64,000 bases of DNA from Gammaproteobacteria bacterium. Lineage in GTDB: Bacteria > Pseudomonadota > Gammaproteobacteria > Pseudomonadales > Azotimanducaceae. A model generated the notes under the pieces. It had not been told where the DNA came from. It made no database searches and saw only the letters and a program-made list of their open reading frames with translations. Positions 1-64,000 of the stretch are shown piece by piece. Made by a program: the position numbers and the translations under genes. Each line of letters begins with the position of its first letter. The first letter of the stretch is position 1. The stretch is taken from NCBI GenBank assembly GCA_021773565.1, contig JAJFJZ010000012.1:1-64000 (forward strand), written 5' to 3'.

Positions 1-222
1 GAAAGGTCCATCGCCCTTTGGCAGGTAAACGTCGGTAGCAAGACTAACGCCGTCACGCATCGGCACCATGACCATGGTATTCGCCTCAGATATCGCGTTG
101 AACTTGGCGACATCCGGATTGTCTTCTTCTTGCGCCAAAACCGCTGCTGAATACGCGACAGCAAGAATAAGCAGCGATAAAAATACTCTGGCGCGCCAAC
201 AAGTAAGTGTAAATAATCTCAT
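1..222 (-). CDS. CocE/NonD family hydrolase, N-terminal part only
   Basis: The frame is open from an ATG at 222 to the window edge, giving 74 codons. Residues 1-31 look like a signal peptide: a basic start, a hydrophobic LSLLILAVAYSAAVLA stretch and an AQ junction. Next comes VPMRDGVSLATDVYLPKG, the characteristic opening strand of X-Pro dipeptidyl-peptidase/cocaine-esterase (CocE/NonD) hydrolases, secreted or periplasmic serine hydrolases acting on acyl or peptide substrates. The catalytic Ser-Asp-His residues lie outside the window, so activity cannot be checked. The gene is divergent from the aldo/keto reductase at 480, and the 257 bases between them must hold both promoters. The family call is firm; the substrate is unknown. 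Confidence 0.75.
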   Translation of the reverse strand, partial: MRLFTLTCWRARVFLSLLILAVAYSAAVLAQEEDNPDVAKFNAISEANTMVMVPMRDGVSLATDVYLPKGDGPF

Positions 223-479
223 GCTCTCCCCACGTAAATCGATGCTATTAGCCCAACAGTATACATTTATCCAAACCACAGAAAACCACAGGGCAGACTC
301 CTTACAATTGCTTACCCATTGCAGAATCAGACTATCGAGTCCGCGCGTTTAGCGACCATCCGGATCAGTGATTTCCTGTTTCTCAATAACTATCGTCGAT
401 AGTCATGTTGAATGGGTGCGATTATGCTAGGTTTTTGATTGGCGCATTTTTTTTGCGCAACTTAGCGAGAGGGCGAGGG

Positions 480-1508
480 ATGTTAAAGCCGGTGCAAATG
501 GGTAAAAGTGGCTTGCGGGGCTGCGAATTGATATTGGGGACAATGAATTTTGGCGAACCAGGCCGTGGTCATCAAGGGGACTGGACCCTGGGTCCAGATG
601 AGGCGAGACCTATTTTTCAGGCCGCACTGGACAATGGTTTGTTCTACTTTGATTGTGCAGACATCTACGGTGTCGGCGCGTCGGAACAGGTGGTGGGCGG
701 ACTGCTACGCGAGTTAGCCCCGCGTGATGAATATGTTTTAGCGACAAAAATCTCCATGCCCATGGGACGCGGCGCCAACCACGGAGGGCTGTCGCGAAAG
801 CACATTATGGAAGGTGTAGATGCGTGCCTGCAGCGCCTGGGTATGGACTACATCGATCACCTGGTGATACATCGTCATCCGCATGGCATACCCGGCTCTG
901 TTCAAGCACCCATTGAAGAGTCGCTTGAAGCCCTGCACGATGTGGTAAAAGCGGGCAAGGTATTGTATCTGGGCGCCTCCAGCATGTTTGCATGGCAGTT
1001 CGCAGAGCTGCAATTGACGGCGCAAATGCATGGTTGGACGCCGTTCATTTCAATGCAGAATCACTACAATCTGGTTTACAGGGAAGAAGAGCGAGAAATG
1101 AATCCCTATTGTGCCGGTCACGGTGTGGCGTTAACGCCCTGGTCGCCGTTGGCACGCGGTATCCTCACCGGTGCGTATCAGGGAGGTTTTTCCGGCGGCA
1201 GTACCAACCGCTCACAAGGGGGTGACCGTATGCGTACAGAAAGCCTTTATCACGGCGAGCACGTGTTTGCGGTTGTTGAACGGGTTGTGGAAATCGCTGG
1301 CAAGTATGGAAAAACCCCCGCGCAGATTGCGGTTGCCTGGTTGCTAAATAAGCCTGAGATTACTGCACCCATTGTAGGCGTATCCCGGGTCGAACAGCTT
1401 GACCAACTCATCGAAGCAACGAAAGTAATATTGGAGGCAGAAGATATAAGATATCTGGAAGAACTGTATCAGCCTGTGCAGAACTTGCTGTCTATCGGCA
1501 TTTCCTAG
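480..1508 (+). CDS. Aldo/keto reductase
   Basis: This 342-residue protein is a cytosolic NAD(P)H-dependent aldehyde/ketone reductase with a TIM-barrel fold. The AKR tetrad is visible: Asp58 and Tyr63 in FDCADIYG, Lys90 in LATKIS and His131 in LVIHRHP. The late PIVGVSR motif near the C terminus matches the cofactor-binding segment of the family. The frame is open from 405, but ATG 480 is preferred because a purine-rich gagagggcgaggg precedes it and the sequence then begins with the typical first strand. The family is broad (YhdN/voltage-gated channel beta-subunit-like members), so the substrate cannot be named. It appears to be a single-gene unit. Confidence 0.85.
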   Translation: MLKPVQMGKSGLRGCELILGTMNFGEPGRGHQGDWTLGPDEARPIFQAALDNGLFYFDCADIYGVGASEQVVGGLLRELAPRDEYVLATKISMPMGRGANHGGLSRKHIMEGVDACLQRLGMDYIDHLVIHRHPHGIPGSVQAPIEESLEALHDVVKAGKVLYLGASSMFAWQFAELQLTAQMHGWTPFISMQNHYNLVYREEEREMNPYCAGHGVALTPWSPLARGILTGAYQGGFSGGSTNRSQGGDRMRTESLYHGEHVFAVVERVVEIAGKYGKTPAQIAVAWLLNKPEITAPIVGVSRVEQLDQLIEATKVILEAEDIRYLEELYQPVQNLLSIGIS

Positions 1509-2145
1509 CGGTTCGGGACAGTTATTCCTTTTATTGTTTGGACTAGATTAAAAGACGATAGTCAAGTGCATGTGGGATGTAAGCTGGCAGATTCTGGCTG
1601 AAATTTGTTACACGACAATCTCTGAAACCTGCGTCTGAGTGCCCGATTTTTGCATTCCGATAAAGAGATGCAACTCTGTGTCAGATGCACAACATCGTCC
1701 GCAAGAAAGGCACAGGATGTATCGATACCATTCCGGAACACTTTAAACAACAAGCACTCCCAAAGGAATTATTCCAAATTAGCAAAGTATGGGCTACGCG
1801 TTAACGAATGGGCTGAACTGTTTGGGGATCCCTTTGCCAGATAGTTAGATATTCAGACCGATCCAAATCACGCTAGACAGAGTAGTCGTTATCGGGACAT
1901 CTTTACTTATCAAAAAAGCTCTGTGATTGAGAAGGCATTCGCCAAAGAATTTGATCATCATGACAACTAATACTAACTCAATGAGATGCGCAGAGAATGT
2001 TTGCCTGAAAACGCTATCTCAATTAATATTACGTCATTAGACAATACACTAATGGATCATTACGGCTACAACCTAATTGGCTAACTGAATCACTAGAATA
2101 TTTTTGACATTCCACCAGAAGATTCTCTGCCGACAGCCACTACAT
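1509..2145 (+). other. Intergenic stretch with decayed coding sequence
   Basis: No intact gene is visible in these 637 bases. The region is AT-rich compared with the aldo/keto reductase and contains one recognisable piece, a sulfotransferase-like C terminus at 1788-1970, listed separately. The rest, including the stretch just before the sulfotransferase at 2146, has only short frames with no recognisable protein. I see no convincing terminator hairpin after the reductase. The stretch marks the left border of the accessory glycan/sulfotransferase locus. Confidence 0.5.
1788..1970 (+). pseudogene. Remnant of a sulfotransferase C terminus
   Basis: One frame reads YGLRVNEWAELFGDPFAR, meets a TAG at 1842-1844, and continues in the same frame for 41 codons to a TAA at 1968-1970. 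The second half contains SSRYRDIFTYQKSSVIEKAF followed by AKEF, which closely resembles the last helix of sulfotransferase family proteins (RYRD...VEKxFAxEF...). No P-loop or upstream half is readable in any frame, so this looks like the degraded tail of a fourth sulfotransferase beside the intact ones at 2146 and 2885. The identification rests on a short motif. Confidence 0.4.
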
Positions 2146-2847
2146 ATGATACATTTCGACAAAAGATTTATTTTCCTCCACTTGCCGAAAACCGGGGGGA
2201 GCTCCATTGAAGTGTTGTTGACAGGCCATGAGATACTGGGCAACCACAACACTCCGGACTATGTAATTCTACAGCAACAAGAACTCCGACAGTATTTTCC
2301 ATTCGGACGCCACGCAAAGCTGTATCAATACGAAAATTTGGTAAAAAGCCGGGGAGAATCGCTATCAGATTACAAGATATTCACACTTATTCGCAACCCA
2401 AAAAACCTGCTTCCCTCTATGTATCGTTTTCGTATTAAGAATTTTGAGAAGGCCAAAAAAAGAATGAGCCCGGGAAGCAAAATTCTGTACCACGTATATT
2501 CTCTCAATCTGAATATATTTTTGCTGTTAATCCTTGCGTCGTATCTAGTCTGTATTTTAATTCCACATCGTCGAGTAATGAAACGCTACGAGTTTCTTGG
2601 TTTATCACGGCACTTTCTTCGAAATGATTCCGGAATTACCGTAAAAGTATTTAGACTCGAGGACATTTCAAAAAACTCTGGTCTTATATTCGACTTTCTG
2701 GGGATTGATAGCAGCGTGTCCCGAACACCGCAATATAATAAGACAAATCATGAATCTGAGGACCGTAAAACACCATGGCTCCTTAAACAGGTTTCACTGC
2801 TGATTTATAGGAACAGGATCGACAAGTACTACGCATCAGAGTTCTAG
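2146..2847 (+). CDS. Sulfotransferase family 2-like protein with hydrophobic insert
   Basis: The protein has 233 residues from ATG 2146; the frame also opens at a TTG at 2104. It has the PAPS 5'-phosphosulfate loop FLHLPKTGGSSIE near the N terminus and the 3'-phosphate-binding segment FTLIRNPKNLLPSMYRF around residue 100, the two signatures of PAPS-dependent carbohydrate sulfotransferases. The likely role is O- or N-sulfation of a surface glycan, in keeping with neighbouring glycosyltransferases. An oddity is the strongly hydrophobic stretch NIFLLLILASYLVCILIP at about residues 125-142, which could be a membrane segment in a normally soluble fold. No strong ribosome-binding site is visible. 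The acceptor is unknown. Confidence 0.7.
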   Translation: MIHFDKRFIFLHLPKTGGSSIEVLLTGHEILGNHNTPDYVILQQQELRQYFPFGRHAKLYQYENLVKSRGESLSDYKIFTLIRNPKNLLPSMYRFRIKNFEKAKKRMSPGSKILYHVYSLNLNIFLLLILASYLVCILIPHRRVMKRYEFLGLSRHFLRNDSGITVKVFRLEDISKNSGLIFDFLGIDSSVSRTPQYNKTNHESEDRKTPWLLKQVSLLIYRNRIDKYYASEF

Positions 2848-2884
2848 AGCCATACTTACCAATTACCATTTCCTAATACAAACA

Positions 2885-3562
2885 CTAGGAACTACGCCTT
2901 TTCCTTCGAAAAGCATTGCCCTTCCTTCTCAACCATCGATAATCTATACCAAATTTGACCAGGGCACCGATAATCTTTTTCTGCAATTGAGATAACTGAT
3001 CTCTATCTTCCAATCGATTCGATCTGGGAAATGGGTTTTTCGGGACAGGTTTTTCCAGAAATTTGCAAAGTTTTTCCCATCCATCGCCTTTACCCAAATC
3101 CAGTATCAGCAAGCGATTTTCCCGAACACCGCTGAAATATCGCTGAACTGTATGGTGATGTGTTTCATACACCCAGCGGAATCGTTCCTCATTAAATACG
3201 TTAGTCCCAAACAACAGAGTATTGTAAAAATCTACCGTCGATCCCTTTTTGGGTCGAGCGTAGGGTTGATTAAAACCTGCATGCCGGACAGAGTTAATCC
3301 AATCATCGATGGGTCTTACTGTTAGAATGAATTTCGAATCCGGCCATGCATTGTCTAATTGCGCGAACAGAGCGGGAATCGGTGTGTCCATAAGCGCATC
3401 GTATTTATTCAGCACACTGAGTTTGTAGTTAGAATCTCGTATTTCTTGTTCGGTGACTTTGTCATCCGGATTGTGATTTGAGCGAAAGCCTAATTCTGTA
3501 AGCGCGCTGTGTAAACTGGAGGTGCCGCTTTTAGGTAAACCCAACCCGAAAATCTTATTCAA
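2885..3562 (-). CDS. Sulfotransferase family protein
   Basis: This 225-residue protein begins with the nucleotide loop GLGLPKSGTSSLHSAL. It carries KFILTVRPIDDWINSV, the PAPS 3'-phosphate motif, and GDGWEKLCKFLEKPVPKNPFP-type residues near the end, typical of the small sulfotransferase family (Sulfotransfer_4-like). The start is TTG at 3562, preceded by a near-perfect Shine-Dalgarno aaggaggtg. It overlaps the 3' end of the GT2 gene by 8 bases on the same strand, so the two are almost certainly translationally coupled. The inferred job is sulfation of the glycan built by that glycosyltransferase. The C terminus is very basic (RRKGNAFRRKRR), which might help it bind a polyanionic substrate or the membrane. 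Confidence 0.75.
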   Translation of the reverse strand: MNKIFGLGLPKSGTSSLHSALTELGFRSNHNPDDKVTEQEIRDSNYKLSVLNKYDALMDTPIPALFAQLDNAWPDSKFILTVRPIDDWINSVRHAGFNQPYARPKKGSTVDFYNTLLFGTNVFNEERFRWVYETHHHTVQRYFSGVRENRLLILDLGKGDGWEKLCKFLEKPVPKNPFPRSNRLEDRDQLSQLQKKIIGALVKFGIDYRWLRRKGNAFRRKRRSS

Positions 3563-4859
3563 ATGGCACCTCCTTAGTGGAATTTTTTGTGGTTTTTACT
3601 GTCGGATTTCCCGCCAGAACAATGCTCTTGACCGCGGCCCACAAATGCAAAAAAGGAATTCTGGCAAGATCTGCTTTTCTGATTCTACGGTCCTTCCATG
3701 CTGCTTTCACGTGCGTAAAGGCGCGCGGAAATCCATTACTTCTTAAGTCTCCAAAAAATAGAAAAGTTAGCCTTCTTGCAGCCCATTCAGAGATGGCCTT
3801 ATCGGTAATATATCTTTCCGGTATCTGCGCGGCAATATAAAGAGGGGGCACGTTTGGCGGCCGCTGTTCCATCTGTATGGATTTCGGCGGCGGTTTTGGA
3901 GAAAACGCTGGATCTTTGGCCTGCGAAATACTCTTGCTTCGCTTTCTATAGTGGGCGATCAGCATCGGCACTTCCAAAATAAGCTCATTCAGATCACAGC
4001 CCTTACGCGCACACATGGCAAAGAGTCTCATATAGTACTCAGCATCTTCCCCTTGTGGTCTGTACGGTATGTATGGAGCATCACATCGTACCATGAGGCA
4101 CTGGAGGTGGTACGGTCCCAACCTGCGTCTGGCAAAATTATGCCACGTTAATCGTTTGTTCTCTTTCCAAACCACCCGCCCCTTTTTTCCCGATTGGATA
4201 CTGGTGGCTCTTGCAAGTGGTTTACCGGCTTCCGATATCCAATCGTAATCCCCAACAGCGGCAATGGTGTCTTTGTTGGAATTCAGCGCAACAGCCAATG
4301 TTTCTACCGCTTGGTCCGTTGCATATACATCATCCCCATCCATGAATGCAACATATTCGGTTTTGGGGAGCAAGAGGTTGAACAGGCCAAAATTTCTTGT
4401 GAACCCGGGATTTCCAACATTTATGGGAATTTGAACAAATGAAATCGACAGCTTGTCTGATTCCTCATTCATGAAATTCAGGACTTTGTCTCGCGTCGAA
4501 TCGGTCGAGTTATCATCTACGATAATGATGTGCATGGGTGCGTATGTTTGCATCTTTATCGAGAGAAGAGTTTCGAGTATAAAATCTTCCACATTAAATG
4601 TCGGAACTACTATTGCGGCAAGTGCCTGGGGTTTTTGCTCAGAGAATAATGTTGATTTATTGGTGTTATAGATGGAGATGCTTACGACACCGGCAGCTAC
4701 AATTTTTTTTCTGGTGTAATCCCATAATTCATTGAAATTTGGGATTAGCTTGGCTAGTTCAATATCGTTGAATGTGGTGTAGCTTAGACCCGGGTACTCC
4801 GGGGACATTGAGGGCGAAACTTCATTATTGCGAATTATCCTATTATAGTCGCCGATCAT
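3555..4859 (-). CDS. Family 2 glycosyltransferase
   Basis: This 434-residue protein has a GT-A domain from about residue 78: AIVVPTFNVEDFILETLLSI, then IIIVDDNSTDST, then the metal-binding FMDGDDVY at 172-179. That is the standard order for inverting GT2 enzymes that use nucleotide-sugars in the cytosol. About 75 residues before the domain and 150 after it are not recognised; the C-terminal part may bind the acceptor. No membrane segments are evident. It is the first gene of a two-gene unit with the sulfotransferase at 2885 (8-base overlap), which suggests assembly and sulfation of the same sugar chain. ATG 4859 was chosen; its ribosome-binding site is weak. Confidence 0.8.
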   Translation of the reverse strand: MIGDYNRIIRNNEVSPSMSPEYPGLSYTTFNDIELAKLIPNFNELWDYTRKKIVAAGVVSISIYNTNKSTLFSEQKPQALAAIVVPTFNVEDFILETLLSIKMQTYAPMHIIIVDDNSTDSTRDKVLNFMNEESDKLSISFVQIPINVGNPGFTRNFGLFNLLLPKTEYVAFMDGDDVYATDQAVETLAVALNSNKDTIAAVGDYDWISEAGKPLARATSIQSGKKGRVVWKENKRLTWHNFARRRLGPYHLQCLMVRCDAPYIPYRPQGEDAEYYMRLFAMCARKGCDLNELILEVPMLIAHYRKRSKSISQAKDPAFSPKPPPKSIQMEQRPPNVPPLYIAAQIPERYITDKAISEWAARRLTFLFFGDLRSNGFPRAFTHVKAAWKDRRIRKADLARIPFLHLWAAVKSIVLAGNPTVKTTKNSTKEVPFE

Positions 4860-5023
4860 CTGGTCGTTCTATTCCATTTACCCATAACAATAGATTACCA
4901 GAGGCACCCTTATTTGTAGCATTGCATTGCATAGCCAGCTAATTTTCAGGGTTGAAGCAATCCTGCTTTTTTGGTTGGCTGTAATTCTTTTGCCAAGTTC
5001 AGTAGCCCGCAATCACAATTCAA

Positions 5024-6214
5024 CTAGTCTACATTGAACCCCAACGGCGGGTTAGGAGCTACTGCTTCTGATGTGGCAGACCCGCTACTATCGCCACCGT
5101 AACAATAAGCGATATTCGAAGGACACACTGTTACGGATTGATATCTGTTCTTCTCTAACAATGGCACCAGCTCACTATCAAATGTATTTAGCCAAGCATT
5201 CCATACTATAAAATTTGCCCCAAGATATTTGTAGGCTGTACTGTGTAATTCTTCAGGAGTCCAATCAAATTTATTGGCCCTCTGTATTTGTGCCATTACC
5301 GGAATCTTTTTTGTGCCTTTGGAGCCATATGCGCGCTCATAGTAGTAGGGCGCAAAATTATCTTTTTCACAATTCGTATAGCCCGTATTGTCGCAAGGGA
5401 ATGTATCAGGATGAGTCAAGCCATCACCTGCTCCGACAACTGCATCAATTATTTGGTCAAAATACTCGTTTGGTTCATTACTTTTTAAAGAGTTAAAGGA
5501 TTGAAAGAGAATGGTGTGTTTAGCGGCGGCCGAAAGCTCCCTGTTGAATCTTACTATTTGATTGGTGTACGCAACTGTAGAGTACCCGCTTGTTTTCCTG
5601 TCTCTCCCAGCACCTCCAGCAGCAGTTTCCGCATTTACAATACCAACCAATCGAGCGTGAGTATCGAACTTTGCTGCAAAGCTCTTAAGAAGCGCAATAA
5701 ATCTATCCATCACTTCTGGCTCCCAATTACGGGCAAGACAGGGGGCTCCGCTTGCTTTGCACCAATACCAGTTTTTATCAAGGATATATTTGGGGAACAC
5801 GCCCGCCGGTTTGTTCGAAAAATCCCTATCCATAATACGAACGAGAAGGTATTTATCGTGGGCGCCAACTATATTTAGCACCTCGTTAATGAAGGAGAAA
5901 TCATAGACGTTTTCTTGTGGCTCAAAGTATCTCCACCGAGTCTGGAGAAGGATTCCTTTAAAATTTGAACGCTGTTTAACCAGCCTCTCTATTTTTATTA
6001 GCTCCTCTGCTCTAGCTACAGGGTTGTCTAAGATGTTCGATTGAACTGTATAGCGAATATAGTGTCCTGGTTGCCACTTGGTGGCATTTGCAGGGAGCGG
6101 TCCCGCACTTGCGGAAGCACATAGAGTGAAGATAAGAATCAAGCTGAATGAACGAACTGTGATGCTGAACAAAATTAGGCTATTCCATTTGCCAGCACTT
6201 GGTAGGATTGACAA
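5024..6214 (-). CDS. Exported TIM-barrel protein, glycoside-hydrolase-like
   Basis: This 396-residue protein starts at TTG 6214, chosen because agggga lies correctly upstream; no in-frame ATG occurs near the start. A signal sequence is visible (FSLILIFTLCASASA, about residues 23-37). The body resembles GH-A clan barrels: WRYFEPQENVYDFSFI at 94-109 is the usual W..FEP..G.YDFS strand, followed by YLLVRIMD and a GIVNAETA strand with Glu196 where an acid/base would sit. I see no clear second catalytic glutamate, and the protein ends in a short low-complexity tail before PPLGFNVD. It could be a glycan hydrolase or a non-catalytic binding protein for the polymer made in this locus. No exact family was recognised. 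Confidence 0.5.
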   Translation of the reverse strand: MSILPSAGKWNSLILFSITVRSFSLILIFTLCASASAGPLPANATKWQPGHYIRYTVQSNILDNPVARAEELIKIERLVKQRSNFKGILLQTRWRYFEPQENVYDFSFINEVLNIVGAHDKYLLVRIMDRDFSNKPAGVFPKYILDKNWYWCKASGAPCLARNWEPEVMDRFIALLKSFAAKFDTHARLVGIVNAETAAGGAGRDRKTSGYSTVAYTNQIVRFNRELSAAAKHTILFQSFNSLKSNEPNEYFDQIIDAVVGAGDGLTHPDTFPCDNTGYTNCEKDNFAPYYYERAYGSKGTKKIPVMAQIQRANKFDWTPEELHSTAYKYLGANFIVWNAWLNTFDSELVPLLEKNRYQSVTVCPSNIAYCYGGDSSGSATSEAVAPNPPLGFNVD

Positions 6215-6489
6215 AGCAACTCCCCTTTGAAGATACGAAATACAATATTGTCTACGCTTAGAATATGGGAATTCACTAGTTTTATTAGTGACCTACCTCT
6301 CATTCTGGCTTGAGAATTGCATTTTCCAAACCAGCCCCGACACTGCAACAAAAGTGCTGTTTTTGACCTGCTCTCCTGAAAACAGCAAGTTGCAATCGAG
6401 CATTTCACTATAGGTGAACCCCCTCTGGTAAACAACCCTTGAACAATGCGAACCCCGTGATGCCAAACCTAAAAATGAAGTCCAAATAT

Positions 6490-6730
6490 GATGGGCTTAA
6501 AACACTTCATAAACCTGAAAGAGAGCGTCAGCTGGAGTGGGCTTTTTCAGGCACATTTTGGCAATAAATTTTGGTGAACCATGTCTTGTTTCGAGGTCAG
6601 AGGTTTTGATCCTGGGAAGCCCCCGTGCCATTATGAGCAGATGAATTCCTCTTGTGAAGCTATGAATCAGAGTGCCAATTCGCACCCTTTGTCGTATTTG
6701 CTTAGCTCGGATACCTTTCTGCCTCTCTAA
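6490..6730 (+). pseudogene. Decayed copy of the GT-C/GT4 gene junction
   Basis: Positions 6490-6567 encode KTLHKPERERQLEW then TFWQ and a stop, matching the late GT-C segment TLHKLEKARQLGV at 10318-10360 but with most of the rest deleted. Then 6641-6730 encode MNSSCEAMNQSANSHPLSYL and LSSDTF before a stop, matching the GT4 N terminus MNSSREVVNQSADSQPLSYL except for one lost codon. The intergenic spacer is conserved too. So a former second copy of this gene pair has been deleted down to its junction. The similarity also supports ATG 10617 as the true GT4 start. Confidence 0.75.
6566..6724 (+). repeat. Diverged direct repeat, copy A (partner at 10542-10703)
   Basis: The segment begins aaattttggtgaacc and ends gatacctttctgcct. 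It aligns end to end with 10542-10703, differing in length by only one codon, with roughly three quarters to four fifths of bases identical by eye. The copies are about 4 kb apart in direct orientation and bracket the UbiA-GtrA-HAD-GT-C block. Confidence 0.8.
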
Positions 6731-6774
6731 TCTGATTGGTGCCAAATGGGGAAACTGACAAGGACGTTAGAAAC

Positions 6775-7749
6775 ATGGGCGTGAAATTACCTGAAACTGT
6801 CAACGACGCGGAAAAAATATCCCCTCTACTATCCGATTACATAGCTATCGCGCGCCCCGATCATTGGTTCAAAAACATCTTTATGATACCAGGCGCAGCC
6901 GTAGCATACGTTCTGGGTGCGCCGCTAAATCCAGCGTCCCTGCTAACTTTTGCGTTGGCCCTCATCTCAACGTGTCTGATAGCATCAGCCAATTACACTA
7001 TTAATGAATTTCTGGATGCAAAATTTGATAGCTTCCACCCAGTCAAATCACAACGCCCTTCCGTATCAGGTAGAATTTCTGCTCAGCTAGTGGCTATACA
7101 ATGGCTGGTACTTGGTTCTTTGGGACTTGTGCTGGCCTGGTATATTTCCCCACAGATGTTTCTTGCCGCGGGATTATTGCTAGCAATGGGAGGCATATAT
7201 AACGTTCAGCCCTTTAGAACAAAAGACCGTATCTACATAGACGTCCTATCAGAGTCGATAAACAATCCCATAAGATTCTTGTTAGGCTGGTTGGCATTTG
7301 CCCCTGCGGTATTTCCACCATCAAGTATACTGATAGCCTATTGGATGGGTGGTGCATTTCTCATGGCCGTAAAACGGTATGCGGAGTATCGCTTTATCGA
7401 TGACCCTGTGCGCGCCGGTCTCTATCGCGCATCATTCAGAAGATACACTCAGGAAACACTGATTTTATCTGCTTTTTTTTACGCGACGACTTCCGCTTTC
7501 TTTCTTGGCATATTTCTCATTAAGTATAGAATCGAGTTTATTTTGAGCTTGCCTCTTTTCGCACTTTTGTTTGTTTGGTATCTGCACCTCGGTATGCGTC
7601 TCAATTCCGTAACACAAACTCCCGAGAAACTTTACAAGGAGAAGCATTTTATGCTTTTTCTTATCTTGCTAACTGTAGTGGTAGTCACACTATTTTTTGT
7701 CGACATAGCGTGGTTAGAGATACTTGTTACATCTCGTGCTCTCAACTAA
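6775..7749 (+). CDS. UbiA-family prenyltransferase, DPPR-synthase-like
   Basis: This 324-residue integral membrane protein has about eight or nine hydrophobic segments. It begins RPDHWFKNIFM and carries the first Asp-rich motif NYTINEFLDAKFDSFHP (Asn77, Asp81, Asp85) followed by KSQRP, the pattern of UbiA enzymes of the decaprenyl-phosphate phosphoribosyltransferase type. A second polar motif, TKDRIYIDVLSESINNPIR, replaces the second Asp-rich loop. The likely reaction is transfer of phosphoribose from PRPP to polyprenyl phosphate. ATG 6775 is chosen because aagga precedes it; the frame opens at TTG 6736 within the decayed repeat. The stop codon abuts the GtrA start with no gap, so the two are coupled. 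The prenyl acceptor and sugar are inferred from family resemblance only. Confidence 0.75.
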   Translation: MGVKLPETVNDAEKISPLLSDYIAIARPDHWFKNIFMIPGAAVAYVLGAPLNPASLLTFALALISTCLIASANYTINEFLDAKFDSFHPVKSQRPSVSGRISAQLVAIQWLVLGSLGLVLAWYISPQMFLAAGLLLAMGGIYNVQPFRTKDRIYIDVLSESINNPIRFLLGWLAFAPAVFPPSSILIAYWMGGAFLMAVKRYAEYRFIDDPVRAGLYRASFRRYTQETLILSAFFYATTSAFFLGIFLIKYRIEFILSLPLFALLFVWYLHLGMRLNSVTQTPEKLYKEKHFMLFLILLTVVVVTLFFVDIAWLEILVTSRALN

Positions 7750-8142
7750 ATGACCCGCTTTATCTACTACTGCCTTAGTGGTGGAATTGCATTCTCAGTT
7801 CATCTTCTGGTATTAACCGTGCTTGTAGAATTTTTTTACTACGAGGAAGCACTGGCAACTATGGCTGGCTTTATTGCAGCTTGGCCAGTAAATTTTCTGT
7901 TGCAAAGGCGAGTTGTATTTCAGGTTGAGGACAAGTCAGGAACGCGTTTTTTTCGATATAGCGCAGTCACTTTTCTGACCTTTTTTTTGAATGCCGGTTT
8001 GTTTGTGTTTTTGACAAACATACTGGCTATTTACTATGTAACAGCCCAGTTCCTTACCACGATCGTGATACTGCTTGTTAACTTCTGGTTCAACACAAAG
8101 TGGACTTTTCACACAGAAGAAGGGAAGGACGGTATTAGCTAG
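7750..8142 (+). CDS. GtrA-family membrane protein
   Basis: This 130-residue protein has four transmembrane segments, the usual length and topology for GtrA. FIYYCLSGGIAFSVHLLV opens the first helix, and NFLLQRRVVFQ plus VNFWFNTKWTF give the two conserved aromatic/basic ends. Family members are thought to help translocate polyprenyl-linked sugars across the inner membrane; mycobacterial Rv3789, linked to decaprenyl-phospho-arabinose, is a relative. It starts immediately after the UbiA stop and overlaps the HAD gene by one base, so it is part of one translational unit. Its inferred job is flipping the lipid-linked sugar made by the UbiA/HAD pair to the periplasmic side for the GT-C enzyme. Confidence 0.8.
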   Translation: MTRFIYYCLSGGIAFSVHLLVLTVLVEFFYYEEALATMAGFIAAWPVNFLLQRRVVFQVEDKSGTRFFRYSAVTFLTFFLNAGLFVFLTNILAIYYVTAQFLTTIVILLVNFWFNTKWTFHTEEGKDGIS

Positions 8143-8792
8143 TGCAAAGAATTATTGTATTCGACCTGGATGGAACTTTGTTAAGCGGAGACAGCTTCAT
8201 TCGTTTTCTGGTCGGGCTAATGAAGATTCGTCCTGCTCGGCTATACAGAGTTCTATTGTTGCCCTTCGCCATTTTCGTTTTTGCTTGCAACTTGCGTGAT
8301 AATTCCTGGCTTAAATCCGTTTTTTTGCATGCGATACTAGGTGGACTGAGGCAGTCCGAGCTTGAGAGTTACATAAACAATTTCGTGCATACTCTAATAG
8401 GTAAACAACTGCGTCCAATTGCGCTGCGACGGCTAAAAGACCATCAAAAAAATGGTGATTACCTCATTCTGGCATCTGCAAGCCCAGACATATATGTAGC
8501 TCCTTTCGGAAAAGAGCTTGGCTTCGATGAAATGATCTGTACCAGGCTAAGAAAAAGGAAGAACCGGTATACGGGAGAATTTATCGATGAAAACTGTTAT
8601 GGGAGGGTTAAACTGGAGAGACTTGACCAGAGTCTGGGTCATACGAATATCGATGTAGCATATTCAGATCACGATGCAGACTTACCGCTTCTACTAGCAG
8701 CAAAGACCGCGGTCGCAGTCAGTCCAAATGCAAAGCTAGCAAGATTCGCATCAAAACACGGTATTGTAGTCGAAAACTGGGAAGCAACATGA
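8142..8792 (+). CDS. HAD-superfamily subfamily IB phosphatase
   Basis: This 216-residue protein has the HAD nucleophile motif FDLDGTLL (Asp8, Asp10), motif II in ILASASPD, a conserved Lys in YGRVKLERL, and the motif IV acidic cluster YSDHDADLPLL. These define a cytosolic Mg-dependent phosphatase of the SerB/TIGR01490 type. It starts at GTG 8142, overlapping gtrA by one base, with ggaagg upstream, and overlaps the next gene by four bases (ATGA). In other bacteria a HAD domain of this class is fused to UbiA phosphoribosyltransferases, so the likely substrate here is the 5'-phosphate of a polyprenyl-phosphoryl-pentose. That substrate is an inference from gene neighbourhood. Confidence 0.8.
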   Translation: MQRIIVFDLDGTLLSGDSFIRFLVGLMKIRPARLYRVLLLPFAIFVFACNLRDNSWLKSVFLHAILGGLRQSELESYINNFVHTLIGKQLRPIALRRLKDHQKNGDYLILASASPDIYVAPFGKELGFDEMICTRLRKRKNRYTGEFIDENCYGRVKLERLDQSLGHTNIDVAYSDHDADLPLLLAAKTAVAVSPNAKLARFASKHGIVVENWEAT

Positions 8793-10537
8793 ACGACTCC
8801 AAAGTATTGTCATATCTACTGTGGGGGTTGGCATTCAGCATTCCAATATTTCTGGTCGGCATTTCCTTTCTTAGCTACGAGATATTTAAATCCTTCTTCG
8901 ATACGATGACGACAGACGGTGATGCGAGTCGCGTTACCAGAGCGTTATTCGAGTTAGTGGTTATTGGCTTCCGTTCGCTGGCAGTCGTACTGGCTTCGTT
9001 TATGGGTCTGTATATCTTTTTCCGCGGGCAAATTCAGCCCAGCGTGGAAAAAACACCACTGGTTCAGTTTTTTCTCCAAAAGCTTGTAACCTGGATTCGA
9101 ACTGAGGAGCGGGCTCATCTCGCCGTTCTGGGTGCAATATTCGCGGTGGGTGCAGCGTTAAGACTTTTCTATTCCTCTATGCCTATGCGTTCTGATGAGG
9201 CATGGACGTACTACCATTTCATAGACCAGCCGTTCGTCCTAACATTTTCATTATACTTTACCAACAACCACCTATTTCATTCTGTACTTGCGCATTTGTC
9301 AGTGAATATGTTCGGCGATACATTATGGGCATTCCGCCTCCCTGCGTTAATCGCAAGTATATTGGTGATTCCTGCCATCTATTTTCTTTTTCGCCGCCTG
9401 TCGGGTAAAGCCGCAGGATTGTTGGCGGCTGCACTCATTGCGCCCTGGCCCATGTTAATTGATTACTCAAGTAACTCGCGTGGCTATAGTATTATGATGT
9501 TACTTACTGTTCTATTATTTGTAGCAGCAAATCGAATGCGGCAGGAGAACGATTCGTTCTCAAAATTTTCCTTTGGAACAATTGCTGCCCTCGGCCTCTA
9601 TACAATTCCTGCGTTTATTCTACCTCTAGGTAGTGCTGGCTTATGGCTGGTATTTTCTGTGCTCACGGGAAATGCTGTAGGAACCAGCTGGTTATTCATC
9701 AGAGGGTTATGCTGGACCGCAGTTGGCGCGCTATCACTAACATTTCTATTGTATCTGCCAGTTTTTGTTGTAAGCGGGTTCGACTCCGTTTTTGGTAATC
9801 CTATGGTTGTTGGTGTGACAGAGAGCCCTCTCTTTTTGGCTGTTGGCAGCTTGAAATGGGCGTGGAAGGCGCAGTGGTTTAGTAATTTTCCTATCACGTT
9901 ACAATTGGTTCTCGGCGCAGGATTTCTCGCCACGGCTATGCGAACTAAAAGTTTCGGCGTACCACTATGGTTGCCAGCTTTGGTTTGGTGCGCGTTCATT
10001 ATCAGTATAACAAATGTCCAAGTGCCAACGAGAGTTTGGGTTTTCGCGCTTCCGATTTTTTTGGGTTTAGCGGCTACTGGACTTTCATTTTTACCCAGGT
10101 TTTCGAAATTTGATACTACCGTTATCTTACTAGTGGTTCTAATCGGAGGAGCAATCGTCGCCATTAAATCACCCGCATATTTTTTTAAGGAGTATGGTGC
10201 TTTTCCAGAAGCTGAGGCGGTTGCTTTGTACGTTTCCGGTGCGATAGAAGAAGATGATGCCTTGGTGTCCGTTTTCCCTGGCAGGATAACAGTAGACTAT
10301 TATGGCATGCGGCATAACACACTTCATAAACTTGAAAAGGCACGTCAGCTGGGAGTGAATGGCAAGTTTAACCGTATATTCGTTGTCCTGAATTCAGGGG
10401 AAGACTCGTTGACGAACATTTTGGCTGTTAATGATAAGCAATTTGGTACCAGTTTACTGTTAAACCAATACAAAACACTCCATATAGAATCAATTGGTGA
10501 AGCGTCTGTAGTGACTGCGAGTGTAATTTCTGACTGA
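8789..10537 (+). CDS. GT-C membrane glycosyltransferase (GT39/GT83-like)
   Basis: This 582-residue protein has roughly a dozen hydrophobic segments and the periplasmic loop motif MRSDEAWTYYHF, whose Asp136-Glu137 pair matches the catalytic acidic residues of GT-C enzymes that use polyprenyl-phosphate sugars. Compared with typical family members it has an extra N-terminal module of about 110 residues with two membrane segments. It overlaps the HAD gene by four bases. The inferred role is transfer of a polyprenyl-linked pentose to a periplasmic acceptor glycan or protein. A broken copy of its 3' end lies at 6490-6567. The donor and acceptor are not determined. Confidence 0.7.
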   Translation: MNDSKVLSYLLWGLAFSIPIFLVGISFLSYEIFKSFFDTMTTDGDASRVTRALFELVVIGFRSLAVVLASFMGLYIFFRGQIQPSVEKTPLVQFFLQKLVTWIRTEERAHLAVLGAIFAVGAALRLFYSSMPMRSDEAWTYYHFIDQPFVLTFSLYFTNNHLFHSVLAHLSVNMFGDTLWAFRLPALIASILVIPAIYFLFRRLSGKAAGLLAAALIAPWPMLIDYSSNSRGYSIMMLLTVLLFVAANRMRQENDSFSKFSFGTIAALGLYTIPAFILPLGSAGLWLVFSVLTGNAVGTSWLFIRGLCWTAVGALSLTFLLYLPVFVVSGFDSVFGNPMVVGVTESPLFLAVGSLKWAWKAQWFSNFPITLQLVLGAGFLATAMRTKSFGVPLWLPALVWCAFIISITNVQVPTRVWVFALPIFLGLAATGLSFLPRFSKFDTTVILLVVLIGGAIVAIKSPAYFFKEYGAFPEAEAVALYVSGAIEEDDALVSVFPGRITVDYYGMRHNTLHKLEKARQLGVNGKFNRIFVVLNSGEDSLTNILAVNDKQFGTSLLLNQYKTLHIESIGEASVVTASVISD

Positions 10538-10541
10538 AGTT

Positions 10542-10703
10542 AAATTTTGGTGAACCAAGTTTGGTTTTTGAGTTAGAGGTTTTGATCTCATGTGGTCTCC
10601 ATGCCATTATCAGCAGATGAATTCCTCTCGTGAAGTAGTGAATCAAAGTGCCGATTCACAACCATTGTCTTATTTGTTTCTAAGCTCGGATACCTTTCCG
10701 CCT
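10542..10703 (+). repeat. Diverged direct repeat, copy B (partner at 6566-6724)
   Basis: The intact copy covers the spacer between the GT-C and GT4 genes and the first 29 codons of GT4. See the decayed partner upstream. Reading frames are preserved only in this copy. Confidence 0.8.
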
Positions 10704-11876
10704 TTTCGTGTCGACGTAACCGTTCTATTTGGACAACAAATGGCAGAACGTGGTCACAAAATCGATTGGTTGTTACAGTCCAGAGAAGAATGCAACAAAA
10801 GCTGTGAAGTGGATTGGAATGGCTGGACAGTGCATGTCGGTGCCACAGATCTGGGTACATCTCGAATTCGGCGAGTGTGGAAGCATCTTCTGGATTGGAA
10901 AAATGATTATCGGGTTTTCAAGCTTGCCAGAAACAACAATTATGACTTTATCCAGGTAAAGGATAAATTTTTTGCAGCACTGCTGGGGATCATTGCAGCA
11001 AGAAGGAACAACTGTGCCTTCGTTTACTGGTTGTCCTACCCCTACCCCGAAGCTTCTCTATATGCAGCCAAAATCGGAACCGCGCGTTATCGTTTTCTCT
11101 TTCTTCTGCGTGGACATATTTTCAAATTCCTCCTTTACAAGATTATTGCCCGGCATGCCGACCATATTTTTGTACAAAGTGAACAGATGAAACGAGATTT
11201 CCAGGGGGAAAACGTTCCGGCCTCTCTGATTAGTGCTGTGCCCATGGGCTACTCACCGAAGCTATTTGATAATTTTGTTCCTGCGGATGTGAGTGATCCA
11301 GGACCTTTCAGCATTGTTTACATTGGAACATTGCTAAAAACACGGCGTTTCGATTTCATGGTTCGTGTATTGGCGCTCGTACAAAAGGAAATCCCGGAGG
11401 CCATTCTCTATATGGTGGGTCCGGAAGAACTTCCTGGAGACGCTGACGTACTTCTGGATGAAGCCAAAAGACTGGGCGTTACAGACAACCTCGTTATAAC
11501 GGGACGACTCGAGCGTCATGAGGCATTATCCTATGTAGCCCAGGCTGGGGTTTGCGTCTCGCCATTTTTTCCAACACCGGTTCTTGATTCAACTTCACCA
11601 ACTAAACTGATTGAATACATGGCCCTGAAGAAGGTGGTTGTGGCCAATGAACATCCTGAACAGTACCAGGTGATCACTGAAAGCGGTGGTGGAATCTGCG
11701 TGAAGTATGCTGAGGAACCATTCGCAGAAGCGATAATCACTCTACTACGAGATCCGGAACGAGCGAGAGCAATGGGCGAAGATGGCTTTAACTACGTTCA
11801 AAAGACCAGAACATATGCGCATATTGCGGATGAAGTTGAATATGCCTACAAAAAGCTGCTGGGTGCCAGAGCTTAA
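10617..11876 (+). CDS. Family 4 glycosyltransferase
   Basis: This GT-B protein has 419 residues. The N-terminal half opens with YLFLSSDTFPPFRVDVTVLF, the usual first strand plus acceptor loop. The C-terminal Rossmann half has IVYIGTLLKTRRFDFMV, ILYMVGPEEL, VITGRL and SPTKLIEYMALKKVVVA, in which Glu of the IEYMA motif is the retaining GT4 nucleotide-sugar contact. It is cytosolic or membrane-associated. ATG 10617 is chosen because the decayed copy at 6641 preserves the same N terminus. It lies 79 bases after the GT-C gene and is probably co-transcribed. The sugar specificity is unknown. Confidence 0.85.
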   Translation: MNSSREVVNQSADSQPLSYLFLSSDTFPPFRVDVTVLFGQQMAERGHKIDWLLQSREECNKSCEVDWNGWTVHVGATDLGTSRIRRVWKHLLDWKNDYRVFKLARNNNYDFIQVKDKFFAALLGIIAARRNNCAFVYWLSYPYPEASLYAAKIGTARYRFLFLLRGHIFKFLLYKIIARHADHIFVQSEQMKRDFQGENVPASLISAVPMGYSPKLFDNFVPADVSDPGPFSIVYIGTLLKTRRFDFMVRVLALVQKEIPEAILYMVGPEELPGDADVLLDEAKRLGVTDNLVITGRLERHEALSYVAQAGVCVSPFFPTPVLDSTSPTKLIEYMALKKVVVANEHPEQYQVITESGGGICVKYAEEPFAEAIITLLRDPERARAMGEDGFNYVQKTRTYAHIADEVEYAYKKLLGARA

Positions 11877-11897
11877 TCACAGGTTTAGTTTTATCGT

Positions 11898-12668
11898 TTA
11901 GCTTTTTGCTAGTTCTCTGGAGCGCGCATAGGCAGTGGCACACAGTTGTGCAATTGTCGTACGCTCCTGATCTGATATTCTTTCTGCTTTAGCGAGGCTT
12001 TTTTGGTTGATCACACTTCCAAATTTAGCGCTCCATGGTAAACCGAGAAAATCACAAATGGTTTTCAGGGTAGGCTCACTGTTTTGAACCAGAGATTCAT
12101 ATTCAATGACCAATAGCTGATCTTCAGTGAGTGATTTAGTGAGGAATTCCAGCTGTCGAACCTTGCCAACATAGGATAAACAAGCGCGTTCGATGGGCTT
12201 GATGCTCCATACACCCCACCGGTTTAACTTCATCTCTTGTTGTTTGTTCAACTGCTCGCGTCCGCAGGACAAAAACAGCTCGTTTAGTGCAAATCGTTTC
12301 CAGTTGTACAACATTGAACAAACAACTGAATCCGGATTTCTAATCAGCCAGATTAATTTGAATGGATTGGTGAGTTCGGCAAATTCAAAGTATTGTTCGT
12401 TCAGGTAAGTAGTTTGCAAACAGCATCTACCCACTATATCCAGCTGTCTTTGACCGCTGAGTATAATCGCAGCATCCAATTCCGCATCTTTGCTCCACGA
12501 AAAATCTGCCATTGTTTCATGCCCTGTAATTACCTTGGCGAGCATCGTTCCGCCCGATCGCTGGCAACCTGATATAAAGACAGGATCTGTGAAATCGCCT
12601 GTTTGGGCTAGCAGGTTTCCTTTAGGACGCACTATGCGTCCAAATTGTTTCCAGGTGTGTATCTGCAT
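11898..12668 (-). CDS. Sulfotransferase
   Basis: This 256-residue protein has the PAPS loop PVFISGCQRSGGTMLAKVI at about residues 28-46, the 3'-phosphate motif KLIWLIRNPDSVVCSML around residue 107, and a C-terminal ICDFLGLPWS segment seen in many sulfotransferases. ATG 12668 is supported by aggaaa just upstream; longer frames extend into the neighbouring isomerase gene in another frame. It lies 29 bases after that gene on the same strand, so it may be the last gene of a three-gene unit with the hydrolase and isomerase, although its role fits the glycan locus better. It converges on the GT4 gene. Confidence 0.75.
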   Translation of the reverse strand: MQIHTWKQFGRIVRPKGNLLAQTGDFTDPVFISGCQRSGGTMLAKVITGHETMADFSWSKDAELDAAIILSGQRQLDIVGRCCLQTTYLNEQYFEFAELTNPFKLIWLIRNPDSVVCSMLYNWKRFALNELFLSCGREQLNKQQEMKLNRWGVWSIKPIERACLSYVGKVRQLEFLTKSLTEDQLLVIEYESLVQNSEPTLKTICDFLGLPWSAKFGSVINQKSLAKAERISDQERTTIAQLCATAYARSRELAKS

Positions 12669-12697
12669 TCTATTTCCTGCCCTCACACTACACCCGG

Positions 12698-13357
12698 CTA
12701 TCGCGCGGTCAAGCCTTCGTTCTTGAGCCGCCAGAGCAACACTTCCAAACGATCCTGACCAAAGAATGGTTCTCCCCGGAAGGCACAGGTTGGTACGCCC
12801 CAATGGCCTGCCTTTTCATGCGCTACCTGGTTTTGTTCTATAGCCGCCTCCAATCGCTGTTCATCTCTATCTACCAATTGATCAAGCTCGGATAGATTCA
12901 GCCCGGCTCGATCCGTCGCCCGGGCGAGGTGGTCAGCTTCATGCCAGTTTACAGTACCCTGCCAAATGAGCCGCGAGATTTCGTCTGCAAATTCGATACC
13001 CTTTCCCTGCTCCTGTGCCAGAACACCCAGCCTCGTCAAGCGATAGATATGCGGCTGGTCTTCGCTGGTGCGAGGTCGACCGTCGTCTCCCTGAAATTGA
13101 TTTACCGGATCCGGATTCGGCCAGGTAAGGGGAAGCTCCAGAAATTGGGCTACTCGAACAAGGTCTTGTAGAAAGTATGTTGGCCACATTGGATTCATTT
13201 GTAGAAAGAAGTCTGGTGTCCTGATCGCTATTGGGTACACCGGACGAAAGACTACTTTCAAATTATATTGTTCCTGCCAACTACGTAGTCTGGGCGTGGC
13301 AAGATAAGACCATGGGCTGCGAAACGACCAAAATACATCTACTTCCAGGTTGCTCAT
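12698..13357 (-). CDS. DsbA-like 2-hydroxychromene-2-carboxylate isomerase family protein
   Basis: This 219-residue protein belongs to the GST-kappa/HCCA isomerase branch of the thioredoxin fold. VDVFWSFRSPWSYLATPRL carries the catalytic SPWSY serine in place of the CXXC of true DsbA, and GHWGVPTCAFRGEPFFGQDR near the C terminus is the cis-Pro loop plus the FFGQDRL signature. Family members are glutathione-dependent isomerases in aromatic degradation, but many homologues lie outside such pathways. ATG 13357 is preceded by aggag. It is 12 bases downstream of the alpha/beta hydrolase, so the two are an operon. No naphthalene-pathway gene is nearby, so the substrate is unknown. Confidence 0.8.
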   Translation of the reverse strand: MSNLEVDVFWSFRSPWSYLATPRLRSWQEQYNLKVVFRPVYPIAIRTPDFFLQMNPMWPTYFLQDLVRVAQFLELPLTWPNPDPVNQFQGDDGRPRTSEDQPHIYRLTRLGVLAQEQGKGIEFADEISRLIWQGTVNWHEADHLARATDRAGLNLSELDQLVDRDEQRLEAAIEQNQVAHEKAGHWGVPTCAFRGEPFFGQDRLEVLLWRLKNEGLTAR

Positions 13358-13369
13358 GTTGTCTCCTGT

Positions 13370-14305
13370 TTACGTCGTGACTAGGAAATCTTTCAATACT
13401 TTATTTAGCGCCGAAGGCTGGTCATAGTGCAACATATGCCCGGCGTCTTCTATGACTTTATGTCTGGCATCGGCGAATAGTTTTTCGCGCCTTTGTAAGA
13501 TTGCCTCGTAGAATGCCTGCTTACCCCTAAGATCTTCACGCATATTAACCCAGTGATCCAACGCATGCGTACCAGTTACAATTAGTGTCGGGCACTCGAT
13601 CCAACTCCATATGTTCTCACTTTCGTCAAAAGAGAAAGTGCTCCATATCATTTGTACCGCAGCGTCGAAACTCCAGGTTACACCTCCTTGTGAATGCGCC
13701 CGGGTGCCGTGGTGAACAATTGTTGTCGCCAGGCCATGAGAAAGTTTAGGGTTGTTTTTCATAAGACGATTGATGGCTTCAGGTTCGTCTGCCATTTTGC
13801 GGCCTTCGGAATTTTGCCGGGAAAGCATTTGAATGGCAATTCGCATTCTTGATTTCGATAGCTCTTTGTCTTGTTTTTTTTCAACTGAAGGTGGACCCAT
13901 TCCATCCAGTAATACCAATTTGGAGACATCTTCAGAATAGAAAGCGGCATATCGACTGGCTATATGGCCGCCGAGACTATGCGCCACTAATACCGGCTTT
14001 TTCAGTTTACAGTGCCTGGATAGCGCTCTAAGGTCTGCGACAAAGTGAACCATGGCATAGATGCCAGGATTATCGCTTTTTCCATGTCCCCTCATATCCA
14101 ATGCGACTACATGATAGTTTTCGCGAAGCGCCTGTGCGATTTCTACCATGCTCATTGCATGATCCTGCATGCCGTGGAGAAGAATGAGATCAGGTTTTTC
14201 TGCGTTGCCAAAATCGAGGAAGGAAAGCCTACAATTAGCATGATCAAAGTAGTGTCGTTGACAGTTGTCGTTATCTGGTTCCGAAGCAATATTCATACGG
14301 GGCAT
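13370..14305 (-). CDS. Alpha/beta-fold hydrolase
   Basis: This protein has about 311 residues. The oxyanion strand LILLHGMQDHAMS, the RGHGKSD loop, the nucleophile elbow VAHSLGGH (Ser) and the late histidine in AGHMLHYDQP make a complete serine hydrolase triad with an Asp or Glu between. No signal peptide is seen. It could be an epoxide hydrolase, esterase or lactonase; the sequence does not decide. ATG 14305 is preferred over an upstream in-frame TTG. It heads a minus-strand unit with the HCCA isomerase-like gene 12 bases downstream. A terminator of the preceding gene lies just upstream at 14395-14422. Confidence 0.8.
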   Translation of the reverse strand: MPRMNIASEPDNDNCQRHYFDHANCRLSFLDFGNAEKPDLILLHGMQDHAMSMVEIAQALRENYHVVALDMRGHGKSDNPGIYAMVHFVADLRALSRHCKLKKPVLVAHSLGGHIASRYAAFYSEDVSKLVLLDGMGPPSVEKKQDKELSKSRMRIAIQMLSRQNSEGRKMADEPEAINRLMKNNPKLSHGLATTIVHHGTRAHSQGGVTWSFDAAVQMIWSTFSFDESENIWSWIECPTLIVTGTHALDHWVNMREDLRGKQAFYEAILQRREKLFADARHKVIEDAGHMLHYDQPSALNKVLKDFLVTT

Positions 14306-14394
14306 TTTTAACTGCTTCTGCAGCAATCTCAAAGAACTTAATTCGATTGTACTGCAACTATCGATTTCAGCTCCATGCCATGGAATGCCACAAT

Positions 14395-14422
14395 AAAAGA
14401 AAAAGGGTCCTTGCGGACCCTT
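14395..14422 (-). terminator. Rho-independent terminator after the lectin gene
   Basis: A perfect 8-bp stem (aagggtcc/ggaccctt) closes a ttgc loop at 14403-14422. On the minus strand it is followed by a T-rich run. It sits 49 bases beyond the lectin gene stop and upstream of the hydrolase gene. Confidence 0.85.
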
Positions 14423-14470
14423 CTTATAGACATCGTGTGTATGGCAACAAAAATGCTATCGCCAGTTTAC

Positions 14471-15913
14471 CTATGACGCAAATGGTATGATCTTAACCCG
14501 AAGCATGAACTCTATGTTAAGACCACGCATCAAGTGTTCACCGTTGTAGTTGACAGGTTTCGTTGTGTAGCTGGCACGATCCACAAACTTTACGAAGTTT
14601 TGGGCATGATCCAATGCATCATCGAAATTACCGCCATCAAGGTTATTGATTGCATTGGCAACCATATTACGCATTTTCTTGTAATCGCCCTTTTTGGTCA
14701 GCGCGCCTTCGGATCTTGCATCTTCGACAGATTCTGCAAGTAAGGTGAGCTTGTAACGGGTTAATGCTATGAATTCTGCGTTATCCCTGTCACCGCCAAA
14801 CCAGTCGATACCAAAATCTATATGCATACCCACCACGAAGTAGGACGCTCCCATCGTTCGCGCTCGCGAACTTCCACACTCATGGGTAAATTCACCTGCG
14901 GTGCCTTCAAAGACAGTTCCACCGACTTTTCCATTTTCTCGCATTTCTGAAGGATTCGTTGATTGCCAGACAACCACATCCTGGTGCTGCGGATCATTGT
15001 TTGGAGGATCCTGAACAATCGGCTCTTCACAGATAAACAAATTGCCTGGCAACACAGCGGCCGTGTCATTTTCAACAAACACGGTACCTTCATCGATCAA
15101 AAGTTCGCTTGAGTCAATTTTCACCACAACAAAATCCGGAGAACCGCATAAGTACTCCGGGATAATTAGTTCGTTGTCAGGGATACCATCCCCACCGAAC
15201 AGTGTAAGAGGTCCATTAGCATCCGTACCCCCAGCGCATATTCTCTGATCCGAAATCTCATTCACAGTGACCGCAATTGTTGCGCCGGCTGGTATCGAAC
15301 CCTCGGGAAAGGTTACGGTCTGGCCACCACCCGGAATAGTTTCGCATCCGGCTTGTGATACTGAACAATCTTCGGCGGGAATTACTACCTCGGTTGGAGC
15401 ATCATACTCGACCACATAACCGGTAATATTGTTATTCCCTTCGTCGTTCCAGTCACCGCCGTTGTTACCTCCCCATAAACCAATGGCCAGATGATTTTCG
15501 CTACTGCCGCCATTGGGCTCACCAGAGTGCCAGTAGAAGGTCGTAATCAGACCTTCACCATTTACCCAGGTCCAGGCGCCCCCGTTTACACTCGGAGATT
15601 GTGAACCACCAACCCACACCTCACCAAAACCACCAGCAAAACGCAGTTGGTCAACGAACACATCTTCTGCCATGGAAGTAAGCGTAGCCAGGTGTCCGGA
15701 TACGCCATTATGGGTGGATGCTTCTGCGGCAGCTTTAGCGGCATTCCAGCTGTTCGCAGCATTCCAGGGACTGACAATCGGGTTAGGAAGCACTTCATAG
15801 AAATGACCTGCATCCGGACCTTCCAGAGGCAAAGCATTCACCCCAACTGCCCCCAAAAAAACAGCAAAAATGGATAAACCAAAGAAATGCCTAATCCTAA
15901 TCCTTATACTCAT
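14471..15913 (-). CDS. Secreted C-type lectin-domain protein
   Basis: This 480-residue protein has a signal peptide (about residues 1-27, ending GVNA). A C-type lectin-like fold spans about residues 30-175: FYEVLPNPIVSPWNAANSW..., HLATLTS, EVWVGGS, AWTWVNGE, a WHSGEPN loop, and ENHLAI...GDWNDE, which includes the EPN and WND residues that bind Ca and sugar. The remaining 300 residues, rich in Cys pairs (DCSVSQAGCE, RICAGG, FICEEP), are unrecognised and have no obvious membrane anchor or sorting tail. ATG 15913 follows aagggg. It may bind glycans outside the cell. It is a single-gene unit with its own terminator at 14395. Confidence 0.7.
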   Translation of the reverse strand: MSIRIRIRHFFGLSIFAVFLGAVGVNALPLEGPDAGHFYEVLPNPIVSPWNAANSWNAAKAAAEASTHNGVSGHLATLTSMAEDVFVDQLRFAGGFGEVWVGGSQSPSVNGGAWTWVNGEGLITTFYWHSGEPNGGSSENHLAIGLWGGNNGGDWNDEGNNNITGYVVEYDAPTEVVIPAEDCSVSQAGCETIPGGGQTVTFPEGSIPAGATIAVTVNEISDQRICAGGTDANGPLTLFGGDGIPDNELIIPEYLCGSPDFVVVKIDSSELLIDEGTVFVENDTAAVLPGNLFICEEPIVQDPPNNDPQHQDVVVWQSTNPSEMRENGKVGGTVFEGTAGEFTHECGSSRARTMGASYFVVGMHIDFGIDWFGGDRDNAEFIALTRYKLTLLAESVEDARSEGALTKKGDYKKMRNMVANAINNLDGGNFDDALDHAQNFVKFVDRASYTTKPVNYNGEHLMRGLNIEFMLRVKIIPFAS

Positions 15914-16148
15914 TTACTACCCCTTATCGCCTGTAGCGTTATTCCAGTAAAGACCAATCACATTTCAATGTGCGTGACTCTCCCTCGCAAATACCGAATC
16001 GTAAAACTCACAAGACGCGAGACATTACACGTCAATGGTCGGACAAGCAATATAATGATGATGCCCACTATGCATTCGTAAAAAGGGCGGGAACCGCAGT
16101 AGGTATGCGGCGCGCAGCCATTACGGCTTTTCGCCCCCAATTACTGCT

Positions 16149-18311
16149 TTAGAAACTTCGGTACTTCTCTGCTTCTTCTGGTTCACCGCGACCGTGGTAG
16201 AACTCTTCAAGCCACCGGTTAGCATTAGCTACAAAAAAAGGTAATGCACCACTGTCCTTACTTAGCACCAGATAACTCTCCAGTAACAAGGCTTCTGCTA
16301 CCTCAAACTGCAATAAACCGGCCAGTGCAGCACCTTCAGCACTGATTGCCCCAGCCGTTCGCCAGTGATCTTTTGCCAGCGCCAACAGGCAAATGGCTTT
16401 TGCTTCAGCAGCCGCGGTTCGCGCCTCCTCAAACCGGGCGGTTTCAATTAGCAAGCTGGCCAGTAGGGTCAAGCTGCCAGCAACATCTATGTGTTCATTT
16501 CCCAGCAGCTTTTTGCGCAGCCCAACGGCTTCATAAAGCAGCGGTTCGGCGGAGTCGTAATCACCGTTTTCCATCATCCACATTGCAAGGTTTCCCATGC
16601 CTCCGGCAACGGCAGTGTGTTCATTACCAACGGTGCGTCGATACATTTCCAACGACTCACGCATCATAGTGCGTGCCGCCCCGGAATCTCCCTTTTCATA
16701 CAACAGAAATGCGAGATTGTTCAGCGCTGCAGCCACTTCCGGATGATCGTTTCCCAATAGCTGCCGCTGCATGGAGATTGCCTCCCGATACATAACCTCG
16801 GCATCGTCATACTTTTGCTGGTAGTACAAAGCAAGTGCGATATTGTTTAGTCCCAGAGCTATTTCCGTGTGCATATCACCCAGCAAAAAACGCTTCATCG
16901 CCAGCGCTTCCCTCAAAAGGATTTCGGACTCATGGTCTTCACCGATTTCGCCCAGCAGAAAACCAAGATTGTTTAATGCCTCTGCCAAATCGGTGTGCTG
17001 CGTGAGGTGCAATTTGCGTTGCAGTGCAACCGCTTCACGCATCAATGGTAAAGCACCATCAAAGTCACTCTGGTCGTACAGGTTTAAGGCAAGTCCCTCC
17101 ATGCTCTTGGCATACTCGGCGCTATTTTTTCCTAAAAGTCTGCCTTGCAATGCCATGGCCTTGCGAAACAGGGGTTCGGCTTCTTCATATCGCCCCATAC
17201 GCCCCAACAAATCTGCAAGTTCGTACTGGCTGTTTGCGATATCAATGTGTGCCGGTCCAAGCAGTTCCTGACGCACGGACAGTGCTTCGCGATACATCTT
17301 CTCGGACTGCTCGTATTCAGCGGTCAGTTTAAGCACCTCACCAAGCCTGTCTGCTGATCGTGCAACTTCAAGATGTTCGTTGCCATATAGGTCCCGACGC
17401 TTTTTCAAAGCACTCTCCAGGAGCGAAGCCGCCGGTGGGTACAGAGCCAGACTCTTGTAAACCGTGCCCATGGTTTCCATCAGTGTAGCCTGTATAACAG
17501 GCTGTGAATCCAGCTCGCTCTCTATTCGAGCAGCACCCTTATCCATGATCTCGCGCGCTGTAATCGAATTGCCCAACGCCTCGTTTGGGTCTGAAACAGC
17601 AAACAAACCGACCAGAAAATCTGTCGTTTGCCGGGCAGTCTCCGCTTCTATTACCGCTTGTTTGCGGGCAAGCATTGCCGTTGTTGCCAGTCCCGTTGTT
17701 ACTACCATTCCGGCCACTGCGGCCGCGGTAATTATGTACATACGTAGCTGACGGCGCTGTTGTTCGCGTTGCTTAAGCGCATCGAAACCTACACCGAGAA
17801 TTCCGGAAATCAACTTAAGTTTTGCGTTTTGCTTGCCATCAGCGTGTGATCTTGCATCCGCTGCTATGGGTTCTGCAGGCGTATCGGTCAGTACTCCGTC
17901 TGCGCCCATTAAAAAACGGATTGCAGGTGGAAAACATTCTGTCTCTGTGCCCGGCTCACCATCTACGATCAGACAAAAAATACGGTTTTCTCTACCCAGA
18001 CGTTTGTAGGTCAGAATTTCTTCGTTGGTCCAGTGCGAATTCGCCGCATTCGGCGAACAAATAACAATCTGGCAGGCAGAGTCCTCAAGGGCCTGAGTTA
18101 ACTCAGTGCCCAGGCTGTGCGAGGATGACAGCTCCTCGCGATCGCGGAAAACCTTTCCCATGCGTTCTGGAACGCTACCCATATTCGTGGTCTCACCCAC
18201 CAGATATTTTGGCACACGAAAGGTTTCAAGCGCCTTGTGTAGCCAGGACGCCCACTTCTCATCCCTGTGGCTGTAGCTGATAAAAGCTCGATACTTATAT
18301 TCCCTGCCCAC
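16149..18311 (-). CDS. TIR domain - transmembrane - TPR protein
   Basis: This 720-residue protein starts at GTG 18311 with ggaggg upstream. Residues 5-155 form a TIR domain: YRAFISYSHRDEKWASWLHKAL (BB-loop region follows) and VICSPNAANSHWTNEEIL, where Trp94 and Glu98 match the catalytic W-x3-E of NAD-cleaving TIRs. A single membrane helix lies at about 190-213, placing TIR in the cytosol. Residues 255-700 hold about ten kinesin-light-chain-type 42-residue TPRs (HxEVAxxLNNLAxLLYxxGxYxxAExLxREAL). It may be a membrane sensor whose TPRs bind a ligand and whose TIR degrades NAD or makes a signal. It is not in an operon, and enzymatic activity is inferred only. Confidence 0.85.
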   Translation of the reverse strand: MGREYKYRAFISYSHRDEKWASWLHKALETFRVPKYLVGETTNMGSVPERMGKVFRDREELSSSHSLGTELTQALEDSACQIVICSPNAANSHWTNEEILTYKRLGRENRIFCLIVDGEPGTETECFPPAIRFLMGADGVLTDTPAEPIAADARSHADGKQNAKLKLISGILGVGFDALKQREQQRRQLRMYIITAAAVAGMVVTTGLATTAMLARKQAVIEAETARQTTDFLVGLFAVSDPNEALGNSITAREIMDKGAARIESELDSQPVIQATLMETMGTVYKSLALYPPAASLLESALKKRRDLYGNEHLEVARSADRLGEVLKLTAEYEQSEKMYREALSVRQELLGPAHIDIANSQYELADLLGRMGRYEEAEPLFRKAMALQGRLLGKNSAEYAKSMEGLALNLYDQSDFDGALPLMREAVALQRKLHLTQHTDLAEALNNLGFLLGEIGEDHESEILLREALAMKRFLLGDMHTEIALGLNNIALALYYQQKYDDAEVMYREAISMQRQLLGNDHPEVAAALNNLAFLLYEKGDSGAARTMMRESLEMYRRTVGNEHTAVAGGMGNLAMWMMENGDYDSAEPLLYEAVGLRKKLLGNEHIDVAGSLTLLASLLIETARFEEARTAAAEAKAICLLALAKDHWRTAGAISAEGAALAGLLQFEVAEALLLESYLVLSKDSGALPFFVANANRWLEEFYHGRGEPEEAEKYRSF

Positions 18312-18428
18312 TTACTGCTTACCCTCCAATGGATGTGCGCGGGAATACTAGGCTATCCAGAGAATATATTCATTGATTGACGCAATCCCGGATTCGTCAG
18401 AAACAAACATTGGGTAAATCAGGGGAGC

Positions 18429-19298
18429 CTAACGCCAGAAAGTAGTTTTCGGAGCCGCGTCAGTCATATCCAGGGCATCTTCTGCAGCATCGAGGAAGTC
18501 TTCTGCCGACAATGCTGTGCCCAGATTGATACCCGAGTTGGCATATACCATGTCGCTTGCAAAGCGCCCGCTAGCTGCCTGGATGATTCGGCCGTTGGGC
18601 GCATCCTCACCCGCCATATAAAGCACCGCAGGGCTCACTAGCGCCGGTACATTACCTGGATCCGGCTTGTCGAGATCAATCTCGCTCCCCGGAATTCCTG
18701 CAGTCATTCTGGTTGCTGCACCGGGTGACAGGCAATTGGTGTGTACGTTGTGAGATGCGCCTTCGCGGGACAGGTTGTTCATTAAACCCACCATACCCAT
18801 CTTGGCCGCACCATAGTTCGCCTGGCCGAAAGAGCCGAGGATGCCGGATACCGAAGAGGTAAATACAACGCGGCCGTAGTTTTTTGCGTACATGATCGGC
18901 CAGGCATGCCATGTGACATAGGCAGAACCGTTTAGGTGGACGTTAATGACCATATCCCATTCTTCCAGGGTCATGTTCTTAAAAGATTTGTCACGCAGAA
19001 TGCCTGCGTTGTTAATCACGATGTCGACGCTTCCGTACTCGTTGATTGCCGTTTCAACGATTCGCTTCGCACCTGCTTTATCTGATACCGAGTCCTTGTT
19101 GGCTACCGCTTCGCCGCCCGCTGCGCGTATCTCCTCTACCACTGCATCAGCGGCATCACTTTTTCCGGCGCCGTCTACGCTGCCACCAAGATCGTTGACT
19201 ATAATTTTGGCACCATGTTGCGCTAGCAACAGGGCGTGTTCACGGCCGAGTCCGCCACCCGCACCGGTAATGATTGCAATTTTTCCGTCTACGCTCAT
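18429..19298 (-). CDS. Short-chain dehydrogenase, (3R)-hydroxyacyl-CoA dehydrogenase-like
   Basis: This 289-residue SDR has the nucleotide loop TGAGGGLGREHALLLAQHGA, NNAG at about 98-101, catalytic Ser (FTSSVSGILG), and YGAAK (Tyr-x3-Lys). The spacing and the IVNDLGG...DAADAVVEEIRAAGGEA segment resemble the dehydrogenase domain of peroxisomal multifunctional enzyme type 2 (HSD17B4), so oxidation or reduction of a 3-hydroxyacyl-CoA is likely. ATG 19298 is chosen because ggaggaag precedes it. It lies between the TIR gene and the palindrome-flanked TPR gene and seems to be transcribed alone. It may belong with acyl-CoA or branched-chain catabolism rather than with its signalling neighbours. Confidence 0.8.
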   Translation of the reverse strand: MSVDGKIAIITGAGGGLGREHALLLAQHGAKIIVNDLGGSVDGAGKSDAADAVVEEIRAAGGEAVANKDSVSDKAGAKRIVETAINEYGSVDIVINNAGILRDKSFKNMTLEEWDMVINVHLNGSAYVTWHAWPIMYAKNYGRVVFTSSVSGILGSFGQANYGAAKMGMVGLMNNLSREGASHNVHTNCLSPGAATRMTAGIPGSEIDLDKPDPGNVPALVSPAVLYMAGEDAPNGRIIQAASGRFASDMVYANSGINLGTALSAEDFLDAAEDALDMTDAAPKTTFWR

Positions 19299-19412
19299 GT
19301 CTTCCTCCAGTGTTTGTGGATACATAGCCACTGATAATTAGCTAACTGTGAGGGTGCCTGATTAGCTTCTGTTTCGTCAACTTGGTTGTAGCATTTTTAT
19401 CCAGAGCATTGC

Positions 19413-19460
19413 ATTAAAGGGGTCAGGTTCAATTTGGAAATTGAACCTGACCCCTTTAAT
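19413..19460. repeat. Perfect palindromic repeat element, copy 1
   Basis: Two perfectly complementary 23-base arms (attaaaggggtcaggttcaa plus ttt) flank a 2-base gg loop. A partial third arm, gacccctttaat, follows at 19465-19476. The core ggggtcaggttcaattt is identical to the second element at 21439-21490. It resembles REP/REPIN-type sequences moved by REP-associated tyrosine transposases. It lies between the divergent SDR and TPR genes. Confidence 0.85.
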
Positions 19461-19538
19461 GTGTGACCCCTTTAATGATCGCTTTATCCATATTCGAAAA
19501 TGTGGTTAATTCTCTTATGCAAACGCCTTGGAGCGTTA

Positions 19539-21431
19539 ATGGAAGAGTCGAATTCGAATTTCATAGAAGAGCTCAAACAACGCAAAGTTGTCCGGGCGCT
19601 TGTTGTGTACGCAGCCATCAGCTGGGTAGCGCTGCAGGTAGTCGACGTCATCTCGGAGCCGCTGGAGTTACCTCTATGGGTTTCCAGAGCCCTGATTATT
19701 GCTTTTGTGCTGGGCTTGCCGATGGTTGCAGTACTTTCCTGGATTTATGATGTAACCAGGTATGGCTTGGTACACACCTCCGGGGAGGGTGAGCGTCACA
19801 AGAAAGGGATCAGCATTGGCGCATTGGGCGTTCTGACCGCAACTATTCTTTCAGCATCAATCCTGGTTTCTTACCAGATGGCGCTGGAAACGCCAGAAGG
19901 CGAGGGTAGCGAGGTTATCAGCCTCGCTATTATGCCTTTTGATGTACTCCCGACCATTCGCGAATCTCACCTGGCACGATTATCGGAAGATTTGAATGAT
20001 CGATTGAGCGCTAACCCGCAATTAAGACTGGCATCCGATGATGCGGTAAACGTATTACCCCTTACCAACGATTTATCCAGCAAAGCAAAACAGTTAGGCG
20101 TGCGATATATCCTTGAAGGCACAATTGAAAAAGCGGGTGAGACAATTGATCTTGCAATACGCTTGTTTGATCAAAAGGAAGACCACGAGGTGTGGCAACA
20201 GAATTTTCAGAATGCACAGCTTGCAGTCATTAATCCTTTGGTGATGAACGAATTACTCTCGTTTTTTGGATTGTCACAACAACCACAACGACCGACAACA
20301 AACGCAAAAGCTTATGACCTGTACCTTCAGGGGCTCCGTTACTTTGGTGCGGGTCCACCTTACGACAAAGTTGAACCGCTATTTCGTGCCGCTATAGCAG
20401 AAGATCCACGTTTTGCATTGCCCTATGCCGGATTGTGCCGCTTTTTTATTGACAGATTTGAACTCATGAGCGCGCCGTCAGATTTCCAGACCGCAGAAAA
20501 AAACTGCTTCCGAGCCCTCACGCTTGATGATCGCTCTGTTGAAGTGCACCGGTCCATCGCGTCTTTGTACGGCGCTTCGGGGCAATATGACAAGGCCCGC
20601 GATTCCTACAACAAAGTATTGTCTATGAATCCTGAACACTATGGTGCGCGGTTCGGTCTAGCCCGCTCGTATGTAATTGAAGACTCGGCATTGTCAGAAC
20701 GCCTGTTCATGGAATTAATACATGATCATCCAGGTAGCCCCAATGGATATGCCGGATTACAAAATCTCTACTTTCAACAGGGACGCTACGCAGAAGCAGT
20801 TGAACCGGCCAGATGGTGGGTCAGGCTGGTTCCCGGCAATGAAGCGGCCAAGTTCTCACTGTCCGCCGACCTGATGTTAGCGGGTATGTTTTCAGACGCC
20901 AAGTCATTACTGCTTGATATGCTTGATGCCGATTCGAACAGAATAGGCGACGTCCATAGCAACCTTGCAACCGCATATTTTTTTGAAGGTGAATATGCAA
21001 AAGCAGCTGAGCTTTATCAAATCGCAGTAGAGCGTGAACCCGATAACCCGGTTTTTCTCCGAAACCTTGGTGATACTATCTGGCATCTCGATGGCGCAGT
21101 CGCAGCTCGACCTGTTTTCGAGAAAACAATGAAACTGAGTCAACAACAGCTGGAGATCAACCCGGAAGACTACAATTCCCTCACTACCCTCGTGGTCGCG
21201 GCGGGTAGTTTAGGAAACGAAACGCAACTTGAAAACTACCTGCGCAAAAGCCTTGAGCAGGCTGAAGGCAATCCGCAAGTGCACTATGATGCTGCAGTTG
21301 TTTATTCACGACTTGGAAATCTTGAACACGCACGCAAGTACGCGCTTGAAGCAAAAAACCTGGGTTATCCAATCGAATTGCTTAAAGCTGATCCGGATAT
21401 TCGCAAAATTGGAGTTCAGTGGGAAATTTAG
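19539..21431 (+). CDS. Membrane-anchored TolB-like/TPR protein
   Basis: This 630-residue protein starts at ATG 19539, with ggag five bases upstream. The N terminus FIEELKQRKVVRALVVYAAI plus SWVALQVVD starts a widespread two-helix module (about residues 8-75) found on bacterial TPR proteins and adenylate-cyclase relatives. A third helix lies at about 90-112. Residues 125-255 form a TolB-N-like domain (SLAIMPFDVLP, LGVRYILEGTIEKAGETIDL). TPR repeats fill about 265-620 (SVEVHRSIASLYGASGQYDKARDSY and others). No DNA-binding or cyclase domain is present, so it may be a scaffold or sensor. The gene is bracketed by the two palindromes. Confidence 0.75.
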   Translation: MEESNSNFIEELKQRKVVRALVVYAAISWVALQVVDVISEPLELPLWVSRALIIAFVLGLPMVAVLSWIYDVTRYGLVHTSGEGERHKKGISIGALGVLTATILSASILVSYQMALETPEGEGSEVISLAIMPFDVLPTIRESHLARLSEDLNDRLSANPQLRLASDDAVNVLPLTNDLSSKAKQLGVRYILEGTIEKAGETIDLAIRLFDQKEDHEVWQQNFQNAQLAVINPLVMNELLSFFGLSQQPQRPTTNAKAYDLYLQGLRYFGAGPPYDKVEPLFRAAIAEDPRFALPYAGLCRFFIDRFELMSAPSDFQTAEKNCFRALTLDDRSVEVHRSIASLYGASGQYDKARDSYNKVLSMNPEHYGARFGLARSYVIEDSALSERLFMELIHDHPGSPNGYAGLQNLYFQQGRYAEAVEPARWWVRLVPGNEAAKFSLSADLMLAGMFSDAKSLLLDMLDADSNRIGDVHSNLATAYFFEGEYAKAAELYQIAVEREPDNPVFLRNLGDTIWHLDGAVAARPVFEKTMKLSQQQLEINPEDYNSLTTLVVAAGSLGNETQLENYLRKSLEQAEGNPQVHYDAAVVYSRLGNLEHARKYALEAKNLGYPIELLKADPDIRKIGVQWEI

Positions 21432-21438
21432 CCAGTTA

Positions 21439-21490
21439 GATAAAAGGGGTCAGGTTCAATTTCCAGAAATTGAACCTGACCCCTTTTATC
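21439..21490. repeat. Perfect palindromic repeat element, copy 2
   Basis: Two perfect 25-base arms (gataaaaggggtcaggttca plus atttc) close a 2-base loop. It starts 8 bases after the TPR gene stop and includes the TAA stop of the convergent SLOG gene. It probably works as a bidirectional terminator. It shares its core with 19413-19460. Confidence 0.9.
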
Positions 21491-23258
21491 CCATCTGAAA
21501 TACTTCGCCCTGATCCAGGGAGCGCTCGCGATTCATCAGGATCCACTGCGCGTGTTCTCCCAGGGCGGCATCTCCCAGCACGTGCAATATTCTGCGAATT
21601 TCATCATTGTCATTGGTTGCATCTATACGGTCCCGCGCATTTCCAAAAATGCGTGACATAAATTCATACTGTTTGATCAACTCTGCATCCGCTACGCTAT
21701 GGCTATAGGATTGGCGTACACCAACAAACAATAACATGATGCCCATCATTATTATAACCGGGTCACGTACCAGAGCTCCCAGTTCAGCGCTCATAACAAC
21801 AAAGAGTGCGATTGCGGCAACGCCAACCCAAAGCGTAATTTGCGACATCCGTTCAGTGCGCTGAAAACGCATTGAACGCTCGGCCCCTTTACGGCAAAAA
21901 TAGCCAAGTTGCCCTGATTCCCTATCACCTAACCAATCTCTTAGGGTGAAATCCAGTCCAGGCTGTGCTTGATAATCCGATGCATCACACTCCGTACCGG
22001 CAACGCGCATAACATTTCGAATCCAGCCCAGGTCCGGATCCTGGGTCTGAAGGAATGTGTCGTGCGTAAATTTGGATTTGTTTCCACTGTGCACACCAGC
22101 GGCAGCCCAATACAACTGCACACGCAAACCTTCCGCAAGCGTTCTGTAATCAAGATATTTACGATGCCAGGAGAGCCGTTTGCCAAGCATGTGAATAACA
22201 GTAGCAAGAACAAAAAAACCAAGAAAAGCGTACAAGTATTCGCGCTGTTCCGACATATCTGAATAGACGATGTACATAAGTCCCATCAGAACAGCCAACA
22301 AATGCGTTAATCTGAGTGCCATAACCACACGTTTCTGAAAATGAATCGCTAACCAGTCAGCGGCACAAAAGATCTGGTCTATGTCGCTCAGGCCGGGTGG
22401 CAGGATCATCCTATCCTCACTGCTCAATAGCGCATAGGACTCATTACGAATTCTGTCAGTGTACGCCTGCGCGTCCGCGCTGAACTCGTCGGTATATTGG
22501 AATACACGTCTATGACTTTCTGGCAGTTTTTTGGAACGGGGTTCGTCTTTGTCCAGCGAAAACCACCAGAAATCACCGGCCTCAAATGTTCCGGCAGGTT
22601 GTCCGTCCTTCCGGTTTCGGGAACAGACTATGTGGTAAACCAGATCGCTTTCGTCATCGGCAAGTATAAAACCACTACCACTGGATTCCTGCGTGTATCC
22701 AGGCATAACATCATCGTGATGAAACCGTACCACCTGACCTGTGCCGCCCAGCTTGTTGTTGTATTTTCCATCCCACAGCGCTAGCAATATATGACAGTGC
22801 GCACAAAGAAAAACACCTAGTTGCGCATATTGCAGATCCCGACCATCTCCGTATTGTTCAATGGAGTCTAGTGTATTGCCTGGCGTCGTTGGCAATTCAT
22901 AAACTTCCGCGGCTTTGCTTAACAGAAACTCAAACTTTTCACGCAGTCCTTCAGTTTCGAAATCCTTTAGATAGAGCTCCTTCGGCATTGGTAAGGGCAC
23001 AATCAGGGGGATGCCCAGTTGCACCGCTTGTTCTGCAACCAGCATGTCCGCACCCTCAGCCAGCGCAGACATAACAGACACACCCCGATCCGGATACTCA
23101 TCGAGAAGATCGCACAAAAATGTGTTCACCCGCTTTCGGATAACTGGTAACTCTTCGGTGAGCAGATCACGATGACCGGTGACTGCAACGATAAGGGGAA
23201 TGGCAAACCCGGTTTGGCCTCCTACAATTGTTTCTGATGGGGTCTGCGTAAGGTCCAT
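21486..23258 (-). CDS. SLOG-like domain protein with paired transmembrane segments
   Basis: This 590-residue protein has an N-terminal Rossmann-like region, IPLIVAVTGHRDL at 20-32 and GVSVMSALAEGADMLVAEQA at 59-78 followed by IPLIVPLPMP. This is the SLOG (SMF/DprA-LOG) pattern used to bind nucleotides, including NAD-derived signals. Two helix pairs follow at about 313-358 and 474-516; each is followed by a conserved polar helix (KYLDYRTLAEGLRVQLYW and AELIKQYEFMSRIFGNARDR), like the SLATT pore-forming domains associated with SLOG. The inferred role is a ligand-gated membrane effector. ATG 23258 lies 33 bases beyond the truncated biotin carboxylase gene. The stop codon lies inside a palindrome. 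Confidence 0.65.
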   Translation of the reverse strand: MDLTQTPSETIVGGQTGFAIPLIVAVTGHRDLLTEELPVIRKRVNTFLCDLLDEYPDRGVSVMSALAEGADMLVAEQAVQLGIPLIVPLPMPKELYLKDFETEGLREKFEFLLSKAAEVYELPTTPGNTLDSIEQYGDGRDLQYAQLGVFLCAHCHILLALWDGKYNNKLGGTGQVVRFHHDDVMPGYTQESSGSGFILADDESDLVYHIVCSRNRKDGQPAGTFEAGDFWWFSLDKDEPRSKKLPESHRRVFQYTDEFSADAQAYTDRIRNESYALLSSEDRMILPPGLSDIDQIFCAADWLAIHFQKRVVMALRLTHLLAVLMGLMYIVYSDMSEQREYLYAFLGFFVLATVIHMLGKRLSWHRKYLDYRTLAEGLRVQLYWAAAGVHSGNKSKFTHDTFLQTQDPDLGWIRNVMRVAGTECDASDYQAQPGLDFTLRDWLGDRESGQLGYFCRKGAERSMRFQRTERMSQITLWVGVAAIALFVVMSAELGALVRDPVIIMMGIMLLFVGVRQSYSHSVADAELIKQYEFMSRIFGNARDRIDATNDNDEIRRILHVLGDAALGEHAQWILMNRERSLDQGEVFQMG

Positions 23259-23291
23259 TTGATCTCGAACTGTCGTATCAACTATAGATGT

Positions 23292-24989
23292 TCACAAAAA
23301 CCGTATCTGCTGGGTGTTGCCGCCCCGCATAACGAAAACCGCGTTTTCATCCGCTACAATTCTGGCAGCACACTTTTTGTCAGCTACCCATGCCTCAGCC
23401 CGATTAGATAGACACCTTGCACCTCGCACCGAAATACTTTCACCATCCAGTTCTACTTCGAAGCATCTTTTATCAAGCCGGTCCCGAATTACCTGCACAG
23501 AAAATCGTTTACCATCCGCCGCCACACGAAACTTATGCACTGCGGGTAAATTCAGTCGAAATGCGTTCTTCTCCTGCCAGGGGGTGTCGTTTGCATTGTT
23601 TAACAAATGCCATACCAGCGCCAATACAATATCGTTAGGATACAATTGCGGAATAAGATCAGAAATTTCAGAGCCAATAAAATCTGTATCACAGGCCCCG
23701 GCTAGTAATCGTGGATGGCGAAGCAAATTTACCAGAAAGCCCAGGTTATGCTCTACTCCAGCTATGCAAGTATGTTCAAGAGCATCGGAGAGTTCATGAA
23801 AGGCAGACAGACGATCCCGGGAATGCGCAGTTAACTTGGCAATCATCGGGTCGTAATAAATACTGACCTGCGATCCACAGAACACCCCTGTATCCATTCG
23901 CACCCCTTCGGGGATATCAAGACAGATAAGTTTTCCAGCGGAAGGCATGAAATTTTTCTTCGGGTTTTCTGCATACAACCGCGCCTCTACCGCATGCCCT
24001 GTAATGCTTACTTCTGGCTGGGTAAAACCCAGTTTTTCTCCCGCTGCAATGCGCAACTGCCAGTCCACTATATCGACACCGGTGATCGCTTCGGTAACCG
24101 GATGTTCAACTTGCAGCCGGGTATTCATTTCCATAAAATAGAAGGCCGAGTCTTCACAGATAAACTCTATAGTACCTGCGCCTTCATACTTGGTACTACG
24201 CGTTATCTCCACTGCAGCATGACAAAGTTGTTGGCGAAACTCTTCACTAATATCCGGCGCTGGGGCTTCTTCAATCACTTTTTGGTGTCGCCGCTGCATT
24301 GAACAGTCGCGCTCATACAAATGCACCACGTTTCCAAACTGATCCGCCAATACCTGCACCTCGATATGGCGGGCGTGGGCAAGAAACTTCTCCAACAAAA
24401 CCTTATCGTCACCAAATGCCTGCCTGGACTCATGCTGCGCAGACTCCAACTGGCTGTTGAAGTTTTCCGCAGATTCTACCACCCGCATGCCGCGTCCACC
24501 TCCGCCGGCAGATGCCTTAATCATAAGCGGGTAACCAATTTTGTCGGCCTCTGCCTGCAAAAAAGCGTGATCCTGATTCTCTCCACTATAACCGGGCACT
24601 ACGGGTATACCTGTTTTTACGATCAGGTTTTTAGCATCTATTTTTGAGCCCATCATTTGGATCACCGATCCGGACGGCCCAACGAATTTGACCCCTATCT
24701 CGGCAACACGATCAGCAAATTTGGCATTTTCTGACAGAAAGCCATATCCTGGATGCACAGCATCAGCGCCGGAATCCCCTATCGCAGCAATGATCGCATC
24801 CATATCCAGATAATTTTCAAGTGCAGATGCACCTCCCAGACAAATAGACTCGTCTGCCATTTGAACGTGCAGGGCGTCCTTATCGATGTCAGAATAAATG
24901 GCAACGGTGTCGATGCCGAGACCTTTTGCGCTGCGAATTATTCTACAGGCGATTTCGCCGCGATTAGCGATGAGAAGTTTTTTTAGCAT
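23292..24989 (-). CDS. mccA: 3-methylcrotonyl-CoA carboxylase biotin carboxylase subunit, lacking BCCP
   Basis: This 565-residue protein has the biotin carboxylase N-domain LLIANRGEIACRIIRSA, the ATP-grasp loop IKASAGGGGRGM at 158-168, HIEVQVLAD, EMNTRLQVEHPVTE and the C-terminal BC domain. A BT linker domain to about residue 560 follows. The protein ends at the point where homologues of 650-670 residues continue into the biotin carboxyl carrier domain; no MKM biotinylation motif is present. Only 33 bases separate its stop from the SLOG gene, so the missing domain is not encoded next to it. It pairs with mccB 22 bases upstream in the leucine-degradation reaction. ATG 24989 is chosen from homologues. 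It may be inactive unless a separate BCCP is used. Confidence 0.85.
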   Translation of the reverse strand: MLKKLLIANRGEIACRIIRSAKGLGIDTVAIYSDIDKDALHVQMADESICLGGASALENYLDMDAIIAAIGDSGADAVHPGYGFLSENAKFADRVAEIGVKFVGPSGSVIQMMGSKIDAKNLIVKTGIPVVPGYSGENQDHAFLQAEADKIGYPLMIKASAGGGGRGMRVVESAENFNSQLESAQHESRQAFGDDKVLLEKFLAHARHIEVQVLADQFGNVVHLYERDCSMQRRHQKVIEEAPAPDISEEFRQQLCHAAVEITRSTKYEGAGTIEFICEDSAFYFMEMNTRLQVEHPVTEAITGVDIVDWQLRIAAGEKLGFTQPEVSITGHAVEARLYAENPKKNFMPSAGKLICLDIPEGVRMDTGVFCGSQVSIYYDPMIAKLTAHSRDRLSAFHELSDALEHTCIAGVEHNLGFLVNLLRHPRLLAGACDTDFIGSEISDLIPQLYPNDIVLALVWHLLNNANDTPWQEKNAFRLNLPAVHKFRVAADGKRFSVQVIRDRLDKRCFEVELDGESISVRGARCLSNRAEAWVADKKCAARIVADENAVFVMRGGNTQQIRFL

Positions 24990-25011
24990 TTGGTAGCAGG
25001 TTCTTCTATTT

Positions 25012-26622
25012 TTACATTCTAAAGACGCCGAAACCCGATTCCCGGGTTTCCAGCTCCTGGCACGCAACTGAAAGAGCCAACGCAAGCACAGAACGCGTAT
25101 TGCACGGATCTATCACGCCATCGTCCCAAAGACGTGCACTTGCGTAATAGGGATGGCCCTGTTTTTCGTATTGTTGGCGAATATCAGATTTAAAACTTTC
25201 CTGATCCGCTGTATCCCAGCTCTCGCCCCTTGATTCCAGCGCATCGTTCCTGACTGTTGCCAGAACGCTTGCTGCTTGCTCTCCACCCATTACAGAAATT
25301 CTGGCATTTGGCCAAACCCACAAAAACCGGGCACCATAGGATCGTCCACACATAGCATAGTTTCCGGCCCCAAATGAGCCCCCAATTACCACTGTAAATT
25401 TGGGCACCTTCGCACAAGCAACCGCAGTAACCATTTTGGCACCATCCTTGGCTATACCGTTGCGCTCGTATTTTTTGCCAACCATAAAACCCGTTATGTT
25501 TTGCAAAAATAGCAAGGGGACGCGCCGGCGATCACACAATTGCACAAAGTGAGCGCCTTTCAATGCCGATTCAGAAAACAAAATGCCGTTGTTAGCGATT
25601 ATGCCTACGGGCTGGCCTGCGATATGTGCAAAGCCACACACCAAAGTTCTGCCATACAGCTTTTTGAACTCATTGAACTCGGAGCCATCCACGATTCGTG
25701 CAATTACTTCTCGCACATCAAAAGACGTTCGCAGATTTGTTGGCAATACGCCGTAGATGTCCGCGGTAGAATGCAGCGGCGGAGTGATCTTTTTGAGCGC
25801 TACCTGGTTTTTGTAAACAAGGTTACAGGAGGCGATTATATCCCGGGCGATTTGCAGGGCATGCTGGTCGTCATCAGCAAGATGGTCGGTTACTCCTGAA
25901 ATTCTGGAATGCACATGACCACCACCCAGAGTCTCTGCATCAACTATTTCACCGGTAGCCGACTTAACCAGAGGGGGACCCCCTAAAAATATGGTGCCCT
26001 GTTCCTTAACAATTATGGCTTCATCACACATTGCCGGTACATAGGCACCACCCGCTGTACAGGAGCCCATAACTACCGCTATTTGCGGTATACCAAGCGC
26101 CGAAAGATGTGCCTGATTGTAGAATATTCTGCCAAAGTGCTCCTTGTCAGGAAACACCTCATCCTGCAGTGGCAAATAGGCCCCACCTGAATCCACCAGA
26201 TAAATACATGGCAGTCTATTTTCACGCGCAATTTCCTGGGCTCGCAAGTGTTTTTTTACCGTGATGGGGTAGTAGGTACCACCCTTAACCGTGGCGTCAT
26301 TAGCGACAATTATGCATTGCTTACCGCTCACCGTGCCAATGCCGGTAATAATGCCGCCTCCGGGGATCCAGTCGCCATAAAGCTCAAACCCGGCCAATTG
26401 GCCAAGTTCCAAAAAAGCGGAATCCTGGTCTATCAGCAGGTCAATCCTGTCTCTGGGCAACAATTTTCCGCGAGATTGATGCCTTTCCCGGGATTTTTCC
26501 GGGCCACCTAAAGCGATGCGTTCTACCAGTGCGCCAAGATTTAGGGCGAGCGCCCGATGGTGGCGTGCATTGTCTTTAAAGCTTGCACTGCTGACATCAA
26601 CATCAGAATGTAGAACCGGCAT
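25012..26622 (-). CDS. mccB: 3-methylcrotonyl-CoA carboxylase beta (carboxyltransferase) subunit
   Basis: This 536-residue protein is the full length expected for MccB. It has the two crotonase-like halves of biotin-dependent carboxyltransferases: [22 protein letters not shown] and [18 protein letters not shown] in the first, and [16 protein letters not shown] with [10 protein letters not shown] in the second. It ends FGVFRM, as mitochondrial MCCC2 does. It transfers CO2 from carboxybiotin to 3-methylcrotonyl-CoA in leucine catabolism. It is the first gene of a two-gene unit with the biotin carboxylase gene. The usual liu companions (isovaleryl-CoA dehydrogenase, methylglutaconyl-CoA hydratase) are absent from the window. 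Confidence 0.9.
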
Positions 26623-26670
26623 ATCAGGAAACTCTGCGACTAATAAAGAGATAGCTTACAGCCGGAAACC

Positions 26671-28095
26671 TTATATGGATGCGACAAATTTTGCTACGTC
26701 TGAAAGTGCCGCAGAAAACTTATCGAACACTTCATGAATCTGGTCTTCGTTGATAATAAGTGGTGGGCAGAAAGCTATCGAGTCACCAAGATTACGAACG
26801 ATCAGACCCCTGGATTCGCAACAATTGGTACAGTATGCCCCAATGCCCTGATCCACAGAAAAAGCCTGTTTACTGGTTTTGTCCTGCACCAGCTCCACCG
26901 CACCAATCAATCCAACACCACGTGTATCACCTACCAGATCATGTTCTTTCAGAGCATGTAATCTTTCCAGAAATACCCCGCTTACACGCTCTACGTGCGC
27001 AATTATCTCCCGCTCTTCCATCAATTCCAGGTTACGTAATGCAACTGCTGCACAAACAGGATGACCCGAGTACGTATAGCCGTGCCCAAAAGTACCCGCC
27101 TGGTCACTCCCTTCAATCAACACTTCATACATGAACTCCGGCACAACAACGGCGCTTATCGGCAAATATGCCGAAGACAGCGCTTTGGCCATACTCATGG
27201 TCGTGGGTTTTATATTGTAAGTATCCGCTCCAAAGGGTTTTCCCGTACGACCAAAACCACAAATCACTTCATCGTCGATAAAAAATACCTCATATTTATC
27301 GAGAACCGCTTGAACCTGTTCGAAATATCCCTCCGGCGGTGTGTACACGCCACCGGCCCCCATCACTGGTTCGGCAATAAATGCAGCAACCGTTTCCGGG
27401 CCTTCAGAAAGAATAAGCCTTTCAAGATTAGCGGCTAACCTGCTTGAGTACTGCAGCTCGCTCTCACCGGGTTTGGCGCCACGATAATGATACGCCGCAT
27501 CGGTATGCAAAATACCAGTCAAAGGCAGATCAAAATTAGTATGAAAGGGTTGTAAGCCGGTCAGGCTACCACTGCCCATAGTGACCCCATGGTAGCCACG
27601 TTGGCGGCTAATAATTTTCTTTTTCTCCGGGCGCCCAACCAGATTGTTGTAATACCACATCAGCTTAATCTGGGTGTCGTTGGCATCCGATCCGGACAGC
27701 CCAAAAAATACGCGCCCTTTTTCGATTGGCACCATGGACTGTATTTTTTCTGCCAGCAGGATACTGGGCTCGTTGGATCTGCCAGCAAACAGTTGTGAAT
27801 AACACAGCTCACGCATCTGCTTTTCAGCTACTTTTATAAGTTCTTCTTCACCGTAGCCAAGTGCCGTACACCACAGCCCGGCCATTCCCTCAATATATTG
27901 ATTACCCTGGTTATCCTTCACATAGATACCCCTGGCTTCGGTCATAACCGTCGGGCCCTGTTGATGGTGTTGGCGCAAATTGGTGGTTGGGTGAAGCAAA
28001 CAGGCAAGATCTCTGGCTTCTAATGACCCGGGGGGTGCTTCATTATGTAAAAGCATCTCCGTCCCGGAACCTCTGCTGCCTTTCAATCCCACCAT
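26671..28095 (-). CDS. Class III aminotransferase (omega-amino acid:pyruvate type)
   Basis: This 474-residue PLP enzyme has AGLWCTALGYG, the FFGLSGSDANDTQIKL phosphate-binding segment, IISRQRGYHGVTMGSGSLTG, IAEPVMGAGG, FFIDDEVICGFGRTG (Asp binding the PLP nitrogen), and the Schiff-base lysine in MSMAKALSSAY. TFGHGYTYSGHPVCAA gives the substrate-side Thr and Tyr loop. Such enzymes move the amino group of putrescine, beta-alanine or GABA to pyruvate, making alanine. ATG 28095 follows aggaga. It lies 48 bases downstream of alanine dehydrogenase on the same strand, so the alanine formed could be reoxidised by Ald. The exact amino donor is unknown. Confidence 0.85.
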   Translation of the reverse strand: MVGLKGSRGSGTEMLLHNEAPPGSLEARDLACLLHPTTNLRQHHQQGPTVMTEARGIYVKDNQGNQYIEGMAGLWCTALGYGEEELIKVAEKQMRELCYSQLFAGRSNEPSILLAEKIQSMVPIEKGRVFFGLSGSDANDTQIKLMWYYNNLVGRPEKKKIISRQRGYHGVTMGSGSLTGLQPFHTNFDLPLTGILHTDAAYHYRGAKPGESELQYSSRLAANLERLILSEGPETVAAFIAEPVMGAGGVYTPPEGYFEQVQAVLDKYEVFFIDDEVICGFGRTGKPFGADTYNIKPTTMSMAKALSSAYLPISAVVVPEFMYEVLIEGSDQAGTFGHGYTYSGHPVCAAVALRNLELMEEREIIAHVERVSGVFLERLHALKEHDLVGDTRGVGLIGAVELVQDKTSKQAFSVDQGIGAYCTNCCESRGLIVRNLGDSIAFCPPLIINEDQIHEVFDKFSAALSDVAKFVASI

Positions 28096-28109
28096 AACTT
28101 TCTCCTATA

Positions 28110-28127
28110 GAGGTGCGCCTGCACCTC
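28110..28127. other. Hairpin between ald and the aminotransferase gene
   Basis: A perfect 7-bp stem (gaggtgc/gcacctc) with a gcct loop lies in the 48-base intercistronic gap, just before the ribosome-binding site of the aminotransferase. No T-run follows, so it is more likely an mRNA processing or stability element than a terminator. Confidence 0.4.
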
Positions 28128-28143
28128 GTGTATTTGCCACCAA

Positions 28144-29262
28144 TCAATCCAGACAGGCCGCGCGTATATCCGCAACAGGATAATCCAAAGCCTCGCCCAC
28201 CGCAGCATTCATCACCTTACCGGCATGAATGTTCAAGCCCGCTGCAAAATGCGGGTCAATACCAAGGGCTTTTTTCCACCCCTTATTGGCCAACGCACAC
28301 ACGTAGGGCAGGGTCACATTATTCAAAGCCAGGCAAGCGGTGCGCGCAACAGCACCCGGCATATTCGTAACACAATAGTGCACCACCCCTTCCTCGATAT
28401 AGGTTGGGTTATCATGGCTGGTGGGACGACTGGTTTCAAAGCAGCCTCCCTGGTCAATTGAAATATCTACAAGGGCCGAACCAACCCGCATATTTTTTAA
28501 CATTTCCCGGGTAACCAGTTTTGGTGCTGCCGCTCCGGGAACAAGCACCGCGCCGATAACCAGGTCTGCAGATTCAACTTCCTTGCGAATAGATTCTCCG
28601 GTTGCCCTAACCGTTCTCAGGCCTGCGCCAAAAGTATTTTGTAGCCAACGAAGCCGCGATACCGATTTATCCAGTACAGTTACATCAGCCTGTAGGCCAA
28701 GCGCCATAATGGCTGCGTTACTTCCAGCAATACCACCACCAATTACCACTACCTTGGCCGGAGCTACTCCCGGCACGCCGCCCAGAAGTACACCGTTTCC
28801 GCCCACTGCCTTTTGCAGTGCATAAGCGCCAACCTGCACAGACATGCGGCCAGCGACCTCGCTCATGGGAGTAAGCAGAGGAAGGCTTCTGTCTTCTGCT
28901 GTTACGGTTTCGTAAGCTATGGCGGTAACGCCGGATTTCAAGAGTGCATCAGTTTGTGGTTTGTCTGCTGCCAGATGCAAATAGGTAAACAAGACCTGTC
29001 CGGCTCTGAGCAAAGCACATTCTTGCAACTGTGGCTCTTTCACCTTAACGATCATTTCTGCTTCAGCAAACACTTCTTCGGCAGTCTCTACAATCTTCGC
29101 CCCCAGATTGGCGTAATCGTGTCTGCTAAATCCAATACCTTCACCGGCATCTGCCTGCACGATTACTTCATGTCCTTCTGCGATAAGTTCTGCCACTGAT
29201 TCGGGGGTCAGACCTACCCGGTATTCATGAATTTTTATTTCCTTGGGTACACCAATTTTCAT
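28144..29262 (-). CDS. ald: Alanine dehydrogenase
   Basis: This 372-residue protein begins MKIGVPKEIKIHEYRVGLTP, the AlaDH/PNT signature. It has Lys-bearing VKVKEPQ, YLHLAAD, the NAD loop VVIGGGIAGSNAA, and ISIDQGGCFETSRPTSHDNP near the active site. It interconverts L-alanine plus NAD with pyruvate, ammonium and NADH in the cytosol. ATG 29262 is chosen from homologues and the gaggga upstream. It is divergent from an Lrp/AsnC regulator, its likely activator, and heads an operon with the aminotransferase. An alanine racemase lies 1.4 kb away. Confidence 0.93.
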   Translation of the reverse strand: MKIGVPKEIKIHEYRVGLTPESVAELIAEGHEVIVQADAGEGIGFSRHDYANLGAKIVETAEEVFAEAEMIVKVKEPQLQECALLRAGQVLFTYLHLAADKPQTDALLKSGVTAIAYETVTAEDRSLPLLTPMSEVAGRMSVQVGAYALQKAVGGNGVLLGGVPGVAPAKVVVIGGGIAGSNAAIMALGLQADVTVLDKSVSRLRWLQNTFGAGLRTVRATGESIRKEVESADLVIGAVLVPGAAAPKLVTREMLKNMRVGSALVDISIDQGGCFETSRPTSHDNPTYIEEGVVHYCVTNMPGAVARTACLALNNVTLPYVCALANKGWKKALGIDPHFAAGLNIHAGKVMNAAVGEALDYPVADIRAACLD

Positions 29263-29369
29263 TGCGGATCCCTCACATCTACGGTCGGTTGACTGTATTG
29301 TTAAAAGCGGACAGCATACGTGGAAGCTGATTGAATTTTCTTGCATTATCAGCTTGAAAAGACGGTAAA

Positions 29370-29386
29370 ACGCAAATTAATTGCGT
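29370..29386. promoter_or_regulatory. Candidate operator between ald and its Lrp-type regulator
   Basis: acgcaa-attaa-ttgcgt is a perfect 6-bp inverted repeat around an AT-rich centre, located in the 147-base divergent promoter region. Size and shape suit an Lrp/AsnC dimer site. Binding is inferred. Confidence 0.45.
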
Positions 29387-29409
29387 GTATCGGTAGTTGG
29401 ACGCAATAT

Positions 29410-29895
29410 ATGCCTATGCTTGATCGACTGGACAAAGCCATTCTTCACCAGCTGCAGCAGGATGCACGTATAAGCAATACGGCCCTGGCTGAAAAAATTG
29501 GCTTATCTGAATCAGCAACCTTGCGCCGGGTCAGGCGCCTGGAAGACAGCAAGCTGATCAGGGCCTATGTGGGTCTGGTGGACCAGAGTGCGGCAGGTTA
29601 TCCCGATAATGTCTTCGTTCAGATTACTCTCACAGGACAGCAACGCGAAAAACTGGAGGCATTCGAAAACGCAGTGAAACAAATCCCCGAGGTTATGGAG
29701 TGTTATTTAATGTCGGGCGAATCCGACTATATCCTGCGTGTAATTGTCGCAGATGCGCGCGACTATGAACATTTGCACAGCCAACATCTGACCAACCTGC
29801 CAGGTGTCGCCCGGGTTCATTCCAGTTTTGCGCTTCGAACAGTGGCAAAAAAAACCGAAATTCCCATTCGCAAGCAGGATACCAGGGCCTCTTAA
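29410..29895 (+). CDS. Lrp/AsnC family transcriptional regulator
   Basis: This protein has about 161 residues. The N-terminal winged helix-turn-helix LDRLDKAILHQLQQDARISN followed by ALAEKIGLSESATLRRVRRLE is diagnostic. The C-terminal RAM ligand-binding domain contains PEVMECYLMSGESDYILRV, the usual amino-acid-binding loop. It binds DNA as dimers or octamers. Its position back to back with ald suggests alanine-responsive control of ald and the aminotransferase, as AldR does in other bacteria. Starts at 29410 and 29416 are both possible; neither has a strong ribosome-binding site. A longer frame opens at a TTG at 29341 but would run through the operator. Confidence 0.9.
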   Translation: MPMLDRLDKAILHQLQQDARISNTALAEKIGLSESATLRRVRRLEDSKLIRAYVGLVDQSAAGYPDNVFVQITLTGQQREKLEAFENAVKQIPEVMECYLMSGESDYILRVIVADARDYEHLHSQHLTNLPGVARVHSSFALRTVAKKTEIPIRKQDTRAS

Positions 29896-29938
29896 GTTTA
29901 TGATTACCGGTGGAACCTCAAGCAAACTGATTTACACT

Positions 29939-30691
29939 ATGCATGCGCCGCTTTTTCACCGAATGCCAATTCTTCTGTTCCTGCTTTCTGCATCCGTAAG
30001 TCATGCGCAAATGGAGGAAATCTCCGAAACACCAACATCCGCTGACAGCATGAGAAATGTTGCCCAGGAGTGCTTTCTACTTGCCAGTTCGATCCCTGAG
30101 TTTCGAATTGAAGTGCAGCTTGAAAGTCTGGTCAATAACACGGGCGAAGATGATTCCCCAACGGAAGAACAGCAAGCGACCGTAAACCCAACAGAGCCAG
30201 AGTCTCAAACCGATGCTGAAGACCCTTGTGCCCTGGCCATTCAGAATAACAATCAAACACCGCGCGATCTTGCCGCCAGTTATTCCAACCAGGGCCTTAT
30301 TCTTGCAAGTAAAGGAGACTACGCTCTGGCTATACAGAGCCATACGCAGGCGGTTGCAATACTGGAAGAATTAGAGCCGTCAGAAAGCATCTACATAAAC
30401 CGTGGTAACGCTTTCTTTTCTGTAAAGGACTACGCAGCAGCGAACGCCGATTATTCACGGGCAATAGTGCTCAGCGCTGGAACAAGCCATCAGGCGCTGT
30501 ATAACCGCGCGCTGGTATTTAAAGCATTGGGGTACAAACGTCGTGCACTTTTGGAGTTGGAACATGCGCTTCTTCTGGCCCCGAATAATTCGCGCTACAT
30601 CGCGTCTCATATTCAGCTGCAACAGGCTGTTCCAATCTCAGATCTTGTCCCGGATTTTAGCGAACGGGAAGCTTACGAACCCGATAGGTAA
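29939..30691 (+). CDS. Exported TPR protein
   Basis: This protein has about 250 residues. RMPILLFLLSASVSHAQ is a clear signal peptide with cleavage after SHA. The segment from about 65 to 100 is acidic and disordered (EDDSPTEEQQ). Three TPR units follow: AASYSNQGLILASKGDYALA, ESIYINRGNAFFSVKDYAAA and HQALYNRALVFKALGYKRRA. It is likely a periplasmic scaffold with an unknown partner. An alternative start at ATG 29900 adds 13 residues; neither start has a good ribosome-binding site. Its 3' end overlaps the convergent alr gene by 19 bases. It may be co-transcribed with the Lrp gene. Confidence 0.7.
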   Translation: MHAPLFHRMPILLFLLSASVSHAQMEEISETPTSADSMRNVAQECFLLASSIPEFRIEVQLESLVNNTGEDDSPTEEQQATVNPTEPESQTDAEDPCALAIQNNNQTPRDLAASYSNQGLILASKGDYALAIQSHTQAVAILEELEPSESIYINRGNAFFSVKDYAAANADYSRAIVLSAGTSHQALYNRALVFKALGYKRRALLELEHALLLAPNNSRYIASHIQLQQAVPISDLVPDFSEREAYEPDR

Positions 30692-31755
30692 GTTCGCTCT
30701 GCCCGGGTACCCAGCCGCGTTAAAATCTCGTAACTGAAACGCTCACTTCTACGGGCAACCTCATCGACACTCATCTGATCTCCGATGAATTCCAGCCAGT
30801 CCCCCTCCTCAATCTGATCAGCAACGGGCGTTACATCAACGATCGTCAGATCCATGGATATTTTTCCAACAATATTGCAAGCCCGCCCACCAAAATAGGC
30901 CAGGCCCCTGTTACCGAGAGATTTTGGCAGGCCGTCCGCATAACCAACGGCAGCGGTGGCTAACAGGCTTCGCTGTGGACATATATAACTTGCACCGTAA
31001 CCCACGCGCGTTCCTGCTTCATGCCAATGAGCGTGGATAATCCTACCTTCCAGCTGCACCACCGCCTGCATTGGGTTGTCGCCGTCTGCAAAAGGGTTGC
31101 CGCCATACAGCCCGATACCCGGTCGGCAGAGATCTGCATGATACTTATCACCAAGCAGGATACCCGCCGAATGGGCAAAACTTTTGGGGATATCGGAGTG
31201 CGCTGCGAATGTGCGACACATTAGCTCTAACTGTTGCGCGTTCGCGGGGTTTTCGCGTTCATCCCCACAGGCCAGATGGCTCATTAACAAGTTTATATTA
31301 AGGCCCGCAAGATCGAGGCTCTCAAACTCGGAAATTAGCATACCAAGGCGCTGCATCCCGGTATCCACATGAATGGCGGCTGCGTGTTTTTCGGGTAATT
31401 CAGCCCATAGTTCCACTTGATGCACAGAATTCAAAACCGGACACAGTTCCAAATCCCTGAAGTAGTTGAGTGTGTCTGCTCTCGGACCTTCCAGGATATA
31501 TAAAATTGGCTGGTAACCCAGTGCGTGCGCATATCGTCGCGCATCAATCCCCTCCTGAAGGGTTGCTACAAAAAATGTCTCACACCCTGCCTCAAGCAGG
31601 TTTTGCAGTACCCGTTCAAGACCCAGGCCATAGGCATCCGCTTTAATGGCTGCCCCACACTCAGCGGGTGCACACAGGGCGGCCAGATAGCGATAATTTG
31701 CTACCAGCGCATTCAGATCAATTGTGAGTCGCGCTCCTGCAGCTATAGGGCGCAT
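30673..31755 (-). CDS. alr: Alanine racemase
   Basis: This 360-residue protein is a PLP-dependent TIM-barrel enzyme converting L- to D-alanine for peptidoglycan. Lys38 in AAIKADAYGLG forms the Schiff base, and Tyr in RVGYGASY is the opposite-face base. HVDTGMQRLGM, CRPGIGLYGGNP and KISMDLTIVDVT are family signatures. The length is normal. ATG 31755 is the natural start. It lies 26 bases after the diheme cytochrome gene in the other direction of reading order (cytochrome stop at 31782), so the order is alr downstream of nothing co-directional and upstream of the TPR tail. Being near ald raises the possibility of shared alanine physiology. Confidence 0.93.
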   Translation of the reverse strand: MRPIAAGARLTIDLNALVANYRYLAALCAPAECGAAIKADAYGLGLERVLQNLLEAGCETFFVATLQEGIDARRYAHALGYQPILYILEGPRADTLNYFRDLELCPVLNSVHQVELWAELPEKHAAAIHVDTGMQRLGMLISEFESLDLAGLNINLLMSHLACGDERENPANAQQLELMCRTFAAHSDIPKSFAHSAGILLGDKYHADLCRPGIGLYGGNPFADGDNPMQAVVQLEGRIIHAHWHEAGTRVGYGASYICPQRSLLATAAVGYADGLPKSLGNRGLAYFGGRACNIVGKISMDLTIVDVTPVADQIEEGDWLEFIGDQMSVDEVARRSERFSYEILTRLGTRAERTYLSGS

Positions 31756-31781
31756 GTTATTCAGGGAAGTTCTGACAAAGC

Positions 31782-32396
31782 CTACTGGAGGCTATTGATG
31801 TAGCTAACGACGTCCAGCACGGCCTGATCATCGGCAAGTGTCATCGCCATACCGCGCATCTGCATGCCCAGAGCATCTCCGGCAGCAGCGCCGCGTAAGC
31901 CTTTTTTGAAACCTTGCAACTGGTTTACCAGGTACCAGTCATTTTGGCCGGTTAGACGAGGTCCGTTCATCGCCATATTTCCCTCGCCTTTAGCACCATG
32001 GCACGTAGCACAAATCGCAAATAGAGCCTGGCCCTTCACGGCATCCCCCTGAACAGTCACGGGAGAACTTACCTGGGGCAAGCTTAGAATGTGGGCGATA
32101 ACGTTATCAACAGCTGCGTCGTCTACCAGTGTCGCGGCCATTCCACGCATCTGTGCACCCAATGCGTCTCCGGCAGCAGTTCCACGAGGACCGGACTTAA
32201 ATGCCGTCAGCTGGCTCTTTAGATACCATTGCTCCTGACCCGCCAGTTTCGGACCGTTCATCGCAGCAACGCCCTCACCCTGCGCTCCGTGGCAGCTGGC
32301 GCAGAGCGCATAACCGGCCGCTCCAGCAGCAGCATCTGCAGCATTAAGGGTAAAAGAACATAAAATTAGTGTGGCACTCAGTAAAACGCGGTACAT
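31782..32396 (-). CDS. Diheme cytochrome c (c4-like)
   Basis: This 204-residue protein has a signal peptide (VLLSATLILCSFTLNA) and two homologous class I cytochrome domains, each with CXXCH (CASCH near residue 33, CATCH near residue 129). Each is followed by GEG...MNGPKLAGQ/GPRLTGQ and a distal MRGMA methionine ligand. It is periplasmic and probably donates electrons to a terminal oxidase, like cytochrome c4. ATG 32396 is preferred because aggatg precedes it. It sits 5 bases after the small Arg-rich gene and is probably co-transcribed with it. A second c4-type protein is encoded at 38874. Confidence 0.87.
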   Translation of the reverse strand: MYRVLLSATLILCSFTLNAADAAAGAAGYALCASCHGAQGEGVAAMNGPKLAGQEQWYLKSQLTAFKSGPRGTAAGDALGAQMRGMAATLVDDAAVDNVIAHILSLPQVSSPVTVQGDAVKGQALFAICATCHGAKGEGNMAMNGPRLTGQNDWYLVNQLQGFKKGLRGAAAGDALGMQMRGMAMTLADDQAVLDVVSYINSLQ

Positions 32397-32401
32397 CAAT
32401 A

Positions 32402-32635
32402 TCATCCTGTAACTTTTTTCTGGCCTTTCCGCCAAAACCCCCACCCGTTTCGGGGGGAGTCCGCAGATCTTCGTTTATCCTGTCTTCTATCACGCGCTAT
32501 CTGGCTACTGCTTACAATAACTTCCAGTAGACGATTACTACCGCGACGACGCTCATTCACTGACGATCTTCGATCGTCACCTGCCCTTCGGCCAACATCA
32601 GGTTCATCCTGATCATTCAGTGGCTTGTTATCCAT
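32402..32635 (-). CDS. Small arginine/aspartate-rich protein
   Basis: This protein has 77 residues, with runs such as GRRAGDDRRSSVNERRRGSNR and DRRQDKRRSADSPR followed by GWGFWRKGQKK. The repeated DRR/ERR spacing recalls small conserved proteins of marine gammaproteobacteria that I cannot name. There are no membrane segments or cysteines, and it is probably disordered. ATG 32635 is chosen; the frame opens 9 codons earlier. It is directly upstream of the diheme cytochrome. Function unknown. Confidence 0.55.
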   Translation of the reverse strand: MDNKPLNDQDEPDVGRRAGDDRRSSVNERRRGSNRLLEVIVSSSQIARDRRQDKRRSADSPRNGWGFWRKGQKKVTG

Positions 32636-32782
32636 TTTCCGGAACTCGTACCTGAAATCCAACTACACTATAACGCGACTAATTCAAAATACCATAGTTG
32701 ATTATTGCCAGTTAATGAGCCCTTTCAAGCGCTTACGTGAGATTGCTGAACCAGCTTGCAAAATTTCGTAACAACGGAATAG

Positions 32783-35479
32783 CTACAATTCCGCAGCATT
32801 GGCCTTGTTTAAATCCAGCTTCGCACTCTTTGCAAACTTTGACGCCTGCTTCAGTGAGCACCCACCTTCGCTGGCAAGCGATATTAATGCGGTATATACA
32901 ATCCACTCAGCAGATACTTCAAAGTAGTCCCTGAGTGCTGCACGTGATTCGCTTAATCCGTAACCATCTGTTCCAAGTACACTAAATTTTCCCGGTATCC
33001 ATTTGCTTATGCTTTGCGGTAGTGCCTTCATATAATCACTGGCTGCAACAAACACTCCGGATTCACCGCCAAGCAAACGCGCAAGGTATGGTTCGGAAGT
33101 TTTTTCGGGCGAAACCCGCGTAAGGCGCTCACATGCCAGGGCGTTGCGCAGTAATTCGTTGTAACTGGTCACGCTCCATACCCTGGTGGCGAAGCCAAGT
33201 TCCTCCAGTACCTCTGCCGCCCTGATAACCTCCATCATCAGCGCACCGCTGCCCAGCAAATTGACCTGGGTCTGTTGATCACTAGACGGTGATCGGTACA
33301 GGTACATGCCTTTACACACCGCCTGTTCAAATTCCTCAATATCGTGCCCGGATTCGGCCAGGGGAATCTCCGGCATCACATAGTTTTGATTGGTAAGCGT
33401 GATGTAATAGAAGATGTTTTCCATCTGGCAGTACATTCTGTCAATTCCGTTACGAACAATAATTGCCAATTCATAAGCAAAGGCAGGATCATAACTTTTA
33501 AGATTGGGAATAGTGTTAGCCACTATATGAGAGTGCCCATCCTGATGTTGTAAACCCTCACCATTCAGGGTCGTTCTTCCAGATGTCCCGCCCAGAAGAA
33601 ATCCCTTGCACAACATATCGCCACAGGCCCACACCATATCCCCGACGCGTTGAAAACCGAACATCGAGTAGTAGATGTAAAAAGGAATCATGGGCAGACC
33701 GTGATTCGCATAAGCACTGCCCGCAGCCATAAAAGATGCCATAGCGCCAATTTCGCAGATGCCTTCCTGCAATATTTGCCCGTCTTCTGCTTCTTTATAG
33801 GGCGCAATGGTGTTCACATCCACAGGCTGATATTTTTGTCCCTCTGGTGAGTAAATCCCGGCCTGCCCAAACAAACCGTCCATACCAAAGGTTCTTGCTT
33901 CATCCGGAACAATTGGCACGATATATTTGCCAAGCTGCGTATCCCGCATAAGCTTGGATAACATGCGTACCATTGCCATCGTAGTAGACAGTTCCCGTTT
34001 GCCCGAGCCCTTCAGGATGTCTTCAAACAAATCCATGGAAGGTGCTTGCAGCTGTTCACACTCTACGCTGCGCGCGGGTATGGGTCCGCCCAGCGCTGAC
34101 CGGGCAGTTTTAAGATAGCGCAATTCATCGCTATCCTTATCAGGTCGGTAAAATTTGGCTTGTTCCAAATCTTTGTCATCTAACGGAATACCAAGGCGGC
34201 GTCCGATATCTACTCGTTCTTTTGGTGTGAGTTGCTTTTTTTGGTGTACAGTATTGCGTCCTTCCGAGTTTGGTCCAAGCCCATCGCCCTTGAGTGTTTT
34301 TACAAGGATGACAACGGGTTTTTCGTTTTCCAGGGCTGCTGCGTTATACGCTGCATACAGTTTTTTATGGTCATGCCCACCCCGCTTAATAGACCGAATT
34401 TCTTCATCCGTGAGTGATTTCATCAGATCCCGGAGCGCAGGAGAGGACTCCACCCAATGCTCCCGAACCGCGTCACCCGGTAACACAGAGTACATTTGAT
34501 AATCGCCATCAAGGGCTTCATCCATTCTTTGTTGTAATACCCCCTTGGCATCCCGTTGTAAAATGGAGTCCCAGCCGCCGCCCCATATAACCTTCAACAC
34601 ACGCCAATCTGCCCCTCGAAATGCCCGTTCCAGTTCTTGTATTATTTTTCCGTTTCCTCGTACAGGGCCATCCAGTCTTTGCAGGTTACAATTAATAACA
34701 AAGACCAGATTGTTCAGACCTTCCCTGGAGGCTATGTTGATAGTTCCCAACACTTCCGGTTCATCGGATTCTCCGTCTCCGATATAGGTCCAGATCTTGC
34801 CGCCGTTTTTGGGTTTTAATCCCCGACTTTCCAGGTACTTTGTGAAACGCGCCTGGTAAATTGACCCGGGCGCTGACAAGCCCATAGACGCAGTGGGCAT
34901 CTGCCAAAAATCAGGCATCCTGCGGGGATGCGGATAGGAAGACAAGCCACCGGCAGGATCCAGCTCCCTTCGATATGCTTTTAGTTGTGCTTCGCTCAGG
35001 CGACCTTCAAGAAAGGCACGCGCATAGATACCAGGTGCACTGTGTGCCTGGAAGTTCACCTGGTCTCCTCCATAACTCTCGGATTTGTGGCGAAATATGT
35101 GGTTCAGCCCAACTTCCATGGCAGTGGCGGTAGAAAGATAAGTGGCTATATGTCCGCCTACACCCTCTCCATCATCAAACGCCGCCAACACCGTAGCTAT
35201 CGCATTCCAGCGAATGATGTTCTCGAGTTTTTGTTCCAGGATAATGTCTCCCGGATATTGCGGTTCTTCTTCCAAGGCAATGGTATTTTTGTAAGGTGTA
35301 TTGAGACTAGCCGTACCGGCAAAGACCCCGCGACCAGCAAGATGCTCTCTTAATGCAGCCAGCAGGTCTCGGGCTTCATCACCGCCGCGTTCCGAAATAA
35401 TACTATCCAGCGCTTCAAACCACTCCTGACGCTCCTCTTGCCATGCATCAGTTAAGGGTAAAATTTCACCATTTTTCAC
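32783..35479 (-). CDS. aceE: Pyruvate dehydrogenase E1 component (homodimeric)
   Basis: This 898-residue protein is the usual size for gammaproteobacterial AceE. It contains TPYKNTIALEEEPQYPGD, GGHIATYLSTATAMEVGLNHIFRH, the ThDP-binding WTYIGDGESDEPE...VFVINCNLQ, YIVPIVPDEARTFGMDGLF and TAAMASFMAAG-type transketolase motifs in the pyrimidine domain. It decarboxylates pyruvate and passes the acetyl group to E2 lipoyl domains. ATG 35479 has ggagaaaa upstream. The aceF and lpd genes that normally follow are not downstream, so E2/E3 must be encoded elsewhere. The gene is divergent from the lipase/phaR unit. Confidence 0.95.
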   Translation of the reverse strand: MKNGEILPLTDAWQEERQEWFEALDSIISERGGDEARDLLAALREHLAGRGVFAGTASLNTPYKNTIALEEEPQYPGDIILEQKLENIIRWNAIATVLAAFDDGEGVGGHIATYLSTATAMEVGLNHIFRHKSESYGGDQVNFQAHSAPGIYARAFLEGRLSEAQLKAYRRELDPAGGLSSYPHPRRMPDFWQMPTASMGLSAPGSIYQARFTKYLESRGLKPKNGGKIWTYIGDGESDEPEVLGTINIASREGLNNLVFVINCNLQRLDGPVRGNGKIIQELERAFRGADWRVLKVIWGGGWDSILQRDAKGVLQQRMDEALDGDYQMYSVLPGDAVREHWVESSPALRDLMKSLTDEEIRSIKRGGHDHKKLYAAYNAAALENEKPVVILVKTLKGDGLGPNSEGRNTVHQKKQLTPKERVDIGRRLGIPLDDKDLEQAKFYRPDKDSDELRYLKTARSALGGPIPARSVECEQLQAPSMDLFEDILKGSGKRELSTTMAMVRMLSKLMRDTQLGKYIVPIVPDEARTFGMDGLFGQAGIYSPEGQKYQPVDVNTIAPYKEAEDGQILQEGICEIGAMASFMAAGSAYANHGLPMIPFYIYYSMFGFQRVGDMVWACGDMLCKGFLLGGTSGRTTLNGEGLQHQDGHSHIVANTIPNLKSYDPAFAYELAIIVRNGIDRMYCQMENIFYYITLTNQNYVMPEIPLAESGHDIEEFEQAVCKGMYLYRSPSSDQQTQVNLLGSGALMMEVIRAAEVLEELGFATRVWSVTSYNELLRNALACERLTRVSPEKTSEPYLARLLGGESGVFVAASDYMKALPQSISKWIPGKFSVLGTDGYGLSESRAALRDYFEVSAEWIVYTALISLASEGGCSLKQASKFAKSAKLDLNKANAAEL

Positions 35480-35623
35480 AGGTTTTCTCCGGAGAGCATT
35501 TCCACATTCCCCTGAATATACAAAAAAGCATACAAAATTTACCCATTCTTATCATTTACGCCGACCTTTGGGTGTGTTAATTGTAACGTATAGATTGTGT
35601 TAAGCTGATCAATAGAGGTGGCT

Positions 35624-36430
35624 ATGGCGGCCCGAGGTAAAATTGTGACGAGAACCAACATTGCTCCACCATCACGGATACTGGCCGCAACCGAAGGTTT
35701 ACGGGCGGTTATGGAAGCCGCAACACTTATACCCAGCATGCCCTGGCTAAACAGCCAGCCCGAGGGAGATGGGCATCATATCTATCTACTACCTGGATTT
35801 TTGGCTACCGGTGCATCTACAACCGTACTAAGAGCATATCTTGATCGTCTGGGTTACCAAACCTCCAGTTGGGGATTTGGCAGAAACCTGGGGCCTCGTG
35901 AAGATCTTGCAGCACAAATTGCCGAACGGATTGTGCAACTTTCCCGGCGTACCGGAAGGCCCATTTCTATTATCGGGCAAAGCCTGGGCGGTGTATTTGC
36001 CCGTGAAGTTGCCAAGGCTATCCCGGAGCATGTTCGACAGGTGATTACCCTGGGATCACCTTTTGGCACTTCACGTGACAACTCAGAAGGCACAAACCCT
36101 ACGGTAATGCGCTTTTTTGAAATGGCCAATGGAGAATCGATATCTGAAACCAGGAGGCGTATGAATGACCTGCATGCACCACCGCCTGTCCCCTGTACGG
36201 CTATCTATAGCAAAACAGACGGTATAGTGTCCTGGAAGTCCTGTATTGAGTCAGAAACGCCACTCACAGACAACATTGAAATTTATGCCAGCCACTGTGG
36301 AATGGGTTTTAATCCCGCAGTTTATTATATTTTAGCGGACCGGTTGGCCCAACCGGAAAAAGCCTGGGCTAAATTTGAGCGGCACGGTGCCCGAAACTGG
36401 GTATATCCGGAAGCCGCCTACGCCAGCTGA
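35624..36430 (+). CDS. Lipase-like alpha/beta hydrolase
   Basis: This 268-residue protein has HHIYLLPGFLATGASTTVLR at 51-70 as the oxyanion strand, the nucleophile elbow ISIIGQSLGGVFAREVAK (Ser120), the VITLGSPFGT loop, SKTDGIV with a candidate Asp, and His in ASHCGMGFNP. This pattern fits PGAP1/triacylglycerol-lipase-like hydrolases. No signal peptide is seen. ATG 35624 follows agagg; a GTG two codons earlier is also possible. phaR starts two bases after its stop, so the two are co-translated, which suggests a link with polyhydroxyalkanoate or lipid storage. The substrate is not known. Confidence 0.75.
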   Translation: MAARGKIVTRTNIAPPSRILAATEGLRAVMEAATLIPSMPWLNSQPEGDGHHIYLLPGFLATGASTTVLRAYLDRLGYQTSSWGFGRNLGPREDLAAQIAERIVQLSRRTGRPISIIGQSLGGVFAREVAKAIPEHVRQVITLGSPFGTSRDNSEGTNPTVMRFFEMANGESISETRRRMNDLHAPPPVPCTAIYSKTDGIVSWKSCIESETPLTDNIEIYASHCGMGFNPAVYYILADRLAQPEKAWAKFERHGARNWVYPEAAYAS

Positions 36431-36432
36431 AC

Positions 36433-36969
36433 TTGCGAATACTCAAAAAATATCCAAACCGCCGCTTATACGACACCCAGGCCAGTGCTTATGTAACGTT
36501 GGAAGACGTCCGCAAGATGGTGCTGGATAAAGATCCGCTCCAGGTTATTGATTCCAAAACTGAAAAGGACCTTACCAGATCGGTACTCCTGCAAATTATT
36601 TCAGAACAGGAGACAGAAGGACATGAACCACTGCTTACCAATAAAGTGCTTGAAGCCGTTATAAGATTCTACGGTGACAGCATGCAAGGCATTCTTGGGC
36701 GTTATATCGAACAAAGCCTGATGACGTTTATAGAGCAACAGGAACTTTACAAACGTCGAATGCGCGACGTGCTAAATGCCAACCCGTTAAAATTGATGGG
36801 TAAACTTGCCGATAATAACCTGAATTTTCTTAAGGGCCTGGTTCCCGGCGCCTCTGAAGAGGGAAGAACAAAGCAGGAAGACGAGAGTGAGGCACCCGGC
36901 GATACAAGCGCGCACGGGGATAACTCACCGCAACAAAAAAAGAACGTAAAGCCTGATAAACCTGCTTGA
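36433..36969 (+). CDS. phaR: Polyhydroxyalkanoate synthesis regulator PhaR
   Basis: This 178-residue protein opens RILKKYPNRRLYDTQASAYV, the PHB/PHA accumulation regulator DNA-binding domain. VTLEDVRKMVLDKDPLQVID and the PHB_acc repeat VLEAVIRFYGDSMQGILGRY follow, then a low-complexity charged tail from about residue 140. PhaR binds both phasin-gene promoters and PHA granules. The start is TTG 36433, the only possibility consistent with homologues because the preceding gene stops two bases earlier. Translation is presumably by coupling, since no separate ribosome-binding site is present. No phaC or phasin gene is in the window. Confidence 0.9.
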   Translation: MRILKKYPNRRLYDTQASAYVTLEDVRKMVLDKDPLQVIDSKTEKDLTRSVLLQIISEQETEGHEPLLTNKVLEAVIRFYGDSMQGILGRYIEQSLMTFIEQQELYKRRMRDVLNANPLKLMGKLADNNLNFLKGLVPGASEEGRTKQEDESEAPGDTSAHGDNSPQQKKNVKPDKPA

Positions 36970-36996
36970 AACAGTGACCCGTCCCACCCGAGAGAC

Positions 36997-37974
36997 TTAC
37001 TGCAAACGGCCCTGTTCAGAGTCACTCAGCGAAAGGCTCACTGCAACGGGCCGGTGATCGGAAACATTACACTCCAACACCTCAAACTCCGATATCTTAA
37101 GTCCTGGTGTCACCAGGACGTGGTCGAGCGCAACAGAAGGTTGCCAACTGGGATAGGTAGGCAATACATCCTCAGCAGGCCTTAAATTAGTAGTTTCAAG
37201 AGGAGAGTTGAATAAAAGGGATTGCAGGTGGCTGTTCATATCTCCAATTAACACTACGTGTTTTTCTCCTTCGATGAGATTGCGAACATATGCCAGTTGC
37301 TGATGCCTTGAGTGCTCGCCCAGGGATAAGTGTAATAAAACCACCAGGACCTCAACACCGGAATAATTAAAACGCATTGAGATCGCACCACGCCCACGTA
37401 CACGTCCCGGTAACTTGTGATCCTGTAACTGTGAGGGCTTGATTCGTGATAACAGGCCATTTCCATGCTGTGCAAACCGTCCCATATCCCGATTTAACTG
37501 GGCGTACCAGTAAGGAAATAAAGCCGTGTCAGCCAGATACTCCACCTGATTTATATAACCGTTACGCAAACTGCCAAGCTCAACCTCCTGTAAGGCTACG
37601 AGATCATAATCTGCTACTACTTCCGCAATTTTTTCCAGATTTTGTTGGCGTTCCAAATGCGGCAGAATGTGTTTCCAGCCTCGGGTCAGGTATTGTCGAT
37701 ATGCATTGGTGCTTATGCCAACCTGAATATTGAAACTCAAAAAACGCAGAATGGTATCTGTTTTGGGTGCAATGTGAACGCTGGCAGCCGGGTTGGAAAC
37801 AGCCTGCACTGTCGATTTGACAGTTTCCATTGAGCGAGGCATTTTCCAATTTAGCAACTTAGACTGATCTCTGAATGATTTTTCTTGTATATGGCCCGAA
37901 ACGACGGACCTTAACGACGGTTTTCGGGCTATCAACCTTAGTTTATCAAGGGTCTTCGGATTCAAATGAGGCAT
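36997..37974 (-). CDS. Endonuclease/exonuclease/phosphatase family protein
   Basis: This 325-residue protein has the EEP fold motifs in order: FLSFNIQVGI (Asn), LVALQEVELGS (metal-binding Glu), NGLLSRI, VVLLHLSLGEHSRHQQ, VVLIGDMNSH (Asp, Asn) and VSDHRPVAVSL (Asp-His). About 75 residues before the fold are not recognised and have no signal peptide. Members hydrolyse phosphodiesters in DNA, RNA, phosphoinositides or sphingomyelin. The same gene sits beside dsbA and cytochrome c4 in Pseudomonas-like genomes, so this is a conserved neighbourhood. The substrate is unknown. Confidence 0.85.
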   Translation of the reverse strand: MPHLNPKTLDKLRLIARKPSLRSVVSGHIQEKSFRDQSKLLNWKMPRSMETVKSTVQAVSNPAASVHIAPKTDTILRFLSFNIQVGISTNAYRQYLTRGWKHILPHLERQQNLEKIAEVVADYDLVALQEVELGSLRNGYINQVEYLADTALFPYWYAQLNRDMGRFAQHGNGLLSRIKPSQLQDHKLPGRVRGRGAISMRFNYSGVEVLVVLLHLSLGEHSRHQQLAYVRNLIEGEKHVVLIGDMNSHLQSLLFNSPLETTNLRPAEDVLPTYPSWQPSVALDHVLVTPGLKISEFEVLECNVSDHRPVAVSLSLSDSEQGRLQ

Positions 37975-38101
37975 AGATTACATTTCTCTTCATATTCTCG
38001 GAAAAGATTCAAATAACAGCTTTTCGAAGGGAGAACAAACACAAACCAGCGTACGCCGGCAACAAAACTAACAAGCGCTGGACAATTCCCGTCCGCTTTC
38101 T

Positions 38102-38764
38102 CTACTGGGCAGAATTCGTACTTAAATCACGCTCCTGCTGCACCAAAAAATCTACTACCTGCAGCATTCGGGTGTTGTTACCCGCCATAACGCCATCAAC
38201 TACATACTTTCCAGCGACAACCAGTGTCGGAACACCGGTAATGCGATACATTCTGCTGTCCGCTCCGGCCTGTTGAACCTGGCTACGAACTCCAAAGGAA
38301 TTAAATACGCTAATAAATTCGGCTTCGTCAATACCTGCACTATTACTAAACAAACGGGCCATCTGCGCAGCAGTTTGCAAATTAATACCGGCCTGATGAA
38401 TAGCGGCAAATATCGGCATATGTACCTTTTCACTCACCCCCAATACCTGGGCTGCATAGAAAGCCCGCGCCAGCGGTTCCCATGCCTGGCTAAATACTGC
38501 CGGAATGCGCCTAAAACCAATGTCATCATCTTGCCGTGAACGCCATTGTTCAACCTGTGGATCAAAGTTGTAACAATGCACACATCCATAGGAGAAAATT
38601 TCGACAACTTCGATTTTTTCCTTATCCTGCGTCTGCACAGGGACGGGCAGCTTTTTAAAGTGAACACCCTGTTCAAAACCGTTCTCATAGCTTTGCTGCG
38701 CGGCCACCTGAAGTCCTAAAAACAGACCTGCCAAAAGGCCTAGCCCCTTAAACGACAAACTCAT
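38102..38764 (-). CDS. dsbA: Thiol:disulfide interchange protein DsbA
   Basis: This 220-residue protein has a signal peptide (LGLLAGLFLGLQVAAQ). Its active site CVHC at residues 61-64 in VEIFSYGCVHCYNFDPQ is the DsbA form. A helical insert follows, then GVPTLVVAGKYVV with the cis-proline. It oxidises cysteines of exported proteins in the periplasm, including those of c-type cytochromes encoded nearby. ATG 38764 is preceded by aaagga and gives the normal length; the frame extends upstream without sense. It lies 109 bases after cytochrome c4 on the same strand and is likely co-transcribed. Confidence 0.93.
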   Translation of the reverse strand: MSLSFKGLGLLAGLFLGLQVAAQQSYENGFEQGVHFKKLPVPVQTQDKEKIEVVEIFSYGCVHCYNFDPQVEQWRSRQDDDIGFRRIPAVFSQAWEPLARAFYAAQVLGVSEKVHMPIFAAIHQAGINLQTAAQMARLFSNSAGIDEAEFISVFNSFGVRSQVQQAGADSRMYRITGVPTLVVAGKYVVDGVMAGNNTRMLQVVDFLVQQERDLSTNSAQ

Positions 38765-38873
38765 ATTGATTCCTTTAGATGTGTATTCTGTTAAAAACAA
38801 CGGAATAGTCTGTATCCATGCTTTGACAACGAAACTTTCAAAAATACTGCGCTTGAATACATAGTAAAGCTGA

Positions 38874-39500
38874 CTAGCGCAAACCCTGCACATAGTTAGC
38901 AACAGCCCTGATTTCTCCATCCGTGAGGTTTCCAGCTATCTGTCGCATCATGCCACCATTATTCTCGTCGGTTTTGCGCTCACCTTCCCGATATTTACGC
39001 AATTGTTCCACTACATAGGCCATGGATTGCCCGGCTATGTTCGGGAACCCCGCGAGACTGTTTCCAGAACCGGAGGGAGAGTGGCATGCAGTACAAGCAG
39101 AAACATTTTTCTTCAGAATTCCGCCTCGATATATCTGTTCACCGAGTGCAAGATCATCATCGCTGGATTCACCGGCAGCACCAGGGAGGGATGCATAATA
39201 AGCCGCCAGATCCTGCAGCTGTTGTTCACTTTTACCTATGAGCTGGCCTGCCATCAACGGAGCCGCGCGGTCACCGGACTGGATCATGCGCAACTGGCTT
39301 GCCAGGTACTTTTCATTTTGCCCGCCCAATTTGGGATAGTCCGGCATCAGGCCCGTATTGCCGTCCTGCCCATGGCAGGCAGCACAGGTAATTGCCAGTG
39401 ATTTACCGGCTTCTACATCTCCTCCCGCCATAGCAGGGCTACTTGTCGCCGTATTAAGCAGTGCCAGTAACGACACCGCCGCCAAATAATTAAATCGCAT
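38874..39500 (-). CDS. Cytochrome c4
   Basis: This 208-residue protein has a signal peptide ending PAMA, followed by GGDVEAGKSLAITCAACHGQDG. It contains two CXXCH haem sites (CAACH, CTACH) in homologous domains, with YPKLGGQNEKYLASQL and FPNIAGQSMAYVVEQLRKY after each and methionine ligands in PLMAGQ and GGMMRQIA. It is a periplasmic diheme electron carrier that feeds cytochrome oxidases. ATG 39500 is chosen from the signal peptide and the upstream aaggacgg. The order engB, c4 (divergent), dsbA, EEP matches Pseudomonas. Confidence 0.93.
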   Translation of the reverse strand: MRFNYLAAVSLLALLNTATSSPAMAGGDVEAGKSLAITCAACHGQDGNTGLMPDYPKLGGQNEKYLASQLRMIQSGDRAAPLMAGQLIGKSEQQLQDLAAYYASLPGAAGESSDDDLALGEQIYRGGILKKNVSACTACHSPSGSGNSLAGFPNIAGQSMAYVVEQLRKYREGERKTDENNGGMMRQIAGNLTDGEIRAVANYVQGLR

Positions 39501-39652
39501 AACCAAATTCCGTCCTTCTTTAAAGCAATAGCACCAAAAAAGTGTTTGGCATTTATACGGGGAAATCCCCGTCCGCTCAATACCCGCACCTACCAGTAAA
39601 ACTGCGTATCCGGTAAAATCCGCCAATTATAACCCATTGTGCAGGGAAATGA

Positions 39653-40285
39653 GTGGTCGACAACAGTAAAGCCCCGGAAAACCAGTCACTTCGAATAGAG
39701 GCTGAATTTTTGGTAAGTGCAGCCAACCCAAAACAATATCCCCCGGAGTCGTGTACAGAAGTTGCCTTTGCCGGACGCTCCAATGCGGGCAAATCCAGCG
39801 TGCTGAACCGTTTAACTGGTAACAAGCAACTAGCCAGAACCAGTAAAACGCCGGGTAGAACACAGCTTATCAACTTTTTCGATACACCCCTCAATGGCAG
39901 ATTGGTCGACTTACCCGGCTATGGGTACGCCAAGGCATCACAAAAACAAAAAGCAATATGGCGAGTAAATAATGAAAGTTATCTATCCCAACGCGAAAGC
40001 CTCACCGGGTTAATCCTTGTAATGGACGTTCGGCACCCCTTTCAGCCCTTTGATGTACAAATGCTTGAATGGGCTATCGAATCCGACTTTCCGCTGCACA
40101 TTCTTTTAAACAAGAGCGACAAACTCAAACAGGGCGCAAGACAAAAAACCTTACACCAGGCACAACAACATATAGCTGGAAACGCCCTGTTGGCTGTTCA
40201 GCTGTTCTCTGCCAAGTCGGGTCTGGGTTTGGACGAGGTGCGCGAGCGAATACTCGGGTGGTTTAACGCTCCAGATAGGCAATGA
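39653..40285 (+). CDS. engB: Ribosome biogenesis GTPase EngB (YihA)
   Basis: This 210-residue protein has G1 EVAFAGRSNAGKSSVLNRL, G2 TSKTPGRTQLINFF, G3 VDLPGYGYAKAS, G4 LLNKSDKL and G5 FSAKSGLG. The YGYA after G3 and the size are diagnostic of EngB, an essential GTPase for 50S assembly. The start is GTG 39653 with aggga upstream; an overlapping ATG at 39649 is in another frame. It converges on polA, with a small-RNA/terminator region between, the same layout as polA-spf-yihA in enterobacteria. Confidence 0.95.
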   Translation: MVDNSKAPENQSLRIEAEFLVSAANPKQYPPESCTEVAFAGRSNAGKSSVLNRLTGNKQLARTSKTPGRTQLINFFDTPLNGRLVDLPGYGYAKASQKQKAIWRVNNESYLSQRESLTGLILVMDVRHPFQPFDVQMLEWAIESDFPLHILLNKSDKLKQGARQKTLHQAQQHIAGNALLAVQLFSAKSGLGLDEVRERILGWFNAPDRQ

Positions 40286-40290
40286 CCGGA

Positions 40291-40325
40291 TAAAAAAGCC
40301 CTGGACAACGCTGTCATCCAGGGCT
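40291..40325 (-). terminator. Rho-independent terminator of the polA-engB intergenic transcript
   Basis: A perfect 9-bp stem (agccctgga/tccagggct) with an 11-base loop spans 40297-40325. On the minus strand it is followed by TTTTTTA. It could end polA mRNA or, more likely, an independent small RNA. Confidence 0.88.
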
Positions 40326-40412
40326 GGCTGCCCAGTTACGCTACGGGGGGCGTATGTGGTTAGAACATTTCTATGATGGGTCAGGAAGCCAATGCTCTAC
40401 AGCCATAGTGTT
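40291..40412 (-). ncRNA. Candidate Spot 42/ErsA-type small RNA between polA and engB
   Basis: The region downstream of polA and convergent with engB is where enterobacteria encode Spot 42 (spf) and Pseudomonas encodes ErsA. Here the minus strand has a TATAAC -10-like hexamer at 40425-40420, an expected start near 40412, and ends in a strong GC stem plus a U-tract at 40291. The transcript would be about 120 nt. It contains GAAATGTTCTAACC, which recalls the AUGUUCUA segment of Spot 42. The -35 region is poor and no alignment was done. Such RNAs act with Hfq on carbon-metabolism or envelope mRNAs; targets here are unknown. Confidence 0.5.
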
Positions 40413-40475
40413 AGAGGACGTTATACTGCAAAAAGTTCCAGAAGCGCATACAGTCCAGACTTGGTAACCCATGCA

Positions 40476-43247
40476 CTAATGAGCAACATCCCAGTTTTCG
40501 CCAGTCCCAATATCAACTATTAGCGGTACGTTCAGTTGCGCAGCGTTCTGCATGTATTTACTTACTCCAACGGACAGATCCTCCACCGCATCTTCAGCAA
40601 CCTCAAAAACCAGTTCATCATGCACCTGCATGACCATACACGCATCAATCTTGCTGGTGGTAAGCCATTTATCGACCGAAATCATCGCTCTTTTTATAAT
40701 ATCTGCTGCTGTACCCTGCATGGGTGCGTTTATCGCAGTGCGCTCCGCTGCCTGCCGACGCTGACCATTTCGGGCATTTATCTCAGGAAGATACAAACGT
40801 CGGCCAAACACCGTTTCCACATAACCATTACTTTGGGCCTGCTCCCGAATGTCATCCATGTAGGTCTTTACACCCGGATACCGGGCAAAATACATATCGA
40901 TATAATCCACAGCAGTCTTGCGACTCACTTTAAGCTGTCGCGACAAACCAAAAGCAGACATTCCATAAATCAGGCCGAAGTTTATCGCTTTCGCACTACG
41001 TCGCTGATCATCAGAAACCGTGTCAATACTTTCTCCGAACACTTCTGCAGCAGTTAAACGATGCACATCAACATTTTGCTCAAATGCAGCAGTTAGCCCT
41101 GCGTCCCCCGAAAGGTGCGCCATTATGCGCAATTCAATTTGTGAATAGTCTGCTGCCAGAAGGCACCTTCCTTCTGGAGCGATAAACGCTTGCCGGACCT
41201 TTCTACCCTCCGGTGTTCTAATGGGAATATTTTGCAGGTTTGGATCCGAGGATGATAAACGCCCGGTCGCTGCTACAGCCTGGTGGTAAGAAGTGTGTAC
41301 GCGGCCTGTTTGCGGATCAATTTGCAAAGGCAATTTATCAGTATAGGTAGACTTCAATTTCGCCATACCGCGATATTCCAGAATAATTCGCGGCAGTTCA
41401 AACTCGTTAGCTAGCTCAATCAACACTGGTTCGGCGGTGGAAGGCTGGCCTTTAGGGGTTTTTTTCAGCACTGGTAAATTTAGCTGGTTATAAAAAATAT
41501 CCTGCAACTGCTTGGGTGAAGCCAGGTTGAATTTGGAACCGGCTTCTTCCCAGGCTTGTTGTGTCAGCTCTTCCATCTTCCCCGCAAGTTCCTCGCTTTG
41601 TCGTAGTAACAGGTCTCCGTCTACCAGAGTTCCGGTACGCTCAACTTTTGACAAAACCGGTATTAGCGGGCTTTCAATATCACTGTAGATACTGCGCAAG
41701 CCAACATCTGCAGATTGGGATGCCTTTAGCAGTGGCCAGAGGTGCTGGTGGAGTTGCAGGGTGATGTCCGCATCTTCGGCTGCGTATTCTGCGGCCTGGT
41801 CCAGATGAACCTCATTAAAGGTAATCTGTTTGGCACCTTTACCACAAACATCCTCAAATGGAATGGTTTTAACATCCAGATAATGCCGCGCTAATGCATC
41901 CATATTGTGTCGGGTGGCGACACTGTTCAGCACATAAGACTGTAACATTGTGTCATGTATTGGCCCCAGTATTTGTATACCGTATCGCGCCATAACACTC
42001 TGGTCGTACTTCAGGTTCTGGGCGACTTTGGTAATCTTTGGATCTTCAAGTATCGACTTGAGCGCATCCAGCGCATCCTTAAAAGGAATCTGGGTTGGCG
42101 CACCGGAATAGTCATGCGCAAGCGGAATGTAAGCAGCTTCACCTGCACATACAGCCAGGGAAACACCAACCAGTTGCGCTTGCATGTAGTTTAGGCTGGT
42201 GGTTTCAGTATCAAAGGCACACAAGCCATTTTTCTTTATGCGCTTGAGCAGTTTTGTTAGGTCTTTTAATTCCAATATCGTCTGATAGTTTCCACGCACC
42301 CCGGCTGCATCTGGCTCACCTGCAACAACACCACTATCAACCACATCCTCAGCGTTCTGTTGTACTGAAGTTTCTTTAGAGCCATCAAGCTCTTTTAACC
42401 AGGTTTTGAATTCCAGGCGCGTATACAGGGCGTGAAGTGAAGGGTTATCTGGCACCACCGGCTCGAGCTCGTCAAGGTTTACCCCCAATTCTACATCACA
42501 GACGATGGTCGTTAGCACCTTTGAAAGGGGTAGAAGGTCGAGCGAATTGCGCAGGCTTTCTCCCACCTTGCCCTTGATGTTCTCGGCATTTTCCACAACC
42601 CCGTCCAGGCTGCCGTATTCATTTAGCCATTTGGCCGCTGTTTTGGGACCTACCTTGGGTACGCCCGGTATGTTGTCAGAGGCATCTCCCATCAGCGCAA
42701 GATAATCAATGATGAGTTCCGGTGGCACACCAAATTTGTCGATAACGCCTTGCCTGTCCATGTGGGTATCCGACATGGTATTTACCAGAGAAACATGAGG
42801 CGTTACCAGTTGGGCCATATCCTTATCTGATGTAGAGATGACGGTTTCTATTTTTTTGGTACTAGCCTGGGCCGCCAGCGTGCCAATAACATCATCTGCC
42901 TCCACACCCTCGATAATGAGCAGTGGTAGATTCAAGGCGCGGACGATGTCGTGCACATAGGCAATTTGCACCCGCAAGTCATCCGGCATGGGGGGGCGGT
43001 GCGCCTTATAATCTGCATACAGATCATTGCGAAAGGTCTTGCCTTTGGCGTCAAAAACCACCACCACGTGGCTACCCGGATAATCCAGCCTCAACTTTCT
43101 GAGCATGGATATTACTCCGCGTACCGCACCCGTAGGTTCCCCTTTTGACGTACGAAGATCCGGAAGCGCATGATACGCTCTGAATAGATAGGAAGATCCA
43201 TCTACCAGCAGTAAAGGTTTGTCGTGGCCCATTTTTTCAGTCAACAT
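40476..43247 (-). CDS. polA: DNA polymerase I
   Basis: This 923-residue protein has all three domains. The 5'-3' exonuclease is at 1-290 (LLLVDGSSYLFRAYHALPDL, GDASDNIPGVPKVGPKTA). The 3'-5' exonuclease begins near 335 with CAFDTETTSLNYMQ and keeps its acidic residues, so proofreading is probably intact. Polymerase motifs are A DYSQIELRIMAHLSGDAG, B RRSAKAINFGLIYGMSAFGL and C MVMQVHDELVFEV. It fills gaps and removes RNA primers. Either ATG 43247 or 43232 could be the start; neither has a clear ribosome-binding site. It converges on engB and is divergent from the DUF2782 gene. Confidence 0.97.
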   Translation of the reverse strand: MLTEKMGHDKPLLLVDGSSYLFRAYHALPDLRTSKGEPTGAVRGVISMLRKLRLDYPGSHVVVVFDAKGKTFRNDLYADYKAHRPPMPDDLRVQIAYVHDIVRALNLPLLIIEGVEADDVIGTLAAQASTKKIETVISTSDKDMAQLVTPHVSLVNTMSDTHMDRQGVIDKFGVPPELIIDYLALMGDASDNIPGVPKVGPKTAAKWLNEYGSLDGVVENAENIKGKVGESLRNSLDLLPLSKVLTTIVCDVELGVNLDELEPVVPDNPSLHALYTRLEFKTWLKELDGSKETSVQQNAEDVVDSGVVAGEPDAAGVRGNYQTILELKDLTKLLKRIKKNGLCAFDTETTSLNYMQAQLVGVSLAVCAGEAAYIPLAHDYSGAPTQIPFKDALDALKSILEDPKITKVAQNLKYDQSVMARYGIQILGPIHDTMLQSYVLNSVATRHNMDALARHYLDVKTIPFEDVCGKGAKQITFNEVHLDQAAEYAAEDADITLQLHQHLWPLLKASQSADVGLRSIYSDIESPLIPVLSKVERTGTLVDGDLLLRQSEELAGKMEELTQQAWEEAGSKFNLASPKQLQDIFYNQLNLPVLKKTPKGQPSTAEPVLIELANEFELPRIILEYRGMAKLKSTYTDKLPLQIDPQTGRVHTSYHQAVAATGRLSSSDPNLQNIPIRTPEGRKVRQAFIAPEGRCLLAADYSQIELRIMAHLSGDAGLTAAFEQNVDVHRLTAAEVFGESIDTVSDDQRRSAKAINFGLIYGMSAFGLSRQLKVSRKTAVDYIDMYFARYPGVKTYMDDIREQAQSNGYVETVFGRRLYLPEINARNGQRRQAAERTAINAPMQGTAADIIKRAMISVDKWLTTSKIDACMVMQVHDELVFEVAEDAVEDLSVGVSKYMQNAAQLNVPLIVDIGTGENWDVAH

Positions 43248-43280
43248 TACAATTCGTCACACGCTAGCATAAATGTGCAC

Positions 43281-43616
43281 ATGAATAGAAAAGCTATTTT
43301 CAGGACATTTTTCTTGCGGACAAGTATTTTCCGCCTGGCTCTGTGTCTCGTCACTCTGATTGTCCCTGCAACTTACACAGCTGCCTTGCATGCAGCACCC
43401 GCCCCGGAAAAATTGAAGGGCCCGGACGTAGTTATTATGGAGGGAGAAGAGCGAACCGTTTACGAATATCGCCAAAATGGCCAACTAAGAATGATCAGAA
43501 TTGTCCCCAAAACAGGCAAACCATATTACCTCGTGCCCATGGACCAAACACGGAATTTTGGGGACCTGGAGCGAGCGGAAACACTGGTTAAACAGTGGGT
43601 TCTTATCGAATTTTGA
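43281..43616 (+). CDS. DUF2782 protein
   Basis: This 111-residue protein has an N-terminal hydrophobic segment (LALCLVTLIVPATYTAALHA), probably a signal peptide. The DUF2782 core VVIMEGEERTVYEYRQNGQL then VPKTGKPYYLVPMD follows. The family sits between polA and thrB in many gammaproteobacteria; its function is unknown and it is probably periplasmic. Its stop shares one base with the thrB start (TGATG), so the two are translationally coupled. ATG 43281 is chosen because it gives a sensible signal peptide. Confidence 0.8.
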   Translation: MNRKAIFRTFFLRTSIFRLALCLVTLIVPATYTAALHAAPAPEKLKGPDVVIMEGEERTVYEYRQNGQLRMIRIVPKTGKPYYLVPMDQTRNFGDLERAETLVKQWVLIEF

Positions 43617-44626
43617 TGGCTGTGAGCTCCAATCTGGGCGAGAAACAGTTGCAAACCATATTCTCAGACTACGATCTGGGAGAGGTTTGTGGTTATTGGC
43701 CAGCCTCCAGCGGCGGCCAGAACACCAATCTCTATATAACTACGAGTACCCAAAACAAAAAAACCCGCAGGACCCTGGCATTTCCGGATACGCAGAACTT
43801 TGTGCTCACTTTACTGGATAACAATAATTGTCTTAATCCTCTGCTAAGCCCAATTCTCACCAGATGTTCAAAAGCCGGGCTTCCGGCGGCCAGGCTGGTG
43901 GCGAACAAATCTGGCTCTTTTCACGGCGTTTTTCAAAACCGACCCGTGTTTGTCTGCACCCGTTTGCAGGGCCGCCATGTTTTTAACCCTACCAGGAACC
44001 AGTGCGCTGCCATAGGCAGGTTTTTAGCGCGTTTTCATATTGCAAATTCGTCTTTACAGGCAGAGCCTCATCCCTGCAATGCTGAGTGGCTTGAGCACCA
44101 AAGACTCCGGATTCAGGGATATATTTCTCACTCGGAAGCAGACCTGCTGAGAGATGCCTCCAGCGGTATCGGCGCGATGCTCCGCCGCAACGATGTGCAA
44201 AATTTACCCGCAGGCGTGATACACGCTGATCTGCGACGCGACAATGCACTTTTCAACGAAAGAGGATTATCAGGTGCGCTGGACTTTTGCCAGGCCGCAC
44301 AGGGTTTCTGGTTGTTTGATCTTGCTGTGGCAGTGAATGATTGGTGTCTGGATGATGAGGATAAGCCTGACAGAGCGAAACTCCTGGCGCTGGTTTCTGC
44401 ATACAAGCAAATTCGGCAACTTACCCGAGAGGAGGTTTGGTATTTTGATCTTTTTGCACTTTATGCTGCCGTTTGCTGCTGGTTAAATCGCATTAATCTT
44501 GCAATTCGCCCGCACAACGCCTCAACCCCATTCAAGTGTCCGCCAGGGTTTCACAGAATTGCAACTCTGCATCATTCCCCATCTTTTGGTCTGTCAGAAT
44601 TGCTCAGCAATAATCCCGGCGCCTAG
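43616..44626 (+). CDS. thrB: Homoserine kinase, type II (ThrB, aminoglycoside phosphotransferase fold)
   Basis: This 336-residue protein is an APH-fold kinase. ASSGGQNTNLYITT is the glycine-rich strand; IHADLRRDNALF has the catalytic Asp and Asn; GALDFCQAAQGFWLFDLAVAVNDW is the metal-binding DFG-like segment. The same gene lies after polA and DUF2782 in Pseudomonas and is annotated there as homoserine kinase for threonine synthesis. The start overlaps the DUF2782 stop by one base. The assignment to homoserine rather than another small alcohol rests on family and synteny. Confidence 0.8.
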   Translation: MAVSSNLGEKQLQTIFSDYDLGEVCGYWPASSGGQNTNLYITTSTQNKKTRRTLAFPDTQNFVLTLLDNNNCLNPLLSPILTRCSKAGLPAARLVANKSGSFHGVFQNRPVFVCTRLQGRHVFNPTRNQCAAIGRFLARFHIANSSLQAEPHPCNAEWLEHQRLRIQGYISHSEADLLRDASSGIGAMLRRNDVQNLPAGVIHADLRRDNALFNERGLSGALDFCQAAQGFWLFDLAVAVNDWCLDDEDKPDRAKLLALVSAYKQIRQLTREEVWYFDLFALYAAVCCWLNRINLAIRPHNASTPFKCPPGFHRIATLHHSPSFGLSELLSNNPGA

Positions 44627-44644
44627 ATTACTGTCAGGGCCCAG

Positions 44645-45307
44645 CTAAAAGTTTGACGAAAGTGTGCGATAGGTTTCGACGACCTGTTCTACGCTGTGGG
44701 GCATCTTGATAAAACCGTGGTAATGCCCCTGCGGATTAAGTACAACAATATTTCCGGAATGCTCCACCTGATAACCAACCGGGCTATCCAGGTCGGGAAC
44801 CTTTCCATAGGCAACATTGAGTTGTCGTGCCAGCTTGCCAATCTCAATATTCTTTCCTGTTACTCCAATAAATCGGTGTGAAAAATTTTCCACATATTGT
44901 TGAAGTGTAGCTACATCGTCTCTCTCAGGGTCCACGGTTACCAGTATCACTTGAAATTTCTCGAAAAGTGTTTTTTGCGCACTTTCCTGCAGATGGCGCT
45001 CTACCTGCGCCAAAACCGACAGGGTCACCGGACAAATATCCGGACACGAGGTAAAGCCAAAATATACGAAAGACCACACACCCTGAAGTTGTTGGACACC
45101 AAACTGCATATTTTTGTGATCGGTAAGTGAAATATCCGCAATTTCTCTGGGGCGCGGTAAAACAAATGTGCCTAGCTCCCGCAGGGCTTCATCACTGAGA
45201 ATTGGGGTGCGAGTCGTGTTGTAAACCACTGCCAGTAGTACCAGTAACACAAAAAAGACACAGGCTATAACGGTATTACGGATACCTCGGTTAGCAGGTT
45301 TTTCCAT
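44645..45307 (-). CDS. SCO1/SenC family copper chaperone
   Basis: This 220-residue protein has an N-terminal membrane anchor (about residues 12-31) and a periplasmic thioredoxin-like domain with the copper motif FTSCPDICP (Cys88, Cys92) and the third ligand His in YQVEHSG. It loads Cu into the CuA site of oxidase subunit II. ATG 45307 overlaps the ctaA stop by one base (TAATG), so it is the coupled last gene of the assembly operon. In Pseudomonas ctaB lies between ctaA and this gene; here it is missing. Confidence 0.92.
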   Translation of the reverse strand: MEKPANRGIRNTVIACVFFVLLVLLAVVYNTTRTPILSDEALRELGTFVLPRPREIADISLTDHKNMQFGVQQLQGVWSFVYFGFTSCPDICPVTLSVLAQVERHLQESAQKTLFEKFQVILVTVDPERDDVATLQQYVENFSHRFIGVTGKNIEIGKLARQLNVAYGKVPDLDSPVGYQVEHSGNIVVLNPQGHYHGFIKMPHSVEQVVETYRTLSSNF

Positions 45308-46362
45308 TAGTCTTGAGACTCGGCCGAACCCGTTCGCGAATTTACCGAAATAACGGACAGCAATAATAATGCACCAACTCCATTGTGCATGGTCGCTACC
45401 CACAGCGGAACGGAAAAAAGCACATTGCCAATGCCCAGCGCCAGCTGTCCAGCCAACAAGGTCAGCATAAACTTTACCGCGACACGACTTTGCGCAGGAT
45501 AATCATCAAGTTGCAGTAATCGCACACCCAGGAGTAACAAAACCAGTAATGTGAGAACTGCGCCGGTGCGATGCATTACGTGAATCGCAATCCGAGCCTG
45601 ACTGCTCATCAATCCACCCAGGTAATTGGGACCTAATGTCTGAAAAACATCAAAACCCTGACCAATATCCATTTCCGGCCAGTATTCATTCTGGCAGGTA
45701 GGAAAATCAGGGCAGGCCAGCGCTGCATAATTAGATGTTGTCCATCCGCCCAGCGCGATTTGTACAATGAGAACAGCGAGCCCCAGCCGCGCATGCCTTC
45801 GGATGCCGGAGTTTGTGGATAAAGTGTGCGCCGCAAGCGCAGCATCAGAGCTTATCCCGTGTCGGTTGAGTTTTAGACGAATGACCCACAATAGCGACAA
45901 GGTGGCAAAGCCACCCAGTAAATGGGCAGTTACAATCTGTGGCCAGAGTTTGAGTGTTACCGTCCACATGCCAAATGCAGCCTGACAAATGACCAATACC
46001 AACAAGCCCAGGCAATAGATTGCGATACTGGAACTGCGAAATTCAGAACTTTCCCTTGATAAGCGGGTTGCCAGCCAGGCTATTCCAAGAATAAGCAGGC
46101 CGAGTGCCCCAGCAAAATAACGATGGATCATTTCTGCCCAGGCTTTCTCTGCCTCTACAAGTGTTTCTGGAAAACGGGCCTGCGCTTGCGCCACTTCAGC
46201 ATGGCCGTCCGGCACAGTTAAAAAGCCGTAACAACCAGGCCAGTCCGGACAACCCAGGCCAGCATCAACCAGACGCGTGAAAGCTCCGAGTACTACCACT
46301 ACAAAAGCCAGTACAAGGCCAATATTTACCAGCGCTATTAGGCGAGTTTTTTTCTTATCCAA
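45307..46362 (-). CDS. ctaA: Heme A synthase (COX15/CtaA)
   Basis: This 351-residue integral membrane protein has about eight helices. GAFTRLVDAGLGCPDWPGCYG after helix 1 and AWAEMIHRYFAGALGL give the first His; TAHLLGGFATLSL, GGWTTSNYAALACPDFPTCQ and IHVMHRTGAVLTLL give the others. It oxidises heme O to heme A for the aa3 oxidase. The 8-base overlap with the upstream 46355 gene and the one-base overlap with the SCO gene show coupling. The heme O synthase it depends on is not in the window. Confidence 0.93.
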   Translation of the reverse strand: MDKKKTRLIALVNIGLVLAFVVVVLGAFTRLVDAGLGCPDWPGCYGFLTVPDGHAEVAQAQARFPETLVEAEKAWAEMIHRYFAGALGLLILGIAWLATRLSRESSEFRSSSIAIYCLGLLVLVICQAAFGMWTVTLKLWPQIVTAHLLGGFATLSLLWVIRLKLNRHGISSDAALAAHTLSTNSGIRRHARLGLAVLIVQIALGGWTTSNYAALACPDFPTCQNEYWPEMDIGQGFDVFQTLGPNYLGGLMSSQARIAIHVMHRTGAVLTLLVLLLLGVRLLQLDDYPAQSRVAVKFMLTLLAGQLALGIGNVLFSVPLWVATMHNGVGALLLLSVISVNSRTGSAESQD

Positions 46363-46924
46363 TTCGAGACACCTTTAGTAACTTCTTTAGATCATCAAGC
46401 AGAGGTTTTCCAGCCTCAGTATATTGATAATAAAAAACTATATTTGCCAGAGGGTCTACAATATATACGCCTGCTTCCAGCACGCCAAGTGTCCCGCTGA
46501 ATCTACTCAACTGCGGGTATTTTTTTTCGATTGCCAATCTCGTTCCACTTTCATCCAATGGCACAGCACCCAAGGAAAGCAGTGCTCGCCTCACCCGCGG
46601 CATATCCTTATTTAGCAAAATATGCGCACCACGAAGCAGATGCAGGGCATTTTCACAGGCTTTCGCACAATCATTTTCACTTACCACCAACAGCCACCAC
46701 ACCTCTTGTCCTGCAAAGTGGTGATCGTCACCCTGCAAATTTTTTAGCCCAAGTGTATCTGCAGAAATTATCGGGTTTTGCAGCACCCCATTACTGGTTG
46801 AACCCCATGGCTGCTTGCCTTCGACCATAAAATACAACACATAGGCAAAACCGATCGGCACCAGCGCAACCGCACACAACTGAACTAACCTGCGCCTGCT
46901 GATCGCGCTTGTGTTGCTTTGCAT
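46355..46924 (-). CDS. Conserved membrane-anchored protein of the cox cluster
   Basis: This 189-residue protein has one N-terminal membrane helix (LVQLCAVALVPIGFAYVLYFMV) and a soluble domain with WWLLVVSENDCAKACENALHLLR and a GVYIVDPLANIVFYYQYTE strand, which suggests a thioredoxin-like fold with a CxxxC pair resembling SCO proteins. An equivalent gene sits between SURF1 and ctaA in Pseudomonas. It probably assists oxidase assembly, perhaps copper or thiol handling. No characterised family name is known to me. It is one base from SURF1 and overlaps ctaA by 8 bases. Confidence 0.7.
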   Translation of the reverse strand: MQSNTSAISRRRLVQLCAVALVPIGFAYVLYFMVEGKQPWGSTSNGVLQNPIISADTLGLKNLQGDDHHFAGQEVWWLLVVSENDCAKACENALHLLRGAHILLNKDMPRVRRALLSLGAVPLDESGTRLAIEKKYPQLSRFSGTLGVLEAGVYIVDPLANIVFYYQYTEAGKPLLDDLKKLLKVSRIG

Positions 46925-46925
46925 A

Positions 46926-47660
46926 TTATTTACCCTGTTTTCGAACCAGTACTACCAGGCCCACCACCAGCGTTAACGCCAAACCAAACCACTGCACCGC
47001 ATAAGCAATGTGTCGGTCAGCAGAAAACCGTACCGTTCGGCTAAGCACGGTAAACACGCCGGGTTGTGCGGGTTCAAGTCGCAGGAGGTAGGGAAATACT
47101 TTTAACCCGGTTGCGCTCTGAATACGCTCGAAGTTGAGCCTTTGAATGCGCTTTGGCCAAGCCCCCTCTAAAGCAGACTCTTTTAACACCGGTACAAGGC
47201 CCAGGTTGGGCCAGATAATAGCAAGAATTCTGACCTCCCCATCCGGGTAATCCGGGCTGGGTACTATGCTACGGTTTGCATCAGCGGCTATCCACCCTCG
47301 ATCAACCAGATAATGCATGTATGATTTGCTCTCAAACAGGCTAACAACCCGATAACCGACTCTGGACCTGTAGATCTGGTTGTCCAATAGAAAGCTTTTT
47401 CCTGGCGAATACCTGCCTGTCAGCTCAATTGTTCTGAATGCAAACACGGGTTTACCGGCCTCACCTCCCGTCATTTCCACCAGGCGCGCTTCCTGGAGCG
47501 CAGGTGCTGCAATATTGTCAAAATACCGATCCTCAAGCGTTCGCTTATACGCTGCCCGCTCGAGTTGCCAGTATCCGAGCCAGCACAAAACAGCAACTAA
47601 CAGTACGCAAGCAACCAGCACAAAAGCAGGGGTCTTGATTTTTCGCCAAAAAGTTTCCAT
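46926..47660 (-). CDS. SURF1 family cytochrome oxidase assembly protein
   Basis: This 244-residue protein has two membrane helices at the ends (FVLVACVLLVAVLCWLGYWQ near the N terminus and WFGLALTLVVGLVVLVRK at the C terminus) and a periplasmic domain with WQLERAAYKRTLE, LTGRYSPGKSFLLDNQ, LVDRGWIA and HIAYAVQWF. This is the SURF1/SHY1 pattern, which helps insert heme a3 into subunit I. It is the first gene of a four-gene unit ending in the SCO gene. The DUF2909 gene lies on the other strand between it and coxC. Confidence 0.92.
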   Translation of the reverse strand: METFWRKIKTPAFVLVACVLLVAVLCWLGYWQLERAAYKRTLEDRYFDNIAAPALQEARLVEMTGGEAGKPVFAFRTIELTGRYSPGKSFLLDNQIYRSRVGYRVVSLFESKSYMHYLVDRGWIAADANRSIVPSPDYPDGEVRILAIIWPNLGLVPVLKESALEGAWPKRIQRLNFERIQSATGLKVFPYLLRLEPAQPGVFTVLSRTVRFSADRHIAYAVQWFGLALTLVVGLVVLVRKQGK

Positions 47661-47733
47661 GCGGGTATTCGCTCACTGAAGCTGCGCGTATTATGGTGAC
47701 TGATTCAACGCACCAGATTGGACACCCAGCCGC

Positions 47734-47952
47734 TTGCTAAAAGTAGTAATAATTCTTCTGTTAATTGGTATCGCTGTCAGCCTGTTTGGCGGGCTGGCGT
47801 TTATGTTCAGGGATGCGGAAATTCCGGATTCCAAACGTACCCTTTATGCTTTGGGTATTCGTGTCAGTCTTGCAAGCATTCTGCTGTTGCTCGTTTTTTA
47901 CGGCCTGCACACCGGACAGCTCTCGTTTCAAGCGCCCTGGCATAAGTATTAG
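47734..47952 (+). CDS. Twin transmembrane protein (DUF2909)
   Basis: This 72-residue protein has two membrane helices, LKVVIILLLIGIAVSLFGGLAF and RVSLASILLLLVFYGL, separated by a short charged loop RDAEIPDSKRTL. The gene occurs opposite to coxC in Pseudomonas oxidase clusters. The start is TTG 47734, inferred because the protein begins as relatives do; its ribosome-binding site is weak. Function is unknown, presumably oxidase-related from its constant position. Confidence 0.75.
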   Translation: MLKVVIILLLIGIAVSLFGGLAFMFRDAEIPDSKRTLYALGIRVSLASILLLLVFYGLHTGQLSFQAPWHKY

Positions 47953-47999
47953 GCATAAGTACCAAGCATAGATACCAGCAAGCCCAGGACAAACCTTCG

Positions 48000-48914
48000 T
48001 TAATACAGATATACGAAGAAAAACAAAAACACCCAAACAACATCAACAAAATGCCAGTACCAGGACGCCGCCTCAAAACCAAACTGGTCTTCCCGATTAA
48101 AATGGCCCTTAAAAGAACGAATCAGTTGAACAAATAGAATAAAGGTTCCCAGTGTCACGTGAAAACCATGAAAACCGGTTAGGAGAAAAAACGTTGAACC
48201 ATAGATTCCGGTGCCAAGGGTAAGACCAAGCTCCTGGTAAGCATGCACATATTCCTCGATTTGCAGGAATATAAATATAACGCCCAATATCACCGTTATG
48301 CTTAACCAGAGTTTTAACTTGTCCCGGAACCCATTTTTCAACGCAGTATGCGCCATATGGACCGTCACGCTTGAAGTAAGCAGTATCACGGTATTCCAAA
48401 AAGGCAGATAGGATCCCCATTGGCTTAAGGGTGGCGGCGCCATGGATTCCCCGGGGTTAGGAAAGACCAAGGGATCAGGGTTTTCAACAATTGGCCACAC
48501 CGCCTGGAACGCCGGCCATAGATAGTCGCCCGTTAAAGCCTTTCCACCTTCGCCACCCAACCAGGCCATGACAAAATTTCGGCTATACAACAACGCGCCA
48601 AAAAATGCTGCGAAAAACATAATTTCAGAAAAAATAAACCAGGCCATTCCCCAAACGTAGGACTGCTTTAACTGGGCATTTGCCAAACCCTGGTGGTTTT
48701 CCTCAATCACCTTTCCGTACCAGGCAAACAGTACTGCAGAAAGAAGCGCAAAACCGGTAAAAAACAGGAACACTGTGGGGTTTTCGCTGCCACTTTTCGA
48801 ATCGTTAAGCCAGACCGCCAGGCCATATACCATGGTTGCTATACCCAATGCCGCCCAGGCTGGATACCAGCTACTTTCCGGTACGTAATAATGTGAGTGC
48901 TCTTTCATAGTCAT
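48000..48914 (-). CDS. coxC: Cytochrome c oxidase subunit III
   Basis: This 304-residue protein has seven helices, with YYVPESSWYP at the N terminus and GMAWFIFSEIMFFAAFFGAL, TSSVTVHMAHTAL, GSTFFLLTGFHGFHVTLGT and the terminal SWYWHFVDVVWVFLFFFVYLY. It stabilises the two-subunit core and proton uptake. ATG 48914 has ggag ten bases upstream; ATG 48908 is also possible. It follows ctaG by 23 bases. A large insert near residues 125-165 (LWPAFQAVWPIVENPDPLVF) is typical of Pseudomonas-like CoxC. Confidence 0.95.
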   Translation of the reverse strand: MTMKEHSHYYVPESSWYPAWAALGIATMVYGLAVWLNDSKSGSENPTVFLFFTGFALLSAVLFAWYGKVIEENHQGLANAQLKQSYVWGMAWFIFSEIMFFAAFFGALLYSRNFVMAWLGGEGGKALTGDYLWPAFQAVWPIVENPDPLVFPNPGESMAPPPLSQWGSYLPFWNTVILLTSSVTVHMAHTALKNGFRDKLKLWLSITVILGVIFIFLQIEEYVHAYQELGLTLGTGIYGSTFFLLTGFHGFHVTLGTFILFVQLIRSFKGHFNREDQFGFEAASWYWHFVDVVWVFLFFFVYLY

Positions 48915-48937
48915 TGAGTCAATTCTCCAAAGTAGGC

Positions 48938-49501
48938 TTAGCCAGCCTGTCCAGACGGGAGTGAGCCCCGCGCAGCCAGTTCGGTTATATCAAATAAGGC
49001 ATAGGACAAAGAAACCGTTTCAATATTTCCCGGTATCTCGGGACCAATTATAAAGCGCATTGGCATATCCAGTTCTTCCCCGGGCTTAAGCTGTTGCTGT
49101 GTAAAACAAAAACATTCCGTTTTGTGAAAATACTGTGCGGCTACTGACGGACTCACTGAGGGCACAGCCTGAGCCACCATTGTCCTGCTTGTTGTATTCT
49201 TTACATGAAACACTACTTCTTTTAATTCACCGGGATGTACTCGAACACCCCCCTTTTCAGAATAGAACTCCCACGGCATATCTGCATTGGTATTGGTAAT
49301 AAAGTTAACCTTTATCAAGCGTGACTTGTCCGGCGTCAATATGGCCGCATCATATTTATATGCACGATCACCAGTCTTGCCGTTTAGCCCGGTAATATCA
49401 CATAACAAGTCATATAAGGGGACAAGTGCGAACGCAAAGCAAAACATCCCAACTACCATTAGAACAAGTTTGCTTACTGTTTTCGTATTGCGTTTTTCCA
49501 T
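48938..49501 (-). CDS. ctaG: Cytochrome c oxidase assembly protein CtaG/Cox11
   Basis: This 187-residue protein has one N-terminal membrane helix (LVLMVVGMFCFAFALVPLYD) ending in the conserved PLYDLLCDITGLNG. The periplasmic domain has the copper motif ECFCFTQQQLKPGE and the MPMRFIIGPEIP strand. It delivers Cu to CuB in subunit I. It lies three bases after ctaD on the same strand. Confidence 0.95.
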   Translation of the reverse strand: MEKRNTKTVSKLVLMVVGMFCFAFALVPLYDLLCDITGLNGKTGDRAYKYDAAILTPDKSRLIKVNFITNTNADMPWEFYSEKGGVRVHPGELKEVVFHVKNTTSRTMVAQAVPSVSPSVAAQYFHKTECFCFTQQQLKPGEELDMPMRFIIGPEIPGNIETVSLSYALFDITELAARGSLPSGQAG

Positions 49502-49504
49502 TTC

Positions 49505-51109
49505 CTAGGAGTGCACCTCGCTATCATCAAAAACGGGCGGCTCGGTAAAGGTGTGATAAGGCGCAGGGGAGGCGATTGTCCACTCCAGCCCATGAGCGCC
49601 TTCCCAGACCCGATCGCTGGCGGGCTGGCCACTTTTAATTGCCTTAATAATCACATATAGAAAAAACACTTGTGAGAATCCAAACAGGAAAGCACCTACA
49701 CTGGAAATCATATTAAAGTCGGCAAACTGCATAGCGTAATCAGGTACGCGTCTTGGCATTCCGGCCAAACCGGAAAAATGCTGCGGGAAGAAGGTTACGT
49801 TTACCCCGATAAAGGACAACCAGAAATGTATCTTTCCCAGCGACTCATCATACATTCGGCCACACCATTTCGGTAACCAGTAATACACAGCAGCAATAAT
49901 GGAAAATAAAGCGCCAGGCACCAACACATAATGAAAATGTGCCACGACAAAGTATGTATCGTGATATTGGTAATCCGCAGGTGTAATCGCCAGCATCAGA
50001 CCGGAAAAACCACCTATAGTGAACAAAATGACAAACGCAATCGAAAACAACATCGGTGTTTCAAAAGTCATGGAGCCCTGCCACATTGTTGACACCCAGT
50101 TAAAAACCTTCACACCCGTAGGCACAGCAATAATCATGGTTGCGTACATGAAAAACAGTTGTCCTGCCAGCGGCATGCCTACAGTAAACATATGATGGGC
50201 CCACACAATGAAAGACAGAAATGCAATCGAGCTGGTGGCATACACCATAGAGTCATAACCAAACAGCCGCTTTCTTGCGAATGTAGGGATAATCTGGGAA
50301 ACAACACCGAAGGCAGGCAATATCATTATGTAAACTTCGGGGTGACCAAAGAACCAGAAAATATGCTGGAACATAACCGGGTCCCCGCCCCCTGCTGCAT
50401 TGAAAAATGAGGTTCCAAAATGGATGTCGAACAACATCATGGTAACCACCCCGGCCAGAACCGGCATCACGGCCAACAATAAATAGGCAGTAATAAGCCA
50501 CGTCCATACGAACAGGGGCATTTTCATGAGGGTCATTCCAGGTGCCCGCATGTTTAGAATTGTCGCAATTATATTTATTGAACCCATAATCGAGGAAGCC
50601 CCCATTATGTGAACCGCAAATATAAAGAAGGTTACCGAATCGGGGGCATACGTTGTGGAAAGCGGCGCATAAAAAGTCCATCCAAAATTCGGACCCCCGC
50701 CCGGCATAAACAGCGTGGAAATAATCATGGTGAAGGCGAAGGGCAGGATCCAGAAGGACAGATTATTCATGCGGGGCAAAGCCATATCGGGCGCGCCCAC
50801 CATCAATGGCACCATCCAGTTTGCCAAGCCTACAAAAGCCGGCATGATGGCACCAAACACCATGATCAAACCGTGATTTGTTGTCATCTGATTGAAAAAT
50901 TCAGGCTCAATAAATTGCAGGCCCGGTTGAAATAACTCGGTGCGGATAATCAGTGCCAATACACCACCGATCAGGAACATGGAAAAACTGAACCAAAGGT
51001 ACAGGGTCCCAATATCTTTGTGGTTGGTAGTAAACAACCAGCGTTTTAATCCGGTATTTACGGGGCCGTGGTGGTGGGCATCATGTGAACTTTCCAGAAC
51101 TGCGTTCAT
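49505..51109 (-). CDS. ctaD: Cytochrome c oxidase subunit I
   Basis: This 534-residue protein has twelve helices. Heme a ligands are His in TNHGLIMVFGAIMPAF and in VVAHFHYVL. The CuB site and cross-linked Tyr are in IFWFFGHPEVYIMILPAFG (His-Pro-Glu-Val-Tyr) and WAHHMFTVG. The HPEVY sequence places it among type A heme-copper oxidases. It reduces O2 and pumps protons. It lies nine bases after subunit II and three before ctaG. Confidence 0.97.
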   Translation of the reverse strand: MNAVLESSHDAHHHGPVNTGLKRWLFTTNHKDIGTLYLWFSFSMFLIGGVLALIIRTELFQPGLQFIEPEFFNQMTTNHGLIMVFGAIMPAFVGLANWMVPLMVGAPDMALPRMNNLSFWILPFAFTMIISTLFMPGGGPNFGWTFYAPLSTTYAPDSVTFFIFAVHIMGASSIMGSINIIATILNMRAPGMTLMKMPLFVWTWLITAYLLLAVMPVLAGVVTMMLFDIHFGTSFFNAAGGGDPVMFQHIFWFFGHPEVYIMILPAFGVVSQIIPTFARKRLFGYDSMVYATSSIAFLSFIVWAHHMFTVGMPLAGQLFFMYATMIIAVPTGVKVFNWVSTMWQGSMTFETPMLFSIAFVILFTIGGFSGLMLAITPADYQYHDTYFVVAHFHYVLVPGALFSIIAAVYYWLPKWCGRMYDESLGKIHFWLSFIGVNVTFFPQHFSGLAGMPRRVPDYAMQFADFNMISSVGAFLFGFSQVFFLYVIIKAIKSGQPASDRVWEGAHGLEWTIASPAPYHTFTEPPVFDDSEVHS

Positions 51110-51118
51110 GTGAACCCC

Positions 51119-52258
51119 CTATGGTGCCGAAAACAGATTAATGACATCTCTTGGCTGAGTAATGTCGTCAGTATTATTACCCCAGGCATGGCGTTCGTAA
51201 TGCACAACAGCCGCCAATTGAGCAGCATCGAGTTGTTTGCCAAAGGCGGCCATGGACGTTCCCGGCACTCCTTCGTACACCAATCGCAAATGTTCGTCGC
51301 GAGCACCAACAGCTACGCTGGACCCGGCCAGACCAGGAAATACCGGAGGCACACCCTTGCCATCCAGCTGATGGCAGGAAGCACAGAAACTTGCGTATAC
51401 TTTTTCTCCCTCAAGCATCAGCTCATCTGCGGAAAAGGTTTTACTTAATGCTTCTATCCGAGCGGATTCAGCAGCCACTTGTTTCAGGTACCATGCGTCA
51501 TAATCAGCCTCTGGCATCGCTTCAACCACAATCGGCATAAAGCCGTGGTCCTTTCCGCACAGCTCGGTACATTGCCCCCGGTATGTGCCAGGTTCATTAA
51601 CCAGTGTCCACAAATCGTTCAGCATTCCAGGTACCGCGTCACGCTTAATGCCAAAATCAGGCACCCACCAGGCATGAATCACGTCTTCTGATGTGATTAA
51701 AAACCGTACCTTTCGATTAGTCGGAATACGCAACACATTATCTACTTCAAGCAAGTAATGCTCTCCCTTTGCTTCCTTGTTGTAAATCTGGTCCTTTGGA
51801 GTAGACATGTTGCTAAAAAAGCTAAACGTGGAATTAAGGTCTTCATCGAGATACTTGTACTGCCATTTCCACTGATAAGCGCGCACCTCAATGCTAAGCT
51901 CTTCACCGCCCGTGTCGTACATCTCAATCAGGGTTCCGGTAGCAGGGATTGCCAGCGCAATCAATATCGCCATGGGGATAATCGTCCAGGCAAACTCCAG
52001 TTTCAGGCTATCGTGAAAAGTTGCCGGTATTGCACCACGACTTTTACGATGCAAAAGCATGGAAATGAACATGGCGCTAAACACGACTGTGCCAATAATC
52101 ACACATACCCACAACATGATCATATGCAAATCATATACCGCTTTGCTTATGTCAGTTACACCGGTTCGCATGTTCAGTTCATCTGCGCCTAGCGACCAGG
52201 TTGCGGCCAGGGACACGCACACTGCTGCATTCCGGAAAAGTTGTGCTTTGTTCAGCAT
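51119..52258 (-). CDS. ctaC: Cytochrome c oxidase subunit II with fused cytochrome c domain
   Basis: This 379-residue protein has a signal peptide, two membrane helices (about 45-110), and a CuA cupredoxin domain with VIHAWWVPDFGIKRDAVPG and GQCTELCGKDHGFMPI, which give the His, Cys-Cys, Glu, His and Met ligands. A C-terminal cytochrome c domain follows with CASCHQLDGKG and a Met in SMAAFG. The caa3-like fusion accepts electrons from periplasmic cytochromes such as c4. ATG 52258 is chosen for gagagag upstream and a sensible signal peptide; the frame opens at TTG 52276. It is the first gene of the oxidase operon. Confidence 0.95.
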   Translation of the reverse strand: MLNKAQLFRNAAVCVSLAATWSLGADELNMRTGVTDISKAVYDLHMIMLWVCVIIGTVVFSAMFISMLLHRKSRGAIPATFHDSLKLEFAWTIIPMAILIALAIPATGTLIEMYDTGGEELSIEVRAYQWKWQYKYLDEDLNSTFSFFSNMSTPKDQIYNKEAKGEHYLLEVDNVLRIPTNRKVRFLITSEDVIHAWWVPDFGIKRDAVPGMLNDLWTLVNEPGTYRGQCTELCGKDHGFMPIVVEAMPEADYDAWYLKQVAAESARIEALSKTFSADELMLEGEKVYASFCASCHQLDGKGVPPVFPGLAGSSVAVGARDEHLRLVYEGVPGTSMAAFGKQLDAAQLAAVVHYERHAWGNNTDDITQPRDVINLFSAP

Positions 52259-52674
52259 GAAATTGATCTCTCTCAAATCCTGTTAATTTTCTACTATATT
52301 ACACCCTGGCCAATCCTACGCCCCGGTTTGTTGCCTGCCGTTTCTATCCAACTATCTTGATGGACCCACTTCTTTGAGCCCGCTTCCCGGAGTTGAGTCG
52401 TGCCATACCCGGGCATGAACAGTTTCATGTCTGTCTTTTGTAACGGTTCTGCACGGGCGCTGTCAAAAAGACAAGTGGTTTCAGAGCTCGGCTATAGTCA
52501 GGCCCATATTCGAATCAGCTTGTTTAAAAAACCACAAACAAGCCCAAAAAGCCCCGGCTCAAACGGTGGCGCATTATATCAGCGTAAGCTGATTACACAA
52601 TTAATTCAAAATTCACGGCTTAGGTAATTTCACTTAGTCGGGTTGTAGCATGCAAGACGGGCTGCGTGCCCGCG
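52259..52674. other. Gene-free region upstream of the oxidase operon
   Basis: These 416 bases lie between the aroE stop and the subunit II start, both on the minus strand. They should hold the oxidase promoter. Two inverted repeats are visible: cttgttt/aaacaag at about 52518-52542, and atcagc-gtaa-gctgat at about 52577-52592. Neither is followed by a T-run. No conserved protein is readable; a 75-codon frame on the plus strand has no recognisable content. Confidence 0.5.
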
Positions 52675-53574
52675 TTATTTTGTAGAGCCTGGTATGCGCA
52701 ATTTTTGTATCACCGCCGCACTATCAGGGCGTAATCCACGCCAGATTAGAAAGGCTTCTGCAGCCTGTTCGACCAGCATTCCAAGCCCGTCAGATGTTTC
52801 TTGCGCCCCTTGTAGCCGTGCATACTCACAAAATTTGGTTTTGCCATCACGCTGATAGCTTAGATCATAACAAAAGGCACCACGACATACGTTTGGAATG
52901 TGTAAGGACTCTCCAGCCACACCGGCAGAGGTTGCATTGATAACAAGGTCGTATGTGGCACCACAATCCTCCAGCGGCAATACCGTGATACTGCTCGCCC
53001 GCGTTGGCAGTTGAAAGCTAATATCCTGCGCGAGTGCGCGCGCCCTGGCGACAGTGCGGTTAGCAAGAACCACGTTTGCTCCTGCTTGTAAAATGGGTGC
53101 CACAATGCCTCTGCTTGCGCCGCCCGCACCAAGGATAAGGGTTTTCATGCCAACGAGGTTCAAGGCAATATTATGCTCAAGATCATGCAACAATCCTGAG
53201 CCATCAGTGTTGTGGCCCTTAAGCAGACTGGGTTGTGCGGGATCAATTGTCCCATCAGGTTTTTCTCGTGGCGACCATGTGATGGTATTCACCGCTCCAG
53301 CTATTTGCGCTTCGGGAGAAGTTTCAGTTACCCATTGCGCTGCCAGTTCTTTAAAGGGCAAAGTTATATTTAAGCCGCTGCCACCTTCGTCAAAGAACAG
53401 TTGCAGCGATTTCGTAAATGACGCAAAAGAGGATTGGGCAACTAGAATTCGCCCGTACTCTATCTTTTCGCCAGTCTGCGCCGCGAACAACTGGTGAATT
53501 TGGGGAGAGAGACTATGCGCCACCGGGTTGCCAACCACTGCATATCTACCCGTTCTGTGCGTTTTGTCAATCAC
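52675..53574 (-). CDS. aroE: Shikimate dehydrogenase
   Basis: This 299-residue protein starts at GTG 53574. YAVVGNPVAHSLSPQIHQLF is the substrate-binding N-domain, and LNITLPFKELAA holds the catalytic Lys. TDGSGLLHDLE provides the second Asp. LILGAGGASRGIVAPIL is the NADP loop, followed by LANRT (Arg for NADP). It catalyses reduction of 3-dehydroshikimate in aromatic amino acid synthesis. It is slightly longer than the E. coli enzyme. It overlaps tsaC by 8 bases, so the two are translationally coupled in the order purE-tsaC-aroE. Confidence 0.94.
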   Translation of the reverse strand: MIDKTHRTGRYAVVGNPVAHSLSPQIHQLFAAQTGEKIEYGRILVAQSSFASFTKSLQLFFDEGGSGLNITLPFKELAAQWVTETSPEAQIAGAVNTITWSPREKPDGTIDPAQPSLLKGHNTDGSGLLHDLEHNIALNLVGMKTLILGAGGASRGIVAPILQAGANVVLANRTVARARALAQDISFQLPTRASSITVLPLEDCGATYDLVINATSAGVAGESLHIPNVCRGAFCYDLSYQRDGKTKFCEYARLQGAQETSDGLGMLVEQAAEAFLIWRGLRPDSAAVIQKLRIPGSTK

Positions 53575-54136
53575 CGCAAGTAGCCCTCACAACTTTGAGG
53601 CTGCGTGCATCTGAAATGCGGCTCGCGCCCCTGCGACTCAGCTCGCCAGACAGGTAATAATCCACACGATCGCCAAATATCATGCGCGCCCTTAACGCTG
53701 TATGCGCAGGAATTCGACCGGAAATATTTGCCGATGTAGAAACGATTGGGTGTCCAACACGCGCACATAGGTTACGTGCCTGTTCATGGCCCGGAACCCG
53801 TACTGCTATGCTGTCCCTGCCCCCGCTAACAGCGCCCGGGTACGAGTAATCCGGAACTATCCATGTGTGTGCACCTGGCCAGCTTGTTTCAATGAGAAGA
53901 CGGGTTTCTTCAGAAAGCAAAGCCAGCTGGCTTGCGAACATTTTCGCGTCGGCTCCAATAAGTATAAGGCCCTGGTCTTCTCTGCGATTTTTGATCTCCA
54001 GCAATCGATCCACAGCATTCGGGTTAAAAGGGTTGCAAGCAAGCCCCCAAACGCCCTCCGTCGCATGGGCAACAATTCCGCCAGCTCCTATCCAGAATGC
54101 CGCTCTGTGCACCGAGAACCAGTCCGGGTTTTGCAT
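53567..54136 (-). CDS. tsaC: Threonylcarbamoyl-AMP synthase
   Basis: This 189-residue YrdC/Sua5-domain protein has GGIVAHATEGVWGLACNPFN, RLLEIKNRREDQGLILIGAD, PGAHTWIVP, DSIAVRVPGH and PIVSTSANISGRIPA, the complete set of TsaC motifs. It makes threonylcarbamoyl-AMP for the t6A modification of tRNA. ATG 54136 comes one base after the purE stop and gives the standard TsaC length. An eight-base overlap with aroE follows. Confidence 0.92.
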   Translation of the reverse strand: MQNPDWFSVHRAAFWIGAGGIVAHATEGVWGLACNPFNPNAVDRLLEIKNRREDQGLILIGADAKMFASQLALLSEETRLLIETSWPGAHTWIVPDYSYPGAVSGGRDSIAVRVPGHEQARNLCARVGHPIVSTSANISGRIPAHTALRARMIFGDRVDYYLSGELSRRGASRISDARSLKVVRATCGD

Positions 54137-54137
54137 G

Positions 54138-54632
54138 CTAGATGCGCTCTTGCAGTTGGTCATTTTGTACACTTACTTTTTGCGCAGTTTGCGCCCGTTC
54201 TGCGATTAGTCTTCCACGCAAATCCGCATCTGAAATAGCCAGCATTTGCGCAGCAAGATACGCTGCATTTTTTGCTCCGGCCTTGCCTATTGCAACTGTC
54301 GCCACAGGAATGCCTCCCGGCATTTGCACCGTTGCCAACATCGCATCCATTCCACCAAGCCCTCCGGCATCCAATGGCACCCCGATAACGGGTGACAAAG
54401 TATGCGCAGCAACCGCACCAGCCAGATGCGCCGCAAGGCCTGCTCCACAAATAAATACACCACAGCCACGCTCCCCGGCTTCTTCGACATATGCAGCCGT
54501 AGCTTCCGGCGTTCTGTGCGCCGACAATATTCGTACTTCGTAATCCAGTTCCAGGGCTTTAAGCACATCAACAGAATTCGCCATTATCTGCCAGTCTGAT
54601 TCCGATCCCATTAATACTGCGACCCACGCCAT
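54138..54632 (-). CDS. purE: N5-carboxyaminoimidazole ribonucleotide mutase
   Basis: This 164-residue protein has [12 protein letters not shown], the CAIR-binding loop, followed by [12 protein letters not shown] with the catalytic His and [12 protein letters not shown], and ends with a normal helical tail. It converts N5-CAIR to CAIR in purine biosynthesis. ATG 54632 is chosen because the purine-rich agggatgggtgg precedes it. purK, which normally follows purE, is replaced here by tsaC. It lies 49 bases after dprA on the same strand. Confidence 0.95.
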
Positions 54633-54681
54633 ATCCACCCATCCCTGTAATTGTTGCAAGAGGCTCGGATTATAAACAAAC

Positions 54682-55875
54682 TCACATTACACGCACATAT
54701 CCACCAGAACATGCCCGCACATATCCCTGCAATTCCAGACTGAGCAGCGTTTCCATCAACACAGGAATAGTGCTCGCGGTTCGTGTAACCAGCTGGTCCA
54801 ATCCTGTTACCCGAAACTCTACCTGTTCCAAAAGCCGACGCTCTGACGCACTTAACCCGCAAAGCCCGGTCTTTGTGGGGCCTGCACGCTTTTGATCAGA
54901 CACCCCCAAACAGGCCAGTACGTCTTCATACCCTTCTATCAGGGCAGCACCCTGTTTTATGAGCCGGTGACACCCGGTAAACCTGGGATCCCTTACCATT
55001 CCTGGCGCAACCAGAACGTCCCGACCCTGCTCAAGCGCAAGTCTGGCAGTAATCAATGACCCGCTTTTCGCCGTCGCCTCAATAACAATTACGCAAACAC
55101 ACAAGCCGCTGACAATTCGGTTTCGCGCCGGAAAGTTGTGCTTCAAGGGAGCAACAATCGGAAGAAATTCACTGATTACAGCGCCACCACTTTGCAGGAT
55201 TTGGCGATAAAGATAGCCATTACTTTTGGGATAAATGTTCTGGTGGCCACTCCCAAGCACCGCAGATGTCTTGCAGCTGTTTGTGCCTGCTCCCGACTTT
55301 AATGCGCCCCGGTGTGCTGCCGCATCTATCCCCAAAGCCAGCCCGCTAATGATTTCAAAACCAAAGTCCGCGAGTTTCAAGCACAGCTCTTCGGTAAATT
55401 CCCGGCTGGATAAAAGCGCTCTGCGACTGCCCACCACCGCTATTCTTCCTGCACTTTGATTTTTAACAGCGTGCACATCTATCGGCTTGTCCGTTTCAGC
55501 AGCTAAACCGCTTTTAGATGAAGCTTCCAAGAATAAGGCAAGGGGGGGATCGGGAATGCTTTTTAGACTGTCCGGGTAAGCGGCATCTCGAAATGTAACT
55601 ACGATTAGGCCGCGTTGTATGATCAGTGTGTGGCAGTACAGGGCCTGCCTGCGCAGCTTGTGCTTGAATTGCGCATCACCTAACTGTTGCTTTAGGACCT
55701 GTAAGGTGCCGTCTGCGGCACGCGGATCCCAATCTCCGGAAATCAACATCTGTAAGCAGGCAGCAAAAGAACCGACCGCGTTTACCGTGCTTAGTATGCA
55801 CGAGCGACCCTTACGCTGTTGGCTTGCGGGTAAGAGCAGCAAGGTACACAGAGCTGTCAGTTCGCTCTCTTCCAG
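54682..55875 (-). CDS. dprA: DNA processing protein DprA (Smf)
   Basis: The LOG/Rossmann domain has VVGSRRALLSSREFTEELC, ISGLALGIDAAAHRGAL, VLGSGHQNIYPKSN, NFPARNRIVSGLC and ITARLALEQGRDVLVAPG. A winged-helix domain follows near the C terminus (LLEQVEFRVTGLDQL). It loads RecA on incoming single-stranded DNA during transformation. No ATG or GTG starts the frame. A CTG at 55875 sits six bases after a perfect GGAGG and directly follows an in-frame TAA, so I place the start there; a TTG at 55842 is the alternative. The length is then about 397 residues. Confidence 0.88.
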   Translation of the reverse strand: MEESELTALCTLLLLPASQQRKGRSCILSTVNAVGSFAACLQMLISGDWDPRAADGTLQVLKQQLGDAQFKHKLRRQALYCHTLIIQRGLIVVTFRDAAYPDSLKSIPDPPLALFLEASSKSGLAAETDKPIDVHAVKNQSAGRIAVVGSRRALLSSREFTEELCLKLADFGFEIISGLALGIDAAAHRGALKSGAGTNSCKTSAVLGSGHQNIYPKSNGYLYRQILQSGGAVISEFLPIVAPLKHNFPARNRIVSGLCVCVIVIEATAKSGSLITARLALEQGRDVLVAPGMVRDPRFTGCHRLIKQGAALIEGYEDVLACLGVSDQKRAGPTKTGLCGLSASERRLLEQVEFRVTGLDQLVTRTASTIPVLMETLLSLELQGYVRACSGGYVRVM

Positions 55876-56052
55876 TTAAAGCCTCCGACGCGACAAATCC
55901 AATTTGAAGCTGCGGATTAAACTAAAACCAAAAGCACCAGTCTGTAATACTTTGCCTGGCAGAGCGTGCGTTATCTGCTTGTGTGTACTAGTTGCCCAAG
56001 GCAATTATCCTTGAGCCTTTCAAGATTTCAACGCTGCACGAGGACGAAATTC

Positions 56053-57123
56053 CTATGGGTTGTGGACCAGATCATCCACTCGTAAGGGTCGATCCGCAGA
56101 CATAACCAGACCATAGGACATTTTTTCGAATACTCTGAAAACCATCAACAGGCCCGCTCTTTCGGAAGGCAGTTCAATAATTTCATTCGCTATTCTATCC
56201 CGCGCCTTAGCGCCACGTTTATAGATTGCGAGCACATTACCAACTTCCAGGCCCTCACGGATTCCGCGGTTAATAACTACAACATCATACTGGCCAATCT
56301 GCGTGACTCCACTGAATACCGATATCAGCTGCCCGTCAATTTTCACATCCGGAGCGCTGGGATAGAAAGTGGAATTAACGCTACGCTCCTCCGTTGGCAA
56401 AACACGGTCACCAATCTGCACCTCTACCCGGGTGCTGGCAACGTTAAAGGTACTTATGTCTCCTTCACGTGAGGTGACCCGGCCAAGGCCGACGTAGGTT
56501 GCTTCCTGTCCGAGAACCTCATCGGTAACCGGGTCCACATAAACAGGACCGGTACGCACAAAGTTGTAAGCCGAGCTGTCTTGTAACACCCCGCGAACAT
56601 ATAACGAATCTCCAGCGCCAAGTACCAGCCGCTCGCTGGCTCCCTGCACGACATAGGGTGTTGCCTCCAAACTGCCCACCTCGACTACCCTGTTTTGAAC
56701 GATGAAACCCTGAATGGCTTCAAGATCTATCGCCGGAATAGCAGTTTCTAGCGGAGTGGATCTGATTTTGGGTTTTAGTTTTTCACCACTACCCGACCCG
56801 GGGGACATCTGGAATGTGCGAGCACCATCACCACGATCCACTGTGAGTGCTGGTTGACCATCAATGTATACCAGGTTGATGGTATCGCCAGGGTAAATTA
56901 GATGCGGGTTATCTATCTGCGGGTTAACCCGCCACAATTCAGGCCACAACCATGGTTTGTCCAGAAAAACACCGCTGATATCCCACAAAGTATCCCCTTT
57001 AACCACGGAATAGGAAGAAGGATGTCCGGGTTTAAGGTGGCTTTCAAGGTTAACAGTCGTTTGTGCCTGCGCAAGTGCCGCGACAAAAAAAGCACAAACA
57101 AAAAGAGACAGCGATTTCCTCAT
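56053..57123 (-). CDS. Exported LysM-domain protein
   Basis: This 356-residue protein has a signal peptide (SLFVCAFFVAALAQAQ) and one LysM domain at about residues 37-88 (YSVVKGDTLWDISGVFL, WPELWRVNPQIDNPHLIYPG). The rest is beta-rich and unrecognised, with VGDRVLP- and EVGNVLAIYKRG-type motifs. The family is found beside dprA and def in many gammaproteobacteria and is annotated as a LysM peptidoglycan-binding protein of unknown role. It is divergent from def, so the 137-base gap holds two promoters. Confidence 0.87.
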   Translation of the reverse strand: MRKSLSLFVCAFFVAALAQAQTTVNLESHLKPGHPSSYSVVKGDTLWDISGVFLDKPWLWPELWRVNPQIDNPHLIYPGDTINLVYIDGQPALTVDRGDGARTFQMSPGSGSGEKLKPKIRSTPLETAIPAIDLEAIQGFIVQNRVVEVGSLEATPYVVQGASERLVLGAGDSLYVRGVLQDSSAYNFVRTGPVYVDPVTDEVLGQEATYVGLGRVTSREGDISTFNVASTRVEVQIGDRVLPTEERSVNSTFYPSAPDVKIDGQLISVFSGVTQIGQYDVVVINRGIREGLEVGNVLAIYKRGAKARDRIANEIIELPSERAGLLMVFRVFEKMSYGLVMSADRPLRVDDLVHNP

Positions 57124-57260
57124 GTTACAAATCCTTCTATTATGTGGCTATCAGCACGACCGTGTGTATCCGGCACGGCCTAAATCCCAAACTTTCTTTA
57201 TAGGAATCCTAATCTTAGCAGCACAATTTACACCAATGCTAGAAATAGATTACAGCTAAA

Positions 57261-57770
57261 ATGGCCATACTAAACATACTTGAATATCCTGATCCCCGGC
57301 TTCGCAACAAAGCGAGACCTGTTGAACATTTTGACAATGGCCTGCGAACCCTGGTGGATAACATGTTCGACACCATGTACGCCGCCCCCGGTATTGGACT
57401 GGCGGCCAGCCAGGTAAACATTCACAGGCGTATTATCGTCATCGATATCTCCGAAAAATGTGATGAACCCCGAGTTTTTATCAACCCGACACTTTCCCTG
57501 GGCTCTGGAACTCTTGAAACAGACGAAGGTTGTCTTTCGGTACCGGGCATTTACGAAACCGTATCCAGGGCAGAAAATATCGTGGTTAACGCTTTTGACC
57601 AACATGGAAAACCCTTTGAGCTGGCTACCCAGGGCTTGCTCGCCGTATGCATTCAGCATGAGTGCGATCATTTGTTGGGGAAAATGTTCGTTGATTACCT
57701 GTCACGCATCAAACAGCAACGAATTCGGCAAAAATTGTCGAAACTCAAACGCCAGCGGGCTCAGGATTAG
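57261..57770 (+). CDS. def: Peptide deformylase
   Basis: This 169-residue protein has all three motifs: GIGLAASQV at 44-52, EGCLSVPG at 89-96 (Cys91 metal ligand), and [16 protein letters not shown] at 132-147 (His133, Glu134, His137). It removes the N-formyl group from nascent proteins. It lies 12 bases before fmt in the conserved def-fmt-rsmB-trkA order. The length and start are standard. Confidence 0.96.
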
Positions 57771-57782
57771 GCGCTGGACGTG

Positions 57783-58763
57783 ATGCAAACGCCTCTTCGC
57801 CTTGGTTTTGCCGGTACCCCGGAGTTTGCGGCCAACATTCTCAATGGTTTGCTCAGCGCAGGGTATCAACCACTAATTGTGCTTACACAACCGGATCGCG
57901 CGAAAGGACGTGGTAAAAAAATGGCGCGCAGCGCAGTAAAACAACTTGCTACCGAGTTCGAGCTGAATATCGTTCAGCCGCAAAAGCTGAAGGGCCCTGA
58001 AGGAGAATTTGCCTCTAATTTACTGAAATCGCTTAACCTGGACATACTGGTTGTGGCTGCCTATGGGCTTATTCTGCCTGAACAAATTCTCAAGCTACCA
58101 AAATACGGATGTTTGAATGTTCACGCATCATTACTGCCCAAATGGCGAGGTGCAGCACCAATCGAACGTTCGATCATGAATGGAGACGCGGTGTCGGGTG
58201 TGTCTATCATGTGCATGGACGAGGGCATGGATACTGGCCCGGTTTATGCTTCATCCAGCGTCGAGCTCGATGACAGGGAGACTGGAGACTCGTTACATCA
58301 GAAACTGGCTGAAGTGGGCACTTCGGCTACGCTTCAATGTTTAAGAGACATAGAGACGCTTTTACCCGTGCCACAGGACAGTTCTCTTGCTACCTATGCT
58401 CCGAAACTCACCTCTGCGGATTCGCTGATTGACTGGTATCAACCAGCACTGGATCTGGAAAGAAAAATTCGGGCACTTTTTACCAGACAACCCGCATACA
58501 GCTTTATTGGTGGTGAACGTATTCGAATTCTTTCTGCAAACATGGTTTCTCAAGATCAGTTGCAACAGGGGCGAGCAAAGCCCCTGGCCGGCACAATTCT
58601 TGAGGCAAATAAATCGGGCTGCAAGGTGGTGACCGGAGATGGAGTGCTAAGAATTCTCAGCGTGCAACTCGCCAGAGGCAAAGGAAATGTCATGCCTTTT
58701 AGTGCCGCTTTGAATGGTTATCCTGGTTTGTTTATCGGAAGGCGCTTCGAAAATGACAGATAA
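57783..58763 (+). CDS. fmt: Methionyl-tRNA formyltransferase
   Basis: This 326-residue protein has LGFAGTPEFAANILNGLL at the N terminus, the linker loop KGRGKKMARSAVK, the catalytic NVHASLLPKWRGAAPIERSI (Asn and His) and MDEGMDTGPVY with the Asp. The C-terminal OB-like tRNA-binding domain is complete. It formylates initiator Met-tRNA. ATG 57783 is used; a GTG one codon earlier is also possible. It overlaps rsmB by 11 bases. Confidence 0.96.
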   Translation: MQTPLRLGFAGTPEFAANILNGLLSAGYQPLIVLTQPDRAKGRGKKMARSAVKQLATEFELNIVQPQKLKGPEGEFASNLLKSLNLDILVVAAYGLILPEQILKLPKYGCLNVHASLLPKWRGAAPIERSIMNGDAVSGVSIMCMDEGMDTGPVYASSSVELDDRETGDSLHQKLAEVGTSATLQCLRDIETLLPVPQDSSLATYAPKLTSADSLIDWYQPALDLERKIRALFTRQPAYSFIGGERIRILSANMVSQDQLQQGRAKPLAGTILEANKSGCKVVTGDGVLRILSVQLARGKGNVMPFSAALNGYPGLFIGRRFENDR

Positions 58764-60105
58764 ATCAAAATCCCATTCTAATCCAGAGCCCTCCAACCCT
58801 CGCCTGGTAGCCGTTAATACCTTGAAAAGAATTAGTTCCGGCAGTGGCTCGCTGGACCAGCTGCTTGCTTCTGATCGACTGGAAAGTGAAACCCGCCCGC
58901 TTGTTTATGAGATGGTTTATGGCGTGTTAAGACACTATTTTTCACTATGCGCTATGGTTGATCACCACTTGCAATCACCCCTAAGGAAGAAAGATCGCGA
59001 TGTTTACTGTGTGTTGCTGCTGGGCGCCTATCAGCTAAAACATATGCGTATTCCAGCATACGCCGCTGTAAACGAAAGCGTTATGCTCAGCAAGTCGCTG
59101 CGTAAACCCTGGGCCAGGGCCATGATTAACGCAATTCTGAGAAATATTGCCCGGGAGCTCGACGGCGATAAACCCGATAAAAAGAAAACGCCTGCGCACC
59201 AAAAGCCCGCTGATGAAGCGCATTACGACCATCCCACATGGATGATAGTTCGTTTTCAGAATGCCTATCCGCAACACTGGGAAGAAATTCTGCGTATAAA
59301 CAATACCCGCGCACCCCTTGCCTTGCGAGTGAACTTATCCAGGATCTGCCGGGACAGCTACCTCAAACTACTGTTGGATGCAGGGCACGCTGCTCATTCA
59401 GGCAGCTCCAGGGCTGCCATTACTCTTGATGCAGCAAGCAATGTCCAAAACCTTCCGGGATGGGATGATGGTTATGTCTCCGTGCAGGACGAGGGTGCCC
59501 AACAACTATCCACGCTGATAAGTCTTAATCCTGGAACCAGGATACTGGATGCATGTGCTGCACCGGGCGGAAAAAGTTTGCTGGTGCTGGAGCAAAACCC
59601 GGGAGTTTGCCTCACAGCGCTTGATGTAGATCCGAAACGATTAGCCCGCATCACTGAAGAGAGCAAACGTCTAAACCTGCCTTCTCCTCTCCTGCTAAGT
59701 GGCGATGCCACTACCAATGACTGGAGAGAAGATAGCTCCGCCTATGACTACATAATTATCGATGCGCCATGCAGCGGGTCAGGCACAATTCGCCGTCATC
59801 CGGATATTAAGCTGCTAAAGCAGGACGAGGACATCTACAAATTCGCTGAATTGCAGTTACAATTACTGCAAAACTTGTGGGCTACCTTGTCTGAGGGTGG
59901 TACTTTGTTGTACGCAACCTGTTCTATTTTTCCGGAAGAGAACGATTTGGTGATAAAGACATTTCTTGCGCACACAGATAATGCCAGTGCCTGCCCCGTT
60001 GATCTGGATACCGGTCATGAAACTCTATTTGGTTATCAGCTATTACCTCAGGAAGACGGCCATGATGGCTTCTATTTCTCGCTTCTGAAAAAACAACAAT
60101 CATGA
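58753..60105 (+). CDS. rsmB: 16S rRNA (cytosine-967-C5)-methyltransferase
   Basis: This 450-residue protein has an N-terminal NusB-like helical domain (about 15-150: VNTLKRISSGSGSLDQLL and LLGAYQLKHMRIPAYAAVNE) and a SAM-dependent methyltransferase domain with ILDACAAPGGKSLLVLE, LDVDPKRL, the catalytic IIDAPCSGSGTIRRHPD, and YATCSIFPEEND, which holds the second Cys. A basic linker near 147-160 (DKPDKKKTPAHQKPA) is longer than usual. ATG 58753 is chosen; it overlaps fmt by 11 bases and trkA by 4. Confidence 0.95.
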   Translation: MTDKSKSHSNPEPSNPRLVAVNTLKRISSGSGSLDQLLASDRLESETRPLVYEMVYGVLRHYFSLCAMVDHHLQSPLRKKDRDVYCVLLLGAYQLKHMRIPAYAAVNESVMLSKSLRKPWARAMINAILRNIARELDGDKPDKKKTPAHQKPADEAHYDHPTWMIVRFQNAYPQHWEEILRINNTRAPLALRVNLSRICRDSYLKLLLDAGHAAHSGSSRAAITLDAASNVQNLPGWDDGYVSVQDEGAQQLSTLISLNPGTRILDACAAPGGKSLLVLEQNPGVCLTALDVDPKRLARITEESKRLNLPSPLLLSGDATTNDWREDSSAYDYIIIDAPCSGSGTIRRHPDIKLLKQDEDIYKFAELQLQLLQNLWATLSEGGTLLYATCSIFPEENDLVIKTFLAHTDNASACPVDLDTGHETLFGYQLLPQEDGHDGFYFSLLKKQQS

Positions 60106-61475
60106 AAATACTAATACTGGGTGCCGGTTCTGTAGGAAGCACACTGGCAGAACATTTTGTAAGCGAATCCTTCGATATCACCCTGGTAGATACTGATCCA
60201 AAACGTTTGCAGGAGCTCGCCGACAGGCTGGATATACAGACTATTCGCGGCCAGGCTTCTCATCCAAACGTATTACGCCGTGCGGGCGCAGATGACGCCG
60301 ACATGTTAATTGCCGTAACCGACAAAGATGAAGTAAATATGGTGGCCTGCCAGGTATGCTACTCGCTATTCAGAACGCCCAAAAAACTGGCTCGCATACG
60401 ATCCTCTTCCTACCTTGATGATGCGGGGTTTTTTAACAAAGACCATATGCCAATCGATGTACTGATTAACCCGGAGCAAGTAGTAACAAACCAGATCCAG
60501 CAACTGCTGGAGCACCCGGGGGCATTACAAGTACTGGATTTCGCTAACGGGCGCGTACAGTTGGTTGCCGTGAAAGCATACTACGGCGGACCACTGATCG
60601 GTCAGGAGATAAAAACCCTGCGTGAACACATGCCGGATATCGACACCTGGGTGGCCGCAATATTTCGGCGAGGCCGGTCAATCGTTCCCGAATCTACCAC
60701 CATTATAGAAGCGGATGACGAAGTGTTTTTTATTGCTGCAGCAGAACATATTAATGCTGTCACAAGAGAATTACGCAGGGTGGAGCGCCCACACAAGCGG
60801 ATAATCATTGCTGGAGGAGGCCATATTGGCGAACGGTTGGCCAAGGCGGTTGAACACACCTACTCGGTAAAAGTAATTGAGCACAACGCTGAACGATGTG
60901 AGCTGCTAGCTGAATCCCTCGACAATGCCGTAGTTTTGCTTGGAGATGCAACTGACAAGGAATTATTACTGGAAGAGAACATTGAGCATACGGATGTTTT
61001 TTGCGCCCTAACCAATGATGACGAAGTAAATATATTGTCTTCCTTGTTGGCAAAGCGTCTGGGTGTGCGGCAAGTAATGACCCTTATCAATAAACCGGCT
61101 TACGTGGATCTAGTACAGGGCGGAGACATTGACATTGCTATCTCTCCACAGCTGGCAACCACCAGCTCGCTGCTTAATTACGTGCGCAGAGCGGACGTAG
61201 CACAGGTACACAGCCTGAGACGAGGGGCTGCGGAAGCGATGGAAGCAATTGCCCATGGAAGCGCAAAGGAATCCAAAGTCGTGGGGCGCCGCATAGCCGA
61301 TATTGATTTACCTCCCGGAACAACAATTGGGGCTCTGGTGCGAGACGATAAAGTGCTAATTGCACAAAAGGATATTGTCGTAGAGACCGACGATCACGTA
61401 ATACTGTTTTTGCTCGATCGGCGCCGGGTGGCGTCCATTGAAAAGTTGTTTCAGGTTGGTTTCAGTTTTTTCTAG
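60102..61475 (+). CDS. trkA: Trk potassium uptake regulator TrkA
   Basis: This 457-residue protein has duplicated RCK units. Each has an NAD-binding Rossmann domain (MKILILGAGSVGSTLAEHF at 1-19 and IIIAGGGHIGERLAKAVE near 233) followed by a TrkA_C domain. It sits on the cytosolic face of TrkH and gates K+ uptake in response to nucleotides. It overlaps rsmB by four bases (ATGA) and is followed 31 bases later by trkH. Confidence 0.96.
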   Translation: MKILILGAGSVGSTLAEHFVSESFDITLVDTDPKRLQELADRLDIQTIRGQASHPNVLRRAGADDADMLIAVTDKDEVNMVACQVCYSLFRTPKKLARIRSSSYLDDAGFFNKDHMPIDVLINPEQVVTNQIQQLLEHPGALQVLDFANGRVQLVAVKAYYGGPLIGQEIKTLREHMPDIDTWVAAIFRRGRSIVPESTTIIEADDEVFFIAAAEHINAVTRELRRVERPHKRIIIAGGGHIGERLAKAVEHTYSVKVIEHNAERCELLAESLDNAVVLLGDATDKELLLEENIEHTDVFCALTNDDEVNILSSLLAKRLGVRQVMTLINKPAYVDLVQGGDIDIAISPQLATTSSLLNYVRRADVAQVHSLRRGAAEAMEAIAHGSAKESKVVGRRIADIDLPPGTTIGALVRDDKVLIAQKDIVVETDDHVILFLLDRRRVASIEKLFQVGFSFF

Positions 61476-61506
61476 TTTGCATGTTGAAACAGGGCGGCAA
61501 TAGTTA

Positions 61507-62955
61507 ATGCACTTTCGAAGCGTTCTACGCATTATTGGCATCCTTCTCATGCTTTTCAGCACAATTCTGCTATTTCCATCCCTGGTCGCATGGTTATATT
61601 CAGAGCCCGGCATCCAAACCTTTGTCATCTCTGCGCTGATAACGCTCCTTGTCGGTGCTGCTATGTTTTTAGCCGGAAGATCTGCCGGGGAATTACGCAC
61701 CCGCGATGGTTTTATGATCACGGTCATGTTCTATTTTGGTATAGGCATATTTGGCGCACTGCCTTTTTATTTTTCGTCTGATATAGATGTTGGGTTCACA
61801 GAAGCTTCCTTCGAATCCTTTTCCGGGCTTACTACTACTGGCGCAACAATACTTACCTCTTTGGACGATCTTCCGCATGCGCAGCTATTTTATCGCCACT
61901 TGCTTCAGTGGTTAGGAGGCATGGGAATTATTGTGCTTGCAGTGGCAGTACTTCCCATGCTGGGCGTAGGCGGCATGCAGCTTTACCGGGCTGAGTCGCC
62001 CGGGCCGGTTAAGGACAGTAAGCTAAAACCAAGAATTACCGAAACAGCAAAAGCGCTCTGGTATATTTATCTTACCTTGACCATCTCGTGTGCAGCAGCA
62101 TACTGGTTTGCAGGCATGTCGGTATTTGATGCTATTTGTCATAGTTTTTCTACCGTCGCCATTGGTGGTTTTTCCACACACGACGCAAGCATGGGTTATT
62201 TTGACAGCGTATGGGTAGAATCGGTGGCAATTGTATTCATGATAATCTCCGGAATTAATTTTGGACTGCACTTTGTCGTCTGGAACCGCCGCAGCCTTTT
62301 TCCATACTTTAGAGACCTGGAAGTACGTCTTTACTTGCTGGCTCTGGTAGGACTCTGTTTTATAGTTTGTCTGGTGCTGATTAATGAAGCGGGCACCACA
62401 ACGGATCACCCGGTGCGTGAGGGTATATTCCAGGTGGTGTCAATCGCGACTACCACCGGCTTTACTACAACAAACTTTAGTGTGTGGCCTTCTCTACTAC
62501 CGATACTCCTCCTCCTCGCGGCATTTGCCGGAGGGTGCGCTGGTTCAACTGCGGGCGGGATTAAAATGGTGCGGGTATTATTGCTCTACTTACAGGGCGT
62601 GAGAGAGTTACGTCGCCTGATTCACCCTAACGGTATTTTTCCACTAAAGCTGGGAAAACAGGTAGTGCCCAACAAGGTTGTTGAGTCTGTCTGGTCATTT
62701 TTTTCCGCCTACGTAATAATTTTCCTGCTACTGGTATGCATTCTTATGGGCATTTCAAGCATGGATTTTACTACCGCTTTTTCTGCTGTGGGCGCAAGCC
62801 TGAATAACCTGGGCCCCGGTCTGGGAGACGTGGCACTAAATTATGCCTCGCTCACCGAGCCAACCCAATGGCTGCTAATGTTGGCAATGGTGCTCGGCAG
62901 ATTGGAGATTTTTACTCTGCTGGTTGTGCTTACTCCCGCATTCTGGCGTCACTAG
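61507..62955 (+). CDS. trkH: Trk potassium uptake channel TrkH
   Basis: This 482-residue integral membrane protein has four MPM repeats. Selectivity-filter glycines are seen in SFSGLTTTGATIL, FSTVAIGGFSTHD, SIATTTGFTTTNF and AVGASLNNLGPGLG. SPGPVKDSKLKPRITETAKALW is the intracellular loop. It takes up K+ together with TrkA. The protein converges on the acyltransferase gene with a six-base gap and no visible terminator between. Confidence 0.95.
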   Translation: MHFRSVLRIIGILLMLFSTILLFPSLVAWLYSEPGIQTFVISALITLLVGAAMFLAGRSAGELRTRDGFMITVMFYFGIGIFGALPFYFSSDIDVGFTEASFESFSGLTTTGATILTSLDDLPHAQLFYRHLLQWLGGMGIIVLAVAVLPMLGVGGMQLYRAESPGPVKDSKLKPRITETAKALWYIYLTLTISCAAAYWFAGMSVFDAICHSFSTVAIGGFSTHDASMGYFDSVWVESVAIVFMIISGINFGLHFVVWNRRSLFPYFRDLEVRLYLLALVGLCFIVCLVLINEAGTTTDHPVREGIFQVVSIATTTGFTTTNFSVWPSLLPILLLLAAFAGGCAGSTAGGIKMVRVLLLYLQGVRELRRLIHPNGIFPLKLGKQVVPNKVVESVWSFFSAYVIIFLLLVCILMGISSMDFTTAFSAVGASLNNLGPGLGDVALNYASLTEPTQWLLMLAMVLGRLEIFTLLVVLTPAFWRH

Positions 62956-62961
62956 CTTGCT

Positions 62962-63870
62962 CTAACGATACCGGTCGGTATCCTTGTCTGGTGCCTGTTT
63001 AAATCGCTTGTATTCCCATTGGTACTGGTCTGGCTGCTGAGACACTATTTCTTCGATACGTGAATTGATTGCCAGCAAACACTGAGCCTCATCAGCTGTA
63101 TAAAGCCCATCGTGTGCTTCGGTAAAACGTATCTGGAATCCTCGATACTCCGGCAAACGCAGAGAATGCCCAAACACCACGCGCGCCCCGGTTCTTTGAA
63201 TCAAACGGTAGGCAAGTGTCATGGTTAACGCCGGCACCCCAAAAAAAGGTACGTATAAGCCAGACTTTCTTTTTGGAACCTGGTCCGGTAGCAAGCCGAC
63301 AACCCTTCCCTGTTTTAGCGCCTGATATAATTTTCTCAAGCCCCAGGTGTTGGCGGGAAAAAGTTCGATCCCGCTTTTGTTTCTCAATTTTTGTAATGCT
63401 GTATCCAGGCCCTTTATCTTTGCAGGTTCATACATCACCACAGGGTTATGACGCGCACTGACATAATTGTTTATCAGTTCCCAGTTACCATAGTGGGGAA
63501 TAAGTAACAGTACGCCAACCCCATCATGTATATCCAGCAGAGCAGCACCTTTCACCGATTCGATATAGCGGTTTGCTCGCCTGCCGCCTTTGCCAAAAAC
63601 CACACCAGCTTCCATCACGAGTTGCCCCGTGGACCGTAAACTGGAAAGCGCCAGATTATTCCTTTCCGAATTACTGAGCGCTGGAAAGCACAATTTCAGG
63701 TTTACCAGCGTAACCTGTTTCATCCGCGTATTAAGGTAATAGAAGAGATCTCCAAGCCGTTTACCGCTCCATTGCAATGCAGGCAATGGTATGAAGCTGA
63801 GAAACCACACAGTAAATTCCAGCGCGCCGCCCAATATCCCCGCCTGCAGCTTTGCCCATATTTTTTTCAT
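62962..63870 (-). CDS. LpxL/HtrB-type lipid A acyltransferase family protein
   Basis: This 302-residue protein has an N-terminal hydrophobic segment (FTVWFLSFIPLPALQW) and the HX4E catalytic motif in LLLIPHYGNWELI (His126, Glu131). GRVVGLLPDQVPKRKSGLYVPFFG and the terminal QYQWEYKRFK segment match the lauroyl/myristoyl acyltransferase family. It transfers a fatty acid to Kdo2-lipid IVA or a similar lipid on the inner membrane. Its ATG overlaps the tag stop by four bases, so the two are coupled, an arrangement common in Pseudomonas relatives. Which acyl position it modifies is not determined. Confidence 0.88.
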   Translation of the reverse strand: MKKIWAKLQAGILGGALEFTVWFLSFIPLPALQWSGKRLGDLFYYLNTRMKQVTLVNLKLCFPALSNSERNNLALSSLRSTGQLVMEAGVVFGKGGRRANRYIESVKGAALLDIHDGVGVLLLIPHYGNWELINNYVSARHNPVVMYEPAKIKGLDTALQKLRNKSGIELFPANTWGLRKLYQALKQGRVVGLLPDQVPKRKSGLYVPFFGVPALTMTLAYRLIQRTGARVVFGHSLRLPEYRGFQIRFTEAHDGLYTADEAQCLLAINSRIEEIVSQQPDQYQWEYKRFKQAPDKDTDRYR

Positions 63871-64000
63871 TCTTCAACCAGCCTTCTTGCCACATTTCCT
63901 GACGCGCAGGCAGTATGCCGAAAGCAACCGAAAACATGGTCATTAACCATGCCTGCGCTTTGCATGAATGCGTAACAGATGGTGGGACCAACAAACTTAA
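63867..64000 (-). CDS. tag: DNA-3-methyladenine glycosylase I, C-terminal part only
   Basis: Reading from the right edge, the last 43 codons encode KFVGPTICYAFMQSAGMVND followed by HVFGCFRH and a short tail to a TGA at 63869. This is the characteristic C-terminal segment of Tag (KFVGxTICYAxMQAxGMVNDH), including its zinc-ligand His and Cys residues. Tag removes 3-methyladenine from alkylated DNA. The stop overlaps the acyltransferase start by four bases. The tail GCFRHTACASGNVARRLVEE is slightly unusual. Confidence 0.85.
   Translation of the reverse strand, partial: KFVGPTICYAFMQSAGMVNDHVFGCFRHTACASGNVARRLVEE

Follow-up and report, generated by a model that had tools for sequence, protein, structure and literature searches.

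A block of head-to-tail genes in the window (the whole 64,000-nucleotide stretch of gammaproteobacterial DNA analysed here) likely encodes a compact periplasmic pentosylation module, whose UbiA-fold enzyme would work like a polyprenyl-phosphate phosphoribosyltransferase (PPPRS) and whose likeliest pentose is ribose. Judged from sequences and predicted structures, the module probably places ribose onto a membrane lipid, flips it outward and attaches it to a surface sugar chain. This type of pathway is already known; the version in the window uses a distinct branch of the first enzyme, which is apparently widespread and unstudied. What is new here, as far as sequence signatures define it, is that UbiA branch: a separate subfamily in proteobacteria, Bacteroidota and rhizobial plasmids that carries the fixed changes D74E, Q135G and Y157N.

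Layout of the gene block and predicted steps

The genes of the block and the grounds for their assignment are as follows.

6775..7749, + strand: UbiA-fold protein from a distinct subfamily, putative PPPRS-like polyprenyl-phosphate phosphoribosyltransferase (residues, tree, fold)
7750..8142, + strand: GtrA-family small membrane protein, predicted flippase of the lipid-linked pentose (family)
8142..8792, + strand: HAD-IB phosphatase with a GTG start, predicted 5′-phosphate remover (family, catalytic residues)
8789..10537, + strand: GT-C glycosyltransferase of ArnT/PMT fold, predicted pentosyltransferase (fold, invariant D136-E137 pair)
10590..11876, + strand: GT4 glycosyltransferase (family; tied to the module by position only)

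The open reading frame (ORF) coordinates bear out the order UbiA-GtrA-HAD-IB-GT-C followed by GT4: UbiA and GtrA adjoin without a gap, GtrA and HAD overlap by 1 base, HAD and GT-C overlap by 4 (gaps of 0, -1 and -4), and GT4 starts 52 bases past the end of GT-C. The genes were originally described as fused, which holds for their abutting arrangement but not for their products, since no fused proteins are encoded. The ORF list offers an alternative UbiA start, TTG at 6736, to the ATG at 6775. Pfam matches place the first four products in the UbiA (E = 1.9e-24), GtrA (2e-19), HAD (1.6e-34) and PMT_2 (1.1e-8) families and the fifth in GT4 families (best 2.2e-16), and a combined ORF and Pfam scan finds no redox gene within the block. 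A promoter and terminator scan of positions 6200-12100 is uninformative, because the counts obtained (7 and 4 sites) lie below those in shuffled sequence (9.4 and 6.8). A sugar-polymer locus was sought elsewhere in the window among 10 large proteins encoded between 21 and 63 kb, and none was found; nine fall into families that serve general metabolism, respiration, DNA/RNA functions or ion transport, and the tenth is without a Pfam match.

Based on its residues, tree position and fold, the UbiA-fold protein would carry out the first step, moving phosphoribose from PRPP to undecaprenyl phosphate. The HAD-IB phosphatase, whose HAD catalytic residues are intact, would then strip the 5′-phosphate to give undecaprenyl-phospho-ribofuranose. 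By its family, GtrA is the candidate for flipping this product across the inner membrane, and the ArnT-like GT-C, by its fold and Asp-Glu pair, is the candidate for transferring the pentose onto a glycan that is either at the surface or lipid-linked. The adjoining GT4 may contribute to assembly of this acceptor by building part of it.

The GT-C had been likened to Emb-type enzymes, a comparison that finds no support here. The GT-C model (pLDDT 75, moderate), whose C-terminus contains only short strands, lies closest to ArnT and PMT structures, with 5f15 (Z 26.3, 4.8 Å over 413 residues) and Pmt4 (Z 25.8) tied, whereas Emb structures reach a Z of 15.7 at best; on these scores an Emb assignment is unsupported. 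Membership of the ArnT/PMT type is also indicated by an acidic pair after the first helix, D136-E137, which we take to be catalytic and which is invariant in 15 sequences. Such an Asp-Glu pair is described as catalytic in GT-C enzymes in excerpts of a study of Citrobacter youngae (PMC11127046).

Type of the UbiA-fold enzyme

The assignment of the window UbiA to the phosphoribosyltransferases of the Rv3806c type, rather than to quinone or heme enzymes such as UbiA/CyoE, is well supported, with contact residues, tree, model ranking and predicted fold in agreement. Contact numbering and roles follow excerpts of PMC10994848, and sites were mapped through an alignment of 83 subfamily rows (82 distinct, as L045 and L066 are one genome), 21 canonical rows and 24 UbiA/CyoE controls. 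Among these controls, 6 were model-scanned and all score over the cut-off as UbiA or CyoE, and the remaining 18 are named by identity to those 6 or by Pfam score only. Of 25 canonical loci, 21 were checked, and the phosphoribosyltransferase signature is present in 21/21.

The window enzyme keeps 9 of the 12 mapped PRPP-contact residues of Rv3806c (R22, K28, Y70, N73, D77, K87, R90, Y138 and K143), which contact the pyrophosphate, Mg and the 5′-phosphate, and also keeps the lipid-phosphate contact K191. N73, R90, Y138, K143 and, mostly, D77 are common to UbiA/CyoE and are therefore not discriminating. The discriminating sites are K28, Y70 and K87, together with H84 and P85, which are found in all 21 canonical rows, in 0/24 UbiA/CyoE rows and in 83/83 subfamily rows, except for K28 (80/83). 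At the K191 site, Lys occurs in 1/24 UbiA/CyoE rows and Asp in 19/24.

The tree joins the subfamily, the canonical PPPRS enzymes and Rv3806c (0.98) and places UbiA/CyoE apart; MenA, ChlG and DGGGP synthase lie outside this tree and were judged by model scores only. Neither in the tree nor at the K191 site, where it has Lys in place of the second Asp-rich motif of UbiA/CyoE, does the window enzyme group with those enzymes. The structural comparison that had been proposed as a check points the same way. A PDB sequence search returns E < 0.1 for Rv3806c entries only, and the predicted structure (pLDDT 92) fits best to PRPP-bound Rv3806c (8j8j; Z 27.1, 2.6 Å over 283 residues), the next family being archaeal UbiA (Z 23.4). 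Acceptor-bound Rv3806c (8j8k, Z 23.5) ties with the archaeal UbiA, and so the PRPP-bound form alone stands out.

Identity to canonical members is 24-29%, and the PRK12324 equivalogs rank at the top for the window UbiA yet fall below their cut-offs (72.3 bits against 234 for PRK12324.1-2; 69.2 against 207 for PRK12324.1-4), as does a third phosphoribosyltransferase equivalog (61 bits against 474). Because these cut-offs are missed, the protein is not classed with the PPPRS equivalogs; what is proposed is that it acts in the manner of a PPPRS. The general prenyltransferase model PRK12884 is matched by 47/47 members of set A3 and more weakly by the window UbiA. One half of the HAD-UbiA model PRK08238 is covered by the window HAD and the other by the window UbiA. 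Ubi-297, a prenyltransferase of Flavobacteria that excerpts of PMC9235831 place apart from phosphoribosyltransferases, was set apart on that description.

Gene neighbourhoods and identity of the pentose

Relatives of the window UbiA (E <= 1e-8) occur in 46 of 368 other genomes of the class, and 80 relative loci from a scan of genome contigs were kept for neighbourhood analysis, with 30 UbiA/CyoE loci as controls. An HAD phosphatase lies within 1.5 kb of UbiA in 54/80 relative loci; the 26 loci lacking one at this distance include some at contig ends. HAD, GtrA or GT-C genes of these kinds were found within 1.5 kb in 0/30 control loci, some of them shortened by contig ends. Counts of GtrA proximity are inflated by ORFs in other frames across the UbiA gene, and gene order was used instead: UbiA-GtrA-HAD-IB recurs in 7/80 loci, in Gamma- and Alphaproteobacteria. 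The conservation expected for the four-gene order thus stands for its first three members, but the whole order with GT-C was not seen again. GT-C, the fourth gene, does not keep a constant place beside the other three; relatives of the window GT-C occur in 2/368 other class genomes, and the two GT-C-relative regions examined contain no UbiA match.

Ribose would be the likeliest final pentose of the window module, because the block contains no epimerase and the genome no DprE1 that exceeds the cut-off. The genome-wide search for dprE1 that the original prediction had called for was made with model NF053785, whose cut-off of 500 bits is passed by 1 of 14 controls; in the window genome (98.4% complete) the best score is 47.5 bits, or 61.4 for one whole ORF. 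Together with the UbiA contacts, tree and fold, this result lends good support to the predicted lipid-phospho-pentose module, though not to its Emb-type GT-C.

It is conceivable, if rather unlikely, that the pentose made by this same module is converted to arabinofuranose or xylofuranose after the second step, through an epimerase encoded elsewhere in the genome, perhaps an SDR acting alone. A GMC oxidoreductase lies within 3 kb of UbiA in 23/80 subfamily loci and an extended SDR in 9/80, and in two loci from the same taxonomic order as the window genome (L044 and L092) SDR, GMC and SDR genes precede UbiA-GtrA-HAD. The final sugar therefore need not be ribose across the subfamily, and the GMC oxidoreductase near these UbiAs might replace DprE1; in the Bacteroidota loci the GMC protein has a partner of about 140 residues. 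L092 is a Spongiibacteraceae record. In C. youngae O2, one SDR suffices to produce Xylf, according to excerpts of PMC11127046, and the window genome encodes SDR proteins weakly like that of L044. Epimerisation in the window organism is disfavoured, however, by the lack of a DprE1 over cut-off in the genome and of a redox gene in the block, and by the matches of the L044 GMC and SDR in its genome, which are weak and partial only (1.2e-6 and 3.4e-9). In the open-licence literature, GMC and UbiA occur together, among the matches listed, only in a paper on M. abscessus diversification (PMC8526041).

Changed donor-contact sites and related systems

Contacts are not kept in the window UbiA at Q135, Y157, K208 and D74, which are Gly, Asn, Ala and Glu, respectively. 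Across the subfamily, Q135 is replaced by Gly in 83/83 rows, Y157 by Asn in 82/83 and D74 by Glu in 83/83. In Rv3806c, Q135 touches ribose O3 and Y157 touches the 5′-phosphate and the lipid phosphate; the effect of Y157 is moderate, and Phe occupies the site in some mycobacteria (PMC10994848, excerpts). D74, in the ND..D..D motif, is Asp in 21/21 canonical rows and, by spacing, corresponds to D248 of C. youngae ORF15, an enzyme left with hardly any activity when that Asp is replaced by Ala (PMC11127046, excerpts). Q135 and K208 are not family-defining, because canonical rows have N, T or V at the former site (21/21) and vary at the latter. The subfamily also has a polar stretch in TM5, comprising E160 and N163 (83/83) and N164 (82/83), each in 0/21 canonical rows, and S161 (82/83, also in 4/21 canonical rows).

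The three fixed changes at or beside the donor and lipid-phosphate sites, the TM5 stretch, and the co-occurrence of a canonical-like and a subfamily enzyme in one genome (G266) would be consistent with a donor or acceptor different from PRPP and undecaprenyl phosphate (a second kind of phosphopentosyl or a glycosyl pyrophosphate, for instance), with HAD trimming the product. We regard this as improbable: the pyrophosphate and Mg residues are kept, as are K28 and Y70 for the 5′-phosphate, and the subfamily UbiAs are accompanied by two unlike HAD phosphatase types, which fits a 5-phosphate needing removal. Chance placement of a conventional aromatic or heme prenyltransferase beside glycan genes, which the UbiA fold and weak matches to models of BchG, CyoE and other prenyltransferases (~45 bits) might suggest, is highly improbable and was rejected. 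The diagnostic residues, the tree, the ranking of models and the fold all favour phosphoribosyltransferases; the genome separately encodes a heme O synthase (L001) and a 4-hydroxybenzoate octaprenyltransferase (L002), each scoring above its cut-off; and HAD and glycan genes are found beside UbiAs of this kind in phyla far apart.

A PPPRS-like UbiA in a pentofuranose module has a published parallel in C. youngae O1/O2, for which a 2024 study demonstrated a system of GT-C, flippase and HAD-UbiA that adds pentofuranose side chains, with ORF15 as PRP-PPPRS, ORF14 as flippase and ORF12 as GT136 (PMC11127046, excerpts). There, too, a gammaproteobacterium combines a UbiA-fold PPPRS, an HAD phosphatase, a small flippase and a GT-C, the three-component gene set that lies together in the window, and ribose requires no epimerase. 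As far as those excerpts describe it, the Citrobacter system differs in that its HAD is an N-terminal domain rather than a separate HAD-IB protein, its flippase is MATE/EmrE-like rather than GtrA, and its UbiA is of another subfamily; in the window GT-C model, which is of moderate confidence (pLDDT 75), no C-terminal beta-rich carbohydrate-binding domain like that of GT136 is apparent, and no O-antigen locus is seen in the examined parts of the window. GtrA coincides with phosphoribosyl and GT-C terms in the open-licence literature only in this paper, among the matches listed. The original description of the pathway as unusual for its group therefore holds only in part, given the Citrobacter system and the 46 class genomes with UbiA relatives, although the UbiA branch is distinct.

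Comparisons can also be made further afield. The mycobacterial decaprenyl-phospho-arabinose pathway employs Rv3806c, Rv3807c, DprE1/DprE2, and the Emb and Aft enzymes, and DprE1 is the target of benzothiazinones. Its first enzyme is homologous to the window UbiA, gives the best fold match and has most PRPP contacts in common with it, but the window genome has no DprE1 over cut-off, an HAD phosphatase stands in the place of Rv3807c, the GT-C is nearer ArnT, and the UbiA is changed at Q135, Y157 and D74. A related pathway, which yields D-Araf, operates in P. aeruginosa/paraeruginosa (PMC12369383, excerpts). Pilin D-arabinosylation in its strain PA7 and Nod factor decoration in Azorhizobium (noeCHOP) are likewise Gram-negative glycan decorations with a UbiA-type phosphoribosyltransferase (PMC12369383, PMC2443382, excerpts), but arabinose is reported or proposed in those excerpts, whereas the window block has no redox pair.

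A broader interpretation, which we offer only tentatively, is that the subfamily constitutes a large branch of membrane phosphoribosyltransferases, so far uncharacterised, in which the donor pocket is remodelled, with interchangeable HADs and GT-Cs and, in many members, a GMC in place of DprE1, forming a parallel DprE1-free lipid-linked pentose system across proteobacteria and Bacteroidota whose sugar or lipid is possibly novel in role. If the phosphoribosyltransferase reading of the UbiA branch is right, many surface glycans in these groups would carry pentofuranoses added outside the cytoplasm, the residue signature and gene neighbourhood would allow such glycans to be predicted, and the GMC neighbour would be a candidate second route, beside DprE1/DprE2, for epimerising lipid-linked ribose. 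The genes responsible would sit behind the annotation "UbiA family prenyltransferase".

UbiA relatives are absent from 50,697 phage records (E 1e-5) and occur in 22 of 72,556 plasmid records, all less than 60% identical. On Rhizobium johnstonii plasmid pRL10, an operon of overlapping genes (RL_RS28975-RL_RS28965) contains the same three families, and its UbiA, 45.6% identical to that of the window, belongs to the subfamily, but its order is UbiA-HAD-GtrA, its HAD matches another Pfam model best, and there is no GT-C among the listed neighbours. Annotated plasmid records label such genes merely as "UbiA family prenyltransferase".

The gene block and the affinity of its UbiA protein

The gene positions claimed in the original prediction agree with the ORF listing, and each family is backed by Pfam:

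6736 or 6775-7749, plus strand, UbiA
7750-8142, plus strand, GtrA
8142-8792, plus strand, HAD phosphatase
8789-10537, plus strand, GT-C
10590-11876, plus strand, GT4

The UbiA/GtrA/HAD/GT-C junctions are 0, -1 and -4 bases, and a 52-base gap precedes GT4. The window is the beginning of contig C4 in a genome of 4.2 Mb. Because G+C content is 0.40-0.47 at 2-15 kb versus 0.48-0.52 at 15-22 kb, and just one of the 144 further relatives (genome G133, 58% identical) has a match to the UbiA at E <= 1e-15, sporadic acquisition of the block is suggested. A search of the genus-mate G001 found the block absent.

In a PDB sequence search with the window UbiA, E values under 0.1 were obtained only for entries of Rv3806c, the mycobacterial decaprenyl-phosphate phosphoribosyltransferase (best 1.6e-13). 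HAD-UbiA and decaprenyl-phosphate phosphoribosyltransferase models head its NCBIfam ranking, with scores well under their cut-offs. All 47 relatives in an alignment of 44 subfamily and three canonical members match these models, and all 47 also match the general prenyltransferase model PRK12884, which scores the window UbiA at 44.7 bits versus 72.5 for the phosphoribosyltransferase-type model.

The contacts of Rv3806c, as described in PMC10994848, were mapped onto an alignment of 130 proteins, and R22, K28, Y70, N73, D77, K87, R90, Y138, K143 and K191 (Rv numbering) are all present in the window UbiA. Several of these (N73, R90, Y138, K143 and mostly D77) are common to the ubiquinone and heme prenyltransferases (UbiA/CyoE) as well. 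K28, Y70 and K87, together with H84 and P85, occur in 21/21 rows of canonical polyprenyl-phosphate phosphoribosyltransferases (PPPRS) versus 0/24 UbiA/CyoE rows, and the set recurs in 83/83 subfamily rows, with K28 in 80/83. Model searches with six of the 24 control rows, all scoring above cut-off, identified four as heme O synthases and two as 4-hydroxybenzoate octaprenyltransferases, the genome's own copy of each among them.

Rather than grouping with UbiA/CyoE, the window UbiA falls in a subfamily (84 rows including the window; support 0.93) that joins canonical PPPRS and Rv3806c (0.92) at 0.98; menaquinone and chlorophyll enzymes were assessed by model scores alone, outside the tree. The AlphaFold2 model (pLDDT 92) fits PRPP-bound Rv3806c best (Foldseek 4.7e-9; VIA Z 27.1, 2.6 A, 283 residues); acceptor-bound Rv3806c (Z 23.5) and an archaeal UbiA (23.4) score level. 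The likeness to Rv3806c put forward originally is borne out by the discriminating contact residues, the tree, the model ranking and the fold.

A distinct UbiA subfamily

Identity to the window UbiA is 39-61% inside the subfamily and 24-29% to canonical members. Fixed differences (Rv numbering) are D74E (83/83 rows, 82 of them distinct), Q135G (83/83) and Y157N (82/83), and TM5 carries E160 and N163 (83/83) and S161, N164 and P165 (82/83; window numbering). According to PMC10994848, Q135 of Rv3806c touches ribose O3, and Y157 touches the 5'-phosphate and the lipid phosphate. Since Q135 is also missing in canonical proteobacterial rows and S161 is found in 4/21 canonical rows, Y157N, D74E, E160 and N163 are, on this alignment, the stronger subfamily marks. 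The changed residues may point to another sugar or lipid.

A scan of genome contigs yielded at least 571 UbiA relatives, of which the best 80, a non-random set of the most similar, were kept; they include Gamma- and Alphaproteobacteria, Hymenobacter, Pedobacter, Rufibacter and others. A subfamily UbiA and a canonical-like one coexist in a single genome (G266:C412 and G266:C13; loci L046 and L053), which suggests different roles for the two.

Partner genes and the published pathway

The HAD motif residues are intact in the window HAD, which shares 40% identity with its counterpart in a Spongiibacteraceae locus (L044) and 34% with one adjoining a canonical-like UbiA (L050). Model PRK08238 is matched in its HAD half by the window HAD and in its other half by the window UbiA. 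The GtrA is presumably the flippase, as its family would imply. In the GT-C, D136 and E137 are invariant among 15 sequences. Its model, of moderate confidence (pLDDT 75), best fits ArnT with undecaprenyl phosphate (Z 26.3), tied with Pmt4 (25.8), ahead of AftA (19.3) and Emb (15.7 at best); the earlier label of Emb-type is therefore not upheld.

A chain from PRPP through polyprenyl-phospho-ribose to a GT-C has been shown biochemically in the gammaproteobacterium Citrobacter youngae, and that report calls the pathway widespread, other pentoses being reached through an additional DprE1/E2 or SDR step (PMC11127046). As described there, the HAD of the C. youngae system is fused, its flippase is MATE/EmrE-like and its GT-C belongs to GT136, whereas in the window the HAD-IB is unfused, a GtrA is present, the GT-C is ArnT-like and the UbiA is of a distinct subfamily; the block is thus a variant of the published pathway. 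A UbiA relative (E <= 1e-8) occurs in 46 of 368 other genomes of the class, four of them with the window subfamily. What was described as unusual for this group is therefore the subfamily and not the pathway.

Among the best 80 of at least 571 loci, an HAD phosphatase lies within 1.5 kb of UbiA in 54, a PMT_2-type GT-C within 1.5 kb in 28 and within 3 kb in 35, and a multi-helix protein of at least 330 residues within 3 kb in 69. Counted per flank in these 80, such proteins occur in 67/147 near flanks versus 27/124 at 6-8.5 kb, an approximately twofold enrichment. No HAD, PMT_2-type GT-C or GMC oxidoreductase was found within 1.5 kb in 30 UbiA/CyoE control loci, some cut short and all drawn from the window genome or genomes related to it. 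A GtrA gene directly follows UbiA in 15 of the best 80 of at least 571, and the order UbiA-GtrA-HAD-IB occurs in seven. The HADs are of two unlike types, mostly HAD-IB in proteobacterial loci and an upstream HAD-IA in Bacteroidota, with exceptions such as a Desulfovibrio locus (L082). Rhizobium johnstonii pRL10 has overlapping UbiA-HAD-GtrA genes and Rhodobacter sp. CZR27 has HAD-UbiA-GtrA; thus, the family set recurs while gene order varies.

Other arrangements were also seen. On a Rhodobacter plasmid (L182:4329-6986), an 885-residue protein that is annotated as an HAD hydrolase, and also shows a second, weakly UbiA-like stretch, adjoins a subfamily UbiA and GtrA; on a 9.1 kb Paracoccus plasmid (L183), the subfamily UbiA adjoins a 467-residue protein without a Pfam match. 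Another subfamily UbiA, a divergent one with 40% identity (L048:9344-14996), adjoins three tandem membrane proteins of ~500 residues, one weakly GT87-like.

Acceptor glycan and pentose

No gene in the data names the acceptor. Near the module are GT2, sulfotransferase-like proteins and GT4, and ten large proteins checked further along the window include no recognised glycan gene. Flanking or further genes are:

2104-2847, protein with a sulfotransferase-like start (motif read by eye; no Pfam match), flanking the module
2885-3562, sulfotransferase (Pfam-supported), flanking the module
5024-6214, minus strand, protein weakly resembling GH42/GH35 beta-galactosidases and starting with a signal-like stretch, adjoining the module
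11898-12803, protein with a sulfotransferase-like start (motif read by eye; no NCBIfam match), flanking the module
16149-18311, minus strand, 720-residue protein that, read by eye, starts like a TIR domain and seems to contain TPR repeats

No DprE1 reached the model cut-off of 500 bits in the genome: the best score was 47.5 in the genome search and 61.4 for a single complete ORF, while one of 14 control genomes passed. For all nine FAD_binding_4 proteins in the genome, models other than DprE1 gave better fits (glycolate oxidase subunits, a lactone oxidase-type FAD-linked oxidoreductase, MurB and xanthine dehydrogenase), and two that partly resemble DprE1 are better matched by other oxidases in the PDB. 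The GMC oxidoreductase and SDR adjoining the L044 module likewise have only weak matches in the genome. Because of these low scores, ribose is the best guess for the pentose, although an SDR epimerase like that of C. youngae O2 may be encoded elsewhere in the genome, unlinked to the block.

Among the best 80 of at least 571 loci, 23 (L110:11026-12902 plus 22 others) have a GMC oxidoreductase within 3 kb of the subfamily UbiA, accompanied in 21 of the 23 by a protein of ~140 residues, two examples of which gave no Pfam match. The Spongiibacteraceae locus (L044:2392-5957, identical to L092) has a classical SDR, a small gene, a GMC oxidoreductase and an extended SDR, followed by UbiA-GtrA-HAD. 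It is possible that the GMC oxidoreductase of the 23 loci replaces DprE1. A term-level literature search found no publication on a GMC enzyme in a lipid-linked pentose role, apart from one co-mention. The GMC protein of a Pedobacter locus weakly matches a pyranose oxidase model (1.2e-11), a likeness that would suit, but does not prove, a role as a C2-oxidase.
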